The notes under the pieces were generated by a model. It was not told the origin of the DNA and did no database searches. It was given only the letters and a program-made list of their open reading frames with translations. The translations under genes were made by a program, and so were the position numbers. Of a DNA stretch of 64,000 nucleotides, positions 1 to 64,000 are shown in pieces. Source of the DNA: Acidobacteriota bacterium (GTDB taxonomy: Bacteria > Acidobacteriota > Thermoanaerobaculia > Gp7-AA8); NCBI GenBank assembly GCA_021781455.1, contig JAJXWV010000027.1:1-64000 (forward strand). The letters are read 5' to 3'. Numbering within the stretch: position 1 is the first letter of the stretch; every line of letters starts with the position of its first letter.

Positions 1-121
1 GATCGGCGACGTGAGCGAGGCGCGCCGACGCAGGCATAGCGGTGACTATGCTGAGGAGGCGCAACGAAGCTCACGGCGTCGAGACCAAGCCAGGTGGTAC
101 CAATTCAGCCGATACAGGCCA

Positions 122-1180
122 CTAGTTCGCGGTCTCGCCGACGAGCGCGGCCTCGTGCTCGCGGGTGTGCATCTCGCTGACCTTCGACTGGATTTTCTCG
201 TCCATGTGGTTGACGGCGAACTCCCGCGCCACGCGAACGGCATTCTTGATGGCCTTGGCGTTCGAGCGGCCGTGACAGACGATGCATCCACCGCGGACTC
301 CCAGGAGCGGGGCGCCGCCGTATTCCGAATAGTCCATCCGCTTCTTCAGGCTGACGAAAGCGTTTCTCGCCAGGAATGCTCCCAGCATTCTCACCGGTCC
401 GCTCGAGAGCTCCTGCTTGAGCGTGCGCGACACCATCTCCGCAAGCGACTCCGAGGCCTTCAGGACCACGTTGCCGACGAATCCGTCACACACCACGACG
501 TCGGCGTTGCCGTTGTAGATGTCGCGGCCTTCGGAGTTGCCGATGAAGTTCAGCCCTGTCTCCTTCAGGACGCGGAAGGTCTCGCGGGTGAGCTCGTTCC
601 CCTTCCCTTCCTCTTCTCCGATCGACAGCACGCCCACGCGCGGCTCTTCGATGCCGAAGATCATCTGGGCGTAGAAATGGCCCATCACCGCGAACTCGCG
701 CAGCTGCTGCGGCTTGGTATCGACGTTCGCGCCGACGTCGAGCAGGATGGTGTGCCCCTTGACGCTCGGGACGATCGCCGCCAGTGCCGGCCGGCTCACC
801 CCTTCGATCGTGCCGAGAACCATGTAGGCCGAGGTCATGCTGGCGCCGGTGTGTCCGGCTGAGACCATGGCGTCGGCGCGTCCCTCTTTCACGAGATTGG
901 CGCAGACACGGACCGAGGCGTTGCGCTTCTTGCGGATCGGCGCCAGCGCAGTGTCCTCCATCTCCACGACTTCGCGGGCGTCCACGATCTCGATGTTCGG
1001 GGGGACGTTCGGACCGAGCTTTTCGCGGAGGACTTCTTCCTTCCCGACCAGAAGGATGTGAACCGGATACTCGGCAGCGGCAGCCAGCGCACCCTTCACG
1101 ATCTCTTCGGGCGCGTGGTCGCCGCCCATGGCATCGAGCGCGATGCGGCACCCGGGGGACGAAACCTCTCTGCTGGCCAT
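122..1180 (-). CDS. plsX: Phosphate acyltransferase PlsX
   Basis: 352 residues, normal length for PlsX, the peripheral membrane enzyme that makes acyl-phosphate from acyl-ACP for phosphatidic acid synthesis. Family motifs are all in place: GGDHAP at 19-24, SAGHTG at 107-112, DVGAN at 148-152, GNSEGRD at 214-220 and CDGFVGN at 231-237. It is the last gene of a yceD-rpmF-plsX order on the minus strand, the classical ribosomal-protein/lipid-synthesis cluster of many bacteria. A repeat of about 80 bp separates it from rpmF. The ATG lies at 1178-1180 with no good Shine-Dalgarno. The 121 bases beyond its stop hold nothing I can support. Confidence 0.97.
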   Translation of the reverse strand: MASREVSSPGCRIALDAMGGDHAPEEIVKGALAAAAEYPVHILLVGKEEVLREKLGPNVPPNIEIVDAREVVEMEDTALAPIRKKRNASVRVCANLVKEGRADAMVSAGHTGASMTSAYMVLGTIEGVSRPALAAIVPSVKGHTILLDVGANVDTKPQQLREFAVMGHFYAQMIFGIEEPRVGVLSIGEEEGKGNELTRETFRVLKETGLNFIGNSEGRDIYNGNADVVVCDGFVGNVVLKASESLAEMVSRTLKQELSSGPVRMLGAFLARNAFVSLKKRMDYSEYGGAPLLGVRGGCIVCHGRSNAKAIKNAVRVAREFAVNHMDEKIQSKVSEMHTREHEAALVGETAN

Positions 1181-1186
1181 AAGAAA

Positions 1187-1267
1187 GTCCTGAGTCCTGA
1201 GTGCTGAGTCCTGAGTCCCACCCGTTCGGGTATGACGCTCAGGACTCAGGACTCAGGACTCAGGACT
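1187..1267. repeat. Heptamer inverted repeat (TGAGTCC type)
   Basis: Four to five tandem 7-bp units of the form TGAGTCC/TGAGTGC (1187-1217) face their reverse complement (1238-1267) across a 20-nt spacer. It fills the plsX-rpmF gap. Confidence 0.9.
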
Positions 1268-1286
1268 GCGTGGTCGATCACACCAA

Positions 1287-1472
1287 CTACAGGATGTCCT
1301 TGGTGACGATGACTTCGCGGCCCTTGTAGTACCCGCATTTCGGACAGACGCGGTGCGGCATCTTGGCCTCGTGGCACTGCGGACAAGTCGACAGCGACTT
1401 CGGCTTGATGAAGTCGTGGGCCCGGCGGGTGCGCGTGCGGGCCTTGGAATGGCGCCTTTTTGGATTTGGCAT
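1287..1472 (-). CDS. rpmF: 50S ribosomal protein L32
   Basis: 61 residues starting MPNPKRRHSKARTRTRR, the typical basic N-terminus of bacterial L32, a small large-subunit protein. A four-cysteine zinc ribbon (C30, C33, C43, C46) marks it as the zinc-binding form. The start at 1470-1472 is fixed by AAGGAGC (1479-1485, read on the minus strand) at ideal spacing, so longer readings of this frame are not needed. It lies between yceD and plsX on the same strand. Confidence 0.97.
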   Translation of the reverse strand: MPNPKRRHSKARTRTRRAHDFIKPKSLSTCPQCHEAKMPHRVCPKCGYYKGREVIVTKDIL

Positions 1473-1490
1473 CGTGGAGCTCCTTATCTG

Positions 1491-1554
1491 GCTCTTGGCT
1501 GTTAGCTCTTGGCTCTTGGCAAAACCCAAGAGCCAAGAGCTAAGACCCAAGAGC
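1491..1554. repeat. Heptamer inverted repeat (CTCTTGG type)
   Basis: Tandem CTCTTGG-like units (1491-1519) are followed after AAAA by their reverse complement (1525-1554), forming one long hairpin in the rpmF-yceD gap. Confidence 0.88.
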
Positions 1555-1560
1555 TTTTCT

Positions 1561-2121
1561 TCAAACGTCTCTCTTCTTTGCCAACTGATTCCGGATCTCG
1601 TGAAGAGCGCCCCAGCGGTCGTCGACGATCGACTCTTCGCAGGAGCATTTGTCGCGATTCTTGTTCGCCCCACAGTGCGTGCAGAGGCCGAGGCAGCTCT
1701 CGTCGCAAAGCGGCTTCATCGGGATCGTCAGCTGGATCTGCTCGAGAGCGAGATCCCGCAGCGGAATCTCGCGCGCGGTGTAGAACTCCACGTCGAGCTC
1801 TTCCGCCGCCGTGATCTCGATCTCTTCGTCTTCCTGCGAAGCCTCAGGACGAGGGCGGAATCTTACGTGAAAGGTCGAAGACTGCGCAATCGGATACGGC
1901 TCGAGGCACCGCGAGCAGTTGTAGTCGGCTGTGAACTTCAGTGTGCCGTCGACCAGGTACTCCGCCGGCGCGTCGCCGGCCTCCACCCGCGCCTCAACCT
2001 CCGCCGGACCGATGTCGGCAACCTCATCGCGATCGAGCTCGGCGGACGAAAAGGCGTACGTGCCGCGGACCGTTTGCGGTCCGTGCTCGTCGATGACGTC
2101 GAAGCGGATGATGTCGCTCAT
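1561..2121 (-). CDS. yceD: YceD/DUF177 family protein
   Basis: 186 residues from the ATG at 2119-2121. Cysteine pair CSRC at 69-72 and a Cys-rich C-terminus (C139, C143, C147, C150, C159, C161) suggest metal binding. DUF177 proteins are regularly encoded directly upstream of rpmF, as here, and are linked to 23S rRNA accumulation in bacteria and plastids. The frame stays open about 30 codons further upstream, but that extension resembles no family member, so I use the internal ATG. An acidic stretch (SQEDEEIEI, about 95-103) sits in the middle, as is usual for the family. Confidence 0.9.
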   Translation of the reverse strand: MSDIIRFDVIDEHGPQTVRGTYAFSSAELDRDEVADIGPAEVEARVEAGDAPAEYLVDGTLKFTADYNCSRCLEPYPIAQSSTFHVRFRPRPEASQEDEEIEITAAEELDVEFYTAREIPLRDLALEQIQLTIPMKPLCDESCLGLCTHCGANKNRDKCSCEESIVDDRWGALHEIRNQLAKKRDV

Positions 2122-2236
2122 GGTGGCTGCGTCAGGCGCGTGAGCACACGTCGGGCCCAGGCTTGGATTTACCCGTAACCTCATGAGGGCGGTGAGGTAT
2201 TTCGCCACCGCCCAACCCCAGCAAAGTGAGGGCGAT

Positions 2237-2317
2237 GTAGGGACGCGCAGCAGCGCGTCCGCAGCTTTCGTCGTCTCGTCGACCCTGGGTTGCGGACGCG
2301 CTGCTGCGCGTCCCTAC
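2237..2317. repeat. 27-bp perfect inverted repeat, REP-like
   Basis: GTAGGGACGCGCAGCAGCGC begins the left arm (2237-2263). Its exact 27-nt reverse complement is at 2291-2317. Each arm is itself nearly palindromic (GGACGCGCnGCnGCGCGTCC). The right arm contains the stop codon of the next gene. Confidence 0.92.
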
Positions 2318-3564
2318 GGCGTCGCGATCACGACGTGCAACTCTTCCCCGTTCGCGCTCACCGAATCCGCGGCTTCGATGGTCTTCGCATTCTGCAGATG
2401 GTCGATCCAGCCGCCGAGGTCGCGAGCGGAACGAAAGAGCCGCGGAGCGAGATAGCGCAGGCCGGGGTTGTCGGCGATCTGCTGGAGCATCGGCACAGCG
2501 CGCTTCGGATCGACACGGATCGACCACGTGGTGGCCGGGAGCATCGGCAGGTCGAGCGTGTCGGCGCGGTAGCGATCGATCGAATCGTGGTCGAATGCGA
2601 TCAGCAGCTGCGTTCCGGTGTCGGCAGTCTCCACGTGAAATCCGAGCGCCTGCTGAACCCGGTCGGGAACGGAGCGGGAAAGGAAGTCCTTCAAGGCCGC
2701 GCGCCGCTCCGGCGTCGAAGGAAGGACGATCACCTCGTGCGGACGCGGCAGGAGCTTGCCCGCGTCGACGTCGTAGAGGACGATCTCGCCGCCGTCGCCC
2801 AGCAGTTGCGAGGCCTTCGCCCCGACGAAGCGGTTCATCTCGTCGATGATCCGCGGTGGAGAGGCGAAAGCCGCGGTGAGCATCGAGCCGCGCGGGAAAC
2901 GCACCTCGATCGGCGCGGGAGGAAGCGGCCGGTCCGAAGCGCGCGGTGACCGCGAAGCGATCGAGATCGCTTCAGGCGCCACCCGCACCGTCGTCGCTGC
3001 CGGACGCCCGACCGGCGGAAACGCTCCGTGCGCGCTCTCGCGCTGAATGGCCAGAGCGTCGCCGGCCGGCAGCCCGTCCGCCAGCGCCAGCAGAGAATCG
3101 AGCTCCGCCGCGGCCATCGGCGGCTCATCGGGTGCGCCAATGAGGATCGCGGAGCTCGTCCGGCGCACGTCGACGGGAGCACCGGCCAACATCCAGGCCC
3201 GGAGCAAGAGTGAGCGAACGGGGTCGAGGTTGAGCGCATAGCTCGTTCGCTTGCCGCTGCGCCAGACGACCAGATCCGCGCCGCCGATCAACCAAGGCGG
3301 AGGCAGGGGCCAGGACTTGCTCCAGTCGTCGACCGCCTCGCGAGTCACGGCATTCGCGCGCAGCTTCGCCTCCACCGCCGCGGCTCTCGGAATCAGCGCA
3401 AACGCATCTGCGGAGGCCGGGACGTTCGCCAGCAACGCGCGCTGCAGGGCCGTGACCGGAACGCGCACACCACCGCCCTGCGCCGGAGTGGTGAGGTGGA
3501 GGTACAGCGCCGCTCCGCCTGCGATGAGCAGCACCACGACGACGATGATGAGGATCGTTCTCAC
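2314..3564 (-). CDS. Membrane-anchored protein of unknown function
   Basis: 416 residues with a GTG start. Residues 1-21 (MRTILIIVVVVLLIAGGAAL) form a signal anchor; the rest is a soluble, alanine- and proline-rich domain presumably on the periplasmic side. I see no catalytic signature. Overall it resembles the loosely defined DUF3352-type proteins that recur in acidobacterial genomes, but that comparison is weak. The stop codon TAG lies inside the right arm of the 2237-2317 inverted repeat, so the repeat appears to have set the C-terminus. It is divergent from the glycosyltransferase cluster. Confidence 0.75.
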   Translation of the reverse strand: MRTILIIVVVVLLIAGGAALYLHLTTPAQGGGVRVPVTALQRALLANVPASADAFALIPRAAAVEAKLRANAVTREAVDDWSKSWPLPPPWLIGGADLVVWRSGKRTSYALNLDPVRSLLLRAWMLAGAPVDVRRTSSAILIGAPDEPPMAAAELDSLLALADGLPAGDALAIQRESAHGAFPPVGRPAATTVRVAPEAISIASRSPRASDRPLPPAPIEVRFPRGSMLTAAFASPPRIIDEMNRFVGAKASQLLGDGGEIVLYDVDAGKLLPRPHEVIVLPSTPERRAALKDFLSRSVPDRVQQALGFHVETADTGTQLLIAFDHDSIDRYRADTLDLPMLPATTWSIRVDPKRAVPMLQQIADNPGLRYLAPRLFRSARDLGGWIDHLQNAKTIEAADSVSANGEELHVVIATP

Positions 3565-3621
3565 AACACGCTCTCTCTGGACTCAGACTCGGGACTGGAG
3601 GGCTGCTAACATCCCCGTCCG

Positions 3622-4839
3622 ATGCCGCTCGGTCCGACGGTCGACACCATTGTTCATACTCTAGGCCATGCCGCGGCGCAGCGCGTCAGGCGCGCCGTGC
3701 GTCGAGCCGGCCGGCGCGAGCACAGCCTGCGCATCGGCATCGACATCCGGCCGTTTTACGAGCCGCTGACCGGCGTCGGCTGGTACCTCTACTTTCTTCT
3801 TCACGAGCTCGCGCGTCACGAGGAGCTCGATCTCGTCCTCCTCGGCGACGCGCGCGTGTCCGACGAGGGACCCGAGCTCCATGCTGACGTTCCCTCGCGC
3901 GCGGAGCTTCTCACGTTCGACCTGCGCGGCAAGCCGCTCTCACCCCTGAGCCGTCCCCTGACGGCGGGAGCGTACGTTCTACTGATGGAGCTGGCCGGCT
4001 GCGACGTGGTCTTCGGCGCGAACTATTTCCTGCCGCGACTGCACTCCGCCATCGCGCGGCGGCGCGTCATCACCATCCACGACCTCACCTTCAAACGCTT
4101 TCCCGGCCTCCTCCAGAAAGAGACACTCGACAATCTCAATCGCAACATGCAGTCGGAGATCGCCGCCGCGGATGCCATCATCTGCGTCTCGGAATCGACG
4201 CGGCGCGATGTCCTGGCCTTCTACGAAGTCGATCCATCGCGCGTTGTCGCCGTCCACTCCGGACTCGGTGCTCCCGCTTCTTACGCGCCCGTAGACGGTC
4301 TTCCCTCCCGATACGTTCTCTTCGTCAGCACGATCGAGCCGCGCAAGAACCTCGGCGTCCTCATCGACGCGTTCGAGACACTTCGAGCGTCGGGAGCGTA
4401 CGACGGCTCGCTCGTCATCGTCGGGAAGATCGGATGGAAATCGGAAGAGGTCGTGCCGCGGCTGCGCAAACCGGGAATCGTGCACCTCGACTATCTCGAC
4501 GCGCCGCGTCTGGCCACGGTGTACCGGAATGCCGAAGCCTTCGTCATGCCGTCGATTTACGAAGGGTTCGGATTTCCTCTGCTGGAAGCGATGTCCCAGG
4601 GTGTGCCGGCCATCGCGGCGCGATCGTCATCGTTGCCGGAAATCGGCGGCGACGCGGCGCTCTATTTCGAGACGTCGAGGGCGGACGATCTGGCGTCGCA
4701 GCTGCGGCGCGTCATCAGCGACCGTTCGCTGCGCGAGGCGCTCATCGCGCGAGGCCACGAACGCGCCGCCGAGTTCCGGTGGGATCGCGCGGCGCAGGAA
4801 ACCCTGGATGTCCTGAAGCGGGTAGCGAGTAGCGGGTAG
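3622..4839 (+). CDS. GT4-family glycosyltransferase
   Basis: 405 residues of GT-B fold. The nucleotide-sugar half carries IEPRKN at 238-243 and the E-x7-E element YEGFGFPLLEA at 313-323, diagnostic of retaining GT4 enzymes; the acceptor half has DLTF near 154. It is the first of three consecutive GT4 genes, so a polysaccharide or glycolipid assembly role is likely; donor and acceptor are not readable. The first ~35 residues are basic and not family-like. A GTG at 3697 is an alternative start. TAACAT (3607-3612) lies 9 nt before the ATG. The C-terminus (RVASSG) is encoded by the flanking repeat. Confidence 0.92.
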   Translation: MPLGPTVDTIVHTLGHAAAQRVRRAVRRAGRREHSLRIGIDIRPFYEPLTGVGWYLYFLLHELARHEELDLVLLGDARVSDEGPELHADVPSRAELLTFDLRGKPLSPLSRPLTAGAYVLLMELAGCDVVFGANYFLPRLHSAIARRRVITIHDLTFKRFPGLLQKETLDNLNRNMQSEIAAADAIICVSESTRRDVLAFYEVDPSRVVAVHSGLGAPASYAPVDGLPSRYVLFVSTIEPRKNLGVLIDAFETLRASGAYDGSLVIVGKIGWKSEEVVPRLRKPGIVHLDYLDAPRLATVYRNAEAFVMPSIYEGFGFPLLEAMSQGVPAIAARSSSLPEIGGDAALYFETSRADDLASQLRRVISDRSLREALIARGHERAAEFRWDRAAQETLDVLKRVASSG

Positions 4840-4894
4840 GAGAACCAGAGAGTGTCCTCGCTGCCTACCCAATACCCGCTGCCCGCTACCCGCT
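4817..4894. repeat. Heptamer inverted repeat (AGCGGGT type) inside coding DNA
   Basis: AGCGGGT units at 4817-4839 face TACCCGC units at 4863-4894. The left arm encodes the end of one glycosyltransferase and the right arm the first 15 codons of the next. Confidence 0.85.
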
Positions 4895-5967
4895 TCGTGA
4901 AGCAACTCGAAATCACGATCGACGGCCGTCCCCTCGTCGGGAACCGCACCGGGATCGGCGTGCACACGGCGGAGATCGCGGGACGGCTCGCGGTCGAACC
5001 GCCGCCGCTGATCGCCTCGCAAGCGGAGATCGAGGATCGGACCGAGATCGAAAGCTGCCGATTTCGCATCGACCGGGCGCCGAACGGCATTCTGTGGCAG
5101 CAGTTCGTCCTGCCGCGGATCGCGCGATCGGGCGTGCTGTGGGGACCCCACGGCACGATCCCGGTGGCGCTGCGCATCCCCAGCGTGGTCACGCTCCACG
5201 ACTTCACGTCGATCACGATGCCGGGACGGCACCTGCTGAAGACGGTGCTTTCATTCAACCTCTTCATCGGGCGCAGCCTGGAACGGGCGGGCCGGATCGC
5301 CGCAGTCTCTCGTGCGATTGCCGACGAGGCCATACGGTCGTTCGGAGTGCCGGCCGCGAAGATCGAGATCGTGCCGAACGGCGTGGCCGAGTTCTTCTCG
5401 CCTGGCGATCACGCGGGCCTCGATCCGTACATTCTTTATGTGGGCACGCTCGAGCCGCGCAAAGGGCTCGAGGACCTCCTCTTTGCCTGGAATACGTTGC
5501 CGCCGGCAAGGCGGCCGCGGCTCGTGCTCGCGGGCGACGTGGGATGGGGGCGTGCCTCGCAGCACCTTCGCGAACGGGCCGCCGACGACGTCCTGCGCCA
5601 TTACAAAGACATCGAGTTCACCGGTTTCGTCACCCGGGAGCGGCTGCGGGAGCTTTATCGCGGAGCGACGGTGTTCGCGTACCCATCGCACTTCGAAGGC
5701 TTCGGCATCCCGCCGCTCGAGGCCATGGCCTGTGGTGCGCCGGTGATCGCCTCGCGCACCGGAGCGGTTGCGGAGTACGCGGGCGATGCGGCCCTGCTCG
5801 TACGGCCGGGCGACCGCTACGCACTGGCCGAAGCGCTGAAGCGCCTTCTGGGCAGCGAGTCGCTCCGGCGCGAGCTGCGCGCCCGCGGACCCGAGCGCGC
5901 CAGCCACTATCGCTGGGGGCGAAGCGCGGCAATGATGACGGACCTCCTCGGCGAGGCGGCGCGATGA
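4852..5967 (+). CDS. GT4-family glycosyltransferase
   Basis: 371 residues, GT-B fold: EPRKG at 201-205 and FEGFGIPPLEAM at 281-292 give the GT4 donor-site signature. The GTG at 4852 has a GGAG (4839-4842) 9 nt upstream. However, its first 15 residues ([13 protein letters not shown]) are simply translated heptamer repeat. The conserved part begins at the GTG at 4897 (KQLEITIDGRPLVG), so that may be the real start. It lies 12 nt after the preceding glycosyltransferase and overlaps the following one by 4 nt (ATGA), so the three are a co-translated set. Confidence 0.92.
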   Translation: MSSLPTQYPLPATRFVKQLEITIDGRPLVGNRTGIGVHTAEIAGRLAVEPPPLIASQAEIEDRTEIESCRFRIDRAPNGILWQQFVLPRIARSGVLWGPHGTIPVALRIPSVVTLHDFTSITMPGRHLLKTVLSFNLFIGRSLERAGRIAAVSRAIADEAIRSFGVPAAKIEIVPNGVAEFFSPGDHAGLDPYILYVGTLEPRKGLEDLLFAWNTLPPARRPRLVLAGDVGWGRASQHLRERAADDVLRHYKDIEFTGFVTRERLRELYRGATVFAYPSHFEGFGIPPLEAMACGAPVIASRTGAVAEYAGDAALLVRPGDRYALAEALKRLLGSESLRRELRARGPERASHYRWGRSAAMMTDLLGEAAR

Positions 5968-7001
5968 GAGTGGCCATCGACGCGCGGAAGATCGCCGACT
6001 TCGGCATCGGTACCTACATCCGCGGCCTGCTGCGAGGCCTGGCGGAGATCGACGACGACAGCGAGTACGTCATCCTGGGGCCGGCTTCACTGCGCGACGT
6101 CATTCCCGCCGCGTTCGAGCACGTCGTCGTGGACGCACCGCACTATTCGATGACGGAGCTGTTCCGCGTGGGCCGCGCTGCCAACGCGACGCGGGCCGAC
6201 GTCCTTCACGCACCTCACTACGTGGTGCCGTTCACGTCGATTCCGGTGGTCGTGACCATCCACGACCTCATCCACCTGCGAGTCCGGCACGCCAATCCGC
6301 TGGCGCCGCTGTACGCGCGGACGATGTTGCGGCGCGCCGTGCGCAAGAGCGCATGCGTGCTCACCGTGACGGCGGCGGTCAGGCATGACATCACCGCCCG
6401 GCTGCACGGGGACGAGTCGAAAATCCGCGTCACGCCGAACGGAGTCGACGCCCGCTTCGTCCCCGACGGCCCTCGCGCTCAACGCCGCAAGCCGTATTTC
6501 CTCTTCGTCGGAAACGACAAGCCGCACAAGAACGTGGAGCGGCTGGTGGAGGCGTTCGGCCGGAGCCGGGCGGCCTCTTCGAGCGAGCTGCTGCTGGCCG
6601 GCAGCGGCTTCGAGCGCTTCCGCAGCCGCGCCGGAGCCGTCGGCGTCGGGTTCGTTTCCGACGACGAGCTGGCGGCGCTCTATCGCGGGGCCGTGGCGCT
6701 GGTCATCCCCAGCCTCGACGAAGGCTTCGGCCTGCCGGCTCTCGAAGCGATGGCCTGCGGTACGGCCGTGATCACGTCGACCGCGCCGGCGCTCGTCGAA
6801 GTCACTGCGGATGCCGCGCTGCATGTCGAGCCTGCGGACATCGATGCGATCGCCTCATCGATCGACACGCTCGCCTCGCACGACCGGTTGCGCCAGGAGC
6901 TCGCCGCTCGGGGTCTCGAACGCGCGCGCTCCTTCACCTGGCGGCGCTGCGCGGAGCTGACGATTGAGGCGTATCGCGCAGCCGCCTCAGTCGCGCGTTG
7001 A
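5964..7001 (+). CDS. GT4-family glycosyltransferase
   Basis: 345 residues. It starts MRVAIDARKIADFGIGTY, the nucleotide-sugar-independent N-terminal loop typical of GT4. Donor motifs are DKPHKN at 185-190 and DEGFGLPALEAM at 252-263. The start codon overlaps the stop of the upstream glycosyltransferase (ATGA at 5964-5967), indicating translational coupling; a longer reading of the frame into the upstream gene is an artefact. With its two neighbours it probably builds a surface glycan in the cytoplasm or at the inner membrane leaflet. Confidence 0.94.
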   Translation: MRVAIDARKIADFGIGTYIRGLLRGLAEIDDDSEYVILGPASLRDVIPAAFEHVVVDAPHYSMTELFRVGRAANATRADVLHAPHYVVPFTSIPVVVTIHDLIHLRVRHANPLAPLYARTMLRRAVRKSACVLTVTAAVRHDITARLHGDESKIRVTPNGVDARFVPDGPRAQRRKPYFLFVGNDKPHKNVERLVEAFGRSRAASSSELLLAGSGFERFRSRAGAVGVGFVSDDELAALYRGAVALVIPSLDEGFGLPALEAMACGTAVITSTAPALVEVTADAALHVEPADIDAIASSIDTLASHDRLRQELAARGLERARSFTWRRCAELTIEAYRAAASVAR

Positions 7002-7399
7002 ATTCGAGAAGGTCGCAAGGTCATGAGTTGCGAGGTCTCGCACTCGCGCGCATGGAAGCGCTCTTCATCATCGAGAACTCGTCCCGTCGCGCTCGATCCG
7101 TGACTCTCGAAATCGTGGAACCATCGTGGAACAACAGCTGCCGATTTCGATCGCGATAAACAATTGCTTGAAACAATTGCTTGACAATATCCGTTATTGA
7201 TTGCATATTTACGACAGCAAAAATGATGATCGCCAGAAGCTGTAAATACATCACAGCCAATGTTGAAGGTCGTCAGCATCCGTTTCTTCATTCGAGCGCC
7301 ATCCCGAACACGATCTCAAAAATGCCGGATCACTCCGGCGTGTTATGCCAAGAATGCGCGACCGGGAGGTCCCGTACGGCATGAAAGGTGGTGAGCATA
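7002..7399 (+). other. Non-coding region: promoter and leader of the Lys-rich peptide gene
   Basis: About 400 bp without a convincing gene, noticeably more A+T-rich than its surroundings between about 7140 and 7260. It holds a direct repeat of ACAATTGCTTGA (7160-7182), a strong promoter (7181-7209) and a leader of roughly 185 nt. The leader has a hairpin GCCGGA/TCCGGC (7324-7339) and a small one CGGG/CCCG (7363-7374) just before the ribosome binding site. The leader could act as a regulatory RNA; nothing in it matches a riboswitch I know. Confidence 0.6.
7181..7209 (+). promoter_or_regulatory. Sigma70-type promoter
   Basis: Perfect TTGACA at 7181-7186, 17-bp spacer, CATATT at 7204-7209 (four of six consensus bases). 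It is the best-matching promoter in the window and points toward the small peptide gene at 7400. Expected transcript start is near 7216. Confidence 0.75.
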
Positions 7400-7459
7400 A
7401 TGGCCGCAAAGAAGAAGGTTGCTAAGAAGGCGCCTAAGAAAACCGCGAAGAAGAAATAA
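7400..7459 (+). CDS. 19-residue Lys/Ala-rich peptide (histone-tail-like)
   Basis: The reading MAAKKKVAKKAPKKTAKKK is ten-nineteenths lysine, with AKK repeats like those in the tails of bacterial histone-H1-like and AlgP-like DNA-binding proteins. AAGGTGGTGAG lies just upstream of the ATG as a ribosome binding site. A dedicated promoter (7181-7209) and a rho-independent terminator (7492-7523) bracket it. Those signals argue that it is expressed as its own unit despite its size. A nucleoid- or RNA-binding role is inference from composition only; it could also be the remnant tail of a longer protein, or the transcript may function as an RNA. Confidence 0.6.
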   Translation: MAAKKKVAKKAPKKTAKKK

Positions 7460-7491
7460 GCTCGCACCATCGATACTTGGGGAGTCAAATT

Positions 7492-7523
7492 GAGGGGCCC
7501 GGAAACGGGTCCCTCGGTTTTTT
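7492..7523 (+). terminator. Rho-independent terminator
   Basis: Ten-base-pair stem GAGGGGCCCG/CGGGTCCCTC (one G-U) with a GAAA tetraloop, followed by GG and six T residues. It ends the small-peptide transcript. Confidence 0.9.
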
Positions 7524-7525
7524 CC

Positions 7526-7596
7526 AGTCCTGAGTCCTGAGTGCCGGGTCCTGAGTGCAGCCGCCTTCGTCTTGCTCAGGACTCAGCACTCAGGAC
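7526..7596. repeat. Heptamer inverted repeat (TGAGTCC type)
   Basis: Same unit as at 1187-1267: left arm 7526-7558, right arm 7574-7596. Confidence 0.85.
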
Positions 7597-7613
7597 GGTA
7601 CAATGGCGATCGA

Positions 7614-7648
7614 AGAAGGGCCGGCGTACGCCGGCCCTTCTTTTTTTG
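7614..7648 (+). terminator. Rho-independent terminator
   Basis: AGAAGGGCCGGCGTACGCCG opens a self-complementary stem centred on GTAC (7614-7641), followed by a run of T residues on the plus strand. No recognised gene lies between it and the previous terminator, so it may be a back-up stop or the end of an unrecognised short transcript. Confidence 0.75.
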
Positions 7649-7718
7649 CAGGCGTGCCGACCTCTTCGTCTGCAGAACCTTTCCGCGGCTGCGGCGTTCA
7701 ACCATCAGGAGGATTCGA

Positions 7719-8378
7719 ATGCGTTCACTCGTTACTGCCGCCGTTGTGATGCTGATCGCAGGGACGGCCTTTGCCGAGCGCGAGGTCGCGCATCGCTTCG
7801 ACTCGCAGGCGGCGGCGCCGTCGATCAGGCGGGTCGTCATCGACGTCCCGAGCGGAACGATCCGCGTCCGCAACGGCGCCAGCGGGACGATTCGCGTTAC
7901 CGGCACGGCCCGACGCGAGTACGACGACTCGCCGCGCTTTGACCAGCAGATCGTCGACGACTCCTCCATCGAGGCCTACGTCAACCGCGATGAAGCCATC
8001 GTGCGGCGGCGCTTCGGCCCGAACGCACAGGGATGGCGCGCTCAGCGCTTCACCAGCTTCGACACGACGGTGGAAGTCCCCCCCGGCACTGCGGTGGAAT
8101 TCGAGACCAACTACGGTGACGTCGACGTGCACGGCTCGTTCGGCGACATCGACGTCTCTCTCCGCGCCGGCAACGTGAACATCACCACCCCCCGCGCCGA
8201 TGTGCGGGAGTTGAGCGCTTCCTGCCGGTTAGGCAGCGCCACGACGAATTTCGGCGGAGAGATCGTCCAGAAGGAAGGCCTGCTTCCCGGCAGCTCGCAA
8301 TTCTTCAACGCCGATGGCCACACGAAAGTGCACGCTCACGTGTCGGCGGGGAATCTCATCGTGACGCTGACGCGGTGA
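7719..8378 (+). CDS. Exported DUF4097-like protein
   Basis: 219 residues. Residues 1-19 (MRSLVTAAVVMLIAGTAFA) are a classical signal peptide with an AxA cleavage site. The mature part is a beta-rich repeat domain (for example SGTIRVRNGASGTIRVTG and NYGDVDVHGSFGDIDVSLRAG) like DUF4097/DUF4098 putative adhesin-fold proteins. AGGAGG at 7707-7712 fixes the ATG at 7719. A longer reading of the frame runs back through the terminator and is not real. The function of the family is unknown; a periplasmic or surface location is inferred from the signal peptide. Confidence 0.85.
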   Translation: MRSLVTAAVVMLIAGTAFAEREVAHRFDSQAAAPSIRRVVIDVPSGTIRVRNGASGTIRVTGTARREYDDSPRFDQQIVDDSSIEAYVNRDEAIVRRRFGPNAQGWRAQRFTSFDTTVEVPPGTAVEFETNYGDVDVHGSFGDIDVSLRAGNVNITTPRADVRELSASCRLGSATTNFGGEIVQKEGLLPGSSQFFNADGHTKVHAHVSAGNLIVTLTR

Positions 8379-8385
8379 CCGTCGG

Positions 8386-8570
8386 TGTGGGGCAGGCTTT
8401 CCAGCCTGCCCTCCCTGCCGGGCTGGAAAGCCCGACCAGGCGAGCGGGAGCGGTGGAGCGCGGCGAAGGATCTCTTACTGGGACGATTCGTAGGCTGGAG
8501 ACTCTTCGTCGCGCTCCGCCGCTCCGCCCAACCACCCTTCCCCGCGGCTCCGCCGGCTCAGAGTGACGGA
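8386..8570. repeat. Composite long repeat, copy 1
   Basis: Two repeat families sit side by side. The first is a hairpin GGCAGGCTTTCCAGCCTGCC with a second inverted copy (8390-8440). The second is a longer inverted element (8440-8570) containing GGAGCGCGGCGAAGGATCTC and ending GCCGGCTCAGAGTGACGG. Related copies lie at 15480-15712 and 38577-38868. The right end overlaps the cca gene and supplies its last codons and stop. Confidence 0.85.
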
Positions 8571-9625
8571 GGTCGCTTGGACCGCACGTATGCTTCCGCC
8601 TCCTCGCGCGTCTGCACCTGGCCGAGGATCTGAGCCTCGAGCAAAGCCCGTTTGATTCGCCCAAGCTCGGGGCCCGCGGGAATTGCGGTGAGCGCGGCGA
8701 TCTCGGTGCCGCTGAGCAGCGGTCGCATCGAGAAGTCCGGCAGCGGCATGCGATCGTCGCGGCCCAGGGCGCGGAGGGCGGCGAGAAAATCGATCGAAGT
8801 CTGCTTTCCTGCGTCATGGAGCGCAACGCGCAGGTCGCCGTCCGCGCGCAGCAGTCTCTGGATTGCCATCGTCTCCCGCAGCAGCGGCGTGCTCCATCGC
8901 CAGCGCTCCGCATACGGCCGCGGATCTTCGACGATGAGCGCGTAGGCCGCCGCGAGCGGGACTCCGTCGGCGTGGAACTCGGGCCCGTGGATCTCATGAC
9001 CGAACAGCGGCAAATCGAGTCCGCTCTCGTGCAGCAGGTCGACCGCCGTCCGGAACGCTCCCGCCGAGAAGATGATCGACAGCTCGTAGCTGACGCGCTC
9101 GGCAGCGACGAAGGCGATGGACTCGGCGCGTTTGCGAATGGCCGCCTTCGTTGCGGGCTCGATGTCGAAGCGTAGCCGTACCGCCATGCGCACGGCCTTG
9201 AGCAGCCGCAGCGGGTCGTCATCGAAATTGGCAGGATCGATCATCCGCACCAGGCGCTGCTCGAGGTCGCGCCGCCCGCGGTGCGGATCGAGCAGCGCGC
9301 CGGATCGCAGCGACACCGCCATGGCGTTGATCGTGAAGTCGCGGCGGGCCAGATCGCGGTCCATGTCGCCGTCGAGGATCTCCGCGAAATCGAACACGTG
9401 CGGGCCGGCGACAACGCGCCAGGCACTGAGGTGGTCCTTGCCGAGGCGAATGACTTTGCGGCCGAGCAATCGCGCGCAGGCCAGAGGATCGAGGCAGGCC
9501 ACGTCGACGTCGCCCGGTGCCTCGCCGCGCAGGAGATCGCGAACGGCGCCGCCGACGACCCAGGCATCCGCGCCGAGCGCGCCCAGATCGGGGAACAGAC
9601 GGATCAGGTCATCGCGCAAAGGCAT
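8558..9625 (-). CDS. cca: CCA tRNA nucleotidyltransferase / poly(A) polymerase family
   Basis: 355 residues of class II nucleotidyltransferase. GGAVRD is at 25-30, the catalytic GDVDVAC (D39, D41) at 38-44, RRDFTINAMA at 94-103 and the DP..LLKAVRMA helix at 137-148. The family adds or repairs the tRNA 3' CCA; the motifs cannot tell a full CCA enzyme from an A-adding or CC-adding form or poly(A) polymerase. Being the only copy in view, CCA addition is the default. The start is the ATG at 9623-9625; a longer reading fuses it to the frame-shifted upstream gene. The final residues come from the flanking repeat. Confidence 0.88.
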   Translation of the reverse strand: MPLRDDLIRLFPDLGALGADAWVVGGAVRDLLRGEAPGDVDVACLDPLACARLLGRKVIRLGKDHLSAWRVVAGPHVFDFAEILDGDMDRDLARRDFTINAMAVSLRSGALLDPHRGRRDLEQRLVRMIDPANFDDDPLRLLKAVRMAVRLRFDIEPATKAAIRKRAESIAFVAAERVSYELSIIFSAGAFRTAVDLLHESGLDLPLFGHEIHGPEFHADGVPLAAAYALIVEDPRPYAERWRWSTPLLRETMAIQRLLRADGDLRVALHDAGKQTSIDFLAALRALGRDDRMPLPDFSMRPLLSGTEIAALTAIPAGPELGRIKRALLEAQILGQVQTREEAEAYVRSKRPPSL

Positions 9626-9626
9626 C

Positions 9627-9708
9627 GTCCTGGGTGTCGGGTGTCGGGTCTCGGGTGTCGGATGTCGAGCAACGCGGGCTCCCGACACCTGACACCCGCC
9701 ACCCGCCA
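9627..9708. repeat. Heptamer inverted repeat (GGTGTCG type)
   Basis: GGTGTCG-like units (9627-9670) face CGACACC/CCCGACA units (9678-9708) between cca and the FAH-family gene. Confidence 0.82.
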
Positions 9709-9714
9709 CGTCGC

Positions 9715-10398
9715 TCAGCTGACCACGTTCCGCAGCGTCCCGATCCCGTCGATCTCCACCTCCACCACGTCGCCGCTCGCCAGCGGGCCCACGCCGGCGG
9801 GCGTGCCGGTGAGGATCACGTCCCCGGGGAGGAGCGTCATCACCTGGGTGATGAACTCGACCAGGACATCGCACTTGAAGACCATCTGCCCGGTGTTGCC
9901 GTCCTGCCGGATCTGCCCGTTCACGCGCGTCTGGATGCGCAGCGCCGAAGGGTCGAGCTCCGTCTCGATGCACGGACCGAGCGGGCAGAAGGTGTCGAAG
10001 CTCTTCCCGCGCGTGAACTGCACGTCCTTCTTCTGGAGGTCGCGCGCGGTGACGTCGTTCGCGCAGGTGAAGCCGCGGACGTAGTCGCGCCAGCGCTGTC
10101 GCGGTACGTTCCTGGCCTCGCGGCCGATGACGATGGCCAGTTCCCCTTCGTGATCGACGCGATTGGAGATCGGCGGGCGCACGATCGTTCCCCCCGGCGC
10201 GAGGACGCACGTGGCCGGCTTCAGGAAAATGATCGGCTCCTCGGGGACGTCGTTGCCGAGCTCTTTGGCGTGTTCGCTGTAGTTGCGGCCGACGGCCACG
10301 ATCTTGGTGGGCGTGACGGGAGAAAGGAGCTGTGCGTTCTGCAGCGGAGTCTGCGTTTCGCGAGCCAGATCGTTGTCGAGGATGCGGTAGATCTTCAT
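9715..10398 (-). CDS. Fumarylacetoacetate hydrolase family protein
   Basis: 227 residues, typical of the short single-domain FAH enzymes (acylpyruvate hydrolase, oxaloacetate decarboxylase or 2-hydroxyhepta-diene isomerase types). The metal-binding acids E84, E86 (HEGELAIVIGR) and D115 (ANDVTARD) are present, as are VGRNYSEHAKELG at 37-49 and TGTPAGVG near the C-terminus. Substrate cannot be assigned. TAAAAT sits 8 nt before the ATG with no Shine-Dalgarno, suggesting a leaderless mRNA. Confidence 0.9.
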   Translation of the reverse strand: MKIYRILDNDLARETQTPLQNAQLLSPVTPTKIVAVGRNYSEHAKELGNDVPEEPIIFLKPATCVLAPGGTIVRPPISNRVDHEGELAIVIGREARNVPRQRWRDYVRGFTCANDVTARDLQKKDVQFTRGKSFDTFCPLGPCIETELDPSALRIQTRVNGQIRQDGNTGQMVFKCDVLVEFITQVMTLLPGDVILTGTPAGVGPLASGDVVEVEIDGIGTLRNVVS

Positions 10399-10406
10399 GA
10401 GTGCGG

Positions 10407-10412
10407 ATTTTA
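10407..10412 (-). promoter_or_regulatory. -10 element of the FAH-family gene, leaderless type
   Basis: TAAAAT on the minus strand (five of six consensus), 8 nt from the ATG, so the transcript would begin at or beside the start codon. No clear -35. Confidence 0.5.
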
Positions 10413-10426
10413 TGCGAGGGCGGTTT

Positions 10427-10608
10427 GTAACCGGTCACGCGGTTGCGCGGTTACGCGGTTGCGCGGTTCCGCGGTGTTCGGCTGCACGCTCCGTGCGATC
10501 ATCGTTTCGATCGAAACCGCGAACGCGAGGCCTGATCAGATGATTCTCGTTCGTCGGGATCTTCCGTCCGCACACCGCGGAACCGCGGAACCCCGCAACC
10601 TTGTAACC
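10427..10608. repeat. Octamer inverted repeat (CGCGGTTG type)
   Basis: CGCGGTT(A/G/C) units at 10437-10475 face GGAACCGCGGAACC-type units at 10573-10608. About 100 bp of non-coding sequence lies between the arms. Confidence 0.85.
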
Positions 10609-10616
10609 AGAACGAG

Positions 10617-12188
10617 TCACTCTCCGAGCTGGTCGTAGATCAACCACAGGCCGCTGAATCCGCGCAGCAGGCGGAAGCGGGAGCGATAGATCTGGTGCAG
10701 CAGCCGCTCGTTGGTGGCGTAGCTCGTGTCTCGGAGCACCAGGCCGAACCGCTCGTCGAGCCCGCGGGCGCAGTCGAGGCTGAGCTTCGACTTCTGGAGG
10801 AGATCCTTCTCGGGCCTGACGCCGGCGGCCGTGGCAGTGGCGATGATGGTTGCTTCCTCGTCGATCTTGATGCGCGCCGCGGCGGAGGCGAGATAGAGCC
10901 GCCACAGCTCGTCGGTGTCGTCCTCGTCTTCGGAAGGGGCAGACTCGAAGACCTTGCGATACGCGGCGACCTCCCACGACTCCAGGCGCAGCTCCACCAC
11001 GCCCGGCCGCTGCGCGACATCCGGCGGGGCGAGCTCACCCGGCGCGTTGTCGATGGCGGTGGCGATGCGCACGAGATACGGCATGAGAATCTCGTCGGCG
11101 TCGATCTCCTTGAGTTTCTCGACGAGCTTCGTCTCGTCGAAGAAGGTCGCGGGAAGGTCGGCCGCGGTGTCCTCGGTTCCTTCGCCACCACCGAGGCCGC
11201 GGTCGAGCTGGGCCAGGATGTTGGCCATGCTGCTCTTCAGGTGCGTGAGGACGTCGTGCTTGACGTTGGACTGAGCGCGAAGCTCGTCGAAACGCTCCTT
11301 GTACTGGCGGAAGCGGGCGATCTCGTCGACCAGTCCGGGATTGGTGTCGCCGAAGTTTCGCTCGATGGCGCCTCCGTGCTCCATCAGCCGCGCCGCATCG
11401 TCGATGATCTTCTGCTCCTCGACCTGGTAGAGCTTGATGAACTTGTTCTTCGTGGAGACGTTGAGCTCGACGATGGCCAGCAGCACATCGGGATGGAAGT
11501 AGAGGTCCCCCACGGCATGCTTGAACATCCTGGCGTTGCGAAGCAGGTTGCGCTCGGTGAGCTCTTCGAACTTAATGGCCTTCTGGATCTCGTCCCGCAG
11601 CGACCGCACCGCGCGGATGAGGCGCACCACTTCTTCCTGTGGCGCCTCGGCGATATGGAGGATGGTAACGAGCGCGAGCACCCGCTCGCGAAACTCGAGC
11701 GAGTCGCGTGACCAGTACTCTCCGCGCTCTTCGATGTAGTCCTCGCCGATGCGCGTCAGAAGGAAGTCGAGCTTGTCGCGACAATCGCCCTCCACCGCGT
11801 CGGCGTAGAGGTAGAACTTGATCAGGTTGAGGACGATGTTCTCGTCGGTGCTCTTCAGCCGCTCGAAGAACCGCCGCAGCATCGACGGCGGAATGCGCTG
11901 ATCGGCCGTCAGCAGTGTGGCCGCGGCGCGGTCGAGCGACTTGTCGACGGCGTTGATCATGGCGTTGGCTTCGGTAGCCAGCGTGTCGGTCATCATGCCG
12001 CTGAGGCGCTTGATGGGCTCGTAGATCTTCTGGAAATCGATCGAGTACGGCAGCGGCGCGTTGAGGAAGTTCTTGAAGACACCGGACGCGAACTGGTGAT
12101 AGGTCCAGACGGATTTGAACCGGTCCGACTGGCGGATGTACCGGGCGTGCAACGCTCCAATTTCCGCGACCGACACCACTCGCTCCAC
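10617..12188 (-). CDS. Uncharacterised 523-residue helical protein
   Basis: Not recognised. 523 residues from a GTG start, no signal peptide or membrane segment, predominantly charged helical sequence with coiled-coil-like stretches (around 240-330), and an acidic break (SEDEDDTDE) near 430. No cysteine clusters, P-loop or nuclease motif are visible. The frame is clean and codon use matches the neighbours, so it is a real gene. It is divergent from hpt with about 75 bp between starts and probably leads the FAH/cca set on the minus strand, with repeats between each gene. Confidence 0.8.
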   Translation of the reverse strand: MERVVSVAEIGALHARYIRQSDRFKSVWTYHQFASGVFKNFLNAPLPYSIDFQKIYEPIKRLSGMMTDTLATEANAMINAVDKSLDRAAATLLTADQRIPPSMLRRFFERLKSTDENIVLNLIKFYLYADAVEGDCRDKLDFLLTRIGEDYIEERGEYWSRDSLEFRERVLALVTILHIAEAPQEEVVRLIRAVRSLRDEIQKAIKFEELTERNLLRNARMFKHAVGDLYFHPDVLLAIVELNVSTKNKFIKLYQVEEQKIIDDAARLMEHGGAIERNFGDTNPGLVDEIARFRQYKERFDELRAQSNVKHDVLTHLKSSMANILAQLDRGLGGGEGTEDTAADLPATFFDETKLVEKLKEIDADEILMPYLVRIATAIDNAPGELAPPDVAQRPGVVELRLESWEVAAYRKVFESAPSEDEDDTDELWRLYLASAAARIKIDEEATIIATATAAGVRPEKDLLQKSKLSLDCARGLDERFGLVLRDTSYATNERLLHQIYRSRFRLLRGFSGLWLIYDQLGE

Positions 12189-12264
12189 TCTGACGACGCG
12201 CCCCGCGCGAGCTGCGGCGGAGCCGCCGTCTTCCTCAAAACCGGATGTTATGATTCTGGCACAA

Positions 12265-12780
12265 ATGGCTCAGACCACGTTAATCAGCCGCGCTCAGATC
12301 GATCAGCGCGTCGCCGAGATGGGAAAACAGATCACCGCCGACCTCCAGGGCACCGAGGCCATCGCTCTCTGCGTGCTCAAGGGGGCCGTCTTCTTCTGCA
12401 CCGACCTCATGCGGCAGATCGGGATGGACATGGCCCTCGACTTCATTCAGGTCTCCAGCTACGGCAACGAGAAGTACTCGTCGGGCGTGGTGACGATCCT
12501 CAAGGAGCCGATGCTGGAGATGCGCGGCAAGGCCGTGCTCATCGTCGAGGACATCATCGACAGCGGCCTGTCGATGCGCGAGGTGCACCGTTACATCGAA
12601 GGGCGGGGCGCCGAAGTCGTGAAAACAGCCACGTTCCTCGACAAGCCGGCCGCGCGCAAGGTCGACTTCAAAGCCGATTACGTCGGCTTCTCCATCGACC
12701 CGCAGTTCGTCATCGGCTACGGACTCGATTTCGCGGAGAAGTACCGCAACCTGCCCGACGTGCAGGTGCTGACGGATTAG
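12265..12780 (+). CDS. hpt: Hypoxanthine phosphoribosyltransferase
   Basis: 171 residues from the ATG at 12265. The PRPP-binding motif VLIVEDIIDSGLSM is at 91-104, LKG at 38-40 and the substrate loop SSYGNEKYSSG at 64-74. These define purine salvage HPRT (hypoxanthine/guanine + PRPP to IMP/GMP). An ATG 15 nt earlier (12250) is in frame. I prefer 12265 because MAQTTLISRAQIDQRV matches the usual N-terminus and TATGAT (12249-12254) could be a -10 element overlapping the earlier ATG. Divergent from the gene at 10617-12188. Confidence 0.94.
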   Translation: MAQTTLISRAQIDQRVAEMGKQITADLQGTEAIALCVLKGAVFFCTDLMRQIGMDMALDFIQVSSYGNEKYSSGVVTILKEPMLEMRGKAVLIVEDIIDSGLSMREVHRYIEGRGAEVVKTATFLDKPAARKVDFKADYVGFSIDPQFVIGYGLDFAEKYRNLPDVQVLTD

Positions 12781-12787
12781 CACTGGC

Positions 12788-12902
12788 CACGGACGTCCTC
12801 GTCCGCCGCGATCGGACGTCCTCGTCCGATCGCTGTTTCGCTTCCGAGACGATGACCGCCGGACGAGACGTCCGGCGGATGCGGACGTCGACGTCCGCAC
12901 TC
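12788..12902. repeat. GGACGTCCTCGTCC-type inverted repeats
   Basis: Several GGACGTC(C/G) palindromic units in both orientations fill the space between the convergent hpt and uppP genes. Confidence 0.8.
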
Positions 12903-13748
12903 CTAGTGAAGGAATTGGCTCGCGATGAGCACCACGCCGAGAATCGCCAGGTAAATCCCGAACGGCCGCAGCGTGTGCGTCCTGAGGTAGCGCAGCAGGA
13001 ACACGACCGTGAGGAAGCCGACCACGGCCGACGCGGTGAACCCCGCCGCGAGGAGTGCCGGGGAAAGCGCAGGCTCGGGGTGCTTGTGCAGGTCGAGCAT
13101 CGTCTTCGCGCCGGCGCCCAGGATGATGACCAGCGCCAGGAGGAACGAGAAGCGCGTGGCCCGCTCGCGGCTGAGACCGCGCAGGCGTCCCGTCGAGATC
13201 GTGAATCCGGAACGGGAGAAACCCGCGAACAGGCCTGCCGCTCCCTGAGAAATCCCTACCCACAGCGCGTCCATCCAGGTGACGTTTTCCCGCCCGGCGT
13301 CGACGTGCGCCGATTCCGCCCGGGCCCGCCGTGTTCCGATGCGCTCGGCCAGCCAGAAATAGATGCAGGCCACGATCATGGAGGCGCCGATGATCGTCAG
13401 GCTGCGCATCTGCTCGAACTTCTTCAGGAGGGTCAGTCCGGCGATCACGCCCGGGATCGTGCCGACGATGATCGGCATGATGAGATCGCGGTCCTCGACG
13501 TTCACGGCGGGGCGACGCATGAGCCAGCGAAAGAACTCCGCAATCATGCCGGCCAGATCACGCCAGAAGACGACGATCAGCGCCAGCGCGGTGCCGAGAT
13601 GCAGGACGATGTCGAAGGAGAGGGCGTTGGCGTCGTTGCTGATGCCGAACAGCCACTGCGCCAGATAGAGATGCGCCGTCGAGGAGACGGGAATGAACTC
13701 CGTCAGTCCCTGAATGACGCCGAGGATGATCGCTTCGGTAATGGTCAT
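12903..13748 (-). CDS. uppP: Undecaprenyl-diphosphatase UppP (BacA type)
   Basis: 281 residues, multi-spanning. It carries the two BacA signatures: GLTEFIPVSSTAHL near the N-terminus (14-27) and AGFSRSGFTI in the middle. The enzyme dephosphorylates undecaprenyl diphosphate to recycle the lipid carrier for peptidoglycan and surface glycan synthesis, consistent with the glycosyltransferase and Mre genes nearby. It follows rnj by 15 nt on the same strand, so the two are likely co-transcribed. Confidence 0.96.
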   Translation of the reverse strand: MTITEAIILGVIQGLTEFIPVSSTAHLYLAQWLFGISNDANALSFDIVLHLGTALALIVVFWRDLAGMIAEFFRWLMRRPAVNVEDRDLIMPIIVGTIPGVIAGLTLLKKFEQMRSLTIIGASMIVACIYFWLAERIGTRRARAESAHVDAGRENVTWMDALWVGISQGAAGLFAGFSRSGFTISTGRLRGLSRERATRFSFLLALVIILGAGAKTMLDLHKHPEPALSPALLAAGFTASAVVGFLTVVFLLRYLRTHTLRPFGIYLAILGVVLIASQFLH

Positions 13749-13763
13749 GATTTTTTCAATTGC

Positions 13764-15428
13764 CTACATTTCCCAGATCACCGGCAGGATCAGCGGCCGG
13801 CGTCCCATCGTCTTTCGGAAATACCGCTTGATCAGCGCGCGCGTCTTTTCCTGCAGCAGGTCGGAATCGCGCAGCTCCTCCATGGGTGTTTCGGAAAAGA
13901 TGCCAAGAATCTGGCGGCGCAGCTCCTCGAGCATTTCCTGGCTGGCGTCGACGTGCACCAGGCCGCGGGTGATGATCTCGGGATCGCGGATGAGGTGGCC
14001 ATCGCTGTCCACCGCCAGGACGACGATGACGAAGCCGTCTTCGGCCAGGTGCTGACGGTCGCGCACCACCACTTCGGGCACTTCCTCGGCTTCGGCATCG
14101 ATGAAGACTTTCCCGTGGGCGACGCGCTCCGCTTCGGCACGCAGGCCGTCGCGGTCGATCTCCGCGACCTGCCCGTTCGTGATCACGACACCGTGAGGCA
14201 CACCGACATCCTGCGCGATCCGTCCGTGGTGGATCAGGTGGCGAAGGGTTCCGTGAATGGGGATGAAGAACTTCGGCCGGGTCACGCTCAACATCAACCG
14301 CAGCTCCTCCTGGCAGGCGTGGCCGGAGACGTGGATGTCGGGCTGCTCGTGCGAGACGACGTCGGCACCGCGGCGATAGAGGTTGTCGATCATGTGGGCG
14401 ATGGCGCGCTCGTTTCCCGGAATGGCGCGGGCCGAGATCACTACAACGTCGCCCTCTTCGATCGAGATTTGCCTGTGTTCGCCGACCGACATGCGGGCCA
14501 GTGCGGAGGAAGGCTCCCCCTGCGTACCGGTGGTCATGATGACGAGCTCGCTCGGATCGAGGTCGCCACTGGATGCGCGCGCTTCGCGTGGAAAGCGGAG
14601 GTATCCGAGCCGCTCCGCGGTCTCGACGTTGTCGACGAGCGAGCGTCCCACCATCAGCACTTTTCGGCGGAACTTCCGGGCGGCGTCGATGACCTGCTGC
14701 ACGCGGTGAATGTGCGAGGCGAAGGTCGTCACGATGATGCGGCCGCGCGCCGCGCTGAAGACGCGGTCGAAGGCGCCCCCGACGGTGCGCTCGGATGGGC
14801 AGTGACCCGGGACGAGAGCGTTGGTCGAATCGCTCGTCAGCAGCAGGACGCCACGCTCGCCATACTCGGCAAAGCGGGCCAGGTCCGTGGGACGGGCGTC
14901 GATGGGCGTGTGATCGATCTTGAAGTCGCCGGTGTGGATGACGGTTCCGACCGGCGTCTCGATCGCGAATCCGAGCGCGTCGATGATCGAGTGGGTGACG
15001 CGGAGCGCCTCGATGCGGAACGGTCCAACCTGGAAGACGTCCCGCGGCTGGATGCGGTGCAGCTCGGCTTCGACGCCGAACTCCTGGAGCTTGTCGCTGA
15101 GGAAACCGAGCGTGAGGGGCATCCCGTAGACGGGCAGGGGAACACGCTCCAGCAGGAACGGAACGGCGCCGATGTGGTCCTCGTGGCCGTGCGTGAGCAG
15201 CACCGCTTTGAACCGCGAGGCCCTCTCGAAGATGTACGACATGTCGGGGACGATCACGTCGACGCCGAGAGTGGCGGCATCGGGAAACATCATTCCGCAG
15301 TCGACCACGATCGCGGCATCCGCGGTCTCGTAGATCATGAGGTTCATGCCGATCTCGCCGAGGCCGCCGAGAGGGATCACGCGGAGTGAGGCACGAGGGG
15401 GCTGATCAGGCAGCGTAGAGTCGTTCAC
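13764..15428 (-). CDS. rnj: Ribonuclease J
   Basis: 554 residues from a GTG start. Metallo-beta-lactamase/beta-CASP RNase: the zinc motif HGHEDH at 80-85 follows IPLGGLGEIGMN at 18-29, the hallmark N-terminus of RNase J. Later come the beta-CASP elements HIHRVQQ and SGHA and a C-terminal domain. RNase J is a cytoplasmic 5'-exo/endonuclease in mRNA turnover and rRNA maturation. A role in degrading leaderless or repeat-flanked transcripts here would be speculation. Confidence 0.97.
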   Translation of the reverse strand: MNDSTLPDQPPRASLRVIPLGGLGEIGMNLMIYETADAAIVVDCGMMFPDAATLGVDVIVPDMSYIFERASRFKAVLLTHGHEDHIGAVPFLLERVPLPVYGMPLTLGFLSDKLQEFGVEAELHRIQPRDVFQVGPFRIEALRVTHSIIDALGFAIETPVGTVIHTGDFKIDHTPIDARPTDLARFAEYGERGVLLLTSDSTNALVPGHCPSERTVGGAFDRVFSAARGRIIVTTFASHIHRVQQVIDAARKFRRKVLMVGRSLVDNVETAERLGYLRFPREARASSGDLDPSELVIMTTGTQGEPSSALARMSVGEHRQISIEEGDVVVISARAIPGNERAIAHMIDNLYRRGADVVSHEQPDIHVSGHACQEELRLMLSVTRPKFFIPIHGTLRHLIHHGRIAQDVGVPHGVVITNGQVAEIDRDGLRAEAERVAHGKVFIDAEAEEVPEVVVRDRQHLAEDGFVIVVLAVDSDGHLIRDPEIITRGLVHVDASQEMLEELRRQILGIFSETPMEELRDSDLLQEKTRALIKRYFRKTMGRRPLILPVIWEM

Positions 15429-15479
15429 GCGTTTGCGGCCGGCGATGTATCACGCGCTGCGGCGGGATGCAATGCGGGC

Positions 15480-15712
15480 CCGTCACTCGGAGCCGGCGGA
15501 GCCGCGGGGAGGGTGGTTGGTTGGAGCGGCGCAGCGCGGCGAAGAGTCTCCAAATTGCACGGTTGTGAAGAGTCGGCCCTCATCCCGAGATCTGTCAGAC
15601 GAACGGTGATCAAGGGCAAGACTCCTCGATCGTGCAATCTGGAGACTCGTCGCCGCGCTCCACCGCTCCCGCCCGCCCACCGCCCCCGCGGTTGCGCCGG
15701 CTCAGAGTGACG
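15480..15712. repeat. Composite long repeat, copy 2
   Basis: Two inverted copies of the GCCGGCGGAGCCGCGG...GGCGAAGAGTCTCC element face each other between rnj and asnS. This non-coding gap of about 300 bp (15429-15727) holds nothing else I can support. Confidence 0.85.
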
Positions 15713-15727
15713 GGGGGCGCGTGTGGT

Positions 15728-17020
15728 TCAGGGATAGATCCGATTGAGCATGCGCGGATACGGAATGGCCTCACGCAGGTGCGGCACGCCGGTGATCCAG
15801 GCCACGCAGCGCTCGATGCCCATGCCGAATCCCGAGTGAGGGAACGAGCCGTACCTGCGCACGTCGAGATACCACTCGAATGCGGCGAGCGGCAGGCCGT
15901 GCTGCTCGATGCGTGACTTCAGCAGGTCGTAGTCATGGATGCGCTGCGATCCGCCGATGATCTCGCCGTAGCCTTCGGGGGCGATCATGTCCAACCCCAG
16001 GACCACGGAGGGATCGGCGGGGTCGGGCTGCATGTAGAAGGCCTTGATCTCCGCGGGGTAGCGGGAAATCATCACCGGCCTGTCGAAGGAGTTGGCGATG
16101 ATGGTCTCCTCGTCGCCCCCGAAATCGTCGCCGAACTTCGCCTCGACGCCCTTGGTCTTCAAGAGCTCGATGGCGTCGCGATACGTGATGCGGGGGAACG
16201 GCTTGCTCACGATCTCCAGCTTGCTCACGTCGCGCTCGAGCATCTTCAGCTCTTCCGAGCAGCGCTCCCTGGCGCGGCCGACGACATAAACGACGAAGTC
16301 TTCGGCCAGATCCTGCAGCCCTTCGAACTCCATGAAGGCGACTTCCGGCTCGACCATCCAGAACTCCATCAGATGGCGGCGGGTCTTCGACTTCTCGGCG
16401 CGGAAGGTCGGCCCGAAGCAGTAGACGCGGCCGAACGCCGCAGCGGCCGGCTCGAGATACAGCTGCCCCGACTGCGACAGGTAGGCCTTCTCGCCGAAAT
16501 AGTCGGTCTCGAAGAGGGTGGAGGTTCCTTCGGCGGCGTTGGCGGTCAGGATCGGCGAATCGATCAGGACGAAATCGCGATCGTAGAAGAAATCGCGGAT
16601 GGCCTTCTCCACCTCGTTGCGCACGCGGAGGATGGCGTGCTGCTTCGACGAGCGCAGCCAGAGATGGCGATGATTCATCAGGAAGTCTGTACCGTGCTCC
16701 TTCGGGCTGATGGGGTAGTCGCGAGCGAGGCTGGGGACCTGGAAGCTCTCGACACCGAGCTCGACGCCGCCCGGAGCGCGCGACTCGGCGCGCACGGTAC
16801 CAATGACGCGCACAGTCGATTCCTGCGTCACCTCGCCGGCCGCGTTCCATGTCGCCTCGTCGACTTCCTTCTTGAAGACGACACACTGCAGGTAGCCGCT
16901 GCCGTCCCGGATGATCGGAAACTGCAGCTTCCCCGACGTGCGCTTGTTGTAGAGCCACCCGTCGACGGTGACTCTCTCTCCGATGTGCTGCAGCAGATCC
17001 TTGATTCGTACGGTGGACAT
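15728..17020 (-). CDS. asnS: Asparaginyl-tRNA synthetase
   Basis: 430 residues, normal length for AsnRS. An N-terminal OB-fold anticodon-binding domain (about 1-100) is followed by a class IIb catalytic core with motif 2 [15 protein letters not shown] (206-220) and motif 3 GFGMGIER (397-404). The sequence [10 protein letters not shown] just before motif 3 favours Asn over Asp specificity. Charges tRNA-Asn in the cytoplasm. TATACT is 11 nt before the ATG, so the mRNA leader would be only a few bases. Confidence 0.96.
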
Positions 17021-17031
17021 AAAGGATGCGG

Positions 17032-17037
17032 AGTATA
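17032..17037 (-). promoter_or_regulatory. -10 element of asnS
   Basis: TATACT on the minus strand (five of six), 11 nt from the ATG. A leader of only about 4-5 nt is expected. The sequence where a -35 should lie is heptamer repeat. Confidence 0.5.
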
Positions 17038-17040
17038 CAA

Positions 17041-17482
17041 AAAGCGGGTAGCGGGTAGCGGGTAGCGGGTAGCGCCGCGGAGCGGCGGATTTAAGGCGGC
17101 GTAGCCGCCGTAAGAATTTAGCGGCGGCCGTCAGGCCGCCGGAGAAGCGATCGCAGCAGCGTACGAGGGCGCGAAGATCGAACGGCGGCCTGACGGCGCG
17201 CCGCTGAATGATGTCGGCGGCTCCGCCGCCTCGACCCCACTGGCGACTTGGACGTCAGACGGCTAGCGGTGAGGGGCTCTCCGCAAACGATCGACTCAGC
17301 AGCCATGAACCCAGCGGTCAAAGCCCAATCCCATCTCACCCACGGAAATCCCGGACGACCCTGAATTCTGAATCCAGAATTGCGAATGCAAATCGCAGAA
17401 TTCAGAGTGAAGAAAGACTGCGTTGGTCTCCCTGCCTGCTGCCCGCTCGCTCTCCCGGCTCCTACCCGCTACCCGCTACCCG
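17041..17482. repeat. Repeat-filled gap of about 440 bp
   Basis: The stretch holds several nested inverted repeats and no gene. AGCGGGT units (17042-17075) pair with TACCCGC units (17461-17488) at the far end. GGCGGCGTAGCCGCC and GCGGCGGCCGTCAGGCCGCC palindromes lie in between (17075-17225), and a GAATTCTGAAT/AGAATTCAGAG pair is at 17361-17409. Confidence 0.8.
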
Positions 17483-18457
17483 CTACTCGCTCGTCCGCGG
17501 CACTTTCACCAGCAGTGAGGACGGCACGCTGGTGATGACCATCGGCGTGTCCATCGCCAAGACCTCGCCGTCGACGCCTACGCGCAGCTGCGTCCGCGCC
17601 GCGTGCACTTTCATCTTCATGGTGTGAAAGGAGCGGAAACCGGGAGCGTTTCTGACCTGCCCCGCCAGGTAATGGGCGCCGAAGCGGAAAAGGGCGATTC
17701 GCGGCAGGTGCGGCAGCCAGTACACGGAAAGCATTCCTCCGCTCATGCTCTGGCGAGGGGCTTCGATGCCGATGCGGGACAGATCGTACGGATTGTTCGA
17801 GACCATCAGCACGTGGGTTCGAATGGCCTCGTGATGATGGGCAGTCTCCACGTTGACGGTGATGTGAGGATACTTCTGCAATGTGGACCAGGCCGCCTGC
17901 AGCCGCGCCTTCCAGCGCGGGTAGTCGCGACCTTTGGCCTCACGCCGCGCCACCAGTTCGGGGTAGAGACCGAAAGAGACGTTGTTTACGAAGAAGCGGT
18001 CGTTGATGCAGGCCGTGTCGATCTGGCGCATGGTGCCGTTGACCGCGATGTCGAGGGCCTGACGCCAGTCCAGCGGGATCCCGAGGTCACGAGCGAAGTG
18101 GTTGTACGTCCCGATGGGAACGATTCCGAGACACGCATCCGTGTGAACGAGCGGCTGAATGACGTGGTTGATGGTGCCGTCGCCGCCGGCGGCGATGAAG
18201 ATCGTCTGTCCACCGTCCATTCGTTGCCGAATTGTTCCGGCGATGTCGAAGCCGGAATGAATGTCCATGACGTCGAGAGCGGCCGCGCGCGCGGCACTCT
18301 TGAGCTGATCGACCTCGTCGGACAGTAGTGACGCTCCCGAAGAAGCGTTGAAAAAAAGCGTGCCCTTGAACGGCAATATCGTCTCCGTGACTGGCGTTTC
18401 GATGGCCAACGGCGGCGGCTCGTCGGCGTCGAAATCGAATCGAATCCGAGGTTCCAT
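17483..18457 (-). CDS. YegS/DAGK-type lipid kinase
   Basis: 324 residues. The nucleotide-binding loop GGDGTIN (91-97) and GIVPIGTYNHFARDLGIP (111-128) define the diacylglycerol-kinase catalytic domain. Bacterial members phosphorylate diacylglycerol, ceramide or similar lipids at the membrane; the substrate is unknown. An N-terminal extension of about 28 residues (acidic, DFDADEPPP) is not family-like. A TTG at about residue 17 is an alternative start. The last residues (RTSE) come from the heptamer repeat. Its start codon is only 2 bp from the start of the divergent gene. Confidence 0.9.
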   Translation of the reverse strand: MEPRIRFDFDADEPPPLAIETPVTETILPFKGTLFFNASSGASLLSDEVDQLKSAARAAALDVMDIHSGFDIAGTIRQRMDGGQTIFIAAGGDGTINHVIQPLVHTDACLGIVPIGTYNHFARDLGIPLDWRQALDIAVNGTMRQIDTACINDRFFVNNVSFGLYPELVARREAKGRDYPRWKARLQAAWSTLQKYPHITVNVETAHHHEAIRTHVLMVSNNPYDLSRIGIEAPRQSMSGGMLSVYWLPHLPRIALFRFGAHYLAGQVRNAPGFRSFHTMKMKVHAARTQLRVGVDGEVLAMDTPMVITSVPSSLLVKVPRTSE

Positions 18458-18459
18458 TG

Positions 18460-21345
18460 ATGAAGCGAATCGCGATCTCGCTGATCGCTGTGCAATTTTG
18501 CGTCCTCGCTGTGATGGCGGCCGACACCCCGAAGAAGTGCACCCTCTGCGTGGGCACCATCGCTCACGCGGACAGGTCCCCTGTGGTCAACATGCCGGTC
18601 CTGGTGACCGACGCAGGCTCCATCGGCCCAATCCTCAACGAAATGCATCCGGACCTGCGGCGGAACTGGACGCTGCTCATGGACATCCGGATCAAACCCG
18701 ACGAAGGCGATCCGCTGCTGCAGATCGACCAGCAGACGCGGGCCATGACCGACTGGGCCGCGCTTCGAGGACCCTTCGCCGGCTTCGGTACGACCATCGG
18801 CAGCGCGGATCCCGCTCTGACCGCTTACGCCATCAAGCGGCTGGCCGTCGCCGTACAGGGCAAGAACATCGCTCCGGTCATCGTCCTGCGCACCGCCTCG
18901 ATCGAGCAGCTGGCAAAGCTCTATGACGACGGAGCTCAGGCGTACTTCGACGCGGTCCTCGTCGACGGTGCGGCCGTCGCGCCGATGGCCAGGTGGCTGG
19001 CCGAGCACGACCCGGCCAAGAAGATCTACGCCCTGGTGACCCCTCATTCGGCGAACACGATGTTCGATCTTTCGAAGGCGCTGGCCGACGGAGCGACCAT
19101 CGCCTACCTGTCCGAAGTTCCGATCGCCAATGGTCTCGCTGACTATTCCAGCTACGACGCCCTGAAGAACTTCAACGACGCCCTGGCAGGCGACTACGCC
19201 TACGACGCCACAGCACAGACGGCGGTCCTCGACGCCAGGGGCAAGGGCATCCCGATGCCCGTCCTCAGCTTCGTCCGGGGCGAGGACCTGCGCACGATTC
19301 TCGTACCGGCCGGCGATGCCGCTGCCGCCACGATCATCTCCCTGCCGAGCGACCGCTTCACCCGTCCGCGACTGGTCAACTCGAGCGGCGATCACGCCGT
19401 CACCGACGTCGGGACGAAGGGCGGACACTTCCTCATCGGTGTGCAACCGGTAAAGGGTCCCTTCCTTCTCACCGTCGATCACGCGGAGAAGCCTCAGGCC
19501 AACATCACCAAGGAAGCGATCGACGTCTCCACGAAGCGCGGCATCACGGTCGAAGAGATCATCCGCAATCACCAGGCCTACAAGACCTATGAGGATTCAA
19601 CCCGGCCGCCGTACATCGCCCGCGATGCCACCAAGCTACGCTTCTCGATCGGCGACGGAGGCGACGCCATCGAAGCCACGATCGCCGGCGATTACTTCTC
19701 CGATCCGTCCGGGCGCGCGGACTGGGTGTGGCAGGACTTCTACGTGAACGGCGTGAAGTGGAAGTACGGCAAGATCCCGGAGCTTCCGCTGATTCAGCCG
19801 GAAAAAGTCTCGCAGCTGCCGCTCGACATCCACTTGACCAACGACTACCACTACACGCTGGTCCGTGAGACCGACCTTCTCGGCTACCACACGTACGAGG
19901 TTCGCTTCGAACCGCCTCGCAACGCACCGGCATCCCTGCCGCTCTATCGCGGCACGGTCTGGATCGACGCACACACCTGGGCGCGCGTGCGGCTGTCGAT
20001 GATCGAGCTGCACCTCGCCGGCGAAGTCCTGTCGAACGAGGAGCGCATCGACTTTCAGCCGTTCGCCCGCAGCACGAACCTTCCGCTGACGTCCGCGGAA
20101 GTCGAGAAGAGCGATCCGCGGGCGATCCTCTGGCTGCCCCGCCAGGTGGAGGCCCAGCAGGTGATCTCCGCGGCCGGGCGCGCCAACGTCGTCCTCCGGT
20201 CCACGGAGTTCTCGAATTTCCGCATCAACCCTCCCGATTTCGGCGCGCGCCTGAAGGAAGCCTCGGCCTCAGACGCGCGCATGGTCCAGGACAGCCAGGG
20301 GGAGATGAAGTACCTGGAGAGGACCCCTGCCGGCGAACGCGTCGTCAAGGAAGGCTTCGACACCTCGCGCAAGTTTCTGCTCGGCGGCATCCATCACGAT
20401 GCCGGCCTGCAGTATCCGGTCGTCCCGCTCGGTGGATTCGATTACTTCAACTTCGATCTGAACAAGACCGGCATTCAGACCAACGTGCTGTACGCCGGGA
20501 TCTTCGTCGCGGCCAACGCCACTCAGCCGAATCTGGCGAATACACACACCAACGTCGGAGTCGATCTCTTCGCCATCGGCATACCGACGGCCAGCGCCAT
20601 GTACCGCAACGGCGCCGAGGTGAAAAGCGAGGACGTGAAGACGCTGCCGTTGTCATTGACCCTGCGAGCCGGCCATCCCGTCTTTCAGTTCGGGAAGATC
20701 GACGTGTCGCTCGGCCTCGAGCATCTCAACTACTCGCGGACCGAGGACACTGCCGGGACATTCACCGTGCCGTCGAACACGTTCATCATCTCTCCGTCGG
20801 TCGACGGCGAGTATTCGCGCTGGGGCGCCACGCTGTCCGGCTTCTACACCTACGCGAAACGGACCAGCTGGCGTCCCTGGGGCAATCTCGCTGAGTACAG
20901 TCCCGATCAGAAGACGTATACGAATTTCGGGGCGGCGCTCGGCAAGAGCTTCTATCTGCCGAAGTTCCAGCGCATCAGCGTTCAGGTGAACTACCTCGAC
21001 GGCCAGCGCCTCGACCGCTTCTCCGGATACGAGCTCGGATTCTTCGGCTCGGCGCGCGTGCACGGCGTCCGTTCCGGTTCCGTCCCCGCGGACAAGATGC
21101 TGCTCGGTCACCTCTCGTACGGCTTCGTGATCTCGGATCAGTTCCGGCTCGAGGGTTACTACGACCACGCCCTGGTCAGCGATCGCGTTGGAGGCTACAC
21201 GCGCAAGCCGTTTCAGGGGGTCGGGCTTGGCGGCCAGACGGTCGGACCGTGGGGCACGCTGCTGCGTCTCGACCTCGGCAAGACTGTCGGTCCGAACCGC
21301 CAGAGCGGATTCGTCGCCGACGTCATCGTGCTGAAGCTGTTCTGA
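18460..21345 (+). CDS. Large exported protein, probable outer-membrane barrel
   Basis: 961 residues from the ATG at 18460. Residues 1-21 form a signal peptide. A mature N-terminal region (about 25-260) opens with a C-x2-C pair (KKCTLCVG) and alternates helices and strands like a TIM-type fold. The middle (about 380-560) resembles periplasmic lipid- or lipoprotein-sorting folds (HTWARVRLSMIELHLAGEVL). The final ~330 residues are amphipathic strands ending in a terminal F, as in an outer-membrane beta-barrel. The domain combination is unfamiliar and no function can be named. It starts back to back with the lipid kinase, with no room for a conventional promoter. Confidence 0.8.
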   Translation: MKRIAISLIAVQFCVLAVMAADTPKKCTLCVGTIAHADRSPVVNMPVLVTDAGSIGPILNEMHPDLRRNWTLLMDIRIKPDEGDPLLQIDQQTRAMTDWAALRGPFAGFGTTIGSADPALTAYAIKRLAVAVQGKNIAPVIVLRTASIEQLAKLYDDGAQAYFDAVLVDGAAVAPMARWLAEHDPAKKIYALVTPHSANTMFDLSKALADGATIAYLSEVPIANGLADYSSYDALKNFNDALAGDYAYDATAQTAVLDARGKGIPMPVLSFVRGEDLRTILVPAGDAAAATIISLPSDRFTRPRLVNSSGDHAVTDVGTKGGHFLIGVQPVKGPFLLTVDHAEKPQANITKEAIDVSTKRGITVEEIIRNHQAYKTYEDSTRPPYIARDATKLRFSIGDGGDAIEATIAGDYFSDPSGRADWVWQDFYVNGVKWKYGKIPELPLIQPEKVSQLPLDIHLTNDYHYTLVRETDLLGYHTYEVRFEPPRNAPASLPLYRGTVWIDAHTWARVRLSMIELHLAGEVLSNEERIDFQPFARSTNLPLTSAEVEKSDPRAILWLPRQVEAQQVISAAGRANVVLRSTEFSNFRINPPDFGARLKEASASDARMVQDSQGEMKYLERTPAGERVVKEGFDTSRKFLLGGIHHDAGLQYPVVPLGGFDYFNFDLNKTGIQTNVLYAGIFVAANATQPNLANTHTNVGVDLFAIGIPTASAMYRNGAEVKSEDVKTLPLSLTLRAGHPVFQFGKIDVSLGLEHLNYSRTEDTAGTFTVPSNTFIISPSVDGEYSRWGATLSGFYTYAKRTSWRPWGNLAEYSPDQKTYTNFGAALGKSFYLPKFQRISVQVNYLDGQRLDRFSGYELGFFGSARVHGVRSGSVPADKMLLGHLSYGFVISDQFRLEGYYDHALVSDRVGGYTRKPFQGVGLGGQTVGPWGTLLRLDLGKTVGPNRQSGFVADVIVLKLF

Positions 21346-21410
21346 GCGCGGCGCGACGCGCGCGCGACCGAGTCATCCCCGAGCGTGAGCGAGTCTCGAG
21401 ATGACAAACA

Positions 21411-21436
21411 AAAAGCCCGGCTCGCGCCGGGCTTTT
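21411..21436. terminator. Bidirectional rho-independent terminator
   Basis: AAAAGCCCGGCTCGCGCCGG begins a perfect 10-bp stem (AAAAGCCCGG/CCGGGCTTTT) between two convergent genes; A and T tracts serve both strands. Just upstream (21372-21405) is a GTCATCCCCGAG...CTCGAGATGAC inverted repeat. Confidence 0.9.
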
Positions 21437-21456
21437 CGTTGCTCCATTCGCATCCG

Positions 21457-23046
21457 CTACTGCGGGTTCTGAGTGTAGAAATCGACCGAGCCGATGTCGG
21501 TGGGGTGAGCCTGTCCGTCGAGCACGCGCACGGTCAGTCGATGGCGCTCGTTACGCAATTTCGTCGTGTCCATCGTAAAGGTCCAACCCGATTTGGCCGA
21601 ATTGAAGATGTACGGATAGTTGACCGCCACATCCGGCCGCGGCAGCCCGTACTCCGCCACTCCGATGAAGTTGCCGTCGACGATGATCTCGACCTGGCTC
21701 ACTGAGCCCTCGGACACGGCCCAACCCTGGAAGACGGTGTTTCCTTTGACGTAATCGTACGTCGTTGGCGCGTCGATGAATCCCTGAGCCGGGAACCCGA
21801 GAGGCGTCTCACCGCAAATGAACTGCACCGGAATGCCATCACGATTCGGCAGTTCGGCAAACGTCTGTTGATTGTCGCCCACGCGAACCTTCAGGATGTG
21901 GTTGCCGGGAGAGACGCCCAGTGCGAGGAGAGCGCCGACATCGAGAGTGAACATGAAACCGGAACGCGGTGCGTCCGGATAGTTCGGATAGTACCGTTCC
22001 ACATCGAATCGGGGCAGGCCGTAGCAGTTTGCGTAGGCGCCGAAGATCGGGTTGAACGCACAATCATCGGTAGAGATCCAACGGACGCCGTCGATCAGCA
22101 ACTCGGCATAGGCGACGCGGCCGATGTCACCACGCGGTGCAAGGTCGAGTGCCCAACCGCGAACCGGAGTGATGTGCGACTGCGGGTTGATCGCGGGTGA
22201 AACCTGCGGAATGGTTCCGCAGAACGTGCCGTACAGCACCGCGTCGCGCTTCGGCTCATCGAGATACCCGAACGGCTTGAGGTTGCCCTCGCTGTTGAAG
22301 ACCTGGATCTGACGCCGCCCGATCATCTTGGTCATGCCATTGTTGTCGGTGGCCATGACGGTGAGGAGATGGACACCGTCGACGATCCGGGTCGTATCGA
22401 CGTTGGCGACGAATCCGCTGAAGAGCGCGGCGGGAAAATCGGGGAACGTATTGGCGACATCCGGTCGGGGATCGCCATACATGGCCGACTGGTAGTTGAG
22501 ACCGTCGATCTGGACGTCGATTTCACGAATGCCGTCTGTGTCGGCGGCCCAGCCGCTCACCGGGAACGAACCACTGGCATTGTACGAACCGCTGAGGTCG
22601 GGGATGTCGACGAACCCGAACGGCGATTGATTGATCGTGTTGTCGATGTTGATGGTGCGAGTGCCGAGGATCTGCACACTGTTGTCGGACAGGGTCACCT
22701 TCACGTACACGGTGTGAGGCCCGTTCGAGAACCGGCTGGCGAGGAAGCCCGTCTGGAATCCAGGTGCCGCGTTCTGGATTCCCGGATAGTTGGGATAAGC
22801 CTCGATCACGTCGATTCGTGGCAGACCCATGTTGACGTCGTACTGGAACTGGTCGTCGACATAGAGCCCGATTCTCGAGATCTGCTGCGGGTCGAGCGCC
22901 CAGCCCCTGACGAGGACCATGCCGGTCTGGGTGACGGCCGGATCAGGCTGGTCGAGAACTCCAACAAATGGCTGCTGAGCGAAAACCGTCGCAGCGCAGA
23001 GCGCGACGATCGTAAGAACCAGGCCGCGGGTAACCCATCTCCACAT
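21457..23046 (-). CDS. Secreted Ig-like repeat protein
   Basis: 529 residues. The start is placed at the ATG 23044-23046 because GGAGGTT lies 7 nt upstream; an ATG five codons earlier overlaps that site. Residues 1-24 are a signal peptide ending VFA. The rest is at least four repeats of an immunoglobulin-like beta domain with the pattern GF(V/I)D.P..........GWA.D...I..V.I.VDG.......YGLPRPDV...YPN.P....GF. This repeat type is frequent in large secreted proteins of Acidobacteriota-like genomes; no enzyme domain is present. A structural or adhesive surface role is inference. Convergent with the barrel protein across a shared terminator. Confidence 0.88.
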   Translation of the reverse strand: MWRWVTRGLVLTIVALCAATVFAQQPFVGVLDQPDPAVTQTGMVLVRGWALDPQQISRIGLYVDDQFQYDVNMGLPRIDVIEAYPNYPGIQNAAPGFQTGFLASRFSNGPHTVYVKVTLSDNSVQILGTRTINIDNTINQSPFGFVDIPDLSGSYNASGSFPVSGWAADTDGIREIDVQIDGLNYQSAMYGDPRPDVANTFPDFPAALFSGFVANVDTTRIVDGVHLLTVMATDNNGMTKMIGRRQIQVFNSEGNLKPFGYLDEPKRDAVLYGTFCGTIPQVSPAINPQSHITPVRGWALDLAPRGDIGRVAYAELLIDGVRWISTDDCAFNPIFGAYANCYGLPRFDVERYYPNYPDAPRSGFMFTLDVGALLALGVSPGNHILKVRVGDNQQTFAELPNRDGIPVQFICGETPLGFPAQGFIDAPTTYDYVKGNTVFQGWAVSEGSVSQVEIIVDGNFIGVAEYGLPRPDVAVNYPYIFNSAKSGWTFTMDTTKLRNERHRLTVRVLDGQAHPTDIGSVDFYTQNPQ

Positions 23047-23181
23047 AACCCCAACCTCCAACCCGAAGATGACCTTGGTACGTGGCTGCGGAACTCGTGC
23101 TCGACAATACTCCGGCCACTGATGAAAATCAAAGGATCGCGCTGTGCCGAATCGCGCCGATCCGCTTTGTTTGTGCGAGTT

Positions 23182-23187
23182 TATACT
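23182..23187 (+). promoter_or_regulatory. -10 element, leaderless type
   Basis: TATACT, 7 nt before the GTG at 23195. Transcription would begin at the start codon itself. Confidence 0.5.
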
Positions 23188-23194
23188 ATCCCGG

Positions 23195-24157
23195 GTGACC
23201 TCTTCAAATATAACCCTGCCGGTTCAGCTCTCCGACGTCCGTGCCGCCGCCCTCCGAATCCTGCCGTGGGTGCACCGGACACCGCTCCTCCCCTCCCGAT
23301 CACTTTCGGAAAGGATCGGGGTCGAGATTCGCCTCAAATGCGAGAACCTGCAACGCGCCGGGTCGTTCAAGATCCGCGGCGCCATGAATGCACTCCTGCA
23401 GATCCCCGAGAGTGAGCGCCACCGCGGGGTGGTGGCGTTCTCATCCGGCAATCACGCCCAGGGGGTCGCTCTGGCCGCGAACCTGCTCGGCATCCCGGCG
23501 ACCATCGTCATGCCGGAGAACTCGATTCAGAGCAAGGTCGAAGCGACGAAAGCCTACGGCGCAACGGTCGTCACGGCGGGGGTCACCTCGGCCACGCGCG
23601 ACACGGTGGCGCGGGAACTCGCGCAGAAGAGTGGAGCCTCGATCGTTCCGCCCTTCGATGACGAGCGGATCATCGCCGGCGCCGGAACGATCGGTCTCGA
23701 AATCGTCGAGGAGTGGCCCGAGGTCACGACCATCGTGACCCCTCTCGGCGGGGGCGGACTGCTGTCGGGAACCGCAGTCGCAGCAACGTCGCTCAACGCG
23801 GATGTCGACGTATACGGCGTCGAGCCGGCCGCCGGTAACGATGGCGAGCAATCCTTTCATGCCGGGCACATCGTTTCGATCGAGCCGCCGCAGACGATCG
23901 CAGACGGCGCACGGACGCTGGCCATCGGCAAACGGAACTTCGAAATCATCCGCGAGCGCGTCCGAAACGTCGTCAGCGTGGATGACGCGATTCTTCTGGA
24001 TGTGACGAAATGGTCGATGTACCGAACCAAGCTGGTCATCGAACCGACCGGTGCTCTCGGACTGGCCGCGCTCATCGCCGGGAAGATCAAGCCGCGCGGC
24101 GCAACTGCCGTGGTGATCAGCGGCGGCAACCTCGATTTTTCGCTGCTCTGCAGGTGA
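23195..24157 (+). CDS. ilvA: Threonine/serine dehydratase, PLP-dependent
   Basis: 320 residues of fold-type II PLP enzyme. The Schiff-base lysine is in GSFKIRGA (56-63, K59), the substrate loop SSGNHAQG is at 83-90 and the phosphate-binding glycine loop TPLGGGGLLSG near 170. There is no C-terminal ACT-like regulatory domain, so it resembles catabolic threonine dehydratase or serine racemase more than the allosteric biosynthetic form. The gene symbol is therefore tentative. The GTG at 23195 gives the usual family length; a GTG 51 nt earlier would add residues unlike the family. Confidence 0.88.
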   Translation: MTSSNITLPVQLSDVRAAALRILPWVHRTPLLPSRSLSERIGVEIRLKCENLQRAGSFKIRGAMNALLQIPESERHRGVVAFSSGNHAQGVALAANLLGIPATIVMPENSIQSKVEATKAYGATVVTAGVTSATRDTVARELAQKSGASIVPPFDDERIIAGAGTIGLEIVEEWPEVTTIVTPLGGGGLLSGTAVAATSLNADVDVYGVEPAAGNDGEQSFHAGHIVSIEPPQTIADGARTLAIGKRNFEIIRERVRNVVSVDDAILLDVTKWSMYRTKLVIEPTGALGLAALIAGKIKPRGATAVVISGGNLDFSLLCR

Positions 24158-24170
24158 TGCGCGGAGAGTC

Positions 24171-24238
24171 GAATTGAGAATGGAGAATTGACGATGCTGT
24201 GGGCCTTTCTCAATTCTCAATTCTCAATTCTCAATTCT
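24171..24238. repeat. Heptamer inverted repeat (GAATTGA type)
   Basis: GAATTGA/GAATGGA units face TCAATTC units. It occupies the gap before rarA, including the region where a ribosome binding site would be expected. Confidence 0.85.
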
Positions 24239-24246
24239 TCCCTCTC

Positions 24247-25581
24247 ATGACCGGCTCACTCTTCGACGACTCCACCTTCGAGCCAGCCACGCCGGCTGAC
24301 GCGCCGCTGCCGGAGCGGCTGCGACCGAAGTCGCTCGACGAGATCGTCGGCCTGGCCGACATCCTCGGGCCGGGACGCTTCCTGCGCAACGCCATCGAGA
24401 GCGACCGCATCCCGTCGATGATCTTCTGGGGACCACCCGGATCGGGGAAGACGACACTGGCACGGATCATCGCCCGGACCACGCGCGCCCGGTTCGTGAC
24501 GTTCTCGGCGACGAGCAGCGGCATCAAGGAAATCAAGGCGCTGATGGAAGAGGCGCGGCACGCACGCAAGACCCGTGGCGCAAAGACCATCGTCTTCATC
24601 GACGAGATCCACCGGTTCAACAAGGCTCAGCAGGATGCCTTTCTCCCCTACGTCGAAGCGGGGGACATCACCCTGATCGGCGCGACCACGGAGAACCCGT
24701 CGTTCGAAGTGAACTCCGCACTGCTCTCGCGGACGAAGGTCGTGGTCATTCCTCAGCTCGAACGCGAGGAGATCCTGACGATTCTGCGTCGTGCCATCGA
24801 GGAACCGAGCGTCCGCAAACAGGCCATCGCCATCGACGAGGGCGCGCTCGACTTCATGGCCGCCACGTCGGCGGGCGACGCGCGGCAGGCGCTGAACTCG
24901 CTGCAGCTCGTCATCGAGACGGCGCGACCCGAAGAGAGCCCCATCGACGTCGAGAAGGTGAAGAGAATCCTGCAGCGGCGCTCATTGATGTACGACAAGT
25001 CGGGCGAGGAGCACTACAACATCATCTCGGCGCTGCACAAATCGCTGAGGAACGGCGACGCCGACGCGGCGGTGTACTGGCTGGTGAGGATGTTGGAAGG
25101 AGGAGAGGACCCGCTCTACATCGCGCGCCGTCTCGTGCGCGCAGCCTCGGAAGACATCGGCAACGCCGATCCGCAGGCGCTCGTGCTGGCCATGGCGGTG
25201 AAGGAAGCGGTGCACTTCATCGGCATGCCGGAAGCCGGCGTTGCGCTCGCACAGCTCGTTGCCTATCTCGCTGCTTCGCCGAAATCGAACGCGGCCTACA
25301 TCGGCTACGGCGAAGCGGTCCGCGAGGTGCGGCAGGGTGACAATCCTCCGGTGCCGCTGCACATTCGCAACGCGCCGACACGCCTGATGAAGGATCTCGG
25401 CTACGGCCGCGGATACGAGTACGCGCACGATTTCGATGACCAGACCGCGGCGATGGAGTGCCTCCCCGAATCCCTGGCCGGGCGGCGCTTCTACGAACCG
25501 AAGGACGTCGGCGCCGAGAAGGAGATCCGGGAACGACTCGAGAAGTTGCGCGCGGCGCGCAAGCGAGGCAGACGCGACTAG
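24247..25581 (+). CDS. rarA: Replication-associated recombination protein A
   Basis: 444 residues, AAA+ clamp-loader-like ATPase. Walker A GPPGSGKTT is at 62-70, Walker B IVFIDEIHRFNK at 115-126 and sensor-1 GATTENP at 145-151; the C-terminal MgsA tetramerisation region is complete. The N-terminus LPERLRPKSLDEIVG is typical. RarA (MgsA/WRNIP1 family) acts at stalled replication forks. The ATG at 24247 is used because the 16 codons before it are heptamer repeat. Confidence 0.96.
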   Translation: MTGSLFDDSTFEPATPADAPLPERLRPKSLDEIVGLADILGPGRFLRNAIESDRIPSMIFWGPPGSGKTTLARIIARTTRARFVTFSATSSGIKEIKALMEEARHARKTRGAKTIVFIDEIHRFNKAQQDAFLPYVEAGDITLIGATTENPSFEVNSALLSRTKVVVIPQLEREEILTILRRAIEEPSVRKQAIAIDEGALDFMAATSAGDARQALNSLQLVIETARPEESPIDVEKVKRILQRRSLMYDKSGEEHYNIISALHKSLRNGDADAAVYWLVRMLEGGEDPLYIARRLVRAASEDIGNADPQALVLAMAVKEAVHFIGMPEAGVALAQLVAYLAASPKSNAAYIGYGEAVREVRQGDNPPVPLHIRNAPTRLMKDLGYGRGYEYAHDFDDQTAAMECLPESLAGRRFYEPKDVGAEKEIRERLEKLRAARKRGRRD

Positions 25582-25602
25582 CGGCAGGCGGACCGCCGCG
25601 GC

Positions 25603-26025
25603 CTATTCGCTGCGTGTCTCGTTGTACGCGTTCGGGTTCCGCGTGATCGGTGCCGGCTTCCAGTCCTCGCCGACATTCACGTAAACGACCGTCGCTTCGG
25701 TCACGATCACGCGCTGACCCGGGTTCTTTCCGCGAATGGCCTCGACCTTCACGTGGATGGTGATCGAGCTCGTGCCAATGCGCGTGGTCTCGGTCCAGAG
25801 GCTGACCAGATCACCGACGAAGACCGGCTGATGGAAGACCACCTTGTCCATGGAGACGGTGACCATCAGACGGCAGCCCTGCCGACGCGCCTCGATGGCG
25901 CCCGCCTGGTCGATGAAGGAGAGCACCACGCCGCCGAAGATCGTCCCCTGCGCGTTGGTATCGCGGGGCATCATGAGCACGCGAATGGCGGGCTCGTTCC
26001 ATTTGGGAAGAATTTCGACGGCCAT
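25603..26025 (-). CDS. Acyl-CoA thioesterase, hotdog fold
   Basis: 140 residues. The sequence DTNAQGTIFGGVVLSFIDQAGAIEA contains the G-x-(I/L)-F-G-G...D signature of YciA/ACOT-type acyl-CoA hydrolases, with the catalytic Asp in FIDQAG. The hotdog beta-sheet follows (MVTVSMDKVVFHQPVFVGDLV). Cytoplasmic hydrolysis of acyl-CoA; chain length preference unknown. It follows the ppiD-like gene on the same strand with a 44-nt gap. Confidence 0.92.
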   Translation of the reverse strand: MAVEILPKWNEPAIRVLMMPRDTNAQGTIFGGVVLSFIDQAGAIEARRQGCRLMVTVSMDKVVFHQPVFVGDLVSLWTETTRIGTSSITIHVKVEAIRGKNPGQRVIVTEATVVYVNVGEDWKPAPITRNPNAYNETRSE

Positions 26026-26069
26026 TCTCGTAGGTGCGGTCGAGGCCGGCTGACACCGGCCTCTGTCGA

Positions 26070-28022
26070 CTATGTCGGTGAGCTTCCGTTCGCCTGTTGC
26101 AGGACCTGCTCGTTGATTTCGATGTTGGAGTTCCTGCGCAGCCGGTCCAGCAGCGACTTGCGGACGCTCAGCGCCTGGCGCTGCCGCAGCTGATCCATGA
26201 ACGCCGCTCCGTTCTGTGCGAAATCGGCGGCCGTGAGCTTCTTCTGATCGGTGATCTGCATGGCCACCGCGCCGTCGCCGGCGATGACCGGTCCGACGAG
26301 CTGGCCAACCTTCCCGTTCATTGCCGCATCGACGAGCTCCGAGGTGTCGCCCGGGATGGCGCGGACGCCGCCCTGACGGGTGACCGTCGTTTCCTGCGCG
26401 ACGAGGCCGAGCTTCGAGGCCACAGCGTCGATCGACGTGGCGCCGGCCATCGCCGCAGCCACCTTCTGGCGCGCGATCTCGCGGGCACGGGCCATGCGCG
26501 CATCGTTCTCGACCTTCGCCCGGATCTCAGACAATGCCGTCACGCCCGCCGGACGAATGCCCGCGAGGTACGCGATCGTCGGGCCGCGGCTCGTGCCGAT
26601 GATCTGGTCGGTGACGTCGCCCTGCTTGGCGGTAAAGGCCCATGTGCTGAGGGTCGGGTTGTAGCCGAGTCCCGGAATGGAGTCGTTCTTCTGGAACCAC
26701 TGCGTGTCGTTCGAGCTCACGAGGTCGTTGGCGAAGGAGGCAAACTCGGCAGGGTTGGCCGGCTTCTTGTCTTTGAGCCGCGCCGCGACCTTGGTCATTT
26801 CCGCGGTGGCCTGGTCTTTCGCCATCTGATTGGCGATCTGGTCGGCGAGCTGCGCGCGAACCTCTTCGTAGGGACGGTACCCGGCGTCGCGGCGAGCCAG
26901 CACCTTGATGATGTGGTAGCCGTACTCCTTGGTGCGGATCGGGTCGCTGATGGTGTTCAGGGGAATCGAGAACGCGGCCTGGTCGAACGGTTCGACGGTG
27001 GCCCCGCGGTCCACGAATCCCATGTCGCCGCCGTTACTGGCCGAAGACGGATCCTGCGAGTTCTCCTTCGCGAGCTTGGCGAAGTCGGCGCCGGCGCGCA
27101 GTTGCTTGACGATCGATTCGGCCTTGGCGCGCGCGGCGGCATCCTGCTCCAGCGTCGCATTCTTGTCGACCTTGATCAGGATGTGAAGAATGTGCGCGGC
27201 GCCGGGGCTCTTGAAGTCTTCTTTGCTGGCGTCGTAGCGCGCCCGGACCTGTTGCTCGGTTGGAACGATCTGCGAGCGGATGCGAGCCACGTCCGCAACC
27301 AGGTACTTCAACTCGCGCTCCTCGCCATGCGCGTACTTCGCCTGGTTGGCGTTGTAGTAGGCGTCCACTTCGGCCGGTGTCACGGTGATGCCGGCCGCTT
27401 CGTTGCCGGCCGAGTAGAGGATGTATTTGATCTTGCTGTTCTCCATGCTCCGGCGCATCTCGGCCTGGGCCGCCGCCGGTGAGAGGACGATCGCATTCTG
27501 CAGCGCACTCTCGATCTTCTCGAGCGTGATGCCGCGGGCGATCTCGTCTTCGAAATCAGCCGGCGTGGCGAATCCCAGCTCCGTCACATACCGCGCGTAG
27601 AGCTCGGGCCCGACGAACTTTCCGTTCGGGTTGAGGATCGGGACGCTGAGGATCCGCTTGCGGATCTCCTGGGGCGTCGCTCCGAGGTGGAGGCGTGACG
27701 CTTCCTGAAGCATGAGGCGCTGCTCGACGAGCGAGTTGAGGACTTGCCGGTTCAGCCCCATGGCCTCGGCCATCTCGGGCGTGAACTGCTGTCCGTACTG
27801 TTGCCGGTAATTTTCCTCGGCGTAGTAGAGGGCCCGGTTGAAATCGGCGTAGGTGATCGTTTCGCCGTTCACGCGCGCCGCGTACGAGCGATCATCGGCT
27901 TGACGCTGCTGGGCGCCGCCCAACCCCATGTCGACGTAGACGAAACCGATGATGAAGGCGGCGATGACGGCGAGGAGGATCCACTTCAACTTGTGGAAGC
28001 TTTCCCGCATTGACTTGAGCAT
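26070..28022 (-). CDS. ppiD: PpiD/SurA-like peptidyl-prolyl isomerase
   Basis: 650 residues. An inner-membrane anchor at about 12-33 (LKWILLAVIAAFIIGFVYVD) precedes a SurA_N-like chaperone region. A parvulin rotamase domain begins at AHILHILIKVDK, with the expected GG-MGFVDRG and EYGYHIIKVL elements, and a second chaperone region follows. This is the PpiD architecture: a periplasmic foldase tethered near the translocon. AAAGGTAG precedes the ATG at 28020-28022 by 8 nt, which rules out the 27-codon longer reading. Outer-membrane protein clients are plausible given the barrel genes in the window. Confidence 0.9.
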   Translation of the reverse strand: MLKSMRESFHKLKWILLAVIAAFIIGFVYVDMGLGGAQQRQADDRSYAARVNGETITYADFNRALYYAEENYRQQYGQQFTPEMAEAMGLNRQVLNSLVEQRLMLQEASRLHLGATPQEIRKRILSVPILNPNGKFVGPELYARYVTELGFATPADFEDEIARGITLEKIESALQNAIVLSPAAAQAEMRRSMENSKIKYILYSAGNEAAGITVTPAEVDAYYNANQAKYAHGEERELKYLVADVARIRSQIVPTEQQVRARYDASKEDFKSPGAAHILHILIKVDKNATLEQDAAARAKAESIVKQLRAGADFAKLAKENSQDPSSASNGGDMGFVDRGATVEPFDQAAFSIPLNTISDPIRTKEYGYHIIKVLARRDAGYRPYEEVRAQLADQIANQMAKDQATAEMTKVAARLKDKKPANPAEFASFANDLVSSNDTQWFQKNDSIPGLGYNPTLSTWAFTAKQGDVTDQIIGTSRGPTIAYLAGIRPAGVTALSEIRAKVENDARMARAREIARQKVAAAMAGATSIDAVASKLGLVAQETTVTRQGGVRAIPGDTSELVDAAMNGKVGQLVGPVIAGDGAVAMQITDQKKLTAADFAQNGAAFMDQLRQRQALSVRKSLLDRLRRNSNIEINEQVLQQANGSSPT

Positions 28023-28117
28023 GAGTGGACTACCTTTCGGGCGTGATCGAGGACTCTTACCGAAAAACGCGGCAGTGTAGTCGTTCCTTCCACGTGCATG
28101 CAAACCGGGCTGGACCG

Positions 28118-28256
28118 GCGAGATCGCAGAGGGCAGGGCGCAGAGCAGAGGTCGCGCTCCGCGGCGCTATGGTGCCGCCACGAACCAGCGGCGCGAGCAA
28201 GCGTGCACTGACTACCTGCGCTCTGCGCTCCGCCCGCTGCGCTCTTCTCTTCTAAG
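28118..28256. repeat. Heptamer inverted repeat (GCGCAGA/GCAGGGC type)
   Basis: CAGAGGGCAGGGCGCAGAGC (28126-28145) and neighbours face TGCGCTCTGCGCTCCGC-like units (28218-28250) in the divergent region between the PpiD-like and FecR genes. Confidence 0.8.
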
Positions 28257-28270
28257 GATGGAAACTCTTG

Positions 28271-28279
28271 TGTTATAAG
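28271..28279 (+). promoter_or_regulatory. Extended -10 promoter of the FecR-domain gene
   Basis: TG-T-TATAAG, an extended -10, ends 12 nt before the ATG at 28292. The leader would be about 5 nt. Confidence 0.5.
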
Positions 28280-28291
28280 GTTTTTGTCCGA

Positions 28292-29734
28292 ATGGCCGCG
28301 AAGAAACACGCATCGTCCGAGAGCGTCGACTGGTATCTGATCTCGATCGATCGCCTCAAGCAGATCGGGCTGATCGTGTTCCTGATTCTGCTCGCGCTCG
28401 GCATCTGGTGGTTCCTCCGCCACGAACGCGGCAACCCGCGCACGAACGCAGAATCGGCGATCGCGGACGCTCGCCAGGCCATCAACGCTCTGGCCGCGTC
28501 GAAAGATCTTCCGTCGCATCGAGTGGAGTACGACCGCGCGCAGAAGAAGCTCGACCAGGCCGGCGCGGCATTCAGCGGCGCGAAGTACGCAGAGGCCCAG
28601 GCCTTCGCCGTCGAATCACAGACCATCAGCCGCACGGCCATGAGCGGCAGCAGCGACGAGGATACCGACGCGCACTTCATCACCATCGAAGGGGACGTGC
28701 AGTACCAGAAGTCTTCATCGAGCGAATGGAAGCGCGCCGATCTGCGCAGTCCGCTGGTCAACGGTGATTGGGTGAAGACCGGCAGCAGCGCTTCCGCCGA
28801 GCTCATGTTCCAGAACGGCTCGATGTACACGGTGGGGCCGGACGCGCTGCTGGAGATCTACTCTTCGGTGAACCCTGCCACGAGCCGCAAGACCAACGCC
28901 GTGCAGATGCAGGTCGGTTCCGTCGAAGTGGCCACGACGGTCGATCCATCCACCGTGAAAACCCCCGGCAGCCAGGTCGTCGTGGATTCCGACTCCTCGA
29001 CTCAGATCGGCGTCGATCGCAGCAAAGCCACCTCGGTCATGGCCACCAGGGGCACCGCGTCGGTCACCTCCACTGCGGGCGGCGAGCCGGTGACGGTCAA
29101 CGCCGGCGAGAAGGTCAGCGCCACGGCGTCGGGCGCTTTGTCGGGCGTGAAGAAGCTGGTCATGCCGCCTGCCCTCTCCCGGCCGGCCGACAACCAGGTG
29201 TTCATCGTCGCTCCCGACACGAGGATCGACTTCGAATGGCTGGCGACTCCTGGCGCAGTCGCATACCAGCTGCAGATCTCGCGTTCGCATCTGTTCGTGG
29301 CCCTGGAGGTCAACTCTCGCCGGGAGAAGACGACCGCCGCGGCCCGGGGAACTTCCGAGGGAACGTTCTACTGGCGCGTTGCCTCCATCGGCACCGACGG
29401 CGAGGTCGGTCCCTTCTCACCGTTCCGCAGGTTCCGAGTCAGCGGTGGCGGGTCGAAGAGCGGACAGGCCGGGCCCGGCGGTGACACCACGCCTCCCGTG
29501 CTGACGCTGAAGGCTCCGTTCAACATCGGCGGCCAGTTCTACATCATCGAAGGCACCACCGAGCCTGGCGCCACGGTCTTCATCAACGACGAGGAAGTCG
29601 ACGTGGAGTCGAACGGACATTTCAAGAAACTCGTGAGCTTCAACAAGGTCGGCCCGAACGCCGTGATCGTAAAAGCCGTCGATCCGGCAGGAAACCAGAC
29701 GGTACAATCGCAGACTGTGCTCGTGGAGGAGTAG
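28292..29734 (+). CDS. FecR-domain membrane-anchored protein
   Basis: 480 residues. A single membrane segment near 25-45 (IGLIVFLILLALGIWWFL) follows a short cytoplasmic N-terminus. A small helical region of alternating Ala/Lys follows. Then comes a FecR domain (ITIEGDVQYQKSSSSEW...VNGDWVKTGSSASAELMF). The C-terminal part carries a fibronectin-like segment (FEWLATPGAVAYQLQIS) and a bacterial Ig-like domain (TTEPGATVFINDEEVDVESN). FecR domains outside siderophore systems are common in exported scaffold or signalling proteins; no anti-sigma partner is adjacent. It lies directly upstream of the mre cluster. Confidence 0.85.
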   Translation: MAAKKHASSESVDWYLISIDRLKQIGLIVFLILLALGIWWFLRHERGNPRTNAESAIADARQAINALAASKDLPSHRVEYDRAQKKLDQAGAAFSGAKYAEAQAFAVESQTISRTAMSGSSDEDTDAHFITIEGDVQYQKSSSSEWKRADLRSPLVNGDWVKTGSSASAELMFQNGSMYTVGPDALLEIYSSVNPATSRKTNAVQMQVGSVEVATTVDPSTVKTPGSQVVVDSDSSTQIGVDRSKATSVMATRGTASVTSTAGGEPVTVNAGEKVSATASGALSGVKKLVMPPALSRPADNQVFIVAPDTRIDFEWLATPGAVAYQLQISRSHLFVALEVNSRREKTTAAARGTSEGTFYWRVASIGTDGEVGPFSPFRRFRVSGGGSKSGQAGPGGDTTPPVLTLKAPFNIGGQFYIIEGTTEPGATVFINDEEVDVESNGHFKKLVSFNKVGPNAVIVKAVDPAGNQTVQSQTVLVEE

Positions 29735-29743
29735 GGACCACGA

Positions 29744-29812
29744 GCGGGCAGCAAGTGGCGGGTAGCGCGTGCAGGCCCGCCTCCCTGCCCACTCCACGCT
29801 ACCTGCTGGACG
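29744..29812. repeat. Heptamer-type inverted repeat
   Basis: GCGGGCAGCAAGTGGCGGGT-like units face CCTGCCCACTCCACGCTACC. An imperfect relative of the AGCGGGT arrays, before mreB. Confidence 0.75.
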
Positions 29813-29849
29813 CTCATCAGGGGCAAACCTTTTGCAGCCGCGCAACTGA

Positions 29850-30911
<1,062 letters not shown>

Positions 30912-30914
30912 CAG

Positions 30915-30984
30915 GGTGTAGCGGGTAGCGGGTAGCGGGTAGCGTACAGGCCCCTCCCAGCCTACCCGCTACCCGCTACGCGCT
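30915..30984. repeat. Heptamer inverted repeat (AGCGGGT type)
   Basis: Four AGCGGGT units (30919-30943) and their reverse complement (30961-30984) separate mreB from mreC, inside a transcription unit. Confidence 0.9.
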
Positions 30985-31026
30985 CGTTCCTTCTGGCAGG
31001 AAAACTGCTCAGCGGGTTGCAGAAAA

Positions 31027-31887
31027 ATGGCCGCACCGGCAGATGTCATTCCCCGCAGACCGACGCTGCTTCTTGTCGTCGTGCTCTCGCTGCTGTTCGT
31101 TCTGATGAGCTTCAGCAGCCGGACCCGCTATGTCGGCGAGACGCGCACGCTGTTCGAGCGGACCGTCATGACCATTCTCTCGCCCGTTCCGCGAGCCGTG
31201 CACTGGCTGGGCAGCGGCGCCTCCGACATGTACCACGGCTATATCGACATGCGCCGGGCGGTTGCCGAGAACTACCAGCTGCACCATCAGCTCGCCGACC
31301 TGACCGCCGATAACCTCAAGTTACGCCAGTCGGACGCGGACCTGCGCAGGCTGCGAAGTCTTCTGGCCTATTCCGATCAGATCGACCTCGAGACCTCCAT
31401 GGCCCAGGTGATCATGCTGGACACCTCGAGCAGCTTCAAATCGGTGATCATCGACCGGGGCTCCGCTTCGGGCGTGGAGATCAACGACACCATCGTGAAC
31501 TCCAGCGGCCTCATCGGGCGCGTGGTCCTCACCACCAAGGACCTGGCCAAGGTCCAGCTGATGACCGACAGCAACTGCTCGGTCGGGGCGCTGATCGAGC
31601 GCACCCGCCGCCAGGGCGTCGTTCGCGGAGACGCCGCCACCGGCGCCCAGATGTACGACGTCCCCTCGCTTGCGGACGTGCAGCCCGGCGACCAGGTCCT
31701 GACCGCCGGCATCGACGGCATCTTCCCGAAAGGCATTCCTATCGGAACCGTGGTCCAGGCTCAGCGCGGGCAGGACCTGTTCAAGCGGATCACGGTCCGT
31801 CCAGCGGTCGACTTCGGCAACATCGAGGAAGTGATCGTCATCCACACGCGCAAAATCCCTCCCGAGATCGTGAGGTATGCCCCTTGA
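31027..31887 (+). CDS. mreC: Rod-shape-determining protein MreC
   Basis: 286 residues: short cytoplasmic tail, one membrane segment (about 13-29), a coiled coil (about 75-115) and the paired beta-domains of MreC (VIIDRGSASGVEINDTIVN...GLIGRVV). It is a periplasmic scaffold linking MreB to PBP2 and RodA. It overlaps mreD by 4 nt. Confidence 0.96.
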   Translation: MAAPADVIPRRPTLLLVVVLSLLFVLMSFSSRTRYVGETRTLFERTVMTILSPVPRAVHWLGSGASDMYHGYIDMRRAVAENYQLHHQLADLTADNLKLRQSDADLRRLRSLLAYSDQIDLETSMAQVIMLDTSSSFKSVIIDRGSASGVEINDTIVNSSGLIGRVVLTTKDLAKVQLMTDSNCSVGALIERTRRQGVVRGDAATGAQMYDVPSLADVQPGDQVLTAGIDGIFPKGIPIGTVVQAQRGQDLFKRITVRPAVDFGNIEEVIVIHTRKIPPEIVRYAP

Positions 31888-32390
31888 GGTGGTTACGGTT
31901 CATCATCGGGCTGCTCATCGCCCTGACGCTGCACTCGCTGCTCGACAGCTTCTACCCGAACGCTCTGGCGTTCTTCAATCCGTACGCGATTCTGGTGGTC
32001 TACTACTCGATGGGCGGAAACGTTCTGGGCGCCATCATCGCCGGTGTGGCGGCCGGATTCGTGCAGGACGCGTTTTCCAACACGATCTTCGGCCTGCACG
32101 CCTTTTCGCTGACGATCTGTGCCTACGCCGTGGCCTACATCAACTCCAGGCTGGTTCTGCGGGGTACGCTGGCGTTCGGCGCCTGCTTGGGCGGCGCGGT
32201 GATCGTCAACGAGCTCGTCATTTACATCCTCGTCAACATTCTTCTGAAGCAGCGCATCGAGATGTTCGAGCAGCAACTCCTGGTGAAGACGATCTTCACC
32301 ACGTTGTTCGGGATGGCCATTTACCAGCTCATGCTGCTGTTCCTGCGTGAGGAGCCGATCGAGGCCACCCAGCGACAGGCCGGGTGGTAG
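31884..32390 (+). CDS. mreD: Rod-shape-determining protein MreD
   Basis: 168 residues, five or so hydrophobic helices, matching the MreD family. It starts with TTG at 31884 inside the mreC stop (TTGA overlap), so it is translationally coupled. Residues such as GxxxGFVQDAFSN in the third helix are typical. Position between mreC and the PBP2 gene is conserved across bacteria. Confidence 0.93.
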   Translation: MRWLRFIIGLLIALTLHSLLDSFYPNALAFFNPYAILVVYYSMGGNVLGAIIAGVAAGFVQDAFSNTIFGLHAFSLTICAYAVAYINSRLVLRGTLAFGACLGGAVIVNELVIYILVNILLKQRIEMFEQQLLVKTIFTTLFGMAIYQLMLLFLREEPIEATQRQAGW

Positions 32391-32396
32391 CGACCC

Positions 32397-34370
32397 ATGC
32401 GCGTTTATCGAGACGATCAGAAGTTCATCAACTTCCGCATCAACGTCCTTCTGTGGGCGAACGTCATCGTCTTTCTGATGCTTGGCGGCGCCTTCTGGTT
32501 CGTCCAGGGTCTGCAGGCGGACCGCTATCGCAGCCTTTCCGAAGCGAATGCCCTTCGCGAGGTCGTCACGCCCGCCAAGCGAGGCCTGATCCTCGACCGC
32601 AACGGCAAGATCCTCGCGGACAACCAGCCCGCCTACTCGCTCTCGGTCGACCGGGTGATCCTCAAACCGCTGCTCAAGGCCGACAAGACGCACAAGGATC
32701 AGCTCTTCGCGTTTCTTTCACAGATCCTCGGCGTTCCGGTCCCGGAGATCGCCAGCCGCTACGACAAGGGCGTGGCCGCCGGCGGCATGGCGCCGATCAC
32801 CGTCGCGGAAGACCTGACCATGCCGCAGGTGGCGAGCATTCAGGCTCGCGGCATCAACTTCCCCGAGCTGAACGTCGACCCCGTGCAGCGGCGGCATTAC
32901 CCCTACGCCACGATGGGCTGCCACGTGCTCGGCTACATCGGCGAAGCGACGGAGAAAGATCTCGCGGCGCGGAAGGATCTCCGCCTCGGCGACCTGATCG
33001 GGAAGCGCGGCGTGGAGTTGATGTACGACAACTATCTCCGGGGCAAGGACGGCGCCGAGTACTGGGAGTACGACAGCCATGGGCGCCGTCTGGCCGAGTA
33101 TCGCAACGCCCGCAAGGATGCGGTGGCGGGAGACAATGTCTATCTCACCATCGACTTCGACCTGCAGCGGCGCGCCGAACAGTACTTCATCGAGAACGAG
33201 TTCGTCGGAGCCGCGGTGGCCATCGACCCGCGCAACGGCGAAGTCCTGGCCATGGTCTCCTCACCGGAATTCAATCCCAACGTCTACTCCAAGCGGTTCA
33301 GCTCGGATGTGTATCGCACCATCCTCTCGAATCCGTTCAAGATCGAGATGAACCGGGCCATCCAGGGTCTCTATTCGCCGGGCTCCGTCTTCAAGGCCGT
33401 GATGGCGACGGCCGGCCTTTCCGAGGGCGTCATCACGCCTGAGACGACCTTCGACTGCCAGGGAAGCGCGGTGTTCTTCGGCCGCCGTTTCCGTTGCTGG
33501 GAGAAGAACGGCCACGGCATCGTGAGCGTCGAACGCGGCCTCAAGGTCTCGTGTGACATCTTCTTCTACAACGTCGGCGCGCGGCTCGGCATCGACAGGA
33601 TCTCCCAATATGCGAAAGATCTCGGCTTCGGCAGCATCACGCAGGTCGATCTCGACGGCGAGAAGGCGGGCATAGTCCCGTCGACCGCCTGGGCGGCGAA
33701 AGTCCAGCATCGCAAGTGGTATCCGTCGGAAACGATCTCGGTGGCGATTGGCCAGGGGGCGCTGGTCGTCACGCCACTGCAGGTGGCCGTCATGATGGGA
33801 GCGATCGCCAACGGAGGAACGGTTTACCGCCCGCACGTCGTGCGCACGATCGAACACGTGAACAAGGACGGATCGGTGCAGAGGTACAAGGTCGAATCGC
33901 AGGCGATTCGTCGCCTGAAGCTGTCGCCGAGCGTCATCGAGCACGTGAAGAACGGCTTGTGGAAAGTCGTCAACGAGCAGGGCGGCACGGCATCAAACGC
34001 CCGCATCACCGGCCTCAATGTCGCCGGGAAGACCGGTTCGGTTCAGGTCATCGCGCAGAGCGGCTGGTTCAGCACCTCGGGCATGCCCTTCCCGTACCGC
34101 GACCACGCCTGGTTCGCGTCGTACGCGCCGAATGACAATCCGCACATGGTCGTGGTCGTGTTCGTCGAGCACGCTGGAGCGCACGGCGGCACGGTTGCGG
34201 CGCCACTGGCTAAACTCCTCTACGAATCGCGCTTCCAGCAGGTTGCCAATCCCACGCTCGACCTGACCAACCCGGAAGTTCTGCAGCAGATCAAGGAAGG
34301 AAAGCTGCCTCAGCCCGGCGTCGCGCCGAAGGCTCCACCCGAGGAGGCCGGCAGCAACCTGGGCCACTGA
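32397..34370 (+). CDS. mrdA: Penicillin-binding protein 2 (elongasome transpeptidase)
   Basis: 657 residues. One membrane segment at about 16-36 is followed by the class B dimerisation motif RGLILDRNGKILA (62-74). The transpeptidase domain has S330-VFK333 as the acylation SxxK, SCD at 385-387 as the second motif and KTGS at 545-548. SxD rather than SxN is usual for PBP2. It cross-links lateral-wall peptidoglycan in the periplasm with RodA. Six nucleotides follow mreD and three precede rodA, so this is one operon. Confidence 0.97.
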   Translation: MRVYRDDQKFINFRINVLLWANVIVFLMLGGAFWFVQGLQADRYRSLSEANALREVVTPAKRGLILDRNGKILADNQPAYSLSVDRVILKPLLKADKTHKDQLFAFLSQILGVPVPEIASRYDKGVAAGGMAPITVAEDLTMPQVASIQARGINFPELNVDPVQRRHYPYATMGCHVLGYIGEATEKDLAARKDLRLGDLIGKRGVELMYDNYLRGKDGAEYWEYDSHGRRLAEYRNARKDAVAGDNVYLTIDFDLQRRAEQYFIENEFVGAAVAIDPRNGEVLAMVSSPEFNPNVYSKRFSSDVYRTILSNPFKIEMNRAIQGLYSPGSVFKAVMATAGLSEGVITPETTFDCQGSAVFFGRRFRCWEKNGHGIVSVERGLKVSCDIFFYNVGARLGIDRISQYAKDLGFGSITQVDLDGEKAGIVPSTAWAAKVQHRKWYPSETISVAIGQGALVVTPLQVAVMMGAIANGGTVYRPHVVRTIEHVNKDGSVQRYKVESQAIRRLKLSPSVIEHVKNGLWKVVNEQGGTASNARITGLNVAGKTGSVQVIAQSGWFSTSGMPFPYRDHAWFASYAPNDNPHMVVVVFVEHAGAHGGTVAAPLAKLLYESRFQQVANPTLDLTNPEVLQQIKEGKLPQPGVAPKAPPEEAGSNLGH

Positions 34371-34372
34371 CG

Positions 34373-35467
34373 ATGTTCGGACGCCTCCTGCGCAACCTCG
34401 ACCTGAATTTCCTCGGCACGGCCCTGGTCATCGCCTCGATCGGCTGCATGCTGATCTACAGCGCCACGTATTTCGCCGACCCCTCGCTCGCCCTGCTGCA
34501 CAAGCAGTTCGTCTGGCTCAGCATCGCCGTCGTGCTGATGCTGATCTTCCTGTTCGTCGACTATCACGTTCTCTTCGACGTTGCGCCGATCCTCTACGGA
34601 ATCGGGCTGCTCCTTCTGGCCTATCTGCTCGTCTGGGGACATGCCGTACGCCACCACAAGTCGTGGATCATCATCGGCGCCTTCCAGTTCCAGCCTTCGG
34701 AGTTCATGAAGGTCTTCACCGCTCTGATGCTGGCCAAGTTCTTCGACTCGAACGACCGCGCCTATCTGAATCTCCGCTCGTTCATCATCGCCGTGGGCAT
34801 CGTCCTCGCGCCCATGGCTCTGATCCTGCTGCAGCCAGACTTCGGGACCGCCGTCACCTTCACGCCGCTCCTCTTCGTGGCCATGTTCTTCGGCGGCATC
34901 CGCTGGAAGGTCTGGGTGGCCATGATCCTGATCGGGGTGATGCTCTTGCCACTGGCCTGGTTCTTCTTCCTGAAGCCGTACCAGAAGGAGCGCATCGTCG
35001 TCTTCCTCAATCCCGAGCGTGATCCGAAGGGATCGGGGTTCCAGGTGATGCAGGCCAAGATCGCCATCGGCTCGGGCGGCATCCACGGAAAGGGTTTCAA
35101 GCAGGGAACGCAGGCGAAGTACGGCTATCTACCGGTGTCCCATACCGACTTCATCTTCTCCGTCCTGGGGGAGGAGTGGGGATTCATCGGGGTGATCATC
35201 GTCCTCGGGCTGTATCTGTTTCTCGTCGTGCAGGCTCTTACGATCGCAAAGAATGCACGCGACCGCGGGGGGACGTTCCTGGCCGTCTGCCTGACGTGTT
35301 TTTTCATCTTTCACGTTCTGATCAACGTGTCGATGCAGATCGGCGTGCTGCCGACCACGGGCATTCCCCTGCCTCTGATCTCGTATGGCGGCTCCCAGGC
35401 GATGATGTTCTTCATCGCCGTGGGCCTGATCCTCAACGTCGACATGCGGCGGTTCGTAAACACGTAA
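34373..35467 (+). CDS. rodA: SEDS glycosyltransferase RodA
   Basis: 364 residues, about ten membrane helices. The SEDS signatures are present: HHKSWIIIGAFQFQPSEF in the first half, the QPDFGTA motif near 160 and LPTTGIPLPLISYGGS near the end. RodA polymerises lipid II glycan strands with PBP2. It starts 2 nt after the mrdA stop and closes the mreBCD-mrdA-rodA operon. Confidence 0.97.
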   Translation: MFGRLLRNLDLNFLGTALVIASIGCMLIYSATYFADPSLALLHKQFVWLSIAVVLMLIFLFVDYHVLFDVAPILYGIGLLLLAYLLVWGHAVRHHKSWIIIGAFQFQPSEFMKVFTALMLAKFFDSNDRAYLNLRSFIIAVGIVLAPMALILLQPDFGTAVTFTPLLFVAMFFGGIRWKVWVAMILIGVMLLPLAWFFFLKPYQKERIVVFLNPERDPKGSGFQVMQAKIAIGSGGIHGKGFKQGTQAKYGYLPVSHTDFIFSVLGEEWGFIGVIIVLGLYLFLVVQALTIAKNARDRGGTFLAVCLTCFFIFHVLINVSMQIGVLPTTGIPLPLISYGGSQAMMFFIAVGLILNVDMRRFVNT

Positions 35468-35475
35468 GACTGCTG

Positions 35476-35600
35476 ATGGCAGACCACAGACCACAGACCA
35501 CAGACCACAGGGCGCAGGGCGCAGGGCGCAGGGCGCAGGGCGCAGGGCGCGGAGCGGATAACAGGGTAAAGCCCCCTGCGCTCTGCGCTCTGCCTATGCG
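35476..35600. repeat. Tandem heptamers CAGACCA and GCGCAGG
   Basis: Four CAGACCA units (35480-35510) run directly into about six GCGCAGG units (35509-35549). Reverse-complement CTGCGCTC units follow at 35576-35595. Two different heptamers at one locus. Confidence 0.9.
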
Positions 35601-35604
35601 ATCT

Positions 35605-35958
35605 CTATTTCCGCAACCGTTCGATCTCGCGCCGGTCCTTCTTCGTCGGCCGGCCGCTGCCTCGCTCGCGGTAGAACCCGGGCCTGATCTCCACTTCCTG
35701 CTTCGGCGTCTCGTCGACGTACATCGTGCGGGCAGCCTCTTTGGAGACGTTGGTCTCGGGAATGCCGGCGACGATGACCCGCCGGAAATGGGTGCCGTGG
35801 AGGAACTCCACGACGTCGCCCTCGCGGACGACCGCAGCGGGCTTGACGCGCTGCCCGTTGAGCTTCACATGGCCGCCTTTGCAGGCTTCGGTCGCCTCCG
35901 TACGATGCTTGAAGAGGCACACCACCTTCAGCCAGTGGTCGATCCGATGTCGTTCCAT
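35605..35958 (-). CDS. hslR: S4-domain RNA-binding protein (HslR/Hsp15-like)
   Basis: 117 residues. It starts MERHRIDHWLKVVCLFKHRTEATEAC, a classical S4 domain, with GGHVKLNGQRVKPAAVVREGDVVE. The tail is basic (RPTKKDRREIERLRK). Hsp15-type proteins bind the 50S subunit carrying stranded nascent chains. The start at 35956-35958 is the natural S4 beginning; the frame continues upstream only as antisense to the HU gene. TATATC lies 8 nt before the ATG. Divergent from HU. Confidence 0.92.
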   Translation of the reverse strand: MERHRIDHWLKVVCLFKHRTEATEACKGGHVKLNGQRVKPAAVVREGDVVEFLHGTHFRRVIVAGIPETNVSKEAARTMYVDETPKQEVEIRPGFYRERGSGRPTKKDRREIERLRK

Positions 35959-35966
35959 GTCAGTAA

Positions 35967-35974
35967 GATATAAT
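35967..35974. promoter_or_regulatory. Overlapping divergent -10 elements
   Basis: TATAAT (35969-35974, plus strand, perfect) for the HU gene overlaps TATATC (35967-35972, minus strand) for the S4-protein gene. The only 36-bp gap between them forces back-to-back promoters whose -35 regions lie in each other's leaders. Confidence 0.55.
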
Positions 35975-35994
35975 CCACCGTCTCGGAGGAAACG

Positions 35995-36264
35995 ATGATC
36001 AAGGCAGACATCGTCAACAAGGTAGCCGAGGTCTCCGATATTTCTCGCGTGAAGGCTGCGCAGGCGGTCGACACGGTGATCGAAGGTCTCCGCAACGCGC
36101 TGGCCCGCGGGCAGCGAATCGAGCTCCGCGGCTTCGGCGTCTTTCAGGTGAAGCAGCGCAAGAAAGGCATCGGACGAAATCCGAAGACCGGCGTGGAAGT
36201 GAAGATTCCGCCTGGAAACACCATCCGATTCAAACCCGGAAAGGAACTCCGGAACTTGCTGTAA
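35995..36264 (+). CDS. hup: HU/IHF-family nucleoid protein
   Basis: 89 residues, typical HU length. The beta-arm sequence GFGVFQVKQRKKGIGRNPKTG ends in the IGRNPKTG hallmark. The N-terminal helical dimer region (MIKADIVNKVAEVS) is standard. GGAGG sits 5 nt upstream of the ATG. It binds and bends DNA in the nucleoid. It ends at its own terminator (36293-36324), so it is a single-gene unit. Confidence 0.96.
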   Translation: MIKADIVNKVAEVSDISRVKAAQAVDTVIEGLRNALARGQRIELRGFGVFQVKQRKKGIGRNPKTGVEVKIPPGNTIRFKPGKELRNLL

Positions 36265-36292
36265 CGAAGGCGCGAACATCGAATCACGTGTG

Positions 36293-36324
36293 ACGCCGGC
36301 GCACCGCGCCGGCGTTTGTTTTTG
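36293..36324 (+). terminator. Rho-independent terminator of the HU gene
   Basis: CGCCGGCGC/GCGCCGGCG stem (36294-36314) with a 3-nt loop and a T-rich tail TTTGTTTTTG. Confidence 0.9.
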
Positions 36325-36445
36325 TCAACACTCCGCAAACGTATCTCGTGGCCTGCAACCCCCGCCTCCCGCTTTCGAATCCCTTCGAAGTTCAGGCCGG
36401 ACGCGCGGCCGCGCCGATACAAATCAAGTAAGAGGAGTTGATTCG

Positions 36446-36859
36446 ATGTTGAAGAAGTGTGCTGCAGTTCTTGCTGTTGTCCTTGCTGCTGCGTGCGCCT
36501 CCACGTCCACGAAGCAGACCGCCACGGAAGCCGGAAGCCCCTCGAAGTCGATCGCCACACCGCGTCTCCAGGCGACCAACTACATCCTGCTGTCCGATAC
36601 GGATACTCTCTTTCCCATCGATGACAGCCTCAGCGTGTATCCGTTCCACATCCGCGGCACCGTCACCAACCAGGGATTTTTCCCCATCGGCAACGTCCAG
36701 GGCCACGGAAGGCTCTGCACCGGCACCGACTGGTTCAGCATCGCCGACCAGAAAGTGCACAAGGCTGGGGACGGCACCCCGGTTGCGCCGTACATCCTCG
36801 GCTGTGCCAAAGGAAACACAAGCTTCGTCCCGGCATCCCGCGAAATCGTGATGCCGTAA
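36446..36859 (+). CDS. Small putative lipoprotein of unknown function
   Basis: 137 residues. AGAGGAG lies 8 nt before the ATG. The N-terminus MLKKCAAVLAVVLAAACAS looks like a type II signal peptide with cysteine at 17 (LAAAC, a relaxed lipobox). The mature protein has a beta-rich part (YILLSDTDTLFPIDDSLSVYPFHIRGTVTN) and two further cysteines. No known domain recognised. Likely periplasmic-facing lipoprotein. A GC-rich palindrome at about 36897-36926 lies downstream but lacks a T tract. Confidence 0.75.
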   Translation: MLKKCAAVLAVVLAAACASTSTKQTATEAGSPSKSIATPRLQATNYILLSDTDTLFPIDDSLSVYPFHIRGTVTNQGFFPIGNVQGHGRLCTGTDWFSIADQKVHKAGDGTPVAPYILGCAKGNTSFVPASREIVMP

Positions 36860-36933
36860 TCCGCAGTACCCTCATCATTCCCCCCTCATTCCTCGCGCCG
36901 GCCCGGAGTTGGCCCGGGCCGGCGCACCTTGGG

Positions 36934-37005
36934 GAAATTGAAAATGAAAAATTGAAACCTGTTTCGTGACCGTTTCAATTTTCAATTTCCAATTTTCAAT
37001 TTCGA
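36934..37005. repeat. AT-rich heptamer inverted repeat (ATTGAAA type)
   Basis: AAATTGAAAATGAAAAATTG (36936-36955) faces CAATTTTCAATTTCCAATTT (36976-36995), immediately before guaA. Confidence 0.85.
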
Positions 37006-37010
37006 TCCGC

Positions 37011-37016
37011 TAGGAT
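37011..37016 (+). promoter_or_regulatory. -10 element of guaA, leaderless type
   Basis: TAGGAT (four of six), 7 nt before the GTG at 37024, with no Shine-Dalgarno. Confidence 0.4.
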
Positions 37017-37023
37017 CGATCTC

Positions 37024-38565
37024 GTGCAGCCCGACCAGACCGTCCTCGTCCTTGATTTTGGATCGCAATACACGCAGCTGATCGCCCGGAGAGTCCGCGA
37101 GAACCACGTCTACTCGGTGGTTCACCCGTTCGACTATCCGGTCGAGAAAATCCGCGAGATCTCGCCGCAGGCCATCATCTTTTCCGGCGGGCCGCAGTCC
37201 GTTTACGCCGAAAACGCGCCGACCTGCTCGCGCGAGGTCTTCGATCTCGGCGTGCCCATCCTCGGCATCTGTTACGGGATGATGATCACGGCGTACCTGC
37301 TCGACGGGAAGGTCGACGCAGCGAGCGAGCGCGAGTACGGTCGCGCCGAGCTCGAGGTGGTCGCGGAATCGCCTCTCTTCGCCGGAACGCCACAGCACCA
37401 GCAGGTCTGGGAGAGCCACGGCGATCGCATCGTCCAGGAGCCCCCGGGGTTCGTCGTCACCGCGCGGTCGAAGAATGCTCCGATCAGCGCGTTCGAGAAT
37501 CGCCAGCGCCGCTGCTTTGGAATCGAGTTCCATCCCGAGGTCACGCACAGCGAGGCCGGCGGCCAGATCCTGAAGAACTTCCTCTTCGACATCGCCGGCT
37601 GCAAGCCTTCCTGGAGCCTGGGTGATTTCCGCCGCCGCAAGGTCGAGGAGATCCGCGCCGCGGTCGGAAAGCGCAACGTCATCGCCGCAGTCAGCGGTGG
37701 CGTCGATTCTTCGGTGGCAGCCCTGCTCGTTGCAGAGGCGATCGGCGACCAGCTCACGGCGATCTTCGTCGACAACGGGGTGCTTCGTAAGAACGAGGCC
37801 CTGCAGGTCGTGTCGCGCCTCAGCGAGGGGCTGGGGATGCACATCGTGGCTGTCGATGCCAAGGAGCGCTTCTACGGCAAGCTCGCCGGCGTCGAAGATC
37901 CGGAGATCAAGCGCAAGCGCATCGGCAACGAGTTCATCGCCATCTTCGAGGAAGAAGCGAAGCGGATCGCCAACGCCGACTTCCTCGTGCAAGGCACGCT
38001 CTACCCCGACGTGATCGAGTCGGTGTCGATCAAGGGCCCGTCCTCAGTGATCAAGACGCATCACAACGTCGGCGGCCTGCCGGAGAAAATGGGCCTGAAG
38101 CTGATCGAGCCGGTCCGCGAGCTGTTCAAGGACGAGGTCCGCCAGCTCGGCCTCGAGCTGGGGCTGGAAGAGGAGTTCGTATGGCGGCATCCCTTCCCCG
38201 GACCAGGGCTGGCCGTACGCATCCTCGGAGAGGTGAACGCGGAACGCGTGGAGATCTTGCAGAACGCCGACGAGATCGTGATCGAGGAGATCCGACGGGC
38301 CGGCCTCTATCGTGAGATTTCGCAGGCCTTCGCCGTTCTGCTGCCGGTGCGCAGCGTCGGCGTGATGGGCGACGAGCGCACGTACGAAAACGTCTGCGCC
38401 GTCCGCGCCGTGACCACCACCGACTTCATGACCGCGGACTGGTTTCGCATGCCCCACGACGTGCTCGACCGCCTCGGCCGGCGCATCGTCAATGAAGTGC
38501 GCGGCATCAATCGCGTCGTCTACGACATCTCCTCGAAGCCGCCGAGCACGATCGAGTGGGAGTGA
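37024..38565 (+). CDS. guaA: GMP synthase (glutamine-hydrolysing)
   Basis: 513 residues, full length. N-terminal class I amidotransferase: C83 in GICYGM with H170 and E172 as the triad. The ATP pyrophosphatase P-loop SGGVDSS is at 224-230, and the C-terminal dimerisation domain ends [19 protein letters not shown]-like. It converts XMP to GMP. GTG start. It shares the purine pathway with hpt elsewhere in the window. Confidence 0.98.
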
Positions 38566-38576
38566 GGGCGCCCTCC

Positions 38577-38868
38577 CCGTGTGGGACAGGCTTTCCAGCC
38601 TGTCCTTTGAAGTGCTCGGTGGAGAACCAGCCGGACACGGGGGACAGGCTGGAAAGCCTGTCCCACACGAGGGGGCCTCAGCCGGCCTAACCGCGCAACC
38701 GTCACTCTGAGCCGGCGTAACCGCGAGGGCGGTGGATGGGCGGGAGCGGCGGAGCGCGGCGAAGAGTCTCTTACCGGGACGATCAGCAGGCTGGAGCCTC
38801 TTCGCCGCTCCACCCGCCCATCCTTCCCCGCGGCCCGGCCGGCTCCGAGTGACGGTGCGACGCGTTCG
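38577..38868. repeat. Composite long repeat, copy 3
   Basis: The 325-bp gap between guaA and ribD is all repeat. GGGACAGGCTTTCCAGCCTG (38582-38601) faces GACAGGCTGGAAAGCCTGTC (38644-38663). A TCACTCTGAGCCGGCG...GGCGAAGAGTCTC element faces its inverted copy (38701-38856). Same two families in the same order as at 8386-8570. Confidence 0.88.
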
Positions 38869-38877
38869 CCTATGACA

Positions 38878-38883
38878 CATAAT
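38878..38883 (+). promoter_or_regulatory. -10 element of ribD, leaderless type
   Basis: CATAAT (five of six), 7 nt before the ATG at 38891. The first transcribed base would coincide with the start codon. Confidence 0.5.
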
Positions 38884-38890
38884 CGCTACC

Positions 38891-39961
38891 ATGACTGACG
38901 AGCAGCTCATGCGGCGTGCGCTCGAGCTCGCGGAGGGCGGCCGTTACTCGGTGAGCCCGAACCCGATGGTGGGCTGCGTCATCGCACGCGACGGCGAGGT
39001 CGTGGCCGAGGGCTTTCACCATCGGGCCGGTGAGGGCCACGCCGAGATCGAGGCCCTGCGCGCATGCGCTGAGCCGCGCGGCACGACGATGGTCGTCTCG
39101 CTCGAGCCGTGTTGCCACAGCGGTCGCACGGGCCCGTGCACCACGGCCATCATCAACTCCGGCATCGCGCGGGTGGTGGTGGCCATGCGCGATCCGCACG
39201 ACGTGGTCGACGGGCAGGGCCTCGAGGCGCTGCGCAGGGCCGGAATCGTAGTCACGGAAGGCGTTCTGGAAGCGGAGGCCCGCCGACTCAACGAGAAATT
39301 CGCCTGGGCGGTCACGAACCACCTGCCCTTCGTGCTCCTGAAGGCAGCCATGACCCTCGACGGAAAGCTGGCCACGATCACTCGGGAGAGCCAGTGGATC
39401 ACCGCGGAAGCAGCGCGCGAGCGGAGCCTGGCTCTGCGGGAGGAGTACGACGCCATCATGGTCGGCGCCGGCACGGTGGCGGCGGACAATCCCCGCCTGA
39501 CGCGGCGACTGGGGTTGAACACGGCCGTCACGCCGTGGACCCGGGTGGTCGTCGACGGCGGATCCGAAGTCCCGCCGCACGCACAGCTCTTCCGCGACGG
39601 CGGCCGGACGATTCTGTTCGCGCCGCGCCCCCCCGACAATCTGCCGCCTAACGTCGAGGTGGTGGCGGTGCGCTCCTTCGACGACAGGCTCGACCTGCAG
39701 ACCGTTCTGTGCGCGCTCTACGACCGCGGGATCCAGTCGGTCCTCGTGGAAGGAGGTTCGCTCCTGCACTCCGACTTCATCCGCCGCGGCCTGTGGCAGA
39801 AGATGATCGTTTTCGTGGCTCCGCTGGTCATCGGCGGCGGCGAAGCTCCGGCCATCTTCTCGGGCGACCCGGTGAGCCGGTTGACAGATGCCTACCGCTT
39901 TCGTTTTGATCGCGTCGAGTCCGTCGGATCGGATCTGATGATTACTGCTTACCAGTCCTGA
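38891..39961 (+). CDS. ribD: Bifunctional riboflavin deaminase/reductase RibD
   Basis: 356 residues. N-terminal zinc deaminase: H50-A-E52 and LEPCCHSGRTGPC (C74/C75, C83). C-terminal NADPH reductase starting about 146 (PFVLLKAAMTLDGKLA) with VGAGTVAADNPRLT and LVEGG. Catalyses two successive steps of riboflavin synthesis. It heads ribD-ribE, with a heptamer repeat in the gap. Confidence 0.97.
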   Translation: MTDEQLMRRALELAEGGRYSVSPNPMVGCVIARDGEVVAEGFHHRAGEGHAEIEALRACAEPRGTTMVVSLEPCCHSGRTGPCTTAIINSGIARVVVAMRDPHDVVDGQGLEALRRAGIVVTEGVLEAEARRLNEKFAWAVTNHLPFVLLKAAMTLDGKLATITRESQWITAEAARERSLALREEYDAIMVGAGTVAADNPRLTRRLGLNTAVTPWTRVVVDGGSEVPPHAQLFRDGGRTILFAPRPPDNLPPNVEVVAVRSFDDRLDLQTVLCALYDRGIQSVLVEGGSLLHSDFIRRGLWQKMIVFVAPLVIGGGEAPAIFSGDPVSRLTDAYRFRFDRVESVGSDLMITAYQS

Positions 39962-39963
39962 CT

Positions 39964-40049
39964 TGAAGTGCTGAGTACTGAGTGCTGAGTACTGAGTAGA
40001 ACCAGCCCACCGCATGACTCAGTACTCAGCACTCAGTACTCAGCACTGA
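39964..40049. repeat. Heptamer inverted repeat (TGAGTAC/TGAGTGC type)
   Basis: Five units (39966-39998) face five reverse-complement units (40016-40048). Lies within the ribD-ribE transcription unit. Confidence 0.9.
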
Positions 40050-40060
40050 AAGACACGAAT

Positions 40061-40666
40061 ATGTTCACTGGAATCATTCTGCACAGCGGCACCATCGAAT
40101 CATTCGACAGGCTGGAGAACGGGGCGCGGATGCGCCTGCGCACGACCGATCCGCAGCCGTTCGACCGTGGCGAGAGTCTGGCCGTCAACGGTGTCTGCCT
40201 GACGATGCTCCCCGCCGGCGGGTCGCTCGTAACCGACCTTTCCGATGAGACGCTCGCCCGGACGACTCTCGGCTCGCTCGGCGCCGGAGCGACGGTCAAC
40301 GTCGAGCGCGCCCTCGCCCTGGGCGACCGCCTGGGCGGCCACCTGGTGCAGGGGCACGTCGACTGCGTCGGCCGGCTTCTCTCCATCACCAGCGAAGGCG
40401 ACTTCGCCGTCTACCGCTGGAGCTTCCCTTTGCAGTTCGCGGACCTCGTGGTCAGCAAGGGATCGATTGCCGTCGACGGCGTCTCGCTCACGATCGTAGA
40501 GCCGGACGGCACGAGTTTCGGTTCGGCCCTGATCCCGGAGACGCTGCGCCGCACGAATCTCGGGGCCGCACGCATCGGCGATGGCGTCAATCTCGAGTTC
40601 GACATGGTGGCGAAGTACGTGCGCAGCCTGGTCAGCCCCTACCTTCCGCAAAAGGCACTGGTTTGA
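40061..40666 (+). CDS. ribE: Riboflavin synthase, alpha subunit
   Basis: 201 residues. It begins MFTGII and has the two lumazine-binding beta-barrel repeats (SLAVNGVCLT and later KGSIAVDGVSLTI) with QGHVDCVG between. Dismutates 6,7-dimethyl-8-ribityllumazine to riboflavin. The 3' end overlaps the next gene by 4 nt, so the downstream protein of unknown function is translated with it. No FMN riboswitch is visible upstream of ribD or ribE. Confidence 0.96.
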   Translation: MFTGIILHSGTIESFDRLENGARMRLRTTDPQPFDRGESLAVNGVCLTMLPAGGSLVTDLSDETLARTTLGSLGAGATVNVERALALGDRLGGHLVQGHVDCVGRLLSITSEGDFAVYRWSFPLQFADLVVSKGSIAVDGVSLTIVEPDGTSFGSALIPETLRRTNLGAARIGDGVNLEFDMVAKYVRSLVSPYLPQKALV

Positions 40667-41700
40667 TCCTCTACCGGAAGACCCCGCAGCTCCGCATCAA
40701 GCGGGCGGCGGTTCCGGAGCCGCCATTCTGGTTTGCCTCTGCGATCGTGCCGTACTCGGCGCGCCGCGGAGCGCCGGTGGCCCTCGATTACCTCGACCGG
40801 CGCGCCGCGGCCGCCGACCGGCTGGAGGTCGTGGTCTGCAGTACGGTCCGCGACGAGCTGGAGAGATCGAGAGTCCGTCTCGACGAGCCGGTCTTCATCG
40901 ACGCGGCCGGACATGTCGAATTCGTCTTCCGGCGAGGAGAAGAGGCACTCGATTTCTGTGGCAGCGAAGGTCTGGCCGCACTGGAGCTGGTCTCCCCGGC
41001 GGGAGTGCTCCCTTCGCGCGTTCCGCCGGATTCGACCGTTGCCATTGCAGCGTGGCCGCTGGAGGTCGAAGAGCTGGAGAGGTGGTTTTCGGCCGCCCGC
41101 GAACAGCGGATCCGGTGGGGCGTGGCCATTCCCATCCTGTATCCGGTCACGACCGACCTGACGTCGCTCTCGAAACTCGTCGAGCTCGCCGAAGAATACG
41201 GAGCGTCATTCTTCGCCGCCGTCCCGCTGGACGTGGACGCCACGGCCAAACAAGCGCTGGCGCAGTCGCTGGGGCTCGACTCGAGCGACGACTCGTACAC
41301 CATGCTCTTCCACGCCGATCTGGAGCCGATCCAGATCGCCACGGAGCGCCACATCGCGGCACTCGCCGCTTCGAGCGGCATGGACGATTTCATTCCACCG
41401 CCACGCTGGAAACAGAAGAGCAACTGGAACGCGGCCGTCCTGCTCACGCTGACGGCCTCGCGCATGCTGGCGATGGAGCATGAGACCGAGCTGGCCGGAC
41501 TGCTGGCTCGATCGGCGCGCGCCGTGGCCGGCCTGGAGAAGCCGATCGAGCGGATCGTCGAGGCTGCGCCGCTGTCGATCGTCCAGTCGCTCGACGACGC
41601 CAGCGTCGACATCCTCACCGACTGGCTTGGGAAGGACCACTCGTCGTTCGTCGACCGCATCAACCTGCAGTGGCGTCTGCGGCGCGATGCGGGGATGTGA
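40663..41700 (+). CDS. Unknown protein translationally coupled to ribE
   Basis: Not recognised. 345 residues, soluble, few cysteines and no signal peptide. A central segment (about 155-200, WGVAIPILYPVTTDLTSLSK) reads like beta-alpha units of a TIM-type barrel. The N-terminus (MILYRKTPQLRIKRAAVP) is basic. Its ATG overlaps the ribE stop (ATGA-type overlap at 40663-40666), so a link to flavin metabolism or its use is likely but unproven. Codon use looks native. Confidence 0.8.
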   Translation: MILYRKTPQLRIKRAAVPEPPFWFASAIVPYSARRGAPVALDYLDRRAAAADRLEVVVCSTVRDELERSRVRLDEPVFIDAAGHVEFVFRRGEEALDFCGSEGLAALELVSPAGVLPSRVPPDSTVAIAAWPLEVEELERWFSAAREQRIRWGVAIPILYPVTTDLTSLSKLVELAEEYGASFFAAVPLDVDATAKQALAQSLGLDSSDDSYTMLFHADLEPIQIATERHIAALAASSGMDDFIPPPRWKQKSNWNAAVLLTLTASRMLAMEHETELAGLLARSARAVAGLEKPIERIVEAAPLSIVQSLDDASVDILTDWLGKDHSSFVDRINLQWRLRRDAGM

Positions 41701-41725
41701 ATCGAGCGCGGAACACACTCAGGAC

Positions 41726-42088
41726 TCAGGACTTCCGCCTGTCGCGCGCAACCTTCACTTTGGTGCTGATGCCGCCGCGCACGTAGAAGTCACCTTCCAC
41801 TTCGATGAAGCGCGGATCGATCGCGGAGATGAGGTCGTCGGCGATGCGGTTGGTGACCGCCTCGTGGAAGGCGCCCTCGTCGCGATAGGACCAGAGGTAC
41901 AGCTTGAGCGATTTGAGCTCGACGCAGGCGCGGTCCGGGACATAGCGGATGCGGATCGTGGCGAAATCGGGCTGCCCGGTCATCGGGCAGAGGCAGGTGA
42001 ACTCCGGTGCCTCGAAGGCGATCTCGTAGTCGCGTTCGGGGTTGGGGTTGGGGAAGGTGTCGAGGGATTTCGAAGGCTTCGTCGTCAT
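41726..42088 (-). CDS. queF: NADPH-dependent preQ0 reductase QueF
   Basis: 120 residues, the short type I (unimodular) QueF. The catalytic cysteine C34 is in [14 protein letters not shown] and the QueF motif [11 protein letters not shown] is at 57-67. Reduces preQ0 to preQ1 for queuosine in tRNA. The ATG at 42086-42088 is chosen because the upstream codons are repeat. It is convergent with the ribE-coupled gene. Confidence 0.95.
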
Positions 42089-42100
42089 GGTCGGTCCCGC

Positions 42101-42164
42101 GGTTGCGCGCGGTTGCGCCTCGCACCGGCTGCCGCGGAACCGCGTAACTGCGTAACCGCGCAAC
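42101..42164. repeat. Octamer inverted repeat (CGCGGTTG type)
   Basis: GGTTGCGCGCGGTTGCGC (42101-42118) faces GCGGAACCGCGTAACTGCGT (42133-42152). Same unit family as 10427-10608 and 46522-46612. Confidence 0.85.
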
Positions 42165-43634
42165 CTATTTCTTCGCCGGCGCGACCGCGATGAGCTTCTG
42201 ATTGAGCTCCTTGATGCGCTCCTGCAACTGACCGATCTTGGCCTGGGCCTCGGCGCGCAGGCGTTCGTTCTCGGTGCGCATGCGCTGCACTTCGTCGTCG
42301 TTCTGCGATCGCGAGGACTGGGTCTGGGCCACCTGCTGCCGGAGAAAATCGAGATCGTGGCGGAGGTTCTCCAGCTCCTCGTCCTTGTCGGACAGCCGCT
42401 GCCGCCATTGCGATTCCTGCTCCTCGTACAGACGCTTGATATCCATCAATTCGGTGATCTGCGAGAAATCGGAATAGCTGGGAGCCATGTCTCCTCCTGC
42501 GCGGACGCGCTCTTCGATCTGCGGGAAGAGCTTGCGGACTTTCAACGATAGGTCATCGGGGTCGCTGGAAAGCTCCATGGCGTCCTTGTACGAGATCTTC
42601 TGGTGGACGAGGAGCGCGATCAGCGACTGGTTCATCGACTGCATGCGGAACACGCCCACCGAGCTTTCCATGGCCTCGAGGATGTCCTTGGTGGTGCCGT
42701 CCTCGACCATCTTGGCGATCTGGGGCGTGGTTTTGAGAATCTCCACGGCCGCGGTGAGCTGGCTCTCCTTCGTCTTCACGAGCTTGAGGGAGATGATGCC
42801 CCGGAGCACGAGCCCCAGCTGACTGCGGATCTGCTTGTGCTGTTCCGACGGGAAGGCGTCGATGATGCGGTCGATGGTCTGGGCGGCGTTGTTCGTGTGC
42901 AGGGTCGAGAAGACCAGGTGACCGGTCTCGGCGGCGGTGAGCACGGTCTGGATGGTCTCTCGGTCGCGCATCTCGCCGACCATGATCACGTCCGGATCCT
43001 GGCGCATGGCGTTCTTCAGCGCTTCGTGGAAGCTCGGCGTGTCAGTGCCCACTTCGCGCTGCGAGACCGCCGCCGTGCGGTCGCCGAAAAGGAACTCGAT
43101 CGGATCCTCGATGGTCACGATGTGCAGCGGCTCGGTCTCCGAGATCTCCATCATCATCGCCGCCAGCGTCGTCGACTTTCCCGAGCCCGTCGGTCCGGTG
43201 ACCAGGACCAGCCCGTCCGGCAGATGAGAAAGCTCCCGGACCGCCTCCGGAAGTTCCAGCGAGTCGATGGACAGGACGTTGATGGGAACGCGGCGGAACA
43301 CCGCACCCACCGTTCCACGCTGCATGAAGACGTTGGCGCGGAACCGGGCCACCCCCGGCACTCCGTAGCCGAAATCCACCGACTGGTTCGCGTCGAACTT
43401 CTCGCGCTGGGCATTGTTCAGCACCGGCAGGAGCATGCGCTCCAGGTCGGCCGGCTTGAGCGGATCCATCTTCACCGGGATGAGCTTCCCCTGCAGCCGC
43501 AGCAGAGCCGGCCGCATCGGCTTCAGGTGAAGGTCCGAAGCCTGCTGCCGAGCCATGTAGATGAGCAGGTCGTTGAGCGAGACCTCAGGCTTCGGCTGTT
43601 CGGCCAGAGCAGGCGTGGGCGTGGGCGAGGTCAT
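42165..43634 (-). CDS. pilT: PilT/PilU-type ATPase with C-terminal coiled coil
   Basis: 489 residues. Type IV pilus retraction ATPase: ASDLHL at 32-37, Walker A GPTGSGKS at 147-154, Asp box IEDPIE, Walker [13 protein letters not shown] (213-224) and His box [12 protein letters not shown]. The AIRNLIRE element of canonical PilT is replaced by [17 protein letters not shown], more like PilU. After the motor (about 375) it adds an unusual tail: a predicted coiled coil at about 398-475. The tail may bind a partner or alter hexamer control. It has its own TATAAT 8 nt before the ATG. Confidence 0.93.
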
Positions 43635-43642
43635 CGGCGTGG

Positions 43643-43648
43643 ATTATA
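43643..43648 (-). promoter_or_regulatory. -10 element of pilT, leaderless type
   Basis: Perfect TATAAT on the minus strand, 8 nt from the ATG, with no Shine-Dalgarno: the clearest leaderless candidate in the window. Confidence 0.6.
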
Positions 43649-43739
43649 CGAATGTTCCCGAAAGCAGGCCGGGACCGCGGTCACAAAACCGCCCAATTGC
43701 GGATCCCGCTCATTCTGCAATCTGCAATTCGCAATGCCT

Positions 43740-44144
43740 TCAACGCCGCATGATCGAATCGAGGATCATCAGAAACGCTTCCTGCTGCTTCGCTTCCGTC
43801 TTGTTGATCACGGCGATGGTCTCGCCGATCCGGAAGCGCTCGTGCAGAGCCTCGGCCGAGTGCGAGGAGGTCACCACGATCCGCTTCGGCGGGATCCCCT
43901 TCTGCAGCGCGTAATCGACGAACTTCCGGCCGTCCATGCCCGGCATCTCCAGGTCGACGATCAGGAGGTCGATGGTCCCGTCGATCTTCGGCAGCGCCTC
44001 GAATGGATGCGCGTAGGTGTCCACGATGACGCGCTGTGGATAGCGCTCGGCGATGAAGGTCGACCAGAGGTCGCAAAAGGCCGGAGAGTCGTCGACGATG
44101 ACGACATGCTTGAGCCGGCCTTCGCCGGGACGGGCGGCGCTCAT
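43740..44144 (-). CDS. Single-domain response regulator
   Basis: 134 residues, a lone receiver domain. Acidic pair D18-D19, phospho-acceptor D64 (IVDLEMPGMDG), T92/S93 and K115 are all present, so it should be phosphorylatable. No output domain, hence a CheY-like signalling role. Its ATG overlaps the pyrC stop by 4 nt, and pilT lies 105 nt downstream on the same strand. Control of pilus retraction is a reasonable guess; co-translation with pyrC is odd. Confidence 0.93.
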   Translation of the reverse strand: MSAARPGEGRLKHVVIVDDSPAFCDLWSTFIAERYPQRVIVDTYAHPFEALPKIDGTIDLLIVDLEMPGMDGRKFVDYALQKGIPPKRIVVTSSHSAEALHERFRIGETIAVINKTEAKQQEAFLMILDSIMRR

Positions 44145-45463
44145 CGCTTATGTTTTTTGGGGGCCTTCTTCGGCTGCGGCTCGGCGGCCGGCGCGCGCAG
44201 GTCGAAGCGGATGCGGCCGCCGACGATGGTGGCCACCGCCCGGCCGCGCAGCTTCTCGCCGAGGAAGGCCGAGTTGGAGGCCTTGGAGACGAAGGGCGCC
44301 GCCACCGTGTAGGGCGCGTCGAGGTCGATGACGGTCACGTCGCCGAGGCTGCCGGCCTGGAGCGTTCCACCGGGAAGTCTGAAGACGCGTGCCGGAGCGC
44401 ACGACAGCAGCTCCACCAGGCGCGGCAGATCGATGACCTTGCTCCGGACGAGCCGGTCGTAGCAGACCGAGAACGCCGTCTCCAGGCCGATCACGCCGAA
44501 GGGCGCCAGGTCGAACTCCACGTTCTTCTCGTCGAAGTGGTGGGGGGCGTGATCGGTGGCGATCACGTCGATCGTTCCGTCGGCGATTCCCGCGAGGAGG
44601 GCTTTGCGGTGCTCGCTCGAGCGCAGCGGCGGATTCATCTTCAGGTTCGTCGAGAACGACTGGACGGCCTCGTCGAGCAGCGCGATGTGATGCGGTGCGG
44701 CCTCGCAGGTCACGTTCACGCCGGCACTGCGGGCGGCGCGAACGCTCTCTACGGCGCCGGCCGTCGACAGGTGTGCGATGTGCAGGTGCGCCCTCGTCAG
44801 CTGCGCCAGGATCACGTCGCGGGCCACGAGCGTCTCCTCGGAAGCCGCGGGAATCCCGGCCAGACCGAGCAGCGTCGAGTAGTAGCCCTCGTGCATGACG
44901 CCGCCCTCGTTGAGGTGCGCGTCTTCCTCGTGCACCACCACCGGCATGTCCAGCATCGAGGCGTACTCGAGCGCGCGGCGCATCAGCTGCGCGTTCCAGA
45001 CCGGCTTTCCGTCGTCGCTCACGGCCACGCAGCCTGCACCGCGGAGGTCGGCGAGCTCGGCCAACTCCTCCCCCTTGAGACCCTTGCTCACTGCTCCGAC
45101 CGGATAGACGCGGCAGGAGCCGTTCCGCGCCGCTTCGGCGATGATCATCTCCGTGACGGCCCGCTCGTCGTTCGGCGGAATGGTGTTGGCCATCGCGCAG
45201 ACGGCGGTGTAGCCGCCGGCCACGGCCGCACGCGTTCCGGTGGCAATGGTCTCCTTGTGCTCCTGTCCCGGCTCGCGGAGGTGCGTGTGCAGGTCGATGA
45301 ATCCCGGCGTGACGACCAGGCCGTCGGCATCGAACGCCTCGACGTCGGCCCTGATCTTCCTGTCGACGCGGGCGATGCGGCCATCCTCGATCAACACGTC
45401 GAGCTTCCCGTCCAGCTCCTGCGAGGGGTCGATGACGCGGCCGTTGGTGATGAGAAGGTTCAT
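44141..45463 (-). CDS. pyrC: Dihydroorotase
   Basis: 440 residues, class I zinc dihydroorotase of the amidohydrolase superfamily. H59 and H61 are in DLHTHLREPG, with H178, H231 and D304-H305 (TDHAPHH) as the further metal and catalytic ligands. The C-terminus is a short lysine-rich tail (KKAPKKHKR). Cyclises carbamoyl-aspartate to dihydroorotate. Third in pyrR-pyrB-pyrC order, with repeats between each gene, and coupled to the following response regulator. Confidence 0.96.
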   Translation of the reverse strand: MNLLITNGRVIDPSQELDGKLDVLIEDGRIARVDRKIRADVEAFDADGLVVTPGFIDLHTHLREPGQEHKETIATGTRAAVAGGYTAVCAMANTIPPNDERAVTEMIIAEAARNGSCRVYPVGAVSKGLKGEELAELADLRGAGCVAVSDDGKPVWNAQLMRRALEYASMLDMPVVVHEEDAHLNEGGVMHEGYYSTLLGLAGIPAASEETLVARDVILAQLTRAHLHIAHLSTAGAVESVRAARSAGVNVTCEAAPHHIALLDEAVQSFSTNLKMNPPLRSSEHRKALLAGIADGTIDVIATDHAPHHFDEKNVEFDLAPFGVIGLETAFSVCYDRLVRSKVIDLPRLVELLSCAPARVFRLPGGTLQAGSLGDVTVIDLDAPYTVAAPFVSKASNSAFLGEKLRGRAVATIVGGRIRFDLRAPAAEPQPKKAPKKHKR

Positions 45464-45477
45464 GGTTCGGAGGGTCT

Positions 45478-45577
45478 CAAATCGAAATGTTGAATGTTCA
45501 ATATTGAATGTTAAATGTTAAATGTTAACAGACACTCAAATTCAACATTGAACATTCAACATTCAACATTCTCATTC
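45478..45577. repeat. AT-rich heptamer inverted repeat (AATGTTG type)
   Basis: Six AATGTT(G/C/A) units (45486-45528) face TTCAACATTGAACATTCAAC-type units (45541-45573) between pyrB and pyrC. Confidence 0.9.
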
Positions 45578-46519
45578 TCCACCCATGTGTGCACCGCCCA
45601 GCAGGTACAGCACGGCCATGCGCACGGCCACGCCGTTGGTGACCTGCTCGAGGATGACCGACCACGGCCCGTCCGCCACGTCCGAGGCGATCTCCACGCC
45701 GCGGTTCATCGGACCGGGGTGCATGACGATCACTCCTTCCTTGGCACCGCGCAGCCGTTCCGGCGTCAGGCCGAAGGTGTTGTAGTACTCGCGCAGCGAA
45801 GGGAAGGTGAGCTTCCCCTGCCGCTCCAGCTGAATGCGCAGCATCATGATGACGTCCGCACCCTGGATGGCCTGCTGCAGCGAGTGCACCACGCGCACGC
45901 CCATCCGCTCGATGTCCATGGGGATCAGCGTCGGCGGGCCGGCGATGGTCACGTTCGCCTTCATCTTCGTCAGCAGGTGGATGTTCGACCGCACCACCCG
46001 CGAATGGGCGATGTCTCCGATGATCGACACGTTGACGCCCTGCAGACGCCCCAGCCGCTCGCGGATGGTGAACGCGTCGAGCAGCGCCTGGGTGGGATGC
46101 TCGTGGCCGCCGTCGCCGGCGTTGATGATCGAGGCCGGCAGTCGCTCGGCCAGCATCTTCGGCGCGCCCGGGTACTTGTGCCGGATCACGATCATGTCCG
46201 GATGCATGGCCATGAGGTTCTCGGCCGTATCGATGAGGGTCTCCCCTTTTTCGACCGACGAGCCGGAGGCGGCGAAGTTCAGGGTGTCGGCCGACAGGCG
46301 CTTTTCAGCGATCTCGAACGAGACCCGCGTGCGCGTCGACGCTTCCATGAAGAGGTTGATGACCAGCTGACCGCGCAGAGCCGGCACCTTTTTCACCGGC
46401 CGTTCGCTGACTTCCTTGAAACCCTCGGCGGTGTCGAGGATCAGGGTGATGTCTTCCGGCGAGAGCTGCTCGATACCCAGGAGGTCTTTCGAGCGGAGGG
46501 CGGAGTTGGCGGTTCTCAT
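45572..46519 (-). CDS. pyrB: Aspartate carbamoyltransferase catalytic chain
   Basis: 315 residues. Carbamoyl-phosphate loop EASTRTR (59-65), SSVEKGE (87-93) and HPTQALLD (141-148), with the C-terminal aspartate-binding region. Catalyses the committed pyrimidine step. No pyrI regulatory chain is next to it, in keeping with control by PyrR encoded just upstream. Confidence 0.97.
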
Positions 46520-46521
46520 CG

Positions 46522-46612
46522 TGGTTACGCGGTTGCGCAGTTACGCGGTTGCGCGGTGCGGTGACCGGTCAACACCGCGGAACCGCGGAACCGCGGAACC
46601 GCGCAACCTCAT
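46522..46612. repeat. Octamer inverted repeat (CGCGGTTG type)
   Basis: Units at 46526-46557 face AACCGCGG units at 46574-46607 between pyrR and pyrB. Confidence 0.88.
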
Positions 46613-47145
46613 TTCTCCATGATCAGCACTTCGTCCTCACCGTCGGTCTCGGTGAGCTTGACCTTGATCACCTCGTTGGCGTCGGTGGGAACGGTCTTGC
46701 CGATGACGTCGGCGTGAATCGGCAGCTCGCGATGTCCGCGATCGACGAGCACGGCCAGCATGACCGAGCGCGGCCGTCCGAAGTCGATCAGGGCGTCGAG
46801 TGCCGCCCGGACCGTCCGGCCCGTGTACAGCACGTCATCGACCAGGACCACGTTCTTGTCGTCGATCGGCTCGGGCAGCTTCGTCGGCTTGACCACCGGC
46901 TGCGGGGCAATGGTGGTCAGGTCGTCCCGGTACAGCGTGATGTCGAGGATTCCGAAGGGGATCGGCTGACTCTCCATCTGCTCGATCTCTTTCGCGATCC
47001 GCTCGCCGATCGGCACTCCGCGGCTGCGGATGCCCACCACGATGAGGTCCTCGATCCCACGATTGCGCTCGACGATTTCAATGGCCATCCGGCGGATGGC
47101 GCGGTTCATCCGAGCGCCGTCCAGCAATCGCTTCTTGACGTTCAT
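46609..47145 (-). CDS. pyrR: PyrR regulator/uracil phosphoribosyltransferase
   Basis: 178 residues, standard PyrR length. PRPP motif VVLVDDVLYTGRTVRAAL at 99-116 and DITLYRDDL at 68-76 are PyrR-specific. In Firmicutes PyrR binds pyr mRNA and causes attenuation. Here the upstream leader is short and repeat-filled, and I see no anti-terminator/terminator pair, so its regulatory mode is open. Heads the pyrRBC set. Confidence 0.95.
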   Translation of the reverse strand: MNVKKRLLDGARMNRAIRRMAIEIVERNRGIEDLIVVGIRSRGVPIGERIAKEIEQMESQPIPFGILDITLYRDDLTTIAPQPVVKPTKLPEPIDDKNVVLVDDVLYTGRTVRAALDALIDFGRPRSVMLAVLVDRGHRELPIHADVIGKTVPTDANEVIKVKLTETDGEDEVLIMEK

Positions 47146-47188
47146 ACTTTGCGGAATTCTCCCGATTTGAGGCGCGCGGAGAATAACA

Positions 47189-47276
47189 CGAGTGCTGAGT
47201 GCTGAGTGCTGAGTACTGAGTGCTGAGTCTCCCCCTTCCGCTCACTCAGTACTCAGCACTCAGTACTCAGCACTTC
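47189..47276. repeat. Heptamer inverted repeat (TGAGTGC type)
   Basis: Five TGAGTGC/TGAGTAC units (47191-47228) face their complement (47245-47275) in the divergent gap between pyrR and the response regulator. Confidence 0.9.
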
Positions 47277-47350
47277 GAGATCACGCCATGCGCTCCGATC
47301 TGCTCGAATCGCGCCCCTAGCACGAAACCTGCAGCGAGAGTCCGCTCACG

Positions 47351-47728
47351 ATGCCTAAGATGAAGGTCCTGATCGTGGAGGACAACTCCGATGTCCGGCA
47401 CCTCTACGCCATCGGCTTGAACCGGAGGGGATTCGAGGTCAAGCTCGCCTCCGACGGCGCCCAGGCCCTGGAGCGGATCCGGACCGAGAAGCCTGACGTC
47501 ATCCTGCTCGATTGGCTCATGCCGGTGATGGACGGGGGCGAGGTCCTCAACCACATCGCCGGCGACGGCGGCGCCCCCATTCCCATCATCGTCATCAGCG
47601 GGCAGCCGGCGCCGGCAAGCATCGATCCCCGAGTCAGCTCCTGGCTTACAAAACCGGTGGGCATCGATCAGCTCGTCGCTGAGATCGAGAGCCGGACAGG
47701 GCCGGCCGCAAACAGCCAAGTACGCTAG
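47351..47728 (+). CDS. Single-domain response regulator
   Basis: 125 residues, receiver only. E10-D11 acidic pair, D54 phospho-acceptor (LLDWLMPVMDG), S83 and K101 are intact. Twelve nucleotides before the FHA protein, so the two are co-transcribed, pairing two phospho-signalling modules. No histidine kinase is nearby. Confidence 0.92.
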   Translation: MPKMKVLIVEDNSDVRHLYAIGLNRRGFEVKLASDGAQALERIRTEKPDVILLDWLMPVMDGGEVLNHIAGDGGAPIPIIVISGQPAPASIDPRVSSWLTKPVGIDQLVAEIESRTGPAANSQVR

Positions 47729-47740
47729 AATCAAGGAGAA

Positions 47741-48196
47741 ATGGCCAAACTCTTCTTCGTCGGCCTGGATGGCACGGAGAAAAGCTATCGCCTCCAGACG
47801 CACCGGCCGTTCACGGTCGGACGCGATCCGGGGAACGACATCATCCTCCGCGATCCGAAGGTGTCCCGGCATCATGCCGAGATCGTCTTCGAGCGGGGAT
47901 TCTTCGTTCTTCATGACCTGTCGAGCGCGAACGGGACCTGGGTCAATGGAAAGCGCGTCCGGGTGGCTCCCCTGACCCACGGCGCGCGGGTGCGCATGGG
48001 CAACAGCGAAGGGCGGTTTTCCGAGGAGCTTCCCACCGAGAACGACGCGGCCGAGGAAGGGTTCGCGCAACCGTTTGAACAACCGATGCCCTCCACGGAA
48101 TCGGTCGACGCCATTGCCACCTCGGAGCATGAAGGCATCAACGCCGCAACTCTTCCCCACCCGAAAGTCAGACCTCAGGAACTAAAAAAAAACTAA
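47741..48196 (+). CDS. FHA-domain protein
   Basis: 151 residues. An N-terminal phosphothreonine-binding FHA domain (about 20-90) has G27-R28, SRHH at 42-45 and NG at 64-65. AAGGAGA precedes the ATG. A disordered acidic linker follows and the frame ends at a run of nine A residues (48184-48192). A -1 shift at that run joins it without stop to the membrane protein at 48250-49029, so the real product may be a fusion of about 430 residues. Partner proteins would be Ser/Thr-kinase substrates; no kinase is in view. Confidence 0.9.
   Translation: MAKLFFVGLDGTEKSYRLQTHRPFTVGRDPGNDIILRDPKVSRHHAEIVFERGFFVLHDLSSANGTWVNGKRVRVAPLTHGARVRMGNSEGRFSEELPTENDAAEEGFAQPFEQPMPSTESVDAIATSEHEGINAATLPHPKVRPQELKKN
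48184..48192 (+). other. A9 slippery run at the end of the FHA frame
   Basis: Frame 0 reads CTA AAA AAA AAC TAA. Slipping back one base gives AAA CTA AAC GTT GAC..., open into the next coding region. It could be a programmed slippage site or an undercounted homopolymer in the assembly. Confidence 0.55.
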
Positions 48197-48249
48197 ACGT
48201 TGACGACGAGCCGCCGACCGAGCCGTTCGACTCGGGACGCGGCGGAGCC

Positions 48250-49029
48250 GTGCCCGCGGCTTCCGGCGCGCCGGTGGCGCTCGCAGCCGACATTTCAACG
48301 CGACCCGCCTACGTGCCGCCTCCCGAAGCTTCCGGACCGTTCGCGCACAGCCGCTTCCACTTCATGAGCGGCATGCCCGCCGAAGAAACGGCGCGCATCC
48401 GCGACGACGAAGGAGAGGTCGTGCTGACGTACCGGAGCTTCGCCAGCGTGATCGGCGTCGTGGCGGCGCTCGTCGCCGGAATCGTGGTGATGACGGGGCT
48501 CGCCGCGACGATCTTCCTGGTCGTCGAAAAACATCCGCTGACCTCCATCGGCGCGCTGGTCCTGAGCATTTTCTTCAGCCTGCTGATCGTGGCGCTCGTG
48601 CCGCCGGTCAAGGTCACGCTGTACGACGGTTCGGCGCCAGCCCTCGTGATCGCGCAGCGGTCACGCGCGGCCTTTCCGTCGGTCACCCACGCCGTGGTGA
48701 CGCCCGACGGACGCACCATCGCCCTGCTGCGGAAGAGTTTCTTCGCGCGCGCAGGCCGCAACCGCTGGACCATGCTCGATCCCGCCGGACACGTCATCGG
48801 GACCGCCGTGGAGGAATCGTTCGGCCGTGCGTTCGGGCGAAAGCTCGCCGGTAAATTCAGCCGGGCCTTCGAAGCGAACGTCCGCATCGACTCCGGAGGC
48901 AAGCACCTCGGGACGATCGCCAGGCGGCCGAACGAGCGCGGAGAAGTCGACGTCCTCGACTGCTCCCCCGATCTCGATCGCCGGATCGCCGTGGCCCTCG
49001 GAACGCTGATCCTCGGCAGCGAGCCGTAA
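48250..49029 (+). CDS. Two-helix membrane protein, possible C-terminal half of the FHA protein
   Basis: 259 residues if started at the GTG 48250, which lacks a properly spaced ribosome binding site. Two membrane helices at about 64-91 and 97-119 are followed by a soluble domain of about 140 residues (VKVTLYDGSAPALVIAQRS...) related to phospholipid-scramblase-like/LURP-type beta folds only by general appearance. Its frame is open upstream to the A9 run, so it is probably expressed as a fusion with the FHA domain. Function unknown. Confidence 0.7.
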   Translation: MPAASGAPVALAADISTRPAYVPPPEASGPFAHSRFHFMSGMPAEETARIRDDEGEVVLTYRSFASVIGVVAALVAGIVVMTGLAATIFLVVEKHPLTSIGALVLSIFFSLLIVALVPPVKVTLYDGSAPALVIAQRSRAAFPSVTHAVVTPDGRTIALLRKSFFARAGRNRWTMLDPAGHVIGTAVEESFGRAFGRKLAGKFSRAFEANVRIDSGGKHLGTIARRPNERGEVDVLDCSPDLDRRIAVALGTLILGSEP

Positions 49030-49042
49030 TCGGGGCTCCACG

Positions 49043-49375
49043 GTGATCGAGAAGGAGAGCCACCGGCTGATTGGAATCGCAGGCGCGCAGCCTCTGGGAA
49101 CCACCGGCGATCTGGAGATCGGATGGATCTTCAGCCGCGTCTCCTGGGGTCACGGCTACGCGACGGAAGCAGGCGGCGCGGCGATGCGGCACGTCCTGGA
49201 GACGCTGGGCCGCCCGCGCGTGGTGGCGATCATCGATCCTCCGAACGAGGCGTCGAAGCGCGTGGCGGCGCGCCTCGGCATGACGTATGAAGCGCGCTAC
49301 ACCGGCGTCCAGCTCGGGCATCGCCACCCCGAGATCGTGGTCGACCTCTTCTTCCGCGATCGCGATTCGGACTAG
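49043..49375 (+). CDS. N-terminally truncated GNAT acetyltransferase
   Basis: 110 residues from a GTG. It matches the C-terminal two thirds of RimJ/RimL-type N-acetyltransferases (LEIGWIFSRVSWGHGYATEAGGAAMRHV, then IIDPPNEASKRVAARLGM), including the acetyl-CoA loop GHGYATEA. The usual first ~60 residues, beginning with an LETERLxLR-type strand, are missing and not found in the other frames. Either a remnant or a domain read from the preceding transcript. Confidence 0.65.
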   Translation: MIEKESHRLIGIAGAQPLGTTGDLEIGWIFSRVSWGHGYATEAGGAAMRHVLETLGRPRVVAIIDPPNEASKRVAARLGMTYEARYTGVQLGHRHPEIVVDLFFRDRDSD

Positions 49376-49399
49376 CGGGCTCTCGGGCGCGGGTCGCCA

Positions 49400-51658
49400 T
49401 CAGGGAGCAGCGGCCGCAGGAGTGGGCGTTTGCGGCCCCGGCGCGATCGTCGTCATCGGCACGATGTCGATTCCGGTGTAGTAGCGCTTCAGGATCTGGT
49501 CGAACTTCCAGCCGCGGAAGGCCATCCCGAACGCTCCCACCTGGCACATGCCGATGCCGTGGCCGAATCCTTTTCCGTAGAACGTGTAGCGATCCATTCC
49601 ATCGGGGTCCTTCGTCTTCTCGAAGATGAAGAGATTGTCGGGAACGTTGAGCGACCAGCGGATCGGAAGGCCTCGCAGGATGAACGTGCGGCCACCCTCG
49701 GCAGTCACTTCCATCTCGGCAACGCGATGCGAGGCGTCGATGGTGATCGGCCGCAGGTCGAGGAGCTGCCGGATGGGGGCGCGGTTGTTCATCGATTTCA
49801 CGATGTCGTCGGCGCGGTAGCTGCGGGTCCAATCGGCGTAGCTGGAGGTTCGGTCGAACGAGGTCCCGTCGTAATTGGCGATGACGATGAGCGCGGTGGG
49901 GATCTTTTTTTCGCTGAGCTGGACGGTGGCGCGGTCGCCGATCATCACCGGCACCCTGGCGTACTCCTGATATCGATCGCCCAGGCGGCGGTAGACGGGA
50001 ATGCCGTCCGGCAACGTGAAGCGGGCGATCCGTCCTTCGGCCTTGATGGCAAGGCGCCGGCCGTCGACCGAAGCGATCTTTCCGCTGACTTCGTTGAGCA
50101 TGTCGTGCTTGCGGAGCCAGGCGTTGAGAATCGCGTACAGCTCGTCGCGCGGCATGGCCGCCCCGAGGTCGAGGCGATCAATGTCCTGGGCGGGCCAGAC
50201 GCCGAACTTGATCAGGAAGGCCGCGGCCTGGTGGAGAGGGTCGTCGTTGCTGCGGGTCTGCGGGAAGAAGTACTGACGATCCTCCGGCAGCGTGAGCGTG
50301 CGGCCGGCCGTGTCGAGCGCGAAGATGGCGGCGAGGTATCGCAGCACGTCGCCGCGGCGCGCCGTCGCCGGCCTGGGCACAGCAGCGGTGTTCGAATAGC
50401 CAATGATGCGTCGCGCCGCCGTGACCGCGGTTTCCACATCGGCCGGGCTCCACGACCGCTGATCGCGGAGACCTGCGATCTCGGCGAAGGCGCGAGCGTC
50501 CATCTGCATGTCGTCGAGGATGCCGCTGTCGGAACGCCCGGCGATGGAAGTCATGTCCATCTCGACGCAGCGCGCCCGGCGCAGGTAGGGCTCGTTGCGA
50601 CCGGGAAACATCGTGCCGACGTCGGACGTCTCGCCGCCGCAGGTCGAGGTGTAGAGCGCGTCGATCGGCTTGCCGTCGTAGGTCATGATCAGACCGGCGG
50701 TCTCGCGCACGGCCTGATCGGTCATCGGCTCCTCGCCGGAGAACCCCTTGTAGGCCTGACAGGCAGGCCCCGGGCAGATGTCGAATCCTTCGGTCGCGAA
50801 CTGTCCGAAGTTGCGCACGGCGTAGGTGCGCGCGGCGACCGCCTGCGCCTTCAACGCCTCGAGCTCGTCGTAGATCTTCGAGCCCATCTCCGCCGGGACG
50901 ACTCCCCGCAGATAGTCCTCGAGATTGAGCTCGTTGATCACGTTGAGGAGGCCGCGGGAGTTGATCCAGACGCGGGCCGCCGTGCGGTAGGGCTTCCCGG
51001 CGATGGTGATGGTGTCGCCGCTCACCGGGAGGATCAGGATCGAAGCGCTGCTGATCGTCGTGCGATCCCCTTCGTCATCGACGATCTCCACGCGCCGCTC
51101 GAAAGGCTGATCCGACGGCCGCCGCACAATCGGCATCTCCTTCCCGTAGCCGCGCTGGACGAGCTGGTCGCGCAACGGCTGCGCCGATCGAGCATCGGCG
51201 TAGTCGCCGACGAGGATCCGGTAGATCCCGCCATTCGACGCGGAGGGATCGAAGATGCTGTCGACGCTCTGCCCCGTCTCGCTGCGCAGGCGGTCGGCGA
51301 AGGCCATGGCGCTCGGCTTGTCTGAAATCGCAGCGGCCTGCACGGCATAACGGACAGCCGCTTCACGGAGCGGCGCGCCGATCGTGAACCCGCGACGCAG
51401 GATCGACGGCCCGCTATCGGCGATCAGGTAATAGCCGTCGCCGACGCGTGGAAACGAGACGGTGCCCTGATCGGTCAGCATCCCGACACGAATGCGCGGC
51501 TCGGCAATTGTCTTCGGCACCGACGCCACCGGGGTCATGGCGTTGGCCGAGCGTAGGGCAGCAGGCGTCGCCGGTGGAGTGGCATGAGGAGCGGGAGCCG
51601 CCGCGCAACCCGCAAGCAGCGTGATGGAGATGCCAAACAGAGGGAGGGTCAGCTTCAT
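49400..51658 (-). CDS. SpoIID/LytB-domain lipoprotein with SPOR-like region
   Basis: 752 residues from the ATG at 51656-51658 (AGGAGC 6 nt upstream). Lipobox LLAGC with C18. A SPOR-like segment lies at about 103-175 and the SpoIID core at 245-365 (LEDYLRGVVPAEMGS, LKAQAVAARTYAVRN, STCGGETSDV). The terminal GFGHGIGMCQVGAFGMA is at 697-713. About 330 residues are inserted between the two core halves. SpoIID-family proteins are lytic transglycosylases acting on peptide-free glycan, which SPOR domains also bind. In a non-sporulating lineage a division or cell-wall turnover role is inferred. Confidence 0.88.
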   Translation of the reverse strand: MKLTLPLFGISITLLAGCAAAPAPHATPPATPAALRSANAMTPVASVPKTIAEPRIRVGMLTDQGTVSFPRVGDGYYLIADSGPSILRRGFTIGAPLREAAVRYAVQAAAISDKPSAMAFADRLRSETGQSVDSIFDPSASNGGIYRILVGDYADARSAQPLRDQLVQRGYGKEMPIVRRPSDQPFERRVEIVDDEGDRTTISSASILILPVSGDTITIAGKPYRTAARVWINSRGLLNVINELNLEDYLRGVVPAEMGSKIYDELEALKAQAVAARTYAVRNFGQFATEGFDICPGPACQAYKGFSGEEPMTDQAVRETAGLIMTYDGKPIDALYTSTCGGETSDVGTMFPGRNEPYLRRARCVEMDMTSIAGRSDSGILDDMQMDARAFAEIAGLRDQRSWSPADVETAVTAARRIIGYSNTAAVPRPATARRGDVLRYLAAIFALDTAGRTLTLPEDRQYFFPQTRSNDDPLHQAAAFLIKFGVWPAQDIDRLDLGAAMPRDELYAILNAWLRKHDMLNEVSGKIASVDGRRLAIKAEGRIARFTLPDGIPVYRRLGDRYQEYARVPVMIGDRATVQLSEKKIPTALIVIANYDGTSFDRTSSYADWTRSYRADDIVKSMNNRAPIRQLLDLRPITIDASHRVAEMEVTAEGGRTFILRGLPIRWSLNVPDNLFIFEKTKDPDGMDRYTFYGKGFGHGIGMCQVGAFGMAFRGWKFDQILKRYYTGIDIVPMTTIAPGPQTPTPAAAAP

Positions 51659-51857
51659 GGTCGCTCCTGCTCGCGAGATTGTTGCCATCGTCGGGTGTCG
51701 GGTGTCGGGAGCGCAATCCCGCCGCAGTGCACTCTGATCGCGTCGCGTTGGCCGTGCGTTGATCGGCGTCACCGAGTCGAGGAACCGCCTGGCAGGCGTT
51801 CCAAAGCGCGAGGTCACGAGGCCTCGAAACCTCGCGACCATGCAACCCGAAAAAAGA

Positions 51858-51886
51858 AAAGCCCCGCCGAACCACGGCGGGGCTTT
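51858..51886 (-). terminator. Rho-independent terminator after the OmpA-like gene
   Basis: AAAGCCCCGCCG/CGGCGGGGCTTT, 12-bp stem with a 5-nt loop; on the minus strand it is followed by a T-rich tract (complement of 51848-51860). Confidence 0.9.
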
Positions 51887-51907
51887 CCACGTCGTCACAG
51901 CGGACGA

Positions 51908-53377
51908 CTACGGGATCACCAGACGGATCACTACGCGACGGTTGGCCAGACGACCTTCCGCCGTATTGTTGTCGCCGACCGGCTCGCGGGCGTCGCGGCC
52001 CTCGACCGTGATGCGGGAGAGATCGATGCCGTGGCGGCTCACGAGGTAGTCGCGCACCGCTTCGGCGCGACGACGATCGAGATCCGCATTCGGCCCGGTT
52101 TTCTCCCGGTTGTCGGTGTAGCCGATGACCAGCGCCGTCGAGGTCGGCTCCTGCTTCATGCGCAGGGCGACGTCGTCGAGGATGGCCTTGGCGATATTGG
52201 TCAGACGCGCCGACCCGACTTCGAAGTGGATCTCGTCGGTACGGAGCTCGGTCGGCTGATGCGGCGGCGCAACCGGAGGCGCCTCAGGCGGCGGAACCGG
52301 AGCGGGTGCCGGCGCCGGAGGAGGCGGCGGAACCGGGGCGGGGGGAGGCGGCGGCGGAACGACCGCGGCCAGGTGCATCGGTGCGAACGTCAGGCCGACC
52401 AGTCCGGTCAGGCCGCAGTTCTCGAGCTCTGTGGCGCGGCACTCGCCGTGGTCGCGCGAGAATTTCGCCACTGCCCAGCGAACGCCGCCGTTGATGGCCC
52501 AGCCACTCGAGCCGAACCAGTGCCGCAGGCCGGTGTCGAGAAAGACCGGCGTCTTCGGACGCATGTCGCCGCCGGTGTAGAACCTTGCGTTGGCCTCGCT
52601 GATCCAGTTCGTGGTGCGCCACCAGCTGACGGGAATGTTCAGTCCGCCATCCACACCGAACTCATTCGGCAGGGTGATATCGCCGCTGGTGAGGCCTGCC
52701 GGATTCGTGCGCGAGGCACGGCGGTTCCCGACGAACGTGTAGGTCGCGCCGAGAGTACCCACCCCTTGCGTCCAGTGCGCACCGAGCCCGAAGTTGGTGC
52801 CGCCCGTCGAGATTCCGGTGTCCTTCGATCCGGTCGGAAGATCGGCAAAAAGCGACAGCGCCACTCGTGAAGATCCGCCCGGAGGGGTGAGGCCGAACTT
52901 CGTGGCCAGCCGAACGTCACCCATTCCACTGTCGCTGAACCTGCCCGAATAGAACCAGCCGTTGACGTATCCGGCGCGATCGCCGCCCTGACCTTCGATG
53001 CGGTCGTACGGCACCATGGCCGACACTTCCCATCGATCCGTCAGGCCATAGCCGACAGAAGCGCCGAGGCGCCAGAGGTCATACGGCATGTCCTTGTAAG
53101 AACGAGCCGATGCGGGACGAAGCGCAAGCGGGGCCGGCGCCGCTTCGAGATTCCAGCCCTGGTAATAAATTCCGAATGACACGTCGCCCTGGTGCAGCGT
53201 GTCGCCGGTGACCACGGTGAATAGCCCGGTCTGGCCGTTGCTGCTGGGGGCAACCAGAAGCAGCTGATCCTCGCGGGTCATCGTGGTCGTCGTACTGGCC
53301 GTCTGCGCGAGGAGCACCGGCGCTGCGAGAGCACAGGTCAACAGGGATATCAGGAGCCCTTTACTGAAACGCAACAA
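51908..53377 (-). CDS. OmpA-family outer-membrane protein
   Basis: 489 residues starting at TTG 53375-53377, set by AGGAGG seven nt upstream; a reading from an ATG further up would translate the ribosome binding site. Signal peptide to about residue 24 (ALAAPVLLAQ). A beta-barrel of about 300 residues, a proline-rich linker (about 350-385), then an OmpA-like peptidoglycan-binding domain (FEVGSARLTNIAKAILDDVA, GYTDNREKTG, LDRRRAEAVRDYL, NRRVVI). Anchors outer membrane to cell wall. Confidence 0.92.
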   Translation of the reverse strand: MLRFSKGLLISLLTCALAAPVLLAQTASTTTTMTREDQLLLVAPSSNGQTGLFTVVTGDTLHQGDVSFGIYYQGWNLEAAPAPLALRPASARSYKDMPYDLWRLGASVGYGLTDRWEVSAMVPYDRIEGQGGDRAGYVNGWFYSGRFSDSGMGDVRLATKFGLTPPGGSSRVALSLFADLPTGSKDTGISTGGTNFGLGAHWTQGVGTLGATYTFVGNRRASRTNPAGLTSGDITLPNEFGVDGGLNIPVSWWRTTNWISEANARFYTGGDMRPKTPVFLDTGLRHWFGSSGWAINGGVRWAVAKFSRDHGECRATELENCGLTGLVGLTFAPMHLAAVVPPPPPPAPVPPPPPAPAPAPVPPPEAPPVAPPHQPTELRTDEIHFEVGSARLTNIAKAILDDVALRMKQEPTSTALVIGYTDNREKTGPNADLDRRRAEAVRDYLVSRHGIDLSRITVEGRDAREPVGDNNTAEGRLANRRVVIRLVIP

Positions 53378-53559
53378 GATCACACCTCCTAAAGCGGTTC
53401 GCACGGTCATCAATCCGCAACATATAATGGCCGCGCTTTACAAAACATGTGCCAGAAGACACTGGACTTGTTTTCGTAAACGCTTCGTCGACTTGAGTTT
53501 AACATACGGTGAGCACGGGTCGCTCAGATCACCCCTCACGATTCCGACGAGAACACCGA

Positions 53560-55005
53560 ATGCGCCGACTCATTGAATCTACAGCCCTTGCAATCCTTTT
53601 CACCGCTGCGCCGCTGTTTTCCGCAGATACAGATTCATCGCTCTTACACCAGGCGCAGTCGGCCCCGTCACAGCCGGCGGTCCAGGCGGAAGATCAGCAG
53701 ACTCCCCCGCCACCACCTCCGCCTGCTCCGACCGACACCAGCGGCCCGGCGCCCGCCAGCACCACGCCTCAGACAACCGCTCCACCTCCCCAGACCACGA
53801 CCGCGCCCGCGCAGACGGCTGCCCCGCCCGCGGCGGCCCCGCAGCAGACTCCCCCGCCGCCCGAACAACCGTCGATCCTCTCTCGCGCGGCCGGCAGCGC
53901 CTACGACCGCCGGGACATTTTTCCGTCGGTCAACGTCTATTTGCCCGAAGGGCAGGCTTCCGTTCGGCTGAGAAAGCTGATCAAGAACGTGCTCTTCGAG
54001 AGCCAGATCGACTACAACTTCGTGAACGGCGACATCAGCACATTCCTCCGCTACAAGTACTACGCGCGGAACTACACCTATCGGTTCAGCGTCTTCGACG
54101 AGATCGGCTTCCCCGCCCTCGGCGCCAGCGGGACCACCCAGGTCTTCCAGCGCACGCGCGGCGGCCTTCTTCTGTTCGAGTTTCCCCGCGACTACAACCA
54201 TCGCTACTACTGGCTCGTCCAGCGCGATCACCTGACATTCGGCGACGTCACCAACGTCGACGACAAGAAGACCAACTTCTACACGAAAGTCGGTTATCAG
54301 TACGGAACGCAGTTCGACGAGCGTATGAACGGCATCGTCGGTGAGTCGCGTGGCAGGATCACCCCAGTCCTGACCGCGTTTCGCGATTTGGGACCGCAGA
54401 AGTTCAGCTTCTCCGGCGCGATCACCGAGTCCGCGCGCGTGACCACCGGCCGATACAAGTACACCAAGCTCGAGGGGGAAGCGCTCAAGCGCTTCGACGT
54501 GACCGGAACCTCGTTTCTCATCTCCCGTCTGCACGCCGGCTTCTTCGTGACGCGCGACAAGATCCGCTGCAACGATCCCACGGTCCCCTGCACGTTTCTA
54601 CCCGTCCAGCAATACAGCATTCCGCTCTACGAGATGTTCCGCCTGGGCGACCGCGAGGCGCTGAAGTCGATCGGCGACAACTCCAACACCGAAGGGACGC
54701 ACGAAGCTCATCTGACGAATGAGTACTTCGTCCCCGTCTTCCGCAACCGCGACTTCCGCACATGGACGCTGCACTGGAACACGCTCTATGCAATCGCCTA
54801 CGCAGGCGCCGGCGCGGTCGGCTTCAACTATCGGGACGTCGTCCGGACGGCCAACAACGTCGTTGACGGCGGCCTCGGTGCGGAGACGAGCCTCACCTTC
54901 CGCGATTACGACATCATCCTGAGCGTGATCTACGCCCACACCCTTCACGCTCCCGATGTGCTGAAGGGCGGCAAGGTGCGGTTCTCGATCCGCACGTCGC
55001 ACTGA
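53560..55005 (+). CDS. Outer-membrane barrel-like protein with Pro-rich N-terminus
   Basis: 481 residues from the ATG at 53560. Signal peptide to about 22 (ALAILFTAAPLFSA). Residues 35-110 are a Pro/Ala/Thr/Gln-rich low-complexity spacer. The remainder (about 125-481) is alternating aromatic/charged amphipathic strands (FLRYKYYARNYTYRFSVFDE), as in a 14-18-strand porin-like barrel. No substrate motif recognised. Divergent from ompA with about 180 bp between starts. TATAAT at 53423-53428 is a possible -10 on this strand. Confidence 0.8.
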   Translation: MRRLIESTALAILFTAAPLFSADTDSSLLHQAQSAPSQPAVQAEDQQTPPPPPPPAPTDTSGPAPASTTPQTTAPPPQTTTAPAQTAAPPAAAPQQTPPPPEQPSILSRAAGSAYDRRDIFPSVNVYLPEGQASVRLRKLIKNVLFESQIDYNFVNGDISTFLRYKYYARNYTYRFSVFDEIGFPALGASGTTQVFQRTRGGLLLFEFPRDYNHRYYWLVQRDHLTFGDVTNVDDKKTNFYTKVGYQYGTQFDERMNGIVGESRGRITPVLTAFRDLGPQKFSFSGAITESARVTTGRYKYTKLEGEALKRFDVTGTSFLISRLHAGFFVTRDKIRCNDPTVPCTFLPVQQYSIPLYEMFRLGDREALKSIGDNSNTEGTHEAHLTNEYFVPVFRNRDFRTWTLHWNTLYAIAYAGAGAVGFNYRDVVRTANNVVDGGLGAETSLTFRDYDIILSVIYAHTLHAPDVLKGGKVRFSIRTSH

Positions 55006-55007
55006 CG

Positions 55008-55138
55008 AGAGCGCAGAGCGCAGATCGCAGCCACGGTAGATCGTGACCGAGAAATCCTGATGAACGCCGACTCGCCGAGCGGAAAGCGGCGCTGCTCGCC
55101 CTGCGATCTGCCATCTGCGATCTGCCATCTGCGATCTA
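55008..55138. repeat. Heptamer/octamer inverted repeat (GCGCAGA/GATCTGC type)
   Basis: AGAGCGCAGAGCGCAGATCG (55009-55028) faces CTGCGATCTGCCATCTGCGA (55099-55118). Confidence 0.8.
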
Positions 55139-55165
55139 AGAAAAAAGGCCGGCTACTCGCCGGCC
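55137..55165 (-). terminator. Rho-independent terminator of the BON-domain gene
   Basis: GGCCGGC/GCCGGCC stem with TACTC loop; on the minus strand followed by six T residues (complement of 55141-55146). Confidence 0.9.
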
Positions 55166-55198
55166 TCTGCTGTGGATTGTGTAGGAGTGGTGTTCGTT

Positions 55199-55684
55199 TC
55201 AGAAGAGACTCAGGTCAGCCTGCACGCCTCTCACGCCGTCCAGATTTCGGAGAAGCTGAACGGCCATTTCCCTCTGCAGTTCTTCGTGGACCTTTCCGCC
55301 AACGTGGACGACTCCGTTATGGGACGAGACGCGGAGTCTGCAACCGTCGAGGCCGTGGTGAGCAGCGAGCTCGCGCTCGGCAGCTCGCTGAATGACGGCA
55401 TCATTGGCGGGTTCGCTGATCTGCACGAGGTTGGCGACGCGGGTGTATCCATGGGACCGCGCGAACTCGGTGGCCGCGGCCGCGTTCGCCGCGTCGGCCG
55501 TCATGCCGCGGATGACCACGATGCCACCGACTTCCAGCACCTTCAGGTGGTCGACGGCGACCCCGCCGGCGCGGAATTGGGTGGTCAGATCGAAAACCTC
55601 AGGATCGGCGGCACGGGCGGATAACGCTCCGAGGAACAGCATCGCGGCAACTGCGGCGAGAGTTGATGCGAGCTTGGTGTTCAT
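55199..55684 (-). CDS. Exported BON-domain protein
   Basis: 161 residues from the ATG at 55682-55684. Signal peptide to about 26 (LGALSARA). Two BON-like modules: VFDLTTQFRAGGVAVDHLKVLEVGGIVVIRG and ELAAHHGLDGCRLRVSSHNGVVHVGGKV, ending DGVRGVQADLSL. BON domains bind phospholipid or protein in the periplasm (OsmY-like). A GGAG lies 13 nt upstream, rather far, so the start is likely but not certain. Ends at its own terminator. Confidence 0.85.
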   Translation of the reverse strand: MNTKLASTLAAVAAMLFLGALSARAADPEVFDLTTQFRAGGVAVDHLKVLEVGGIVVIRGMTADAANAAAATEFARSHGYTRVANLVQISEPANDAVIQRAAERELAAHHGLDGCRLRVSSHNGVVHVGGKVHEELQREMAVQLLRNLDGVRGVQADLSLF

Positions 55685-55759
55685 AGTTATTTTGCGTCTC
55701 CTGACCAACACTAACAGCATCGCGCGTGCCAGTTTCCCCCGCTTCTCATCTGCTTAGAC

Positions 55760-55939
55760 TTAGCAGAATCGGGGCGCAAAATTTACTACGGAGCTCGCCG
55801 TCCCTCTGTCCAGCCTGACGATGCCGGGCTCGTCGGGCTCATGCATCAGCTCGTGATGGCGATGGACATTCCAGACCAGAACCAGCACGAGTGCCAGGAG
55901 CATCGCCATCGCGACCAGCGCGCCGACTCTGCGGGCCAT
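55760..55939 (-). CDS. Possible small single-pass membrane protein
   Basis: 59 residues. MARRVGALVAMAMLLALVLVLVWN gives one strong membrane helix after a basic N-terminus. A His-rich juxtamembrane stretch (HRHHELMH) could bind metal. No family and only a weak ribosome binding site. It is listed because the helix and the positive-inside N-terminus look genuine; it may be chance in high-GC DNA. Confidence 0.35.
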   Translation of the reverse strand: MARRVGALVAMAMLLALVLVLVWNVHRHHELMHEPDEPGIVRLDRGTASSVVNFAPRFC

Positions 55940-56087
55940 GAGCTGCTCACGGCAGCAACGGGCATGCCTTCTTCGCAGTCCACACCGAGGAGAGAGCGTC
56001 CGCTGCCGCATTGTCGATCTTCACCGTCGTCAGAGTGCCCCGCGTGCGCGAACGGCGTCTGGCGTCTGTCCGGCGGATGCGACCCGG

Positions 56088-56093
56088 TAAAAT
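56088..56093 (+). promoter_or_regulatory. -10 element of mutL, leaderless type
   Basis: TAAAAT (five of six), 6 nt before the ATG at 56100. Confidence 0.45.
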
Positions 56094-56099
56094 GAAGGC

Positions 56100-57917
56100 A
56101 TGCCCGCGATCCATGTCCTCCCCTCCGAGCTCATCAACCAGATCGCAGCCGGAGAGGTCGTCGAGCGCCCCGCCTCTGTAGTCAAGGAGCTCGTCGAGAA
56201 CGCCATCGACGCAGGGGCCCAAACCATCGACATTCTGCTCGAGAACGGGGGGCGCAAGCTCATCGAGGTCCGCGACGACGGCTGTGGCATGCCGGAGCGC
56301 GACGCCATGCTGGCGCTGGAGCGCCACGCCACCTCGAAGATCGGCTCATTCGACGACCTGACGCGGGTGCGCACGCTCGGCTTTCGCGGCGAGGCTCTGC
56401 CCTCGATCGCCAGCGTGTCGCGCTTCTCGATGACGACCTTCGACGGCGGAAGCGGGCACGCCACCACCGTGGCCTTCGACCCGCTCACCGGCAAGCGCAG
56501 CGTGATCCCGGCGGCGCGCGACCGCGGCACGACCGTGACCGTGCGGGAGCTCTTCGAGAACGTGCCGGCGCGGCGGAAGTTCCTGCGCAGCGGGGACGCC
56601 GAGTTCCGCTCCGTCGTCAGCGTGGTCTCTTCGTACGCCCTGCCGATGCCGTCGCGCGCCTTCCGGCTGGAGCACAACGGACGCATCGTTCTCGATCTGC
56701 CGCCGGCAGCTTCCCTGCGGGAGCGCGTGGTGCAGATCATCGGCAGCGACTGCGAGCCCGCTCTGGTGGAGTTCGACTACGAGGTGGGCGTCGCCCGGGC
56801 CGGCGGCTTCGTCACCCGCGGCCTGCGCTACGGCAGCCGCCGCAACCAGTTCTTCTTCGTCAACGGACGTCTGGTGAAGGACCGCGTGCTCAGCCACGCC
56901 GCCACGCGTGCCGGCGATGCCTTCGATTTCGACGGCCATCCGGCGATCGTGCTCTTCGTGGAGGTCCCGCCGGAGATGGTCGACGTCAACGTGCACCCCG
57001 CCAAGACGGAAGTGCGCTTCCGCGATTCCTCGCAGATTCACGTGGCCGTCGAGCACGGGCTGCGGCGTGCGTTAGGCGGCGCGGAGGAGGGATCGGCCCT
57101 GCTGCAGGGCGCCGACTCGGTGGCCGCCGACGCGGGCATTCCCGTGGCCGGCGACGACTTCGAGGGCGGCGGCCCTGCACCACTCCTCTTTCCGCCGCAG
57201 CGCGTCGACCCTCTGCCGCCGCACCCTTCTTTCGCACCGCTGTTCCGGGGCGAGCCGGTGGTGCAGCCGCCGCTGCGGGCTTCCTCGGCCGTGCTGGCAC
57301 CGCTGGCCGAAGCGCCCGCAGAGCCGGAGCCGTCCCTCGGCGACCTCCAGGGACGCGTCATCGGGCAGTACCGGATGAGCTACATCCTCCTCGACACGCC
57401 CGGGGGGCTTCGCCTCGTCGACCAGCACGTGGCCCACGAGCGCGTCCTCTACGACCGCTACTGGGAACGCATCGTGCGCCGCGCCGCGACCACCCAGCAT
57501 CTCCTCACTCCCATGCTCTACGAAGGGGGCGCCGCCGAGAGCGCGGTGCTGGAGTCGCACCTGGAGGAGCTGCGAGCCGTCGGCTTCGACATCGAGCGCT
57601 TCTCCGGCAACACCTTCTCGATCACCGCAGTCCCTCCCGAGATCGTGCAGAAGGACGTCGACGGCTTCCTGCGCAAGCTCGTGGACGCCTCACTCGAGGA
57701 GAGCGCCTCGCACGTGGTCCGCGTCCGCGAGAAGGTCTGTGCCTCGCTGGCCTGCCAGGCTGCCATCAAGGTGCACCGCCCGTTAGGCGGCGACGAGATG
57801 GCCCGCCTCGTAGCCGAGCTTCTGGCTTCCTCGAACCCCTATGCCTGCCCGCACGGCCGCCCGATCATCGTCGACATCAAGCACCTCGACATCGAGAAGC
57901 ACTTTCATCGGAAGTGA
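56100..57917 (+). CDS. mutL: DNA mismatch repair protein MutL
   Basis: 605 residues. GHKL ATPase: EVVERPASVVKELVENAIDAGA (ATP-lid helix with catalytic E), DDGCGM, ATSKI and GFRGEALPSIASV. A Pro-rich linker (about 345-415) leads to the dimerisation domain, which contains an ACQAAIKVHRPL segment. I do not see the DQHAxxERxxYE endonuclease motif in full form; DQHVAHERVLYDRYW matches only partly. Acts with MutS after replication; mutS is not in the window. Confidence 0.97.
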   Translation: MPAIHVLPSELINQIAAGEVVERPASVVKELVENAIDAGAQTIDILLENGGRKLIEVRDDGCGMPERDAMLALERHATSKIGSFDDLTRVRTLGFRGEALPSIASVSRFSMTTFDGGSGHATTVAFDPLTGKRSVIPAARDRGTTVTVRELFENVPARRKFLRSGDAEFRSVVSVVSSYALPMPSRAFRLEHNGRIVLDLPPAASLRERVVQIIGSDCEPALVEFDYEVGVARAGGFVTRGLRYGSRRNQFFFVNGRLVKDRVLSHAATRAGDAFDFDGHPAIVLFVEVPPEMVDVNVHPAKTEVRFRDSSQIHVAVEHGLRRALGGAEEGSALLQGADSVAADAGIPVAGDDFEGGGPAPLLFPPQRVDPLPPHPSFAPLFRGEPVVQPPLRASSAVLAPLAEAPAEPEPSLGDLQGRVIGQYRMSYILLDTPGGLRLVDQHVAHERVLYDRYWERIVRRAATTQHLLTPMLYEGGAAESAVLESHLEELRAVGFDIERFSGNTFSITAVPPEIVQKDVDGFLRKLVDASLEESASHVVRVREKVCASLACQAAIKVHRPLGGDEMARLVAELLASSNPYACPHGRPIIVDIKHLDIEKHFHRK

Positions 57918-58015
57918 CGGGTTCCTCGGTTCCTCGGTTCCTCGGTTCCTCGGTTCCTCGGCGCTCAGCTTGTGACCGTAACCTCGCAACCTCGTGACCT
58001 CGTGACCTCGTGACC
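57917..58015. repeat. Tandem octamers GGTTCCTC and CCTCGTGA
   Basis: Five GGTTCCTC units (57921-57960) are followed by three CCTCGTGA units (57991-58014), direct rather than inverted. The last CCTCGTGA supplies the GTG start of the next gene. Confidence 0.9.
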
Positions 58016-58453
58016 AGTAAGAAACCTGCATTGTTCCGTTGGAATCCGTTCGCTCTGCGGAAGATCGCGGCGTCGAAGCTCGGGCGGAGAGGCGAGTCGC
58101 GCGCGGCCTGGTTCTACCGCCTGCGCGGATACCGCATCGTGGCGCGCAATCTCCGGCTCCGCGAAGGAGAGATCGACCTGGTGGTGCGCCGCGGCCGCAC
58201 CATCGCCATCGTCGAAGTGAAGGCGCGGCAGTCGGTCGGCACCGGAGAGGGCTGGGAGGCCGTCGATCAGCAGAAGCGTCTGCGCCTCATCCAGCTCGGC
58301 GACCGCTATGCCGCCCAGAGCCCGCCCGGAACGGTGCTGCGCTACGACATCCTCTCGCTGTTCTGGAACGGCCGCCGCTTCGTCGTCACGCACTTTCCGG
58401 ACGCCTTCCGGCCGGTGAGCGACCCGGTTCGGCCGTGGAAGTGGCGGGTGTGA
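58010..58453 (+). CDS. yraN: YraN/UPF0102 family protein
   Basis: 147 residues. GRRGESRAAWFYRLRGYRIVARNLRLREGEIDLVVRRGRTIAIVEVKAR carries the family nuclease-like core E...GEIDLV...EVKAR of the PD-(D/E)XK fold. Function uncertain; members are ubiquitous and often lie near rnhB or ribosomal genes. The start GTG is inside the last octamer of the upstream repeat. It is the last chromosomal gene before the tRNA fragment. Confidence 0.9.
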   Translation: MTSKKPALFRWNPFALRKIAASKLGRRGESRAAWFYRLRGYRIVARNLRLREGEIDLVVRRGRTIAIVEVKARQSVGTGEGWEAVDQQKRLRLIQLGDRYAAQSPPGTVLRYDILSLFWNGRRFVVTHFPDAFRPVSDPVRPWKWRV

Positions 58454-58455
58454 GC

Positions 58456-58484
58456 AAAAGAAAAAAGGCCGCCCGGAGGCGGCC
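58456..58484 (-). terminator. Rho-independent terminator of the tRNA-Gly locus
   Basis: GGCCGCC/GGCGGCC stem (58467-58484) with a CGGA loop; on the minus strand followed by TTTTTTCTTTT. It lies 16 nt beyond the CCA end of the tRNA fragment, where a tRNA terminator belongs. Confidence 0.88.
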
Positions 58485-58500
58485 TCGATCGGATTCATTT

Positions 58501-58551
58501 TGGAGCGGGCAACCGGACTCGAACCGGCGACATCGACCTTGGCAAGGTCGC
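58501..58551 (-). tRNA. tRNA-Gly(GCC), 3' half only; probable attachment site
   Basis: Read on the minus strand, positions 26-76 of a tRNA-Gly are intact: anticodon stem CGACC/GGTCG with loop TTGCCAA (anticodon GCC), T-arm GCCGG-TTCGAGT-CCGGT, acceptor strand TGCCCGC, U73 and encoded CCA. The complementary 5' acceptor strand GCGGGCA and a proper D-arm are absent upstream; only a CAGTTGGT-like octamer (58570-58577) resembles a D-loop. A 3' half followed by a native terminator is what remains at one end of an element integrated by a tRNA-targeting tyrosine recombinase. A decayed tRNA is the alternative. Confidence 0.8.
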
Positions 58552-58735
58552 AGAGTGTGTTGGGCTGTCACCAACTGGCTGATTTCATTGCATCGCATCC
58601 GCAGATCTTCCGTCTGATCATGATCGATACCGGGCCATTCATGCCTCGTTGAAGACCTTGTGAAGACTTCGAAGTGCGAGCCGCCTTTCGGCGGCTCGCT
58701 GCGTCTGCACCACACGTTGGACCACACGGCCGGGT

Positions 58736-58741
58736 TATTCT
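58736..58741 (+). promoter_or_regulatory. -10 element of the SIR2-HNH operon
   Basis: TATTCT, 7 nt before the GTG at 58749; no Shine-Dalgarno. The 295 bp from yraN to here otherwise hold the terminator, the tRNA fragment and a hairpin GAGCCGCC/GGCGGCTC (58678-58697). Confidence 0.4.
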
Positions 58742-58748
58742 GAGCATC

Positions 58749-59879
58749 GTGTGGACCACGTACATGCTTGGCGCGGGCTTCTCTCGCGCGGCAGGTCTGC
58801 CACTCGGCAACGAACTCTTCGCCGAGGTGATCGATGCCGCGAAGCAGACGGTGCTCTGGGAGAACCTCCTGAAGCCCGATCTGCTGCGGTACGCGCTCTT
58901 CGTCCGTCGGACTACGGGAGTGCGCTTATCCCTCGCCGAAGTGGCAGCCGACTTCGAGCGCTTCATGTCGTTCTTGGACATTGAGCACACGCTTCGGTTG
59001 ACCGGCAGCGCGTGGACAAACAAGGGAAACAAGTCGCAGATGATTGTCCGCAACTTCATCGCAGAAGTGCTGTATCGCCGACAGGCGCGGATGAACGGTG
59101 AAGCCAAGCAGTTCTACGATGACTTCGCCCGGAAGCTCGACTCGACCGACATGGTCATCACCTTCAATTACGACACCGTACTTGAGGATGCTCTCGATCG
59201 AGTCGGCATCCGGTATCGGCTCTTCCCCTCCCGGTTCAAGGAGGTGGACGAATGGGGCGGTGGCGCCTTCGCGGACCAAGACGACGAAGTAGCTATCCTG
59301 AAGATGCACGGCTCGATCGATTGGTTCGACAAGTCGGACTTCGACGAGCAGTGCCGCGACTGGAAGAAAAAGGGACTGCCCGGCGTACCACCCGATGAGA
59401 TCTTCTCGACCGACGAGTTCGAGCTACAACCGCTCATCGACGGGATTTACCCGGAGAGTCCTTTGACCACCATCTATCGGATTCGCAACCTGAACCACTA
59501 CCTGTCGTGGGCATCGATGGTCCGGGACGCGCCAGTGTTGATCTCGCCGTCGTTCAGCAAGATTCTCTACATCAACCCGGTGAGCGAATTCTGGTTCAGC
59601 TTCGGTTCGCTCGGACGCTGGACGAGAAAGCTAGTAATCATCGGGTTCTCGATGCCGTCACACGACGAGTACGTTCGGCAAGGCATCTACTCGGTCATCC
59701 GCAACTTTCAGCACATGAAGCTCGGAAAGTCCACGCCGAAATCGAGGTTGAAGTTGGTCGACTTTCGCCGCTCGGCCAAGGCCGTGGCCGAGTACCGCCA
59801 GACGTACAGCTTCGTTGACTGGCGGCATACCGACGTTTTCCTCGACGGCTTTAACCCGAGCACGCTTCGGCACATCTGA
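58749..59879 (+). CDS. SIR2-like protein, putative NAD-hydrolysing defence effector
   Basis: 376 residues from the GTG at 58749 (the frame is open 25 codons further). NAD-binding signatures of the SIR2 fold: GAGFS at 8-12, TFNYDT at 138-143, a candidate catalytic His187 in KMHGS and IIGFSMP at 297-303. The region between (about 30-130) is helical. This is the stand-alone SIR2_2 type whose relatives deplete NAD+ in several anti-phage systems; it lacks the deacetylase zinc ribbon. It lies 2 nt before an HNH-type gene, so the two are one operon. NADase activity is inference. Confidence 0.82.
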   Translation: MWTTYMLGAGFSRAAGLPLGNELFAEVIDAAKQTVLWENLLKPDLLRYALFVRRTTGVRLSLAEVAADFERFMSFLDIEHTLRLTGSAWTNKGNKSQMIVRNFIAEVLYRRQARMNGEAKQFYDDFARKLDSTDMVITFNYDTVLEDALDRVGIRYRLFPSRFKEVDEWGGGAFADQDDEVAILKMHGSIDWFDKSDFDEQCRDWKKKGLPGVPPDEIFSTDEFELQPLIDGIYPESPLTTIYRIRNLNHYLSWASMVRDAPVLISPSFSKILYINPVSEFWFSFGSLGRWTRKLVIIGFSMPSHDEYVRQGIYSVIRNFQHMKLGKSTPKSRLKLVDFRRSAKAVAEYRQTYSFVDWRHTDVFLDGFNPSTLRHI

Positions 59880-59881
59880 AG

Positions 59882-61180
59882 ATGAGAAGTCCTTTTGAGA
59901 AGACTCTCCGAGCATTTCGGCGTCAAGTACTGAAGGTCCGCCACGCGATGGACGAAGTGCCTGACGACTCCCGCCTCACTTTCACGATGTCGATCAACGA
60001 GGGGGTGGTGAAGTCGGAATTCGCCGCGAAAGAGGAGCCGTCGAACATTCTGCTTGCGGTTCTCATGCGACCGCTCGTCACTGCCGAGTCACCCATCGCC
60101 TGCGGTCGTGTGTGGCGGCTATTGAAAGATGCAGTCGATATGAATGCGGAGATCGCGGCGAATATCGACGATGCACTCGTTCGCGCCGAGGCGGGCCAGA
60201 TTCCAGTCGAGTTCAACGGCAGACGCATCACGCAGCAGGAGATCTACGAAGTTCTGGCGAGCGGTGAGTTCTTCACGGAGAAGGCCGAAGAGGCACGTAC
60301 CTTACGCGCGCTCCGCTTCGGCCCGATGGCCGATTTCATCTGGATGCACTTCTACTCGTACTGCGTCGACATGTACGGAATCGCGGAGGCGATCCTCACC
60401 GCGACACCGCCGTTCGCGTCGCGAGATGAGGCGGTAGTGCCAGATCCACGCTGCATCTACTGCCTGCAAGACGCGGGCGCATTCACATCGGAGGAGCATG
60501 TCATTCCGGAGGCGTTCGGCAACGACGACGCCGTCCTTCCGGTCGGCTACGTGTGCGATGTATGCAACAACAACGTCCTCGCCGAGCTTGACGAGTATCT
60601 GGCGAACTTCGAGGCGATCAGCCTCCAGAGAGTTATCAATGTGCCCTACACGAAGAAGGGCAAATTGCCGAGAGCCGAATTCGGCAACGCCATCGTCGAG
60701 AAGCGGATGCCGCGACTTCTGCGGATTATCGATCGCAATCAAGGAGATCCGTTCCAGATCTACGACACGCAGCCTGACGGTTTCTGCCGATTCAACCTGC
60801 ACCTGCGAAGTCGAAAGCCGTTCGAGTCGAAGATGCTCGGCCGTGCGCTGTGCAAAATCGGACTCGGGATGATTGCCTTCCACGTTGGCCGGGATCGGGC
60901 ATGCTCTTCCCGATATAGCGTCACGCGCTCGTTCATTCGAGGTGAGGGCGTTCTCGACAACAACCTTATCCTTCTCACGAAGACCGGGGAGCCTCACACG
61001 CAGGTTGCGTTCACGTGGTTCGATCAGGAGGGTGGCACGCCGTGCGTAGCTGACTTCTACGGCGTATTGATGTTCTTCAATCTCGAAGAGGAGCCGAAGC
61101 TCGTTCTCGATCCCAACGACCCACTGGCTCAGGACTTCACCAGCTTCAATCTCGGCGCCAGCGTCCCTACTTCGACTTAA
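59882..61180 (+). CDS. HNH-type nuclease-like protein
   Basis: 432 residues. A zinc-stabilised HNH-like centre: C191-x2-C194, then EEHVIPEAFG (E205-H206), then C225-x2-C228-NNN, the HNH_5 pattern. The N-terminal ~185 residues are helical and unfamiliar; the C-terminal ~190 are mixed alpha/beta with no motif I know. The start is 2 nt after the SIR2 stop. The 3' end overlaps the convergent gene by 14 nt. It could be the nuclease or sensor partner of the SIR2 protein. Confidence 0.78.
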   Translation: MRSPFEKTLRAFRRQVLKVRHAMDEVPDDSRLTFTMSINEGVVKSEFAAKEEPSNILLAVLMRPLVTAESPIACGRVWRLLKDAVDMNAEIAANIDDALVRAEAGQIPVEFNGRRITQQEIYEVLASGEFFTEKAEEARTLRALRFGPMADFIWMHFYSYCVDMYGIAEAILTATPPFASRDEAVVPDPRCIYCLQDAGAFTSEEHVIPEAFGNDDAVLPVGYVCDVCNNNVLAELDEYLANFEAISLQRVINVPYTKKGKLPRAEFGNAIVEKRMPRLLRIIDRNQGDPFQIYDTQPDGFCRFNLHLRSRKPFESKMLGRALCKIGLGMIAFHVGRDRACSSRYSVTRSFIRGEGVLDNNLILLTKTGEPHTQVAFTWFDQEGGTPCVADFYGVLMFFNLEEEPKLVLDPNDPLAQDFTSFNLGASVPTST

Positions 61181-61922
61181 TCACTTCGACGAAGAGCTTC
61201 GATTTCGACATGAGGTCTTTGATCTCGGTGCCAGCATCTTCGAGCGGTTGTCCGTTGTACGCGGCCCAATCGGTTACGAGCTTCCGGGCAAACGCCTCGA
61301 CTCCATGCTTCTCATTCGTCGTCGGATTTGGGAGTGTCACGTCGACGGACTTGTTGCCGTTCGCCGTCTCGACGTAGTAGCTCTCGCCGATATGGAGAAT
61401 GTGCGTCACCTCGCGGTGATACGGCTGGCCGTTCGCGTCCTTCTTCCTCACAGCGAGCGAGAGCCGTTCGACGATGAAGGGTGCGCTCGCCATCGTCACG
61501 CTGTCATTGAGCATGACGAGCAGGCCATCGGCGCTCGCAATGTTGAACAGCCTTTTTGTATCCGGGATCTGAAGAGCAGCACTGTCGAATCCGGCCTCGA
61601 CCGGCTTGGTAACGAGCTTCACGAGGTCGTTGTAGAGGTTCTGACCCTTGGGTAAGGTCTGGAACAGCTCTTCGACGACGTGCTGGCCAGCAGAGAGCCC
61701 GGCCGGGTCAAGGCCGTGCGCCCTCATGAACTCTACCGCCTTGTTCTCCGTCTCGGTTTCGAGCGCCTTGATCTCGCAGATGATCGTGCGGTTCTCGAAG
61801 AAAAAGTCGGCCTTCTTCAGCTTCAGGACCTTCTGTTCGTCGGACAGCGGTATCGAATCGATCTCTTCGGCACCGGGGTACTCCCGGCAGAAATCGATGA
61901 AGCGATCCTTCAGACCAGCCAT
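61167..61922 (-). CDS. PD-(D/E)XK nuclease-like protein
   Basis: 251 residues. The segment KLKKADFFFENRTIICEIKA places D39 and E50-x-K52 in the spacing of a PD-(D/E)XK active site, with a helical N-terminus before it. The rest (about 90-251) is mixed and unrecognised. It is convergent with the HNH gene, overlapping its last 14 nt. It may be an independent defence nuclease or belong to the same module. Membership in the restriction-endonuclease-like fold is inferred from one motif. Confidence 0.65.
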   Translation of the reverse strand: MAGLKDRFIDFCREYPGAEEIDSIPLSDEQKVLKLKKADFFFENRTIICEIKALETETENKAVEFMRAHGLDPAGLSAGQHVVEELFQTLPKGQNLYNDLVKLVTKPVEAGFDSAALQIPDTKRLFNIASADGLLVMLNDSVTMASAPFIVERLSLAVRKKDANGQPYHREVTHILHIGESYYVETANGNKSVDVTLPNPTTNEKHGVEAFARKLVTDWAAYNGQPLEDAGTEIKDLMSKSKLFVEVIKSK

Positions 61923-62917
61923 ACATAGAGGTTACTCCCGGTATCCGATGCCGACCACGGGAGCATTGAGAAATCCGATATTTTGCGATTTGACAAACCC
62001 AGCCTAACGACCTAGATTAGAAATATCTCCGTAGCTGAGCACCAAGACGACGCTAGTCGGTCGGCGAGCGGAGATTTGCGAGTTTTGAGCTTCCTACCGC
62101 GCATTTAGTCCTCTCCGCGCTTTTCTGCTCGTCCTTCTCGCGCTAGCCACCGATCCGGAGGTTTGTTCGATGTAGGACACAGGAGCATTTAGCGTGCCCC
62201 CAAGAAACAGGAAACCCCGGCTTGCACCCGGGGTTAAGCGTCCTCGCAAGAAAGCGAGGGGGAGGATTGAGTGACCCCCAGTTTACTTGATCGCTGGACG
62301 TGTGCCACGAAGCGCCGGTCAGGCCGAAACAAGCCCGCTCGACGCGTCGAATGGCAGCGCCAGCGAACACCACCACCCAAGCCGTGCAATCATCGACCGC
62401 TACGACTCAAACGATAACCTCATTCGTTCTTTCGAGGGCGGGGCTTCTCCCCCGCCCTCTTGCCTTGTTCCCCACCCTCATCCAAGGCATCATAGGGATG
62501 CTTCGAACCACTTCTCCGCTGATGCCATCGGAAAACAGAAAACCCTTCCGGTAGTTTGGCGGTGCGTAAAACTGTAGACCCGAGAAATCACCATTCCGGC
62601 GTTGGATGACCCTCAGCACACCCTCATGGTTAATGCAGGGCTCATTGTCCATCCACGGTCGAAATTCGCCCTGCTCCGGGCCTCGTAGGTGGCCGAATGT
62701 GTGGTTACCACCGCGTCGGGTAGCAATGTGCTGGAGGCCACGTGTAGCACCTCCAGCACCTTACGTCATTCTGACCTTCGCCCGACCTCTGGAGTAGCAA
62801 TCAGGAGAACGCTATCTACCCCCTACCCTACCGAATGCCTCCAGTTGTTATTTGCAGCCTCGCTGGCGTGCGCACAGGGGTTGAGCACGGATGTAGGGAT
62901 AGATTCCAGATCAGCGC
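61923..62917. other. About 1 kb with no convincing gene, several strong hairpins
   Basis: No reading frame has a good start, composition or family match; an 81-codon minus-strand frame at 62407-62652 is the best but unsupported. Structures seen: AACCCCGG/CCGGGGTT (62213-62235), CCTCGC/GCGAGG (62242-62259) with GGGGG/CCCCC (62258-62279) competing for it, GAGGGCGGGG/CCCCGCCCTC (62437-62461), and a perfect 10-bp stem GTGCTGGAGG/CCTCCAGCAC (62728-62759). Could hold non-coding RNA or decayed genes. Confidence 0.5.
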
Positions 62918-63064
62918 TCAAGGGGCTTCCTGTTGCGCTGGGGAGGCATCAGAGGGTGCCGGTGACAGTTCGCTGTCGTCGTCCTCAGCCTCATCTTCGA
63001 ACGGTGGCTCATAGTCGTTCCGCCACTGGTTGTAGTCGATCAATTCGATGTATCGGTCATCCAT
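62918..63064 (-). CDS. 48-residue highly acidic protein
   Basis: MDDRYIELIDYNQWRNDYEP opens a protein with about 17 Asp/Glu against two Arg and no Lys, including EDEAEDDDSE at 23-32, and a Pro/Ala-rich tail. GGAG lies 9 nt upstream of the ATG at 63062-63064; two in-frame ATGs 9 and 15 nt further upstream would add only MTK or MEMTK. It is downstream of the RepA-like gene on the same strand. Such charge recalls DNA-mimic or replication accessory proteins of mobile elements; no homologue is recognised. Confidence 0.55.
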   Translation of the reverse strand: MDDRYIELIDYNQWRNDYEPPFEDEAEDDDSELSPAPSDASPAQQEAP

Positions 63065-63080
63065 TTTCGTCATCTCCATT

Positions 63081-63107
63081 GAGCCCCGGCCGGGTCGGCC
63101 GGGGCTC
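63081..63107. other. GC-rich hairpin
   Basis: GAGCCCCGGCC/GGCCGGGGCTC, 11-bp or longer stem, 17 nt upstream of the acidic-protein start. A pyrimidine-rich tract follows on the plus strand, but no plus-strand gene needs it, so its role may be to separate RepA transcription from the small gene. Confidence 0.6.
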
Positions 63108-63159
63108 TTCTCTCGGATTCAGTTTTCTTCTCTTCTTTTCTCTTGCCACCCTCTTCGGT

Positions 63160-63241
63160 CGTTAGTCACCACTCATAGTGGTGGTGACTAACGCCCAAGT
63201 AGAGGCTCAATTGGTCACCTAGTCAGTTGACCATTGGTGAC
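63160..63241. repeat. Inverted-repeat array with GTCACC core
   Basis: CGTTAGTCACCAC (63160-63172) and GTGGTGACTAACG (63181-63193) form a perfect 13-bp inverted pair with an 8-nt loop. A second pair, TTGGTCACC (63211-63219) and TTGGTGAC (63234-63241), follows. Four GTCACC/GGTGAC cores lie in 77 bp at the 3' end of the RepA-like gene. Confidence 0.75.
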
Positions 63242-64000
63242 GAAGCGACCAACGGCTGTTCTACCAGCCGAATGTACTTGCCACGACTCTCGCGGACGAT
63301 CATTCCTGCTTTCACCGCAAGGTTGATGAGCTGCTTCGCCACGGTGTCTTTGACCCCCAACTCCACCTGAACCTTGAGCATAAGATCCTTCGACTGAATA
63401 GCGACGTCGGCCGGGGTGAGTGAAGCAACAACGGCCAGACGAGGCTCCGCTGCCCGGGCCGCGCAGCTACCGTGGAGCATCTCGACCCTTGCGGCAGCGT
63501 AGTCCACGCTCAGTGTCCGAGGTGGCAAGGGTGGTCCATCCTTTATCTTCTCGAAGGTCAGGAGGATCGTGGTGTTGTCGCCCTTGGGAGTGAAAGTGAT
63601 GACGGTCGACGAGTCGTCCGACAGCGCTGAGGCACCCCTCGATCGAGCGGCGCCGCTCATACCTTCGGTCTTTTTGACGAAGTGATGAACCATCACGAAA
63701 GCAGGCTGCCAATCGAGGGACCGAGCCATATCCCTCAGCGGCTGGATCACCTTCATCTTCACGTCGCTGTTTAGGTTCTCGTCGGCGGTGTGGAAGTAGC
63801 CGATGGTGTCGAGAAACACGACCTCAGCCCGGGTGGCCTCGACGAGCTGGCGCAGCTCGTTCCCGATCTTCGGCATGCTGCAATCGCGGGCCAGAAAGAG
63901 AAGGTTGGGCACCGCATCGTCGATGGCAAGCCCTGCACGAATCTGGCGGCGACGGTTTGCAAACACGGCTCGATTGGCTTCACCCTCCAAGTACAGAACG
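63223..64000 (-). CDS. RepA-like AAA ATPase, 5' end outside the window
   Basis: 259 codons visible, open to the window edge. It begins VLYLEGEANRAVFANRRRQI and continues with VVFLDTIGYFH as Walker B and FVMVHHFVKKTEGMSGAARSRGASAL, typical of the RepA/AAA_25 DNA-helicase-like ATPases of plasmids and phages. The C-terminal ~90 residues look like a winged-helix domain (KDLMLKVQVELGVKDTVAKQLINLAVKAGMIVRES). Walker A lies beyond the window. Marks the region as a replicating or once-replicating element. Confidence 0.82.
   Translation of the reverse strand, partial: VLYLEGEANRAVFANRRRQIRAGLAIDDAVPNLLFLARDCSMPKIGNELRQLVEATRAEVVFLDTIGYFHTADENLNSDVKMKVIQPLRDMARSLDWQPAFVMVHHFVKKTEGMSGAARSRGASALSDDSSTVITFTPKGDNTTILLTFEKIKDGPPLPPRTLSVDYAAARVEMLHGSCAARAAEPRLAVVASLTPADVAIQSKDLMLKVQVELGVKDTVAKQLINLAVKAGMIVRESRGKYIRLVEQPLVASSPMVN

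Follow-up and report, generated by a model that had tools for sequence, protein, structure and literature searches.

To our knowledge, few cases of conserved RNA polymerase slippage in ordinary cellular genes have been documented. In Citrobacter rodentium, slippage has been measured on the A11 run of tssM1 and, according to the accessible part of the report, both the truncated and the full-length product are required (PMC4256274). In Thermus thermophilus dnaX, slippage on a run of nine A gives proteins of two lengths, with about half of the product being shorter, and in Shigella flexneri mxiE two overlapping open reading frames are joined through an inserted base (PMC1088944). The same source, as far as its available text goes, gives nine as the length at which many bacteria show selection against A/T runs.

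The gene described here lies in a 64,000-nucleotide stretch of an Acidobacteriota genome, referred to below as the window. We consider it probable that this one gene yields two proteins by programmed RNA polymerase slippage on a run of nine or ten A. ORF calling splits the locus into two open reading frames. The first, at 47741-48196 (+), encodes an FHA protein of 151 residues and ends GAA CTA AAA AAA AAC TAA. The nine A occupy 48184-48192 (+) in the phase xxA AAA AAA AAy, and the 0-frame stop TAA stands just 3' of them at 48194-48196 (+). From 48193 on, the -1 frame meets no stop until 49027-49029, which makes a downstream frame of 278 codons plus stop (48193-49029, +). With one extra base at the run the FHA and downstream frames are continuous over about 429 residues, and without it the product has 151. 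The earliest ATG, GTG or TTG in the downstream frame is a GTG at 48250, about 54 nt past the FHA stop, and a scan found no Shine-Dalgarno match for it. The sequence-only reading had described an FHA frame ending CTA AAA AAA AAC TAA in nine A, a one-base slip back that reads without a stop into a membrane protein, and a GTG without a usable ribosome binding site; all three descriptions hold. In the long GC3-rich reading frames of the window, AAA accounts for 18% of the Lys codons, CTA and TTA together for 2% of Leu, GTA for 3% of Val and TCA for 6% of Ser. The run is therefore improbable as mere protein coding, since codon use in the window disfavours AAA and CTA/TTA.

Pfam places the FHA domain at residues 25-87 of the first frame (+) with an E-value of 4.7e-22, and the score of 78.6 bits is to be compared with a gathering cut-off of 20.7. 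Against the NCBIfam models for OdhI and FhaB, with cut-offs of 200 and 125 bits, the protein scores 47.5 and 54 bits. In the 11 of 18 loci that were aligned, G27, R28, S42, H45 and N64 are invariant in every row; this G, R, S, H, N set is presumably the conserved phosphopeptide face of FHA domains, and there are no binding data. Directly upstream lies a single-domain response regulator gene (47351-47728, +; Pfam Response_reg, E 3.9e-21). A receiver-like gene stands immediately 5' of FHA in 15 of the 16 relatives that carry the run, and the remaining locus (L013) begins too near its contig end. A -10-like hexamer, TAGAAT, is found at 47726-47731 (+), 9 nt 5' of the FHA ATG. By script, TANAAT occurs 6-11 nt ahead of the ATG in 15 of these 16 loci, and L013, where the contig end was too close for the script, shows TACAAT on inspection. 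The conserved TANAAT near the ATG suggests that the FHA mRNA may be leaderless, judging from sequence alone.

Two other observations concern the upstream region. The hexamer in the window overlaps the stop at the end of the response regulator frame. At 47191-47275, in the spacer that separates this gene from pyrR, repeated GTGCTGAGTACTGAG-like units stand opposite inverted copies, possibly a long hairpin or a remnant of recombination.

The comparison covers a family of soil Acidobacteria; those of its genomes that could be named are MAGs, with 17 loci assigned to Acidobacteria 'gp7' / Thermoanaerobaculia and coming from several projects. The downstream protein was matched in all 18 family genomes. 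Among these, 16 carry the run at the identical site at the end of FHA, as A9 in the genome of the window (G000) and in G001, G010 and G013, and as A10 in the other 12. In all 16 the run starts at a third codon position and a 0-frame stop follows 0-9 nt past it. The residue that precedes the Lys codons differs (Leu, Val, Ser), yet its codon ends in A in every case. Of the 16 genomes, 13 encode the membrane part in the -1 frame and three (G002, G003, G006) in the +1 frame, and none has it in frame with FHA; in G013 it is truncated by the contig end.

Homopolymers are prone to error and the named relatives are MAGs, which speaks for an error of sequencing or assembly, or for a decaying pseudogene, as the cause of the split. 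However, the same site recurs in 16 genomes from 11 genera, with the early stop, the phase and the downstream frame all conserved. Conservation on this scale rules out error and pseudogene alike, leaving them practically no chance, and the recurrence refutes the alternative offered by the sequence-only reading, that one A had been missed in the assembly.

Two genomes of one genus (G004, G005) and the outgroup G018 have no run, and in them FHA and membrane part form a single open reading frame of about 400-415 residues. Since such uninterrupted fusions occur naturally in relatives, the long form can be taken as a genuine protein. Fused homologues and conservation of the A run had both been proposed as checks on the earlier idea of a two-product gene; both were found, and they support it, without transcript or protein data. 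In a maximum likelihood tree the three fused sequences fall to one side of a branch with 92/95 support, and the +1 form, present in three genomes of two lineages, requires two changes. The placement of G018 and G006 is less certain because both are on long branches. Apart from the family, a search of 148 genomes of the class found the downstream protein only in G018, which belongs to the same order and gave a single partial hit for the membrane protein, and, in a few genomes, as C-terminal-only paralogues. A plasmid search with the membrane part gave no match.

The two frames obtained by ORF calling could also be independent genes, one for FHA and one for a membrane protein translated from a start of its own. 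That the downstream part lacks a Shine-Dalgarno sequence counts only weakly against this by itself, because FHA too seems leaderless. However, across the run-bearing loci there is no conserved start position with a Shine-Dalgarno match. Where downstream starts exist their positions differ, and three genomes (G012, G008, G002) have no ATG, GTG or TTG at all ahead of the conserved domain. By script, TANNAT is absent from the 180 nt past the run in 16 of 16 loci. With both scans negative, a conserved start and a promoter of the TANNAT type are both lacking for the downstream part. Coding conservation also begins directly after the run: a TEP-like motif follows shortly 3' of it in most of the 16 loci, usually before any conventional start, and in the window it is the P-T-E-P at 48214-48225 (+), in the downstream frame between the run and the first possible start. 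Two genes would, in addition, leave the fused homologues and the A run itself unexplained. We reject this arrangement as highly improbable for want of starts and promoter-like sites. It is no more than a guess that the P-T-E-P could be a phosphothreonine site for the protein's own FHA domain.

Pfam reports no family above its cut-off in the downstream part. To obtain a fold, the membrane part was modelled by AlphaFold2 from 15 natural sequences, with a pLDDT of 87.0 and a pTM of 0.83. According to the model and to VIA-align, the segment at 48337-49020 (+) is a tubby/LURP-one-like beta barrel with a C-terminal helix. Two helices are inserted in the barrel as a hairpin, at 48448-48525 (+; model residues 42-67) and at 48535-48594 (+; model residues 71-90). 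Both are probably transmembrane, a reading that rests on their hydrophobic sequence with no topology program behind it. VIA-align matches the model to 1zxu (AT5G01750, which we take to be a LURP-one type protein) with a Z-score of 13.1 over 139 residues and an rmsd of 3.0, and to five tubby entries with Z-scores of 10.6-11.8, the remaining rows being at 8.0 or lower. Foldseek alone gives weak support, with a best E-value of 0.014. The likeness is one of fold: identity is only 10-11%, and neither Pfam nor NCBIfam reported a match of the membrane part to the tubby/LURP-one sequence family. Unlike those proteins, the window protein adds the two-helix insert and has an FHA domain in front. The downstream product had been called a two-helix membrane protein before; the two helices remain, and as modelled it is a tubby/LURP-one-like barrel into which they are inserted. 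Given such a barrel and a probable transmembrane hairpin, the long form would place the FHA domain at the membrane beside a fold of the lipid-binding type. Lipid binding by the barrel and phosphothreonine binding by the FHA domain are both inferred.

Long A/T runs are rare in this genome. In its 4.88 Mb there are only six A/T runs of at least nine. Three are intergenic, each directly 3' of a strong T-strand hairpin (40-nt MFE of -20.2, -21.6 and -22.0), and for that reason we read them as terminators. The remaining three are sense A runs within genes, namely FHA, a DUF374 acyltransferase (Pfam E 3e-27; A10 at G000:C10:29036-29045, locus L072:2037-2046) and a DUF4388 protein (Pfam E 2.3e-27; A10 at G000:C89:30300-30309, locus L076:2001-2010), and all three are conserved in the family.

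The DUF374 gene was matched in 17 of the 18 family genomes and carries the run in 12 of these. The C-terminal part lies in the -1 frame in all 11 run-bearing loci that were read, and the five loci without a run are all in frame. The DUF4388 protein was matched in 15 of the 18 genomes, and all 15 loci have A9-A11 at a single site and in a single phase with the frame open through the run. One extra base there leads to a stop exactly one codon past the run in all 15, a count that includes one locus (L109) read by eye. In G018 an A10 stands at the equivalent site with the C-terminal part in the -1 frame, and the default product of that genome is therefore the short form. Outside the order, in a sample of 34 loci from the matches in the class, there was no run within 120 nt of the site in 14 loci and no A/T run of at least 8 in 20 further loci, two of which gave no open reading frame by script and two of which were cut by contig ends.

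A homopolymer tract within a reading frame is known as a contingency device, and the FHA run could thus be a phase-variable tract, with replication slippage deciding from cell to cell whether the fusion is made. In that case some genomes should be caught in frame, but none of the 16 run-bearing genomes is, an outcome whose probability is about 0.0015 on an expectation of one third and with kinship left aside. The DUF4388 run, unlike that of FHA, keeps the reading frame in all 15 family loci, from which it follows that the default state is set gene by gene. Phase variation was rejected on this fixed out-of-frame state, and we see very little likelihood in it.

Elsewhere in the family there are 49 other sites with A/T runs of at least nine, and only two of these reach at least ten. 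At 25 of the 49, the T strand has a hairpin-like fold just upstream, with a 40-nt MFE no higher than about -13. The open reading frames at the 49 sites form just two recurrent pairs, and no fourth recurrent slip gene was found among them, although not every site was inspected singly. One pair, L140/L150, is a shared terminator region. The other, L141 (G008) and L152 (G009), comes from two genomes of a single genus, where an A9 lies inside the gene of a Lys/Ala-rich protein; L141, one of the 25 hairpin-like sites, is actually in a coding region.

The same long protein could be made from a faithful mRNA by programmed -1 ribosomal frameshifting on A AAA AAC or A AAA AAA. The heptamer A AAA AAC, of the X XXY YYZ type, is in frame at the window run, and a -1 shift is what 13 of the 16 genomes need. 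However, a ribosomal slip motif requires only six or seven A, and among the 44 runs in the three genes, including DUF4388 of G018, none is shorter than nine (8 of A9, 32 of A10 and 4 of A11). The other three genomes need the opposite, +1 shift, and the phase of the DUF374 run varies between 0, 1 and 2. Neither a shared stimulatory structure nor a conserved Shine-Dalgarno sequence accompanies the site: over 16 loci the mean z-score for folding 3' of the run comes to -0.04 (pseudoknots were outside the analysis), with low energies at two single loci (G009, z -3.19; G016, z -2.08), and an AGGA-like sequence occurs within the 22 nt ahead of the run in just 2 of 16. Structure and Shine-Dalgarno sequence were thus both rejected as stimulators, none being common to the loci. 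We prefer slippage of the RNA polymerase to that of the ribosome because the runs never fall below nine, no downstream structure is shared and three genomes need the opposite shift. Ribosomal frameshifting, the chief competing account, appears unlikely to us on these grounds. Translation is not excluded, since A AAA AAA also serves as a slip motif for ribosomes, and these can slide along consecutive AAA codons, as the available part of a study of ribosomes on iterated AAA codons indicates (PMC4363877). The -1 slip of the sequence-only reading is kept as a junction of frames and is more probably an event of transcription than of the ribosome. Slippage at transcription is the most likely level, well ahead of translation, and unproven without RNA or protein data.

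By default, then, the FHA gene would be read as a soluble phosphothreonine-binding protein of 151 residues. While transcribing, RNA polymerase would realign on the A9 or A10 run, and the share of mRNA with one extra A would let ribosomes pass the stop into the downstream frame. In the three relatives of the +1 class, one A fewer or two more would restore the frame. The read-through product would be an FHA-linker-membrane protein, tubby-like, of about 429 residues. Comparison of the genomes establishes, at the level of sequence, a conserved run and phase, an early stop, an out-of-frame coding continuation and natural in-frame fusions; that the slip takes place at transcription, and at what rate, is inferred in the absence of RNA or protein data. 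The run appears to be maintained by selection for slippage. A further inference is that the two forms, one soluble and one in the membrane, compete for phosphothreonine signals or pass them on between cytoplasm and membrane.

If this is so, the ratio of soluble to membrane form of a phosphothreonine-binding protein would depend on the error rate of transcription. One bacterial family holds three such genes, in-frame forms persist in relatives, both directions of shift occur, and the default product of DUF4388 is swapped between two families. Origin, direction and selective value can therefore be tested by comparison. A slippage regulon within one order, in which the A runs of the FHA-tubby, DUF374 and DUF4388 genes respond together to the state of the RNA polymerase, is a doubtful extension. 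If true, nucleotide supply, speed and temperature, acting through the polymerase, would jointly set the levels of the anchored sensor, the acyltransferase and the truncated DUF4388 protein.

In the literature searched, no paper was found that joins an FHA domain with transcriptional slippage or programmed frameshifting, or that links DUF4388 to slippage, and among the matches listed for FHA and frameshifting more broadly none was relevant. For transcriptional slippage and Acidobacteria together only PMC3711429 was found, in the accessible text of which they meet merely in a table row, and nothing on point was found in the available portion of a review (PMC5009743). As far as this search goes, the mechanism is of a known kind; what is new is the protein, how deeply the device is conserved, the change in the direction of the shift and the occurrence of three such genes in one lineage.

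Two features by which a slippage gene can be recognised are met at the FHA locus. A conserved coding run of at least nine is present in 16 of 18 family genomes, and the shifted frame of 278 codons encodes a conserved continuation, its protein being matched in 18 of 18 and fused in frame in G004, G005 and G018. As a protein, the short form resembles the small soluble proteins of the GarA/OdhI type in carrying its FHA domain in a short soluble chain; it differs from them in falling far under the OdhI and FhaB cut-offs and in having a proposed membrane form made by slippage. As a slippage gene it is most readily set beside tssM1, where, in the part of the report available, a poly-A run also precedes an early stop, the truncated product is the default, the full-length one follows from extra A's, and no Shine-Dalgarno sequence or structure is nearby (PMC4256274). 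There the run is an A11 and the gene one for secretion, described from a single species with a further case in Yersinia (PMC4256274, same part), while the run described here is A9 or A10, conserved through a bacterial family, in a gene of the phosphothreonine-binding type. As far as the source text extends, dnaX mirrors the DUF4388 case, being long by default and short after the slip; its protein is unrelated, and the FHA gene has the short form as default. The mxiE gene resembles the FHA locus in its overlapping reading frames joined by base insertion and differs, as far as the accessible text tells, in its U run and in encoding a transcription activator (PMC1088944).

Follow-up and report, generated by a model that had tools for sequence, protein, structure and literature searches.

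Islands that sit in tRNA genes have been catalogued with the tool Islander, whose collection comprises 3,919 candidate islands, 3,760 of them with 3' fragments and 2,083 centred on the anticodon (PMC4383910). The tRNA gene fragments that remain from integration have been mis-called as tRNA genes (PMC9897764), and in an island of Enterococcus faecalis, fragments of the chromosome left together with the island during aberrant excision (PMC3084688). We describe here a locus at which a tyrosine-recombinase island has very probably been inserted into the only tRNA-Gly(GCC) gene found in a Thermoanaerobaculia bacterium, a truncated copy of this tRNA marking the left edge of the island. This reading was built from both ends of the island, an empty site in a congener, the junction of two contigs at an insertion sequence (IS), base composition, a family of integrases associated with tRNA 3' ends and paired arm repeats. 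Like the Islander islands (PMC4383910), the element has an intact tRNA at one end and a 3' fragment in the same orientation at the other, carries a tyrosine integrase inside and is anticodon-centred; it differs in its flanking repeat, which continues for 218 bp beyond the tRNA and enters a host protein gene.

The window analyzed (64,000 nucleotides, positions 1 to 64000 of contig C70) belongs to a draft genome of 4.88 Mb in 90 contigs (G000). On its minus strand, at 58501-58551, we found the 51-nt block GCGACCTTGCCAAGGTCGATGTCGCCGGTTCGAGTCCGGTTGCCCGCTCCA, which spans the anticodon arm, variable loop, T-arm, acceptor 3' strand and CCA. It is a perfect tRNA-Gly(GCC) 3' half followed by an intrinsic terminator, exactly as the initial annotation had described (hairpin GGCCGCC-CGGA-GGCGGCC at 58467-58484, with an A-rich run at 58456-58466 on the plus strand). 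The block occurs once in the window, where not even its 33-nt core is expected by chance, and exactly once elsewhere in the genome, within the intact tRNA-Gly(GCC) gene located at 9310-9385 of contig C38, on the minus strand. Directly to the left of this gene are two tandem tyrosine-recombinase genes, int1 (C38 6665-7783) and int2 (7780-9060), which overlap by 4 bp and are ca. 27% identical to each other. Both match the Pfam family Phage_integrase (2e-20 for int1, 1.7e-27 for int2), and the R, HxxRH, LGH and C-terminal Y motifs could be recognized by eye in both. The host genes ntrX and ntrY are found to the right of the tRNA.

In another genome of the same genus (G001), mutL, yraN, tRNA-Gly and ntrX are uninterrupted and contiguous on a single contig (G001:C72), which represents the empty site. 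Since the order is contiguous there, the window up to 58552 and C38 from 9362 are the two halves of one ancestral site. The initial annotation had interpreted the 3' half as the boundary of an integrated element and had proposed looking for an intact minus-strand tRNA-Gly(GCC) that shares the block and has an integrase beside it, and for a relative without the island. Both were found, and the partner tRNA, its adjoining integrases and the empty site in the congener support that interpretation. In a different genus (G002:C324, locus L026), a truncated tyrosine-recombinase-like ORF (308-817) adjoins the same tRNA-Gly(GCC), which suggests that this gene is a repeated integration site.

Table 1. 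Coordinates of the features at the island ends and in the adjoining DNA. Positions are those of the window unless a contig is named.
Feature	Position	Strand	Evidence or remarks
mutL, host left flank	56100..57917	+	Pfam MutL_C 9e-32; adjoins yraN and tRNA-Gly in G001
yraN (UPF0102), complete host copy	58010..58453	+	Pfam UPF0102 1.5e-20; last 56 codons repeated at C38 9092-9259
Left copy of the 270-bp direct repeat (left attachment region)	58283..58552	.	Right copy at C38 9092-9361
Intrinsic terminator, original tRNA-Gly gene	58456..58484	-	GGCCGCC-CGGA-GGCGGCC and T-run on the minus strand
tRNA-Gly(GCC) 3' fragment, probably displaced by integration	58501..58551	-	Sequence; repeat identity also covers 58552 (tRNA position 25)
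Integrated island, left part	58553..64000	.	Empty site, G+C shift, GACCAC duplication; runs to C70:65453, IS copy, C38:127-9091
Left candidate arm-type site pair TGAAGAC-CTTG-TGAAGAC	58650..58667	+	Spaced ca. 95 bp from the repeat; C38 9073-9091 holds the partner pair
SIR2-like defence-type protein	58674..59879	+	Pfam SIR2_2 5.6e-8; PADLOC SIR2 models down to 5e-11
HNH endonuclease-domain protein, adjoins the SIR2-like gene	59882..61180	+	Pfam HNH_5 4.9e-9
251-aa protein	61167..61922	-	Weak phage-protein match, phrog_20483 4.3e-7
AAA_25/primase-like replication protein, 573 aa	C70 63223..64944 (window to 64000)	-	Pfam AAA_25 9e-23; phrog_906 DNA polymerase/primase 4.6e-13
IS ends	C70:65454-65553; C38:1-126	.	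Also ends of C15, C19, C72, C37, C76, C12

The end of C70 (65553) and the start of C38 (1) both enter one multi-copy sequence found at eight contig ends, which are the four left and four right ends of one IS. A search of the assembly for the body of this IS returned only the known contig ends, and in a direct comparison C70 and C38 did not overlap in sequence at their ends. The left end of the IS holds internal repeats (GTCAACTAGAACTGCGGG), and its target duplications are of 6 bp. By comparing the flanks, we found perfect duplications in three contig pairs, C70-C38 (GACCAC), C19-C76 (CCAGCC) and C72-C37 (TTCTGG), and no clean one in the fourth, C15-C12. Because the flanks share GACCAC, a single IS copy would lie between C70:65453 and C38:127, which would place both ends of the island on one chromosome; this evidence is indirect but specific. 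With this join the island is resolved, at about 15.9 kb plus the IS. The IS, in its four copies, breaks the assembly, and its target duplications let contigs be joined.

The G+C content of the island is 58.4% (58.3% and 58.6% in its two pieces) versus 64.3% in the host. The tandem arrays of 7-8 bp that are frequent in the host stop at 58015 and resume at C38 9475, with none in the island, and thus the sudden loss of intergenic repeats noticed in the initial annotation is real. These host intergenic arrays (e.g., 1186-1267, 35480-35604, 39967-40047, 45485-45571, 47190-47274 and 57920-58015) often occur as facing pairs of complementary arrays.

The left part of the island codes for proteins of defence and replication type (Table 1). 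The start codon of the SIR2-like gene is uncertain and may lie near 58749-58764. The AAA_25/primase-like gene can also be described as belonging to a primase/helicase class. No Pfam or NCBIfam match was found for the 251-aa protein; its stretch ICEIKALE resembles, by eye, a PD-(D/E)XK nuclease motif, with a possible EIK motif. On C38, to the left of int1 and int2, there is a 211-aa ORF without matches and then a type I restriction-modification operon (hsdM, hsdS and hsdR). Neither relaxase nor type IV secretion genes were detected among the island genes scanned (a set without some small ORFs and the IS region), and no capsid, terminase or tail genes among the island ORFs compared with PHROGs (a set without the restriction-modification subunits and small ORFs).

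Relatives of int2 (31 to 49% identical, E values up to 1e-30) are present in 15 of 100 other genomes subjected to a whole-genome search, and none were found by peptide pattern in public genome and viral contigs. In all 13 loci with an adjoining tRNA in the fetched stretch, the 3' end of the tRNA, which may be Gly(CCC), Arg, Pro, Val or Thr, faces the integrase. The six related islands examined at both ends are 7 to 51 kb long and have repeats of 45 to 88 bp that start near the anticodon loop. In one of these genomes (G014:C120, loci L082-L084), two copies or fragments of tRNA-Thr(CGT), at 47913-47999 and 49568-49654 of the joined 60 kb, lie by an int2-type integrase and look like a tandem or replaced pair of islands. 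No int1-type partner was found beside the int2 relatives, and in the stretches fetched around the int1 relatives of G017 and G013 no neighbouring gene is of int2 type. The int1-int2 pair may therefore be a new combination.

Both ends of the island carry the paired motif TGAAGAC-N4/5-TGAAGAC. Pairs of the form GAAGAC-N3-8-GAAGAC occur only twice in the window and positions 1-20000 of C38 together, once per island end. At 10 of the 13 loci of int2 relatives, the best-scoring short direct repeat on the 3' side of the tRNA has a 12-bp period and is placed 47 to 92 bp from the tRNA end. Most of the related islands show the same motif pair again near the opposite end, ca. 93 to 110 bp from the tRNA fragment there. 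The left-end match of the island described here was reached by one of 200 shuffles. The right-hand pair taken alone was not significant in shuffle tests locus by locus in most loci, and an automatic scan for arm pairs did not rank the right pair of this island best; the case thus rests on the 12-bp period and position common across loci, together with the matching pair at the other end. By position and pairing, these repeats are candidate arm-type sites to which the integrase may bind.

The two ends of the island share a direct repeat of 270 bp with 99.63% identity and a single mismatch (blastn and alignment). Only 52 nt of it are in the tRNA; the 51-nt block given in the initial annotation is therefore exact but is not the whole shared block. 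The repeat is this long because the right end of the island also holds the last 56 codons of yraN and the terminator; it comprises this part of yraN and its stop codon as well as the terminator and the 3' half of the tRNA. At the right end, the yraN segment and the terminator separate the tRNA from the integrase arm sites. The repeat directly abuts the right arm pair on its inner side, with the result that this pair is 218 bp away from the tRNA, compared with the 47 to 92 bp given above. The segment shares 99.6% identity with the sequence of this host, while the congener G001 differs from it at many positions, indicating that the yraN end was picked up recently and locally. We consider it likely, as the simplest explanation, that the end of yraN and the terminator were captured from the host flank by illegitimate recombination within this species.

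The island very probably integrated at tRNA-Gly(GCC), where the crossover would lie in the anticodon arm and int2 would catalyze it and bind the arm repeats. The original 3' half and its terminator (58456-58551) stayed by mutL and yraN, and the 3' half brought by the island rebuilt an intact tRNA-Gly(GCC) at the other end, by int1 and int2. The extra 218 bp would have arisen when, in a rare event, the right arm site was joined illegitimately at its inner edge to yraN at about codon 92, either in an aberrant excision circle that later reintegrated or by one crossover between island-bearing and empty sister chromosomes. Either route would give the observed structure, and the native spacer would be lost in both.

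Alternatively, the 270-bp repeat might be a native long attP core, the island having always carried the yraN 3' end, the terminator and the tRNA 3' half. Some phages, such as HP1, do share long identical att regions with their host site, and the repeat of the tRNA-Thr island in G014 (88 bp, 91%) includes a copy of the terminator; hence, carrying a terminator may be useful. However, a native core would hardly be expected to match this host almost perfectly when the congener differs at many positions of the same stretch, the related islands have repeats of only 45 to 88 bp, and the segment shifts the arm-to-tRNA spacing out of the range found in them. A native long attP is thus unlikely, and less likely than illegitimate capture. 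It is more doubtful still that the captured segment is functional, providing a homology arm and a ready-made terminator with which the island could dock and leave by RecA recombination as well as by its integrase, with the right arm-to-core spacing tripled.

The genome is a draft and its junctions are known from the assembly alone, so the int2-yraN-tRNA junction on C38 could be an artefact of assembly or binning and the repeat might not exist within one chromosome. Yet there is no shared sequence at the join between int2 and yraN that an assembler could have used, the G+C content of both pieces is equal, and the IS target duplication links C70 to C38, all of which makes a chimera very improbable.

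Just beyond the tRNA fragment, at 58570-58577 on the minus strand, the octamer CAGTTGGT matches the D-loop of the intact tRNA-Gly(GCC), and it sits in a short inverted repeat (CCAGTTGG...CCAAC). It is present as the initial annotation had stated, but it is separated from the 51-nt block by 17 nt instead of the 4 nt of the intact tRNA, and it is probably there by chance rather than as the remnant of a decayed gene. Decay of a full tRNA in place, without any island, has a negligible probability despite the octamer, and we reject it in view of the empty site and of the partner gene: the tRNA gene is split, its intact copy is at the other end with ntrX, the congener has one tRNA between yraN and ntrX, and the DNA beyond 58552 differs in composition and gene content.

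ARAGORN calls a tRNA at 58505-58581 on the minus strand, as in the mis-called fragments reported previously (PMC9897764), from which nothing essential differs here. Because Rfam found no family at the gathering score anywhere in the window and the folding of the called strand is no better than that of shuffles (z = -0.26), the call very probably does not correspond to a working tRNA, and we rejected it as a second functional gene. Recognizing the fragment keeps it from being annotated as a second tRNA-Gly.

The event is of a common kind, an ordinary tRNA island whose far end is slightly unusual in structure. Its description gives exact ends to a mobile defence island from a bacterial class that has received little study, the 270-bp repeat offers a clear case of an island that probably picked up the flanking DNA of its host, and the paired arm sites of the int2 family offer a simple signature for finding more such islands. 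The islands of this family in G060, G017, G016, G027 and G014, which belong to the same class, occupy other tRNA genes (Gly(CCC), Arg, Pro, Val and Thr); their spacers are short, and no int1-type gene was found beside their int2. They resemble the present one in that the tRNA 3' end faces the integrase and that, in most, paired arm-type repeats are present at either end. The closest parallel to the captured yraN end is the island of E. faecalis (PMC3084688), in which the carry-over of chromosomal DNA is the very step proposed here, detected there as circles in culture and deduced here from a fixed structure.
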